Assembly: GCA_003455275.1 (NCBI GenBank)
Contig: DMRR01000019.1
Location: 8,086 to 24,866 of the forward strand
Reading direction: 5' to 3'
Length of the DNA: 16,781 bases
DNA from: Bacteroidota bacterium
GTDB lineage: Bacteria; Bacteroidota; Bacteroidia; Chitinophagales; UBA10324
Made by a program: the position numbers and the translations under genes. The notes beneath the pieces were generated by a model, which was not told the DNA's origin, made no database searches, and saw nothing but the letters and a program-made list of their open reading frames with translations. Numbering within the stretch: position 1 is the first letter of the stretch; each line of letters opens with the position of its first letter. Shown piece after piece: positions 1 to 16,781 of the stretch.

Positions 1-16
1 AAAAAAAATTCCAATC

Positions 17-688
17 ATGAAAAAGATTTTCTCCATCCTAATCATTTTCCTTTCTGTTTGCAAGGTCACAAATGCGCAAACTCATAGCCACTACAATTCT
101 CAAATACACAAGGACACCACTCGCAGAACCCGCCTTTTTTCTATTGCACCATTGAGTCTGGGAACTAAACTCAAAGTGCAATATGAAAAAGTGATTAATA
201 AAAATTTATCCCTTGGCGTAACCGGCTATTACGATTTTCAACCTGTGGTTGATTTGCACTATGCAAAAAAGCAAATGGGGTTTGGTGCATTTGCCAGGTG
301 GTACTTTACCTATCCTGCTCCGAATGGAGTTTACATTCAAATAAAATCAACGGCGCATTATTTAACCCAGTCAGGAGAATATTATTTGCCTTACGATGCA
401 AACAACAACCCATCCCTTCCGGAATTTGTAACCGTTACCGACTCGCAATTCAGCTATGCGCTCGAAGGTGATTTGGGCTCACAATACTTAATAGCTAACC
501 GGGTTCCTCTCGATATTTCTTTTGGATTAAAAACCGCAACCGTTCCATCATTTAATTTTCCTTCAGAGAAATATTTTTATGGAGAGAAATATATTAACTC
601 ATATGGAAACTGGCCAGTCATGCGAAATGGATTCGATACGCCATGGTTTCCATTTTCAGCTTCATTGAATATTGGAATTGCTTTTTAA
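17..688 (+). CDS. Exported, probable outer-membrane beta-barrel protein, function unknown
   Basis: A 223-residue protein that I do not recognise as a named family. The first 20 residues form a clear Sec signal peptide: two lysines, a hydrophobic stretch of Ile/Leu/Val, then TNAQ as the likely cleavage site. The mature part is rich in alternating aromatic and polar residues, for example around residues 60-120 (YEKV, GVTGYYDF, GFGAFARWYF). It ends in a short beta-strand-like segment closing with phenylalanine (LNIGIAF), a usual C-terminal signature of outer-membrane beta-barrels. ATG 17 is chosen because it begins the signal peptide directly; upstream sequence is only 16 nt, so promoter and operon partners are not visible. 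It converges on dnaE, with 147 nt between stop codons. Localisation is inferred with fair confidence; the role is unknown. Confidence 0.8.
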   Translation: MKKIFSILIIFLSVCKVTNAQTHSHYNSQIHKDTTRRTRLFSIAPLSLGTKLKVQYEKVINKNLSLGVTGYYDFQPVVDLHYAKKQMGFGAFARWYFTYPAPNGVYIQIKSTAHYLTQSGEYYLPYDANNNPSLPEFVTVTDSQFSYALEGDLGSQYLIANRVPLDISFGLKTATVPSFNFPSEKYFYGEKYINSYGNWPVMRNGFDTPWFPFSASLNIGIAF

Positions 689-835
689 TACTCGAGTTAA
701 AAAAAATTCAACATCAATTTTTGCCAGCAAAATCTCAATTCATTTCACGAAAGCAGACTGGGGAATCTTTGAACCAACAATTAATGAATTGAAAGATGAA
801 TTTTTTGGAACAAAAAAATTTTCAAATAAAAATTT

Positions 836-3800
836 TCAATTCAAACCAAGTTCTACTCCATCCAACTCATTTATATAATTTAAAAAGTTGTCGTCGTAAG
901 AAACATAAAGCTGTTGGTTGGTCATTGACAGGTTCAATTGATCTTCCACATCGTTGATCTGAAGAAATAATGGAGTGTTTCCTTTATAATTCAATTGTAT
1001 GACTTTGAACTTCTCAATGAAATCATGATTTACTTTTTCTAATTCAACTTTCATAACCAATTTTTTTACACGCTGCCTTAGATCGCTTAATAAATCAATA
1101 TGCTTTACATAAAATTCAAACTGATCAACAGATCCATAGCGCAGCTTGTATGTACCGCGAACCATTACCATTAATCCGGGTGTTTCAAAGTATTTTTTCG
1201 TTTCAAGATATGTTTTTCCAAAAATGCTGAGCGTAGTTTCTGAATCGAAATCTTCAATCTTAAATGTGCCCCATGGATTTCCGTTCTTGGATATCCGGTG
1301 ATTTACTTCTGAAATCAATCCAATAATTGCGATGTCGCGTTCTTTATAGTTTTCAATCTGATTAATTGGGCAAGTTCTGTAAGTTTCAATTTCAAGTCGG
1401 TAATCATCTAATGGATGCCCGCTTAGAAATATTCCTGTTACTTCTTTTTCCTTATGAAGCTTTTCAAACTGATTTAAGGGAGCAACAGATGGGAACTCAG
1501 GATCCTTTGGCGCATCATGTTCCGTATTACCAAACAAACCTCCACTGGATTTTTTTGAATTTGAAGTTCCGCTCGCCAGCTTCAGAATTTTTTCGAGCAT
1601 ATTTATTTTCTCGCCTTGCGGAGTTGCAAAATATTGAGCGCGATGAACACTATTAAATGAATCAAACGCCCCGGAATAAATAAGTGCTTCCAACATTTTT
1701 TTGTTCACTCCCTTTCCTCCGGCTCTTTTCACCAAATCAAAAATGCTTTTATAATATCCATTCAGCTTTCTTTCTTCAGAAATAGCGCGGACAGCTGCCT
1801 CTCCTACTCCTTTTACTGCAGATAAGGCAAACCTGACCACACCATTCTTTACAGAAAAAACTTCTTCGCTTTCGTTGATATCCGGACCCAGTGTTTTTAT
1901 TCCCAAACGCTTACAATCACTCAGGAATTTTTGCATCTCTTCCACACTCGACATGTTGTGAGTAAGTGCGCTTGCCATAAACTCCGCCGGATAATGTGCT
2001 TTCAAATAAGTAGTATGAAATGCGACTACAGCATATGCCACCGAGTGCGATCTATTGAATCCATACTCAGCAAATTTTTCCATTGTGGTAAAAATTTCTC
2101 CTGCTTCTTTTTCGCTCACTCCGTTTTTTCTGGCCCCTTCAATAAAGATAGTCCGGTTTTTTTCCATCACTTCTTTATTCTTTTTACCCATCGCCTTCCG
2201 CAGTATATCTGCTGAGCCAAGCGTGTAGCCTGCCATCACTTGCGCTACCTGCATGATCTGTTCCTGATAAATCATTATACCGAATGTTGGCTCCAGAATT
2301 TCCTTCAACATAGGATGAGGATAAACCACTTGCTTGCGCCCATGCTTTCGCTCTATGTATTCGGGGATGTTCGCCATCGGACCCGGGCGATACAAAGCAT
2401 TCATAGCGATCAGGTCTTCTATGTTTGATGGTTTCAGGTTCTTAAGGTGTGAACGCATTCCTGTACTTTCAAACTGAAACACGCCGGTCATCTCTCCCCT
2501 CTGAAAAACTTCTAATGTCTTTCTGTCATCCAATGGAATTTTATCCAGATCAATCTTAACTCCATGATTCTTTTCCACCATTTCAACCGCATCTTTAATG
2601 ATTGAAAGAGTTTTCAATCCAAGAAAATCCATCTTCAGCATGCCGGCATGTTCGATAAATTTTCCTGAATACTGCGTCACCAATAATTCTGAATCTTTAT
2701 TACGGGTAACCGGTATGTGTTCACGAATGTCACTTGGTGCAATGATGATTCCTGCGGCATGAACCCCGGTGTGACGGGAACAACCCTCAAGCGTTTCTGC
2801 AATTCGCATGGTTTTTTGAACCAGCGGATTGGGAGACTTTTCCTTTAGTTCAGCCAGTTCTTTATTCTCTTTATATGCCCTCGCAAAAGTGGTTCCCGGA
2901 ATTTCAGGAATCATTTTCGCAATTCGGTTTGCCTCTTCCAGCGGAACACCCAACACACGCGAAACATCTTTCACAGCCATCTTCGGCATCATGCTTCCGA
3001 AAGTGATAATCTGCGCTACCTGATTTTTTCCATACTTGTCCACTACATAGTCAATCACCTTTTGCCTGCCCACATCATCAAAATCAATATCCATATCAGG
3101 CATCGAAACTCTTTCAGGGTTTAAAAATCTTTCGAAGAGCAATCGGTATTTTATTGGATCAATATTGGTGATATCAATACTGTAGGCAACTGCGGAGCCA
3201 GCTGCAGAGCCACGGCCAGGGCCTACTGCCACTCCTAATTTTTTTGCAGCTGAAATGAAATCCTGCACAATCAAAAAGTATCCGGCAAATTTCATATCAC
3301 GAATAACTTTCAGTTCATATTCCAATCGTGAACGAACTATATCAGTTACTTCTCCAAATTTTCTTTTCGCACCTTCATAAGTCAGATGCTCGAGATAAGA
3401 CATCTGATCAGGAAATTTTTCAGGTACACTGTACGCAGGAAGAAGTATGTCCCGGTCCAATTTCATTTTTGAAACCTTGGATACCACTTCCATTGTATTA
3501 TCAATTGCCTCCGGGATGTCGGAAAAAACTTTCAGCATTTCTTCCTTGGTCTTGAAAAAAAACTGATTGTTCTCAAATCGCATGCGGTTTGGATCATTAA
3601 AATCTTTACCGGTTTGCAAACACAATAAAATATCATGTGCTTCAGAATCGCTTTCATTTACATAATGAGAATCGTTGGTCGCAATCATTTTCGTACTGAA
3701 CTTCTTGCTCCACTTCAATAACAATTCATTCACCTTATCCTGATCGTTAATTCCATGTCGTTGCAATTCGATATAATAATCTTCTCCAAAATTTTCCAAC

Positions 3801-4273
3801 CACCATTTGAATTCAGCCTCTCCTTCTGCTTCCCCTTTCTGAAGAATTGTGCGCGGAACAATTCCCGCCAGGCAGCATGTAGATGCTATGATTCCTTCCT
3901 TGTATTGGAGCAGAAGTTTTTTATCAATTCTTGGTTTGTGATAAAAACCTTCGGTAAACCCAAGCGAACAAAGTTTCATCAGGTTCTTGTAACCGATTTC
4001 GTTCTTAGCAAGAAGCAGCTGATGAAACCTTTTATTGTCAGAACGATCAAGACGGTCAGCACACAGATAAAATTCACATCCAATTACCGGTGTGATATTG
4101 TTCTTATTTGCCGAGCTTACAAATTGAAAAACACCATACATGTTTCCATGATCAGTAATTGCACACGCCTGCTGATTGTCATCCTTAGCCTTTTTTATAA
4201 GTGCATCAATGGATGCTGCACCATCAAGAAGCGAATACTGAGTATGGACATGGAGGTGTGAAAAATCGGGCAT
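836..4273 (-). CDS. dnaE: DNA polymerase III subunit alpha (replicative polymerase)
   Basis: Catalytic subunit of the replicative DNA polymerase, 1145 residues, a normal length for DnaE. An N-terminal PHP domain (about 1-205) opens with HLHVHT. The polymerase core follows: GPGRGSAAGS at 351-360, the catalytic aspartates D395 and D397 in MPDMDIDFDD, and the third aspartate D549 in KMDFLGL. The 154-residue spacing from D395 to D549 equals that between D401 and D555 of E. coli. The thumb/fingers include FGIMIYQEQIM (664-674) and EYGFNRSHSVAY (736-747). A helix-hairpin-helix region (about 790-870) and an OB fold (about 980-1060) complete it. All nine PHP metal-site positions look occupied: H8, H10, D17, H42, E67, H112, C133 or C134, D201 and H203. 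ATG 4273 begins directly before the PHP domain. A weak promoter-like TACTTTTA lies at 4303-4296. The 102 nt separating it from the upstream protease gene suggests its own transcription. Confidence 0.98.
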   Translation of the reverse strand: MPDFSHLHVHTQYSLLDGAASIDALIKKAKDDNQQACAITDHGNMYGVFQFVSSANKNNITPVIGCEFYLCADRLDRSDNKRFHQLLLAKNEIGYKNLMKLCSLGFTEGFYHKPRIDKKLLLQYKEGIIASTCCLAGIVPRTILQKGEAEGEAEFKWWLENFGEDYYIELQRHGINDQDKVNELLLKWSKKFSTKMIATNDSHYVNESDSEAHDILLCLQTGKDFNDPNRMRFENNQFFFKTKEEMLKVFSDIPEAIDNTMEVVSKVSKMKLDRDILLPAYSVPEKFPDQMSYLEHLTYEGAKRKFGEVTDIVRSRLEYELKVIRDMKFAGYFLIVQDFISAAKKLGVAVGPGRGSAAGSAVAYSIDITNIDPIKYRLLFERFLNPERVSMPDMDIDFDDVGRQKVIDYVVDKYGKNQVAQIITFGSMMPKMAVKDVSRVLGVPLEEANRIAKMIPEIPGTTFARAYKENKELAELKEKSPNPLVQKTMRIAETLEGCSRHTGVHAAGIIIAPSDIREHIPVTRNKDSELLVTQYSGKFIEHAGMLKMDFLGLKTLSIIKDAVEMVEKNHGVKIDLDKIPLDDRKTLEVFQRGEMTGVFQFESTGMRSHLKNLKPSNIEDLIAMNALYRPGPMANIPEYIERKHGRKQVVYPHPMLKEILEPTFGIMIYQEQIMQVAQVMAGYTLGSADILRKAMGKKNKEVMEKNRTIFIEGARKNGVSEKEAGEIFTTMEKFAEYGFNRSHSVAYAVVAFHTTYLKAHYPAEFMASALTHNMSSVEEMQKFLSDCKRLGIKTLGPDINESEEVFSVKNGVVRFALSAVKGVGEAAVRAISEERKLNGYYKSIFDLVKRAGGKGVNKKMLEALIYSGAFDSFNSVHRAQYFATPQGEKINMLEKILKLASGTSNSKKSSGGLFGNTEHDAPKDPEFPSVAPLNQFEKLHKEKEVTGIFLSGHPLDDYRLEIETYRTCPINQIENYKERDIAIIGLISEVNHRISKNGNPWGTFKIEDFDSETTLSIFGKTYLETKKYFETPGLMVMVRGTYKLRYGSVDQFEFYVKHIDLLSDLRQRVKKLVMKVELEKVNHDFIEKFKVIQLNYKGNTPLFLQINDVEDQLNLSMTNQQLYVSYDDNFLNYINELDGVELGLN

Positions 4274-4375
4274 GGCTGGTTGGTGTTGGCAATAATAAAA
4301 GTATGTGCGTCACCATTGCAATTAAATAAAGTTGTGAAGAAAGGAGTTGTTGAAAAAAAATTATTCAGGAATTAT

Positions 4376-5656
4376 TTAATTCTGTTTCACAAATTTTTTC
4401 ACCCGCTCATTTCCATTATCATCTTTTATTCTCAGGAAATAAATTCCATTGGAGAGATAGCTTATATCAATAGTGGTTAGTGGCTGGAGGTTGGGGGTTG
4501 GAAGTTTCATTTCCCTTCCAAGAATATCTGAAATTGAAATTTCTGTATTTGCTAACCACGAACCACTAACCACTAGCCACCCACTCGTTGGATTGGGATA
4601 AACAGAAAAATTATTTTCATCATTCAAATTATCATCAGTTGAATTGTAGGTGGGATCAATGTTCCAGCCGATGTCTTTTAAAATGGCAAGAGTGATTGGT
4701 CCCGGATTGTGGTTACTGCTATGAGAAGATGCGAAAGGAGTCATCAATTCATTCGGATTTCCAACAGGATAACTTGCTTCATTCAAATGAACCATGCTGC
4801 TTCCGAGAGCAAATGTTGCCGGAGCATAAATGCGAGGAAACTGATTGCCTGCGAAACTGATCCCGTTTGTGCCGCTCCAATAAATTCCGTTGCTCGTAAA
4901 TTCTGAAGCAAGTGTGTCTGATGGATTCGGGAAAGTGGTGAGCAGTGTTGTGTCTGCATTAATCAGGTAATGATCAAACACCCCGGGAAAAGTATCGAGT
5001 TGGGGCCAGGCAAACGAAGTGGTGAGTGGATAGAAATCTGATGCCAGCAGCATTCCAAGCGAACCCAATCCATTTGAAGTGTCAACTTTGCTAAGCCCAA
5101 TGAAACCCAGACCGTGACCCAATTCATGCAACGCGACAGAAACGAAATCATATTTTCCTGCAGGACAATTTCCATCTGTTCCATAATACCAATTGGCAGA
5201 TGCATTCAGATACATGTCCACATCATACTCTCCCGGATTGAGTTCTGTTCCTGCTAATTGGTTGGCGAGCGAAGTTGGATACCACACATCGTTCACTAAT
5301 GCTCCGCTGAAATTTTTTCTGCCATTTGGGAAAGTGATTCCGAGCAAGCCGGTATTTCCCATCGGGATAAAAATTGCATTCACTTTCACATGCTGTGTTC
5401 CATTCAGAATAGATTCCCAAATTGACATCGCATAAGCATACGCATCGTGCGCCTGCGTAGTAAATGCCTGATAGTTTACATCAATTGTAAGACCACGAGA
5501 CCCGCGCCCAAAATTTTCAGGCGGAGGAATTTTTCCATATTCATCTATTCCATTCCCATAACAAGCAATTTTCCATTGAGGCGAACAATTGTTTTGAGCA
5601 AAAACATTTTTAGAAAACGAAATCACAATCACCAAAACGCAGAACAAATATTTCAT
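4376..5656 (-). CDS. Secreted leishmanolysin-like (M8-type) zinc metalloprotease with T9SS type A sorting domain
   Basis: A 426-residue exported protein. The reading frame is open to a TTG at 5677, but ATG 5656 gives a canonical signal peptide (MKYLFCVLVIVISFSKNVFA, cleavage near residue 20) and is preferred. The catalytic part carries HELGHGLGF (177-185), whose two histidines and glutamate fit HExxH. The usual metzincin third ligand three residues after the glycine is missing (G187). Instead H290 in SSMVHLNE is followed by NELMTP with M305 as Met-turn, the arrangement known from leishmanolysins, where a long insert separates HExxHxxGF from the third histidine. Residues 349-426 are a T9SS type A domain: FSVYPNPTSG, ISDILGREM, LSNGIYFLRI and a basic tail. 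Export through the outer membrane and surface attachment or release are therefore expected. The sorting domain contains repeat-derived sequence (see the repeat entry). The substrate is unknown. Confidence 0.85.
   Translation of the reverse strand: MKYLFCVLVIVISFSKNVFAQNNCSPQWKIACYGNGIDEYGKIPPPENFGRGSRGLTIDVNYQAFTTQAHDAYAYAMSIWESILNGTQHVKVNAIFIPMGNTGLLGITFPNGRKNFSGALVNDVWYPTSLANQLAGTELNPGEYDVDMYLNASANWYYGTDGNCPAGKYDFVSVALHELGHGLGFIGLSKVDTSNGLGSLGMLLASDFYPLTTSFAWPQLDTFPGVFDHYLINADTTLLTTFPNPSDTLASEFTSNGIYWSGTNGISFAGNQFPRIYAPATFALGSSMVHLNEASYPVGNPNELMTPFASSHSSNHNPGPITLAILKDIGWNIDPTYNSTDDNLNDENNFSVYPNPTSGWLVVSGSWLANTEISISDILGREMKLPTPNLQPLTTIDISYLSNGIYFLRIKDDNGNERVKKFVKQN
4471..4580. repeat. Two mutually inverted arrays of a 7-nt repeat (TAACCAC / GTGGTTA) inside a coding sequence
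   Basis: On the plus strand 4553-4580 reads as four consecutive heptamers: TAACCAC, GAACCAC, TAACCAC, TAGCCAC. At 4471-4502 the complementary type appears: TAGTGGTTAGTGGCT followed by GGAGG/GGGGGTTGG. A 13-nt stretch, CCACTAACCACTA at 4563-4575, is the exact reverse complement of 4471-4483, with 79 nt between. Both arrays lie in the T9SS sorting domain of the protease gene. In protein they give residues about 359-369 (GWLVVSGSWLA) and 385-395 (LPTPNLQPLTT). The rest of the domain stays in frame and recognisable. Low-complexity C-rich heptamers of this kind look like repeat expansion or insertion; the transcript could fold into a hairpin. Confidence 0.75.
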
Positions 5657-5730
5657 GATGAATAAAATTTTGAGCAATATAAAATGTGTTCCTTTTCAAA
5701 TACAGTTTAGTTTTTGAGGCGAAACCGAAA

Positions 5731-5772
5731 TCCCGCATGAGCGGGACACTTTTCACCTTTGACTTTTCACCT
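5731..5772. repeat. Perfect 6-bp hairpin followed by an 11-nt direct repeat in a divergent intergenic region
   Basis: TCCCGC (5731-5736), a four-base loop ATGA, and GCGGGA (5741-5746) form a perfect GC-rich stem in otherwise AT-rich DNA. Just after it ACTTTTCACCT occurs twice, at 5748-5758 and 5762-5772, with a period of 14. The element lies between the divergent protease and tandem-ligase genes, so neither gene needs a terminator there, and no T-tract follows directly on either strand. It could be an operator, a transcript leader element or a dispersed small repeat; the sequence alone does not decide. Confidence 0.5.
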
Positions 5773-5829
5773 AAAGAATATCCACAGCGGAACTTGAATA
5801 CACTTTCTGAGGTTACTTCTTCGTTCAAA

Positions 5830-5837
5830 TACTTTTG
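5830..5837 (+). promoter_or_regulatory. Possible -7 promoter box for the tandem ligase gene
   Basis: TACTTTTG fits the Bacteroidota -7 consensus TAnnTTTG exactly. No TTG is found at the matching -33 position (5809-5811 is GAG). The predicted transcription start near 5842 would leave only about 2 nt before ATG 5844, so it would be an almost leaderless message. The match may be chance. Confidence 0.3.
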
Positions 5838-5843
5838 AGCACA

Positions 5844-8537
5844 ATGAGCAAAATAAGAGTCGGAATATTTTTTGGCGGCAGTTCGCGTGAGCGTGAAATT
5901 TCTTTTGCAGGTGGTAGAACAGTGTATGACAATTTGAATAAAACCCTCTTCGAACCTGTTCCCATTTTTGTTGACTCGTTTCACAATTTCATTCTGCTTG
6001 ATTGGCAGTTCATTTACAAGGGAAGCATTCGCGATTTCTATCCTCCGGTTTCTGCGCTGCCAAATACGAAGCATGCTTTTCAGGTTTACATCGAATCATT
6101 AGGAAATCTTTCTGCAGAAAAACAGAATGAAATTATTTCTCAGGTCGGAAAAAAAATTCTTCCGCATGAGTTGAGTTCGATAATGGATTTTGCCTTTCTC
6201 GCTTTGCATGGTTCGTATGCCGAGGATGGAAGCATTCAGGGATTGCTCGATTTTCATCACATACCTTATTCGGGTTCAGGTGTTCTGCCTTCTGCAATTG
6301 GCATCAACAAAGCGTTTCAGAAGCGTATGATGAATGAGGGTGGTTTCACGCCGACTAAATTCAAAACCATTACTCGCAAAGAGTGGTTGAATGGCGATAA
6401 AAATTCTCTTATAAAAAATTCTGTTGATTCTATTGGAGTTCCGCTTGTTGTAAGACCAGCCAATCAAGGCTCGTCAATTGGAGTTTCTATTATTCATGAA
6501 AATGATTCGGAGAAAATCAAAAGTGCAATTGAGCGCGCTTTCTTTTTCCATGAATGGAAAGCTGATGAGTGGAAGAAAAAAACCAAAGAAGAAAAAATTT
6601 CTCATCTCGCTCACCTGTGTGACATACGAGAAAGTGTTGGCTTGCCTGTTCTTGTTGGGGACAAAAAATATTTTCACCCAGAAGAATTATTTGAACTGTT
6701 TGAATCGTTATCTCAAAAAAATATTTCATCTCTCACACTTGAGGCAGAAGATGCAGAAGTGGAAATTCTTCTCGAAGAATTTATTGAAGGAAAGGAATTC
6801 AGTTGCATTGTACTTGCTGATGAAAATGGGAATCCGGTTGCGCTTCCTCCGACTGAAATAGTGAAAGGAAAAGAAGTGTTCGATTACCGTTCAAAATATC
6901 TCGCAGGGCTTTCTAGAAAAATTACTCCGATACAAATTCCAGACGAACAGATTGAAGCGATTCGAAACGAGTGCGAAAAACTTTTTTCGTTCTTCAGTTT
7001 TCATGTGTATGCCCGCATTGACGGATTCATTCGCAAGGATGGAAAAATTATTCTCAATGATCCGAATACTACAAGCGGAATGTTGCCTTCATCTTTTTTC
7101 TTTCATCAGGCAGCAGAGATTGGATTGAATCCTTCGCAGTTTCTCACTTACATCATTCACACAAGTATTCGTGAGCGAATGCGCACCACAGTGCGACCAT
7201 CACTTTACTCTTCATTGCTCGCGCAAATAAATTCTTCTCTCGAACAATCACTGACAGCGCAAAAGAGCAAACGAAAAATTGCTGTGATACTCGGCGGCTA
7301 CTCAACTGAGCGGCACATCAGCGTGGAGAGTGGGAGAAATATTTATGAAAAACTTGCGAGCAGCGATAAGTATGAACCGATTCCTGTTTTTCTTTTTGGC
7401 AATGATGAACAACATGAATTATATCAAATTCCAATTAATCTTTTGCTGAAGGATAATGCCGATGACATTCGTGAAAAAATTCTTCACTTCAGTTTTCATC
7501 CGGTGATTGAAAAAATAAAGAAGCGCTGCTCGAACATCACTTCAAAATTTTCTTCGAAAAATTATCTCTTCACTCCAAGGAAAATTTCTTACAACGAACT
7601 TCCAGAAATTGTGGAAGGTGTTTTTATCGCCCTGCATGGTCGTCCGGGAGAAGATGGAAGTGTGCAATCACAATTGGAGAAAGTTAGTTTGCCTTACAAT
7701 GGCAGCGGAGTTACTTCCTCTCAAATCACCATCAATAAATTCAACACGAATCAACTGCTGTTGCAAAATGGTTTTCATGAAGCGCAACAAACTCTTGTTC
7801 AGAAAAAGGACTGGAAACACAGTGAAGAAAATTTTCTCTCTAACATTTTATTGAAACACAAACTCCCGCTCATAGCAAAACCGGTGGATGATGGATGCAG
7901 CAGCGCTGTGAAAAAAATTAAAACACGCGAAGAGCTTGCTTCTTTTTCAAGATTGATGTTTCGTGAAGAAGAATTGCTGAATGAAAAAGATGCAGCAGCT
8001 CTGAAACTAAAACCGAAGGAAGAATTTCCGCGCAAGCAGCAATACTTGGTGGAAGATTTGATTTCATCTGAGAAAGCAAATCACTTTTTAGAAATCACTT
8101 GTGGAATGCTCACTCATTTAAATGAAGATGGAAGCATTCGCTACGAAGTGTTTGAACCAAGTGAAACGCTTGCAGGCGCTGATGTGCTTTCACTTGAAGA
8201 AAAATTTCTAGCCGGTGAAGGTCAAAACATAACACCTGCACGCTTTGCAAAATCAAAAAATGATTACGAAGCAATTGCCTCGCAAGTGAAAAAAGATTTG
8301 GAGCGCGCAGCACGATTACTGAATGTGCGCGGCTACTGCCGCATTGATGCATTCGTTCGCATTTACGAAAACAACAAAGCAGAAACTGTGATCATCGAAG
8401 TGAATTCACTTCCGGGAATGACACCTGCAACCTGCATTTTTCATCAGGCGGCAATCAATCATTACAAGCCGTACGAATTCATTGATAAAATTTTAGAATT
8501 TAGCCGCCAGAACCAAAAGCAACACCAGCCGGCATAA
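5844..8537 (+). CDS. Tandem double D-alanine--D-alanine ligase-like protein (two fused ATP-grasp Ddl modules)
   Basis: An 897-residue cytoplasmic protein containing two Ddl-like modules, about 1-450 and 475-890; a usual Ddl has about 310-370 residues. ATG 5844 is preferred over an in-frame TTG at 5835. Ddl ligates two D-alanines with ATP for peptidoglycan. Aligned by eye to E. coli DdlB (E15, K97, K144, S150, E187, K215, Y216, R255, D257, E270, N272), module 1 has E16, K156, R204, S210, E318, K351, Y352, R391, D393, D406 and N408. Its changes are therefore K144 to R and E270 to D. Module 2 has E489, K632, K679, C685, H747, K787, F788, R833, D835, E852 and N854: S150 to C, E187 to H (uncertain, length differs) and Y216 to F, with metal ligands intact. 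Both keep LHGxxxEDG (121-129, 597-605) and GxxxINK. Extra charged helical insertions lie at about 232-306 and 695-732. It probably forms an operon with the PASTA gene 5 nt downstream. Which substrates each half uses is unknown. Confidence 0.85.
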   Translation: MSKIRVGIFFGGSSREREISFAGGRTVYDNLNKTLFEPVPIFVDSFHNFILLDWQFIYKGSIRDFYPPVSALPNTKHAFQVYIESLGNLSAEKQNEIISQVGKKILPHELSSIMDFAFLALHGSYAEDGSIQGLLDFHHIPYSGSGVLPSAIGINKAFQKRMMNEGGFTPTKFKTITRKEWLNGDKNSLIKNSVDSIGVPLVVRPANQGSSIGVSIIHENDSEKIKSAIERAFFFHEWKADEWKKKTKEEKISHLAHLCDIRESVGLPVLVGDKKYFHPEELFELFESLSQKNISSLTLEAEDAEVEILLEEFIEGKEFSCIVLADENGNPVALPPTEIVKGKEVFDYRSKYLAGLSRKITPIQIPDEQIEAIRNECEKLFSFFSFHVYARIDGFIRKDGKIILNDPNTTSGMLPSSFFFHQAAEIGLNPSQFLTYIIHTSIRERMRTTVRPSLYSSLLAQINSSLEQSLTAQKSKRKIAVILGGYSTERHISVESGRNIYEKLASSDKYEPIPVFLFGNDEQHELYQIPINLLLKDNADDIREKILHFSFHPVIEKIKKRCSNITSKFSSKNYLFTPRKISYNELPEIVEGVFIALHGRPGEDGSVQSQLEKVSLPYNGSGVTSSQITINKFNTNQLLLQNGFHEAQQTLVQKKDWKHSEENFLSNILLKHKLPLIAKPVDDGCSSAVKKIKTREELASFSRLMFREEELLNEKDAAALKLKPKEEFPRKQQYLVEDLISSEKANHFLEITCGMLTHLNEDGSIRYEVFEPSETLAGADVLSLEEKFLAGEGQNITPARFAKSKNDYEAIASQVKKDLERAARLLNVRGYCRIDAFVRIYENNKAETVIIEVNSLPGMTPATCIFHQAAINHYKPYEFIDKILEFSRQNQKQHQPA

Positions 8538-8542
8538 TTACC

Positions 8543-9340
8543 ATGTGGCAATTCCTCAAGAGCAGAATTTTTCTTTATAATATACTTGGCATTATTGCAG
8601 CCTACTTCATCGTGTTTTGGCTCACAACTTCGCTGTTGAATAGTTACACACGACACGGCGAAACCATTACGGTGCCTGACATCCGCGGGCTCTCAATTGA
8701 AAAGGCAAAACAAATTTTATCAGAACGCAATTTAGATTTTGCCGTTGCTGATTCTTCATTCAGCGACAAGAAACCAAAACTTGCCGTGCTTGATCAAAGT
8801 CCGATGCCAAATGAAAAAGTGAAAGAAGGAAGAACAATCTATCTCACACTCAATTCGGTGATTCCTCCGCAAGTGAAAATGCCTGATCTCACCGACAACT
8901 CGCTCAAACAAGCGCAAATGGTTTTAGAAAATGTTGGACTTCGTGTCGGGCAATTGATTTACAAACCTGACCTCGCACAGAATGTGGTGCTCGACTGGAT
9001 GAACAAAGGAAAAAAAATCCCGGTGGGACAAAATATAAAGAAAGGAAGTACGATTGATTTAATTCTTGGTGACGGGTTAGGAAATACCGAAGTGGATGTG
9101 CCTGAACTGATTGGTCACTCACTTCGCGAAGTGCGCTTCATACTTGATGCCTCTTCACTCAACCTTGGCGCCGTAATCGCTGACAATACTGTTCGTGGTG
9201 ATTCGCTCGATGCAGTTGTATATAAACAAATGCCTTCTCCTGATGATGTAGATAACAAATTAAACCTCGGAGAAGCAGTGGATGTATATATTACAAAGGA
9301 TCAGTCAAAAGTTATATCAGGAGGAAATGATGATCAGTAA
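8543..9340 (+). CDS. Membrane-anchored protein with three PASTA domains
   Basis: A 265-residue protein with a short cytoplasmic N-terminus, one transmembrane helix (about 12-33) and three PASTA repeats outside the membrane, about 40-104 (VPDIRGLSIEKAKQIL), 109-175 (MPDLTDNSLKQAQMVL) and 181-251 (VPELIGHSLREVRFIL). PASTA domains are known from penicillin-binding proteins and Ser/Thr kinases, where they bind muropeptides or fragments of peptidoglycan. No kinase or transpeptidase domain is present, so a binding or scaffold role at the cell wall is the safest inference. It starts 5 nt after the tandem ligase stop, strongly suggesting co-transcription and a shared job in peptidoglycan. In many Bacteroidota such a gene sits between ddl and an rluD-type pseudouridine synthase; here no rluD follows and the gene ends 2 nt from the convergent dapA. 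Confidence 0.9.
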   Translation: MWQFLKSRIFLYNILGIIAAYFIVFWLTTSLLNSYTRHGETITVPDIRGLSIEKAKQILSERNLDFAVADSSFSDKKPKLAVLDQSPMPNEKVKEGRTIYLTLNSVIPPQVKMPDLTDNSLKQAQMVLENVGLRVGQLIYKPDLAQNVVLDWMNKGKKIPVGQNIKKGSTIDLILGDGLGNTEVDVPELIGHSLREVRFILDASSLNLGAVIADNTVRGDSLDAVVYKQMPSPDDVDNKLNLGEAVDVYITKDQSKVISGGNDDQ

Positions 9341-9342
9341 AT

Positions 9343-10224
9343 CTATTGATTCCCTTTAATTGCGTTTGCAATTTTTTCCCTTAACGCTTCACTTACCCGG
9401 CTAAGGGGCATTCGCACATGAGCTTCGCATAAATTCATTTGAGATAAAAACTCTTTCACACCGGCCGGGCTGCTTTCAGCAAACATCATTTCAATTTTAT
9501 CAAGTAGAAAATAATGATCCTTCGTGGCGATTGAAAATTTCCCTGATAAAGCTGCGCGAATCATGCGCGAAGTTTCCTTCGGATAAGCATTAGCGACTAC
9601 ACTGATTACACCATCCATCCCGAATGAAATTCCAGGAATGCTTAAAGGATCATCACCTGAGATTACAAGAAAATTTTTCGGGCGGTGCTGAACAATATGC
9701 ATCATTTGCTGCAAGTTTCCTGACGCTTCCTTAATCCCGATAATTTTTTCTGAATCATTAGCAAGCCGCAATGTTGTTTCTGCAGTCATGTTACTCATGG
9801 TTCTTGTAGGAACATTATAGAGAATCACCGGCAATGGGCTGTTCGATGCAACTGCCATGAAGTGCTGGTAGATACCTTCCTGCGATGGTTTATTGTAGTA
9901 CGGACTTACTGAAAGAATCGCATCATATCCTTCGAGATTGAAGGTTGTGAGTTCGCTGATGACATGATTTGTGTTATTTCCACCAACACCGGCAACTAAA
10001 GATACTTTCCCTTTTACACGATTCTTTATGAAATTAAAAATCTCCTGCTTTTCATCCTTATCAAGGGTAACTGACTCGCCGGTTGTACCAAGTACTACAA
10101 TGTATTCGCACTTGCATCGGACTATATGATCTACAACTTTTCCCAGTGCATTAAAGTTAATTCGGTAGTCAGCGAAGAATGGAGTGACGATAGCCACGCC
10201 CGTTCCTCTCAATTGTGAAAGCAT
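9343..10224 (-). CDS. dapA: 4-hydroxy-tetrahydrodipicolinate synthase
   Basis: Condenses pyruvate with aspartate semialdehyde, the first committed step to diaminopimelate and lysine; a cytoplasmic TIM-barrel enzyme. The 293-residue length is typical. Visible residues match E. coli DapA: GTTGES (46-51) with the catalytic threonine T47, SPYYNKPSQEG (107-117) with Y110, LYNVPTRT (135-142) with Y136 and R141, and the Schiff-base lysine K165 in IGIKEASG. GVISVVAN closes the barrel as in the family. It is the last gene of a minus-strand run after accA and the DUF6913-like gene, only 11 nt behind the latter, so most likely one transcript. Its product feeds peptidoglycan cross-linking, the same process as the ligase/PASTA pair it meets tail to tail. 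Confidence 0.97.
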   Translation of the reverse strand: MLSQLRGTGVAIVTPFFADYRINFNALGKVVDHIVRCKCEYIVVLGTTGESVTLDKDEKQEIFNFIKNRVKGKVSLVAGVGGNNTNHVISELTTFNLEGYDAILSVSPYYNKPSQEGIYQHFMAVASNSPLPVILYNVPTRTMSNMTAETTLRLANDSEKIIGIKEASGNLQQMMHIVQHRPKNFLVISGDDPLSIPGISFGMDGVISVVANAYPKETSRMIRAALSGKFSIATKDHYFLLDKIEMMFAESSPAGVKEFLSQMNLCEAHVRMPLSRVSEALREKIANAIKGNQ

Positions 10225-10235
10225 AAAAAAAAATT

Positions 10236-10757
10236 TTAGACGATGTGTAAATAGTGCTTCACCTGTTCAGTGAATTTTGGAAGATTGTTTTTCCCCTTAA
10301 GGTCAATCATGAAATCGTAACAGAATAATTTATTAGGATTATAAAGCCCAATGCGATAGGAAGCATTGGAAAGAGCAGATATATATTCAAGAGGCAGATT
10401 CTCTGAAACACTTACATTAATCAGTATGTCAAATTTTTTTTCTATGAATTCTTTAACCAAAATTCCATTAGGTTCAAGATACCAGTTCAGGCTTTTTTGA
10501 TTGAAATATGGAAAGTTAAAGTTGATGGCAGGTCGGGGGAAATTATAAAATCCGAACATTGAAATTTTTTTCTTAGTGCCACGAAGTGAATCTGCAAACT
10601 GATTTACCACAGCAGTTTGATCGGTGTCAGTTGCATCGAATATGATTCCAATTTCTTTTGCTTCTTCAAATTTCACAATCTGACGAGGAGGCTTATGAAA
10701 TTTGAGTTCCTTATTCAGGAAGTAATAGTGAAACCATTTTTTTATTTTCCGAATCAT
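10236..10757 (-). CDS. Conserved hypothetical protein, DUF6913-like, of the Bacteroidota
   Basis: A 173-residue protein without signal peptide or membrane segment. The basic, aromatic N-terminus (IRKIKKWFHYYFLNKEL) is followed by a compact alpha/beta body. EIGIIFDATD (about 36-45) looks like a first beta-strand with acidic loop, KKISMFGFYNF a second, and FDILINVSVSENLPLEYISALSNASYRIGLYN (about 109-140) a third strand with following helix. It resembles the DUF6913 family of short Bacteroidota proteins; I assign this from memory of the sequence pattern, not a search. It sits between accA (19 nt upstream) and dapA (11 nt downstream) and is almost certainly co-transcribed. No catalytic motif is evident, so no function is proposed. 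Confidence 0.85.
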   Translation of the reverse strand: MIRKIKKWFHYYFLNKELKFHKPPRQIVKFEEAKEIGIIFDATDTDQTAVVNQFADSLRGTKKKISMFGFYNFPRPAINFNFPYFNQKSLNWYLEPNGILVKEFIEKKFDILINVSVSENLPLEYISALSNASYRIGLYNPNKLFCYDFMIDLKGKNNLPKFTEQVKHYLHIV

Positions 10758-10776
10758 TGTGAAATGGTTTAATCAG

Positions 10777-11727
10777 TTAATCATTAAAGACTCCCATTGA
10801 AGAAAATTTTTCAATTCGTTTTTCAATCCTTTCTTCGGGTGTAAACTTAGCAAGCGAGGTGAGGTGTTTCACTATTTCTTTTTTCAAAACAGAAGCCATC
10901 TCGTCTGCATTTGTGTGCGCGCCTCCAACAGGCTCCGGAATTATTCCGTCGATGAGCTTAAACTTATGCATATTCTCTGCGGTAAGTTTTAATTCATCAG
11001 CAGCGGTTTCCTTGTATTCCCAACTATGCCAGAGTATAGATGAACAAGATTCGGGAGAGATTACGGAATACCATGTATTCTCTAACATTAAAACTTTATC
11101 GCCGATACCAATTCCCAATGCGCCGCCGGAAGCTCCCTCGCCTATAATTATGCAGACAACCGGAACCCTTAGCGTTGTCATCTCCATCAGATTCTTGGCA
11201 ATAGCTTCACCTTGTCCGCGCTCCTCAGCCTCCAATCCGGGATATGCTCCTGGGGTATCAATTAATGTTACAATGGGAATTTCAAATTTCTCTGCAAGTT
11301 TCATCAAACGAAGCGCCTTACGATAACCTTCAGGGTTTGCCATTCCGAAATTCCGATATTGCCTTTGCTTGGTGTTCTCTCCTTTTTGCTGACCAATAAA
11401 CATTACCGACATTCCATCAATCTCGCCGATTCCGCCGACCATTGCATGATCATCAGCAATGTTTCGGTCACCGTGCAGTTCAATAAATCTTGAGCAAATT
11501 TTACTAATGTAAAAAAGTGTATATGGTCTTTCAGGGTGACGGCTAAGTTGTACACGCTGCCAGCCGGTAAGCGAGTTATATATATTCCTTTTTGCCTCCT
11601 GAATCTTTTCTTCAATCTCAGAAACTGCAGAGGTCATATCAACTTTTCCGCCCTCGCCTATTTTGCGCAACTTATCAAGTTGCTCGTTCAACTCTTCAAT
11701 GGGTTTTTCAAAATCTAGATAAGTCAT
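10777..11727 (-). CDS. accA: Acetyl-CoA carboxylase carboxyltransferase subunit alpha
   Basis: With AccD it transfers carboxyl from carboxybiotin to acetyl-CoA, giving malonyl-CoA for fatty-acid synthesis. The 316 residues match the usual AccA length. Signatures include the N-terminal helical segment (residues 1-60, [15 protein letters not shown]), [18 protein letters not shown] (112-129), [10 protein letters not shown] (155-164), the oxyanion/CoA-binding [12 protein letters not shown] (197-208) and [13 protein letters not shown] (221-233). It is the first gene of the accA - DUF6913-like - dapA run. ATG 11727 lies about 18 nt behind the transcription start predicted from the TAGGTTTG box at 11757-11750. 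Nothing in the sequence is unusual for the family. Confidence 0.98.
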
Positions 11728-11749
11728 CAGGTGTTTTTTGGTAGGTGAA

Positions 11750-11757
11750 CAAACCTA
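11750..11757 (-). promoter_or_regulatory. Probable Bacteroidota -7 box of the accA operon promoter
   Basis: Read on the minus strand this is TAGGTTTG, an exact match to TAnnTTTG. It lies between the intrinsic terminator of the transaldolase gene and the accA start, where a new promoter is expected. The predicted start near 11745 gives a leader of about 18 nt. At the -33 position there is only the T-tract of the terminator (TTT rather than TTG), so the upstream element is imperfect. Confidence 0.6.
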
Positions 11758-11771
11758 ATCAGTTTTATGAT

Positions 11772-11805
11772 AAAAAAAACGCCCCAACCATTTCTGGTCA
11801 GGGCG
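11772..11805 (-). terminator. Rho-independent terminator of the ffs-transaldolase unit
   Basis: On the minus strand CGCCCTGACCA, loop GAAA, and TGGTTGGGGCG form an 11-bp stem with two G-T wobbles closed by a GNRA-type tetraloop. Eight thymines (11779-11772) follow directly. It starts 20 nt after the transaldolase stop codon and ends before the accA promoter, so it separates two transcription units. Confidence 0.93.
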
Positions 11806-11825
11806 GGATAAAGCTTTAACTATGG

Positions 11826-12512
11826 CTACTTAGTTTCAAGCTTTAATTTTTGACTTTCATTTTGAGACTTATTATAATCTGCTAAGAATTTTTCTAATCC
11901 AATATCAGTAAGCGGATGCTTTAGCAATCCCAGGATTGAATCAAGCGGACATGTTACAACATTTGCTCCGACCTCGGCACAGCGTACAATATGTAATGAA
12001 CTGCGAACAGAAGCGGCAAGAACCAGTGTCTGAAATCCATGCAATCCATATATCTGAGCAATCTGACTTATTAATTGTATTCCATCCCAGTTGCTATCAT
12101 CAATTCTTCCAAGGAATGGGGAAACATAAGTGGCGCCTGCCTTGGCGGCCAGTATTGCCTGTCCAGCTGAAAACACCAAAGTGCAGTTGGTTTTTATTCC
12201 CTGGTCAGAAAGATATTTCAATGCTTTAACCCCATCTCTTATCATAGGAACTTTCACAACGATATTCGGATGAAGGGCAGCAAGTTTTTTTCCTTCGGCT
12301 ATTATTCCTTTGTAATCAGTGGATATTACTTCTGCACTTACATCTGATTTTACAATCTCGCAGATCTTGATATAGTGTTCGAGGATATTTTCCTCACCTC
12401 TGATTCCTTCCTTTGCCATAAGTGAAGGATTGGTGGTAACACCATCGAGTATCCCCAAGTCTTTTGCCTCCTTTATTTGAGCAATGTTTGCGGTATCAAT
12501 AAAAAATTTCAT
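11826..12512 (-). CDS. tal: Transaldolase (small TalC/Fsa-type)
   Basis: A 228-residue member of the short transaldolase / fructose-6-phosphate aldolase family, a cytoplasmic TIM barrel that moves a dihydroxyacetone unit between sugar phosphates in the non-oxidative pentose phosphate pathway. [11 protein letters not shown] (3-13), [14 protein letters not shown] (23-36), the Schiff-base lysine K87 in VVKVPM, and SPFLGRIDD (131-139) are visible. Two diagnostic positions favour transaldolase over aldolase: E61, where Fsa has glutamine, and F133, where Fsa has the tyrosine of APYVNRID. ATG 12512 lies 16 nt downstream of the 3' end of the SRP RNA gene on the same strand, without room for a separate promoter. 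A strong terminator follows the stop codon. The lysine- and glutamine-rich tail (about 214-228) is slightly longer than needed for the fold. Confidence 0.95.
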
Positions 12513-12528
12513 GGTGTTATTTAAAAAA

Positions 12529-12623
12529 GGGCAAGTTCCTACATCGCACCGCTACAACCGCTTATCCTTGCTGCCTTCCGACCCTGGGGAAGTTCACAGG
12601 AGCTGGTCGTATAGGGCTTGCCC
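12529..12623 (-). ncRNA. ffs: Signal recognition particle RNA, small bacterial (4.5S) type
   Basis: The minus strand folds as one long hairpin of about 95 nt whose ends pair exactly (GGGCAAG at 12623-12617 with CTTGCCC at 12535-12529). The apical domain contains CAGGGTCGGAAGGCAGCA with the GGAA tetraloop at 12579-12576 and the flanking CAGG / AGCA internal-loop strands that bind Ffh. This matches the conserved domain IV of bacterial SRP RNA. There is no Alu domain, so it is the short form. A T6 tract (12528-12523) follows directly and may act as a weak terminator. The RNA works with Ffh and FtsY in co-translational membrane targeting. Confidence 0.96.
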
Positions 12624-12627
12624 GCGG

Positions 12628-12656
12628 CAAATGTATCTGTATGCAGGAGTTTGCAA
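12628..12656 (-). promoter_or_regulatory. Bacteroidota-type promoter of ffs
   Basis: On the minus strand TTG (12656-12654) is followed after 18 nt by TACATTTG (12635-12628), an exact match to TAnnTTTG. If transcription starts at G12623, the first base of the SRP RNA stem, the TTG lies exactly at -33 to -31 and the second box at -12 to -5, as in the known consensus. The agreement of RNA end and promoter geometry supports both calls. Confidence 0.88.
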
Positions 12657-13048
12657 TGGGGTGTGGAAAAATAAATTGTTATGCCGGAAAATAATTTACA
12701 GAAAAATTCAGGATTTGCATTTTTTTAAATTAAACCAACATTTCATACAAAATTCCCAACTTAAATTCTCCATGTAATAAATAGATTCGAAAAAAAATTA
12801 ATTGAAAGATTACAAGAATTCTGAGGTAATAATTAAGTAAAGAGTTTATTCTCGTTTCATTGATTGATAGTATTGATTCAAAAAGGAATTTGAATTGGTT
12901 TCACCTCCTTCTTAGATTACAAATAATTCCTAACTTGATAAATGATTTATTACTGTTTGTGAACAGAAAAGAAATTGTGGAAACATTTTTCGAAAAAGAA
13001 AATGAATTTAGCTGAATCATTGTTTAAGTTTTTAGTTTTATACTCTGA
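12657..13048. other. AT-rich intergenic region without a recognised gene
   Basis: About 390 nt between the divergent ffs promoter and the first propeller gene. No plausible ORF with start context, tRNA, or strong hairpin with T-tract was found. It contains a TAGTTTTA at 13033-13040, one base off the -7 consensus, which could serve the gene at 13049. It also contains TCACCTCCTT (12901-12910), identical to the end of 16S rRNA but without further rRNA similarity. Confidence 0.6.
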
Positions 13049-15457
13049 ATGAAACTCTATCCGGCCATTTTATTTATTTTTCTTTCCACGCTTTGCCAAG
13101 CCCAAAAGCAAGCAAACAACTGGTATTTCGGAAATAAAGCCGGACTAAATTTCAACGGTGCAAATCCAGTAGCGATTGGAACCGGCCAATTGAATAATCA
13201 GGAAGGTTGCAGTGGATTCAGCGATCCGCACACCGGTCAATTGCTTTTTTATACTGAAGGAGATACTGTTTGGAACCGAAACAACCAGGTAATGCCTAAT
13301 GGGCATTGGTTAGGTGGGTGCTATTCTTCAACACAGGGTGCGCTTGCAGTGCCTCGGCCGGGTTCGACATCTCAATACTACATTTTTACAGTTGGCGCTT
13401 GGGCGGGAATGGATACAAGCGAAGGAAGTTTTAAATTAAACCTGCTCGACATGACACTCGATGGCGGACTTGGTGATGTAACGGTGAAAAATCAAACTGT
13501 ATTGACTCCGGTGTGCGAAAAGCTTACTGCCACACTGGACTGCAATGGCGTGGATTACTGGGTTGTGGTTCATAAGTGGAATTCAAGTGATTTTTATTCA
13601 TACAAGCTGACTAATGCTGGCCTTAGTTCAACTCCTGTGATTTCTGCAATTGGGTCTTTTCATACTGATACAACTGGAGGAAACGGATTTGAAGCAATAG
13701 GCGCAATGAAAATTTCTCCTGATGGAAAAAAAATTGCCCTTGTTACTCATACAAACTTTTCGCGGATGGAGTTATTTGATTTTGATAACAGCACTGGAAT
13801 TATTTCGAACGCAGTAATTGACTCCAATTATTCATTTACCGGCAACACCGGACTATATGGACTATCATTCTCCCCTGATAATTCTAAATTGTATGTGAGT
13901 ATTGTAGGAAATGGAACTCAATCAATCGGAAATGTACCGAGTGAAATTCTGCAATACGATTTAAGTTCAGGTGTGGCATCAACCATCATTGCATCAAGAA
14001 CACAAATTCATTCTTCAACTACCGACAGAATCGGCAACTTACAACTATGCACCAATGGAAAAATTTATGTAGCAAAAGCAAGCAGCCCGAAACTTGATGT
14101 AATTGTTAATCCAAATAATAATGGGCTGGGTTGTACTTATGTTGCCAATGGAATACAGCAGGGAAACAGCCAAGGTCAGCACTTCAGTTCATTTGGTCTT
14201 CCAAATTTTGTAGAGTTATATAACACACCTACAGAATTTAAACTAACATATAATGGTTGCGGAGGAACTTATACAGTTTCGGTATTAGATACTGTAATTC
14301 CACTTCCGGTCACCGTTCTCTGGAACTTCGGCGACCCGGCTTCAGGTGCAAATAATAGTTCCAACCTTTTCCATCCGACTCATACCTTTTCAACCTTAGG
14401 TACTTATACAATTACACTTACCATTAATGCGGGATGTATGAATTTCAATTACACTTCGCAGATTGATATGACAGATAGTTTTCAAGTAGATTATGGGCCT
14501 GATTTGATAGTCTGCACCGGCAACTCTGTTCAGCTCAATAATTCTTATAATTATGGATTAAATTATGTTTGGACGCCTGCCTCAAACCTGAGTTGCACTA
14601 ATTGTCCGGATCCGGTGGCTTCACCCATTGATACAATTACATACATAGTTAGTATTGATGATGGCCCCGGTTGTCATGATGAAGATACAATCACAATTAA
14701 TTTACTAAGTGGTGTTGTTGGTATGGTTGTTCCTGATACTAGTATTTGTCCCGGAAATTCAGTGCAACTTATTGCAAGCGGAGGAGTGAATTATTCATGG
14801 GTAAATGAACCAACACTCAGCGCATGGAATATTTCAAACCCGATAGCAACACCTACATCAAATACAACTTATGAAGTCATTGTTTCAATTCCAGGATGCA
14901 CACCGGATACAGTTTCTGTGACAGTAGATGTTCTTTCATTTCCTGCAATTGATGCTGGTCCGGATTTAACAATTCTCACTGGAAACAGCGCGCTTATTGA
15001 AGCAACTTCTGATGGAGCATCGTGGATTTGGAATCCCGGTTATGGATTAGATGATTCAACCATACTGCAACCTACTGCTTCTCCCACGACTACAACAACC
15101 TACACCATAACTGCAGATAACGGACTCGGATGTCTTGCTGTTGATTCAGTGGTAGTTTTTGTTAATCCCGGAGAGTTGCCTTTGCTTTTTTTTCCTAATG
15201 CTTTTACTCCAAATGGCGATGGCAACAATGATTTGTTTGATTACTTCAATTTTGGTTTTGAAAAAGTGTGGCTCCGCATTTACAACCGATGGGGACAATT
15301 AATTTATGAAACGGATTTGCCACACGATGGCTGGGATGGTATGGTTGATGATGCCTTGCCTGCAGCCATGGGCGTATATGTCTATTATGCAATTGCCACT
15401 TCTTCCTCTAGAAATTTCACACAGACTTACAAAGGAAACTTCACTTTGATTCGCTAG
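13049..15457 (+). CDS. Secreted multidomain protein: beta-propeller-like, PKD, three Ig-like domains and T9SS type B sorting domain
   Basis: An 802-residue exported protein. ATG 13049 opens a signal peptide (MKLYPAILFIFLSTLCQAQ, cleavage near residue 19). Residues about 20-390 are a repetitive beta-rich domain with WYFGNKAGLNF, blade-like motifs such as MKISPDGKKIALV (220-232) and LSFSPDNSKLYVS (272-284), and NGKIYVA (336-342), suggesting a propeller. A PKD domain follows (about 405-475: VLWNFGDP, HTFSTLGTYTITLTI). Then come three related Ig-like domains starting DYGPDLIVCTGNSVQL (481), VPDTSICPGNSVQL (561) and DAGPDLTILTGNSALI (635). The end (about 712-802) is a T9SS type B / gliding-motility-associated domain: FFPNAFTPNGDGNNDLF, IYNRWGQLIYE, GWDG, GVYVYY, YKGNFTLIR. 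It is therefore expected on or outside the cell surface. Adhesion or polymer binding is possible; no catalytic motif is seen. The next gene is a paralogue of its N-terminal half. Confidence 0.9.
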   Translation: MKLYPAILFIFLSTLCQAQKQANNWYFGNKAGLNFNGANPVAIGTGQLNNQEGCSGFSDPHTGQLLFYTEGDTVWNRNNQVMPNGHWLGGCYSSTQGALAVPRPGSTSQYYIFTVGAWAGMDTSEGSFKLNLLDMTLDGGLGDVTVKNQTVLTPVCEKLTATLDCNGVDYWVVVHKWNSSDFYSYKLTNAGLSSTPVISAIGSFHTDTTGGNGFEAIGAMKISPDGKKIALVTHTNFSRMELFDFDNSTGIISNAVIDSNYSFTGNTGLYGLSFSPDNSKLYVSIVGNGTQSIGNVPSEILQYDLSSGVASTIIASRTQIHSSTTDRIGNLQLCTNGKIYVAKASSPKLDVIVNPNNNGLGCTYVANGIQQGNSQGQHFSSFGLPNFVELYNTPTEFKLTYNGCGGTYTVSVLDTVIPLPVTVLWNFGDPASGANNSSNLFHPTHTFSTLGTYTITLTINAGCMNFNYTSQIDMTDSFQVDYGPDLIVCTGNSVQLNNSYNYGLNYVWTPASNLSCTNCPDPVASPIDTITYIVSIDDGPGCHDEDTITINLLSGVVGMVVPDTSICPGNSVQLIASGGVNYSWVNEPTLSAWNISNPIATPTSNTTYEVIVSIPGCTPDTVSVTVDVLSFPAIDAGPDLTILTGNSALIEATSDGASWIWNPGYGLDDSTILQPTASPTTTTTYTITADNGLGCLAVDSVVVFVNPGELPLLFFPNAFTPNGDGNNDLFDYFNFGFEKVWLRIYNRWGQLIYETDLPHDGWDGMVDDALPAAMGVYVYYAIATSSSRNFTQTYKGNFTLIR

Positions 15458-15517
15458 TGTGAATATGTGAGTGACTTAAAGCTTCGCTCACTAATAGCAC
15501 CATTTACATTTATCGCG

Positions 15518-16672
15518 ATGCAAAAATTTTTTCTTTTCCGAAATCCTTTTCTAACTATTCTCTTATCGGTTTCTTTTTATTCAACTAAATCATTTGGTCA
15601 AAAGGAAGCTTCTATCTGGTTCTTTGGAAATGAATGTGCCATTGATTTTTCCTATTCATATCCTGTGGCCGTAACTGTAAGTGCCATGAAAACAGATGAA
15701 GGCAGCACCAGCATGTGCAATAGCGGCGGTTGGCTTCAGTTTTATACAAATGGAGCTGCAGTTTGGAATAAAAATCATCAGATCATGCCACATGGCAAAA
15801 TGTTGAAAGGACATGTATCTTCTTCACAATCTGCATTGGCCGTACCTAATCCCGGTAATCCCAATATTATTTATCTCTTTACATCAGACGCAGGTGCATA
15901 CGCCGATCCTCCCAATGTGGGAGTAAATTATTATACCATTGACATGACACTTGATAAAGGAAAAGGCGATATAAAAGGAAAAGAGGTTCAGTTGGTGCCC
16001 AATGCCTGTGAAAAACTAACTGCTGTGAAACATAAAAATGGAAAAGATGTATGGGTAATGGCGCACGGTTGGTGCACACAAAATTTTTATTGCTACCTGG
16101 TAACGAAGGATGGGGTTTCTAAAATTCCGGTGATGAGTAAAATAGGTAGTATTCACTGTGGAGGAAACACAACCGATGGTAACGGAATTGGATATATGAA
16201 ATTTTCTCCTGACGGAAGCAAGCTCGCTGCAGTTATTTATCAGAATAATTTTTGGGAGCTTTATGATTTCAATAATGAAACCGGAACACTAAGTAATTAT
16301 CGAGTCATCTATACACCGCAAGATAAACTTGGCTATGGATGTGAGTTTTCACCGAATGGAAAACTCTTTTACATCAGTTTTTATTTTACGAACGAGGTTT
16401 ATCAATACGATGTATCATTTAATAACACAGCCGACCTAATGAGCTCAGCTGTGCTGGTAGTTCAAAGTCTCGATAAAAAAATGGGAGCACTGCAGAATGC
16501 AATTGATGGAAAAATTTATGTGACAAAGAACAGCGAGTATCTAGGATGTATTCCCAATCCGAATGTAAAAGGAACCGGTTGCGGATATATAGAAGATGCG
16601 CTCTACCTCAATGGAGGCAAACCAAAACTCGGTTTGCCAAATTATATCACCAGCTATTTTTTCCGACAGTAA
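15518..16672 (+). CDS. Secreted beta-propeller-like protein, paralogue of the preceding gene without a sorting domain
   Basis: A 384-residue protein. The frame is open to a GTG at 15467, but ATG 15518 yields a proper signal peptide (MQKFFLFRNPFLTILLSVSFYSTKSFGQ) and is chosen. The mature part aligns by eye with residues 20-390 of the upstream protein. Pairs include WFFGNECAIDF with WYFGNKAGLNF, AVWNKNHQIMPHG with TVWNRNNQVMPNG, the shared SALAVP/GALAVP, DMTLDKGKGD with DMTLDGGLGD, ACEKLTAV with VCEKLTAT, and MKFSPDGSKLA with MKISPDGKKIA. It stops in FGLPNF/LGLPNY-equivalent sequence at the end of the propeller. PKD, Ig-like and T9SS domains are absent. It follows its paralogue by 60 nt, so tandem duplication and co-transcription are likely. 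Without a sorting domain it may stay in the periplasm or associate with its neighbour. The function is unknown. Confidence 0.85.
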   Translation: MQKFFLFRNPFLTILLSVSFYSTKSFGQKEASIWFFGNECAIDFSYSYPVAVTVSAMKTDEGSTSMCNSGGWLQFYTNGAAVWNKNHQIMPHGKMLKGHVSSSQSALAVPNPGNPNIIYLFTSDAGAYADPPNVGVNYYTIDMTLDKGKGDIKGKEVQLVPNACEKLTAVKHKNGKDVWVMAHGWCTQNFYCYLVTKDGVSKIPVMSKIGSIHCGGNTTDGNGIGYMKFSPDGSKLAAVIYQNNFWELYDFNNETGTLSNYRVIYTPQDKLGYGCEFSPNGKLFYISFYFTNEVYQYDVSFNNTADLMSSAVLVVQSLDKKMGALQNAIDGKIYVTKNSEYLGCIPNPNVKGTGCGYIEDALYLNGGKPKLGLPNYITSYFFRQ

Positions 16673-16781
16673 TATTTTTTTGTTACAGGTTGAACTCAGC
16701 TAAAACTGATTTTCCTTTTTATCATTTCCAGTCTAAGCTTCGCGGGAATACCTCTGCATGAACAGTTTTTTGAATGAGCTA

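What the first reader, a model, noticed from the sequence alone, without database searches (positions are those of the whole stretch)
5844..8537. Two complete D-Ala-D-Ala ligase modules fused in one 897-residue protein, each with different active-site losses
The sequence shows two full Ddl-like ATP-grasp modules in tandem, each with GGxSxE, HGxxxEDG, GxxxINK, xKP/xRP, RID and (E/D)xN motifs. By eye alignment to E. coli DdlB, module 1 keeps the E15-S150-Y216 triad (E16, S210, Y352) but has R204 for K144 and D406 for E270. Module 2 keeps K679, E852 and N854 but has C685 and F788 in the triad and probably H747 for E187. The losses fall at different positions in the two halves. That fits divided labour, a catalytic half with a regulatory half, or two ligases of different specificity joined to channel product. 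I do not know whether this architecture has been described.
Basis: partly seen in the sequence, partly recalled or inferred. Interest (0 to 1): 0.78.

Follow-up and report, generated by a model that had tools for sequence, protein, structure and literature searches.

The report
Two-module D-Ala-D-Ala ligase, sole copy
Many bacteria of the Bacteroidota group appear to make an essential cell-wall building block with a double-length enzyme, two fused and differently specialised copies of an enzyme that is normally single, which the searches made here did not find described.

Summary
The 897-residue ORF (window 5844-8537) is two complete D-Ala-D-Ala ligase (Ddl) modules. It is neither decay nor an assembly error: it belongs to a large Bacteroidota family. 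In the 120 homologues aligned, half 1 Asp406 and half 2 Cys685 and Phe788 are each 120 of 120. Of 148 class-level genomes, 70 carry the double gene, 78 a single Ddl, and none has both. Eight cultured strains (Pontibacter, Rufibacter, Rhodocytophaga) have only the double gene. The halves form two clades apart from single Ddls, so one old fusion is likely. In one family, both active sites are intact where no single Ddl is found (23 of 23) and degraded where a canonical one is present (5 of 5), with one ambiguous exception and few independent events. Best reading: it is the cell's own Ddl, a covalent two-site enzyme. Half 1 is the likelier D-Ala-D-Ala former; half 2 carries the Tyr-to-Phe switch known from D-Ala-D-Lac ligases, so its chemistry is open. 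Relatives often sit beside, or are fused to, a membrane PASTA protein.

The parts
5844..8537 (+). CDS of the two-module Ddl, 897 aa
5844..7193 (+). half 1 (residues 1-450), Ddl module with canonical E-S-Y triad and Asp406 for E270
6453..6455 (+). codon of Arg204 (K144 of E. coli DdlB; 63 Lys and 57 Arg in 120 homologues)
6549..6755 (+). insert in the half 1 ATP-grasp lid region (residues 236-304), poorly conserved: 2 of 69 columns invariant
7059..7061 (+). codon of Asp406 (E270 of DdlB; 120 of 120)
7194..7262 (+). linker, residues 451-473, 0 of 23 columns invariant
7263..8534 (+). half 2 (residues 474-897), Ddl module with E-C-F triad
7896..7898 (+). codon of Cys685 (S150 of DdlB; 120 of 120)
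8091..8093 (+). codon of Glu750 (E187 of DdlB; 120 of 120)
8205..8207 (+). codon of Phe788 (Y216 of DdlB; 120 of 120)
8543..9340 (+). PASTA-domain protein with an N-terminal hydrophobic stretch, starting 5 bases after the tandem gene; fused to it in some relatives

Best explanation
The gene encodes the organism's only D-Ala-D-Ala ligase, in a form in which two Ddl modules are fused in one chain and have specialised. The fusion is old and probably happened once in Bacteroidota. Both halves keep the ATP-grasp and metal machinery, and both are kept strictly while the protein is the cell's sole Ddl. Half 1, with the canonical triad, most probably makes D-Ala-D-Ala. Half 2, with Cys and Phe in the triad, is probably also an ATP-using ligase site with altered handling of the second substrate; the two may form an intramolecular counterpart of the Ddl dimer. 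Shown by computation: architecture, fold, fixed residues, sole-copy status in the genomes examined, decay of both halves beside a canonical Ddl. Inferred: enzyme activity, the role of each half, the pseudo-dimer.
For: Both halves have Ddl domains and fold. ATP and metal residues and the three unusual residues are invariant in 120 of 120 homologues, with Lys or Arg at 204; conservation is alike in the two halves (114 of 450 and 111 of 417 columns invariant, linker 0 of 23). Double gene and single Ddl exclude each other: 31 double, 27 single, 2 none of 60; 70 double, 78 single, 0 both of 148; 8 of 8 cultured strains. TIGR01205 found no other strong Ddl in 14 double-gene genomes. In one family 23 of 23 genomes with an intact tandem lack a single Ddl, 5 of 5 with a degraded one have a canonical Ddl of at least three types, each with 15 of 15 canonical residues. 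MurF, which uses the product, matches in 18 of 18 tandem genomes, 17 over the cut-off. The PASTA neighbour is shared with single-Ddl loci (9 of 18).
Against: No activity data. The decay cases are few and mostly one clade, so no statistics are possible. G395 has a degraded half 2 and no single Ddl found (83% complete). In G384 the Ddl part is barely recognisable. Half 2 lacks the Ser and Tyr of the triad that all 42 single Ddls aligned have, so it may not ligate. Sole-copy claims rest partly on incomplete genomes and on capped lists.
Confidence: 0.72

Rival explanations
1. Half 1 is the only ligase; half 2 is a regulatory or structural partner that binds ATP or another ligand and controls or props up half 1.
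For: Half 1 keeps the canonical triad, half 2 has Cys and Phe in it. In G395 half 1 is nearly intact (1 of 15 changed) while half 2 has 5 of 15 changed, with no single Ddl found.
Against: Half 2 keeps R255, D257, E270, N272, K144, K215 and E187 equivalents in 120 of 120, more than ATP binding alone should need (inference); half 1, not half 2, departs at E270, P275 and K144.
Confidence: 0.3
2. Half 2 is a D-Ala-D-X or depsipeptide (for example D-Ala-D-Lac) ligase, half 1 a D-Ala-D-Ala ligase: two specificities in one chain.
For: Phe at the Y216 position decides for depsipeptide activity in lactic acid bacteria (PMC5996685, abstract and passages); half 2 has Phe in 120 of 120, and its best sequence match among solved structures is 1iow, the Y216F form of DdlB.
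Against: Half 2 also has Cys for S150 and Thr for S281, a combination none of the 42 single Ddls aligned shows. The whole protein is far below the NCBIfam D-Ala-D-Lac cut-off (188 against 550 bits). Canonical Ddls appear to replace the tandem, which argues against a needed second product.
Confidence: 0.17
3. The tandem is not a Ddl but another ATP-grasp ligase (other substrates) that happens to lie at the ddl locus.
For: Both halves have fixed departures from single Ddls; no NCBIfam equivalog or exception model among the 25 shown reaches its cut-off.
Against: No other Ddl was found in the double-gene genomes although MurF is there; it decays beside a canonical Ddl.
Confidence: 0.06
4. Pseudogene, chimera or frameshift artefact joining two genes.
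For: No result supports it.
Confidence: 0.01

Closest known systems
Single-module D-Ala-D-Ala ligase (Ddl: E. coli DdlA and DdlB; PF01820 + PF07478, TIGR01205)
   Same: Fold, domains, ATP and metal residues in both halves, place beside a PASTA gene in part of Bacteroidota, and apparent interchange with it between genomes
   Different: Two modules in one chain; half 1 Asp for E270, Ser for P275, Lys or Arg for K144; half 2 Cys for S150, Phe for Y216, Thr for S281; separate clades
Depsipeptide ligases with Phe in the active site (Leuconostoc LmDdl2, 1ehi; many Lactobacillus Ddl, PMC5996685)
   Same: Phe at the Tyr216 position in half 2
   Different: Half 2 also has Cys and Thr changes; it is fused to a Tyr-type half; activity unknown
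MurC-Ddl fusion (PRK14573, NF011171; known from Chlamydia, recalled)
   Same: A Ddl module in a larger wall enzyme
   Different: No MurC domain here; 178 bits against a cut-off of 1015. Some sources still name the relatives MurC
Carbamoyl phosphate synthetase large subunit
   Same: Two ATP-grasp units in one chain with different jobs
   Different: Not the same family; Foldseek rank 49 with TM 0.43 over the query (1m6v_A); no shared intermediate is known for the tandem Ddl

Membership tests
Ddl (D-Ala-D-Ala ligase) | Ddl N- and C-terminal domains | tested here: met
   PF01820 and PF07478 match in both halves
Ddl (D-Ala-D-Ala ligase) | Ddl fold | tested here: met
Ddl (D-Ala-D-Ala ligase) | ATP, metal and transition-state residues (K144, E180, E187, K215, R255, D257, E270, N272) | tested here: met
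   All in half 2; in half 1 with Asp for E270 and Arg or Lys for K144
Ddl (D-Ala-D-Ala ligase) | E15-S150-Y216 triad in half 1 | tested here: met
   E16, S210, Y352, 120 of 120 each
Ddl (D-Ala-D-Ala ligase) | E15-S150-Y216 triad in half 2 | tested here: not met
   E489 kept, C685 and F788 in 120 of 120
Ddl (D-Ala-D-Ala ligase) | One module of about 300-400 aa | tested here: not met
   Two modules, 897 aa
Ddl (D-Ala-D-Ala ligase) | Being the genome's Ddl | tested here: met
   No other found in the double-gene genomes
Ddl (D-Ala-D-Ala ligase) | D-Ala-D-Ala synthesis | not testable with these tools
   Needs an enzyme assay
D-Ala-D-Lac ligase | Phe for Tyr at the Y216 position | tested here: met
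   Half 2 F788, 120 of 120; half 1 has Tyr
D-Ala-D-Lac ligase | NCBIfam NF000206 cut-off | tested here: not met
   188.1 against 550 bits
D-Ala-D-Lac ligase | Depsipeptide synthesis | not testable with these tools
   Needs an enzyme assay
MurC-Ddl fusion | NF011171 cut-off | tested here: not met
   178 against 1015 bits; no MurC domain

The most novel reading that the evidence does not exclude
The two halves do different chemistry in one essential enzyme: half 1 makes D-Ala-D-Ala, and half 2 runs a second ligation (D-Ala-D-X or a depsipeptide) or gates half 1 through its own ATP cycle; the PASTA partner, fused to it in some lineages, couples this cytoplasmic step to the state of the wall outside. 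A large part of Bacteroidota would then have an unrecognised form of the Ddl step.
Probability: 0.2. Interest if true: 0.85.

Novelty: new variant of a known kind. Interest (0 to 1): 0.64.

Why it matters
Ddl is a textbook enzyme of wall synthesis and a target of D-cycloserine (abstract of PMC5717164, listing). About half of the class-level genomes sampled (70 of 148) seem to rely on a fused form with fixed, non-standard active sites, and the literature listings made here show no description. It makes testable why two modules are kept, in cultured genera such as Pontibacter; genomes with a canonical Ddl and a degraded tandem are natural replacement cases. Sources name it inconsistently (Ddl, MurC, hypothetical protein, PASTA protein).

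Tried and rejected
H747 as the E187 equivalent: rejected. Two MurF copies as partners of two Ddl halves: two strong matches (frames of 424-514 and 803-847 aa) also occur in 18 of 18 single-Ddl genomes, so no link. PF07478 hits elsewhere in the own genome: one PurT-like and one PurD-like, by eye; the third, under the cut-off, lies in an 879-aa frame that also matches the MurF model, perhaps cyanophycin-synthetase-like (inference). Free-standing half 2: of 120 listed proteins 107 reach into half 1 and 13 begin near half 2; none was confirmed as a separate gene and contig ends were not checked one by one. Vancomycin susceptibility of tandem-only genera as a test for D-Ala-D-Lac: nothing useful in three listings. 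Fisher-type statistics on the decay pattern: not used, as the events are not independent. Dimer-like packing of the halves: not tested, as no coordinates were given.

Novelty searches, listings only; none described a two-module Ddl. The library lacks most subscription journals and no preprint server is held.

Full report

Active sites. On an alignment of 35 split tandem proteins and 42 single Ddls with E. coli DdlB as ruler, half 1 has E16, S210 and Y352 for E15, S150 and Y216; Asp406 for E270; Arg204 for K144; Ser for P275; Phe for L282. Half 2 has E489, C685 and F788 for the triad; Leu for Y210 and Y212; Thr863 for S281; Cys for L282; and keeps K144, E180, E187 (as E750), K215, R255, D257, E270 and N272. 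In the 120 listed homologues (885-927 aa) D406, C685 and F788 are invariant and position 204 is 63 Lys and 57 Arg. A second set of 120 proteins, found with half 2 alone and mostly partial, again has C685 and F788 in 120 of 120. All 42 single Ddls have the canonical residues at S150, Y216 and E270. Of the 35 tandems in that alignment two triple fusions, P0139 and P0160, are degraded. One locus, L092, could not be split and was left out.

How common. A search of about 5.8 billion proteins gave 4782 relatives at E up to 0.001 among the 7995 candidates scored; 120 were listed and used.

Sole copy. In the own genome (80% complete) the only PF01820 matches are the two halves. Of 60 genomes (own included) 31 have two matches, 27 one and 2 none; the two without are 72% and 57% complete. 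In one of the 31 (G024) the two matches lie on different contigs and are unresolved. Of 148 genomes of the class (own included) 72 have two matches. In two of these the matches look like pieces of one domain in a single-length frame (G108, both seen; G104, one of the two seen), which leaves 70 with the double gene and 78 with a single Ddl; none has three matches. Of the 69 others than the own genome, 66 show a match in a frame of 865 aa or more and three (G224, G242, G257) are shorter or split over contigs; the list was truncated, so not every second match was seen. Eight of 8 cultured strains have two matches in one frame of 898-933 aa. A search of 14 double-gene genomes with TIGR01205 listed the tandem first and then weaker matches (56 bits or less) outside it, which by frame length look like other ATP-grasp proteins (truncated list; their identity is inferred).

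Origin. In a quick tree of 112 rows half 1 and half 2 each form one group (SH-aLRT 99 and 100) and the single Ddls a third (92), with similar order inside the two halves. This fits one fusion followed by joint descent. The program warned that long branches meet between the groups, so whether the halves are sisters is open.

Natural replacement. In one family of the same order (61 genomes; 63 with two added) I count 30 genomes with a full, partial or remnant tandem. Comparing 15 active-site positions per half: 23 are intact in both halves, and none of these 23 has a single Ddl (G394 has a third PF01820 match, part of a second tandem at a contig end, in a 9.1 Mb assembly with 4% contamination). 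Five are degraded in both halves (G337, G354, G356, G384, G391), and all five also have a single Ddl with 15 of 15 canonical residues. In G384 the Ddl part is barely recognisable and only the PASTA part matched; counting it is a judgement. The five single Ddls are of at least three types: those of G337, G354 and G384 are 61-64% alike, those of G356 and G391 27-31% alike to the others and to each other. G363 is cut by a contig end. G395 is an exception: half 1 with one change, half 2 with five, no single Ddl found, assembly 83% complete. In the tree the degraded sequences mostly form one clade and G384 cannot be placed, so only two or three independent contrasts exist and no statistical claim is made. 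Still, the pattern is what one expects if the tandem does the job of a Ddl and both sites matter for it.

PASTA link. The next gene, 5 bases on, encodes a PASTA protein. Among 80 tandem loci a PASTA gene lies downstream within 900 bases in 49, is fused in 3, flanks are too short in 3 and none is seen in 25. In single-Ddl loci 9 of 18 have one next door, three of them divergently. A search with the C-terminal part of one fusion gave 79 proteins, 70 of them at least 1150 aa, one named from Lewinella sp. W8. Of these 79, 53 are intact in both halves, 25 have two or more changes in both halves and 1 is truncated (which also counted 3 references as intact); some of the 25 are shorter proteins in which no Ddl part is recognised. 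A PASTA protein tied to the Ddl step suggests a link between wall state and precursor supply; this is inference.

Mechanism. One residue, Phe or Tyr, decides between depsipeptide and dipeptide ligase activity in lactic acid bacteria (PMC5996685; abstract and passages seen). By sequence the best solved match of half 2 is 1iow, the Y216F form of DdlB. So the changes in half 2 need not inactivate it. Asp for Glu in half 1 can still bind metal (inference). MurF matches in 18 of 18 tandem genomes tested, 17 over the cut-off, so the product has a user; two MurF matches are general and not tied to the tandem. The best-supported view is a covalent two-site Ddl with specialised halves; which half does what is not shown.

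Novelty. Six literature listings found no description, in a library without most subscription journals. The sequences are deposited under various names. I rate it a new variant of a known enzyme.

Noticed in passing
L055, L080 (complete) and L077 (runs to the contig end): Triple fusions Ddl-Ddl-membrane stretch-PASTA of about 1250-1280 aa; 70 of 79 proteins found with the C-terminal part are at least 1150 aa.
   Followed up: partly
L188, L190, L203, L205, L218: Degraded tandem-PASTA genes in genomes that also hold a canonical Ddl; what the degraded protein still does is unknown.
   Followed up: partly
P0188, P0190, P0194, P0198: Proteins of 797-861 aa with only a PASTA domain recognised and an N-terminal part that hardly aligns with the tandem.
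   Followed up: no
window 13049-15457 and 15467-16672, + strand: Two neighbouring ORFs with similar N-terminal regions by eye, the first ending in a CHU_C type IX secretion domain with PKD domains.
   Followed up: no
window 4376-5677, - strand: Secreted protein with a type IX sorting tail and an HExxH-like stretch by eye, so perhaps a metalloprotease.
   Followed up: no
window 10236-10757, - strand: DUF6913 protein next to a dapA-like gene (dapA by eye).
   Followed up: no
genome G382: Two PF01820 matches in two single-length frames (332 and 368 aa), one beside the PASTA frame.
   Followed up: no
public annotations of relatives: Several tandem proteins are named UDP-N-acetylmuramate--alanine ligase (MurC) by one source; the precomputed Pfam domains shown include no MurC domain.
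   Followed up: no
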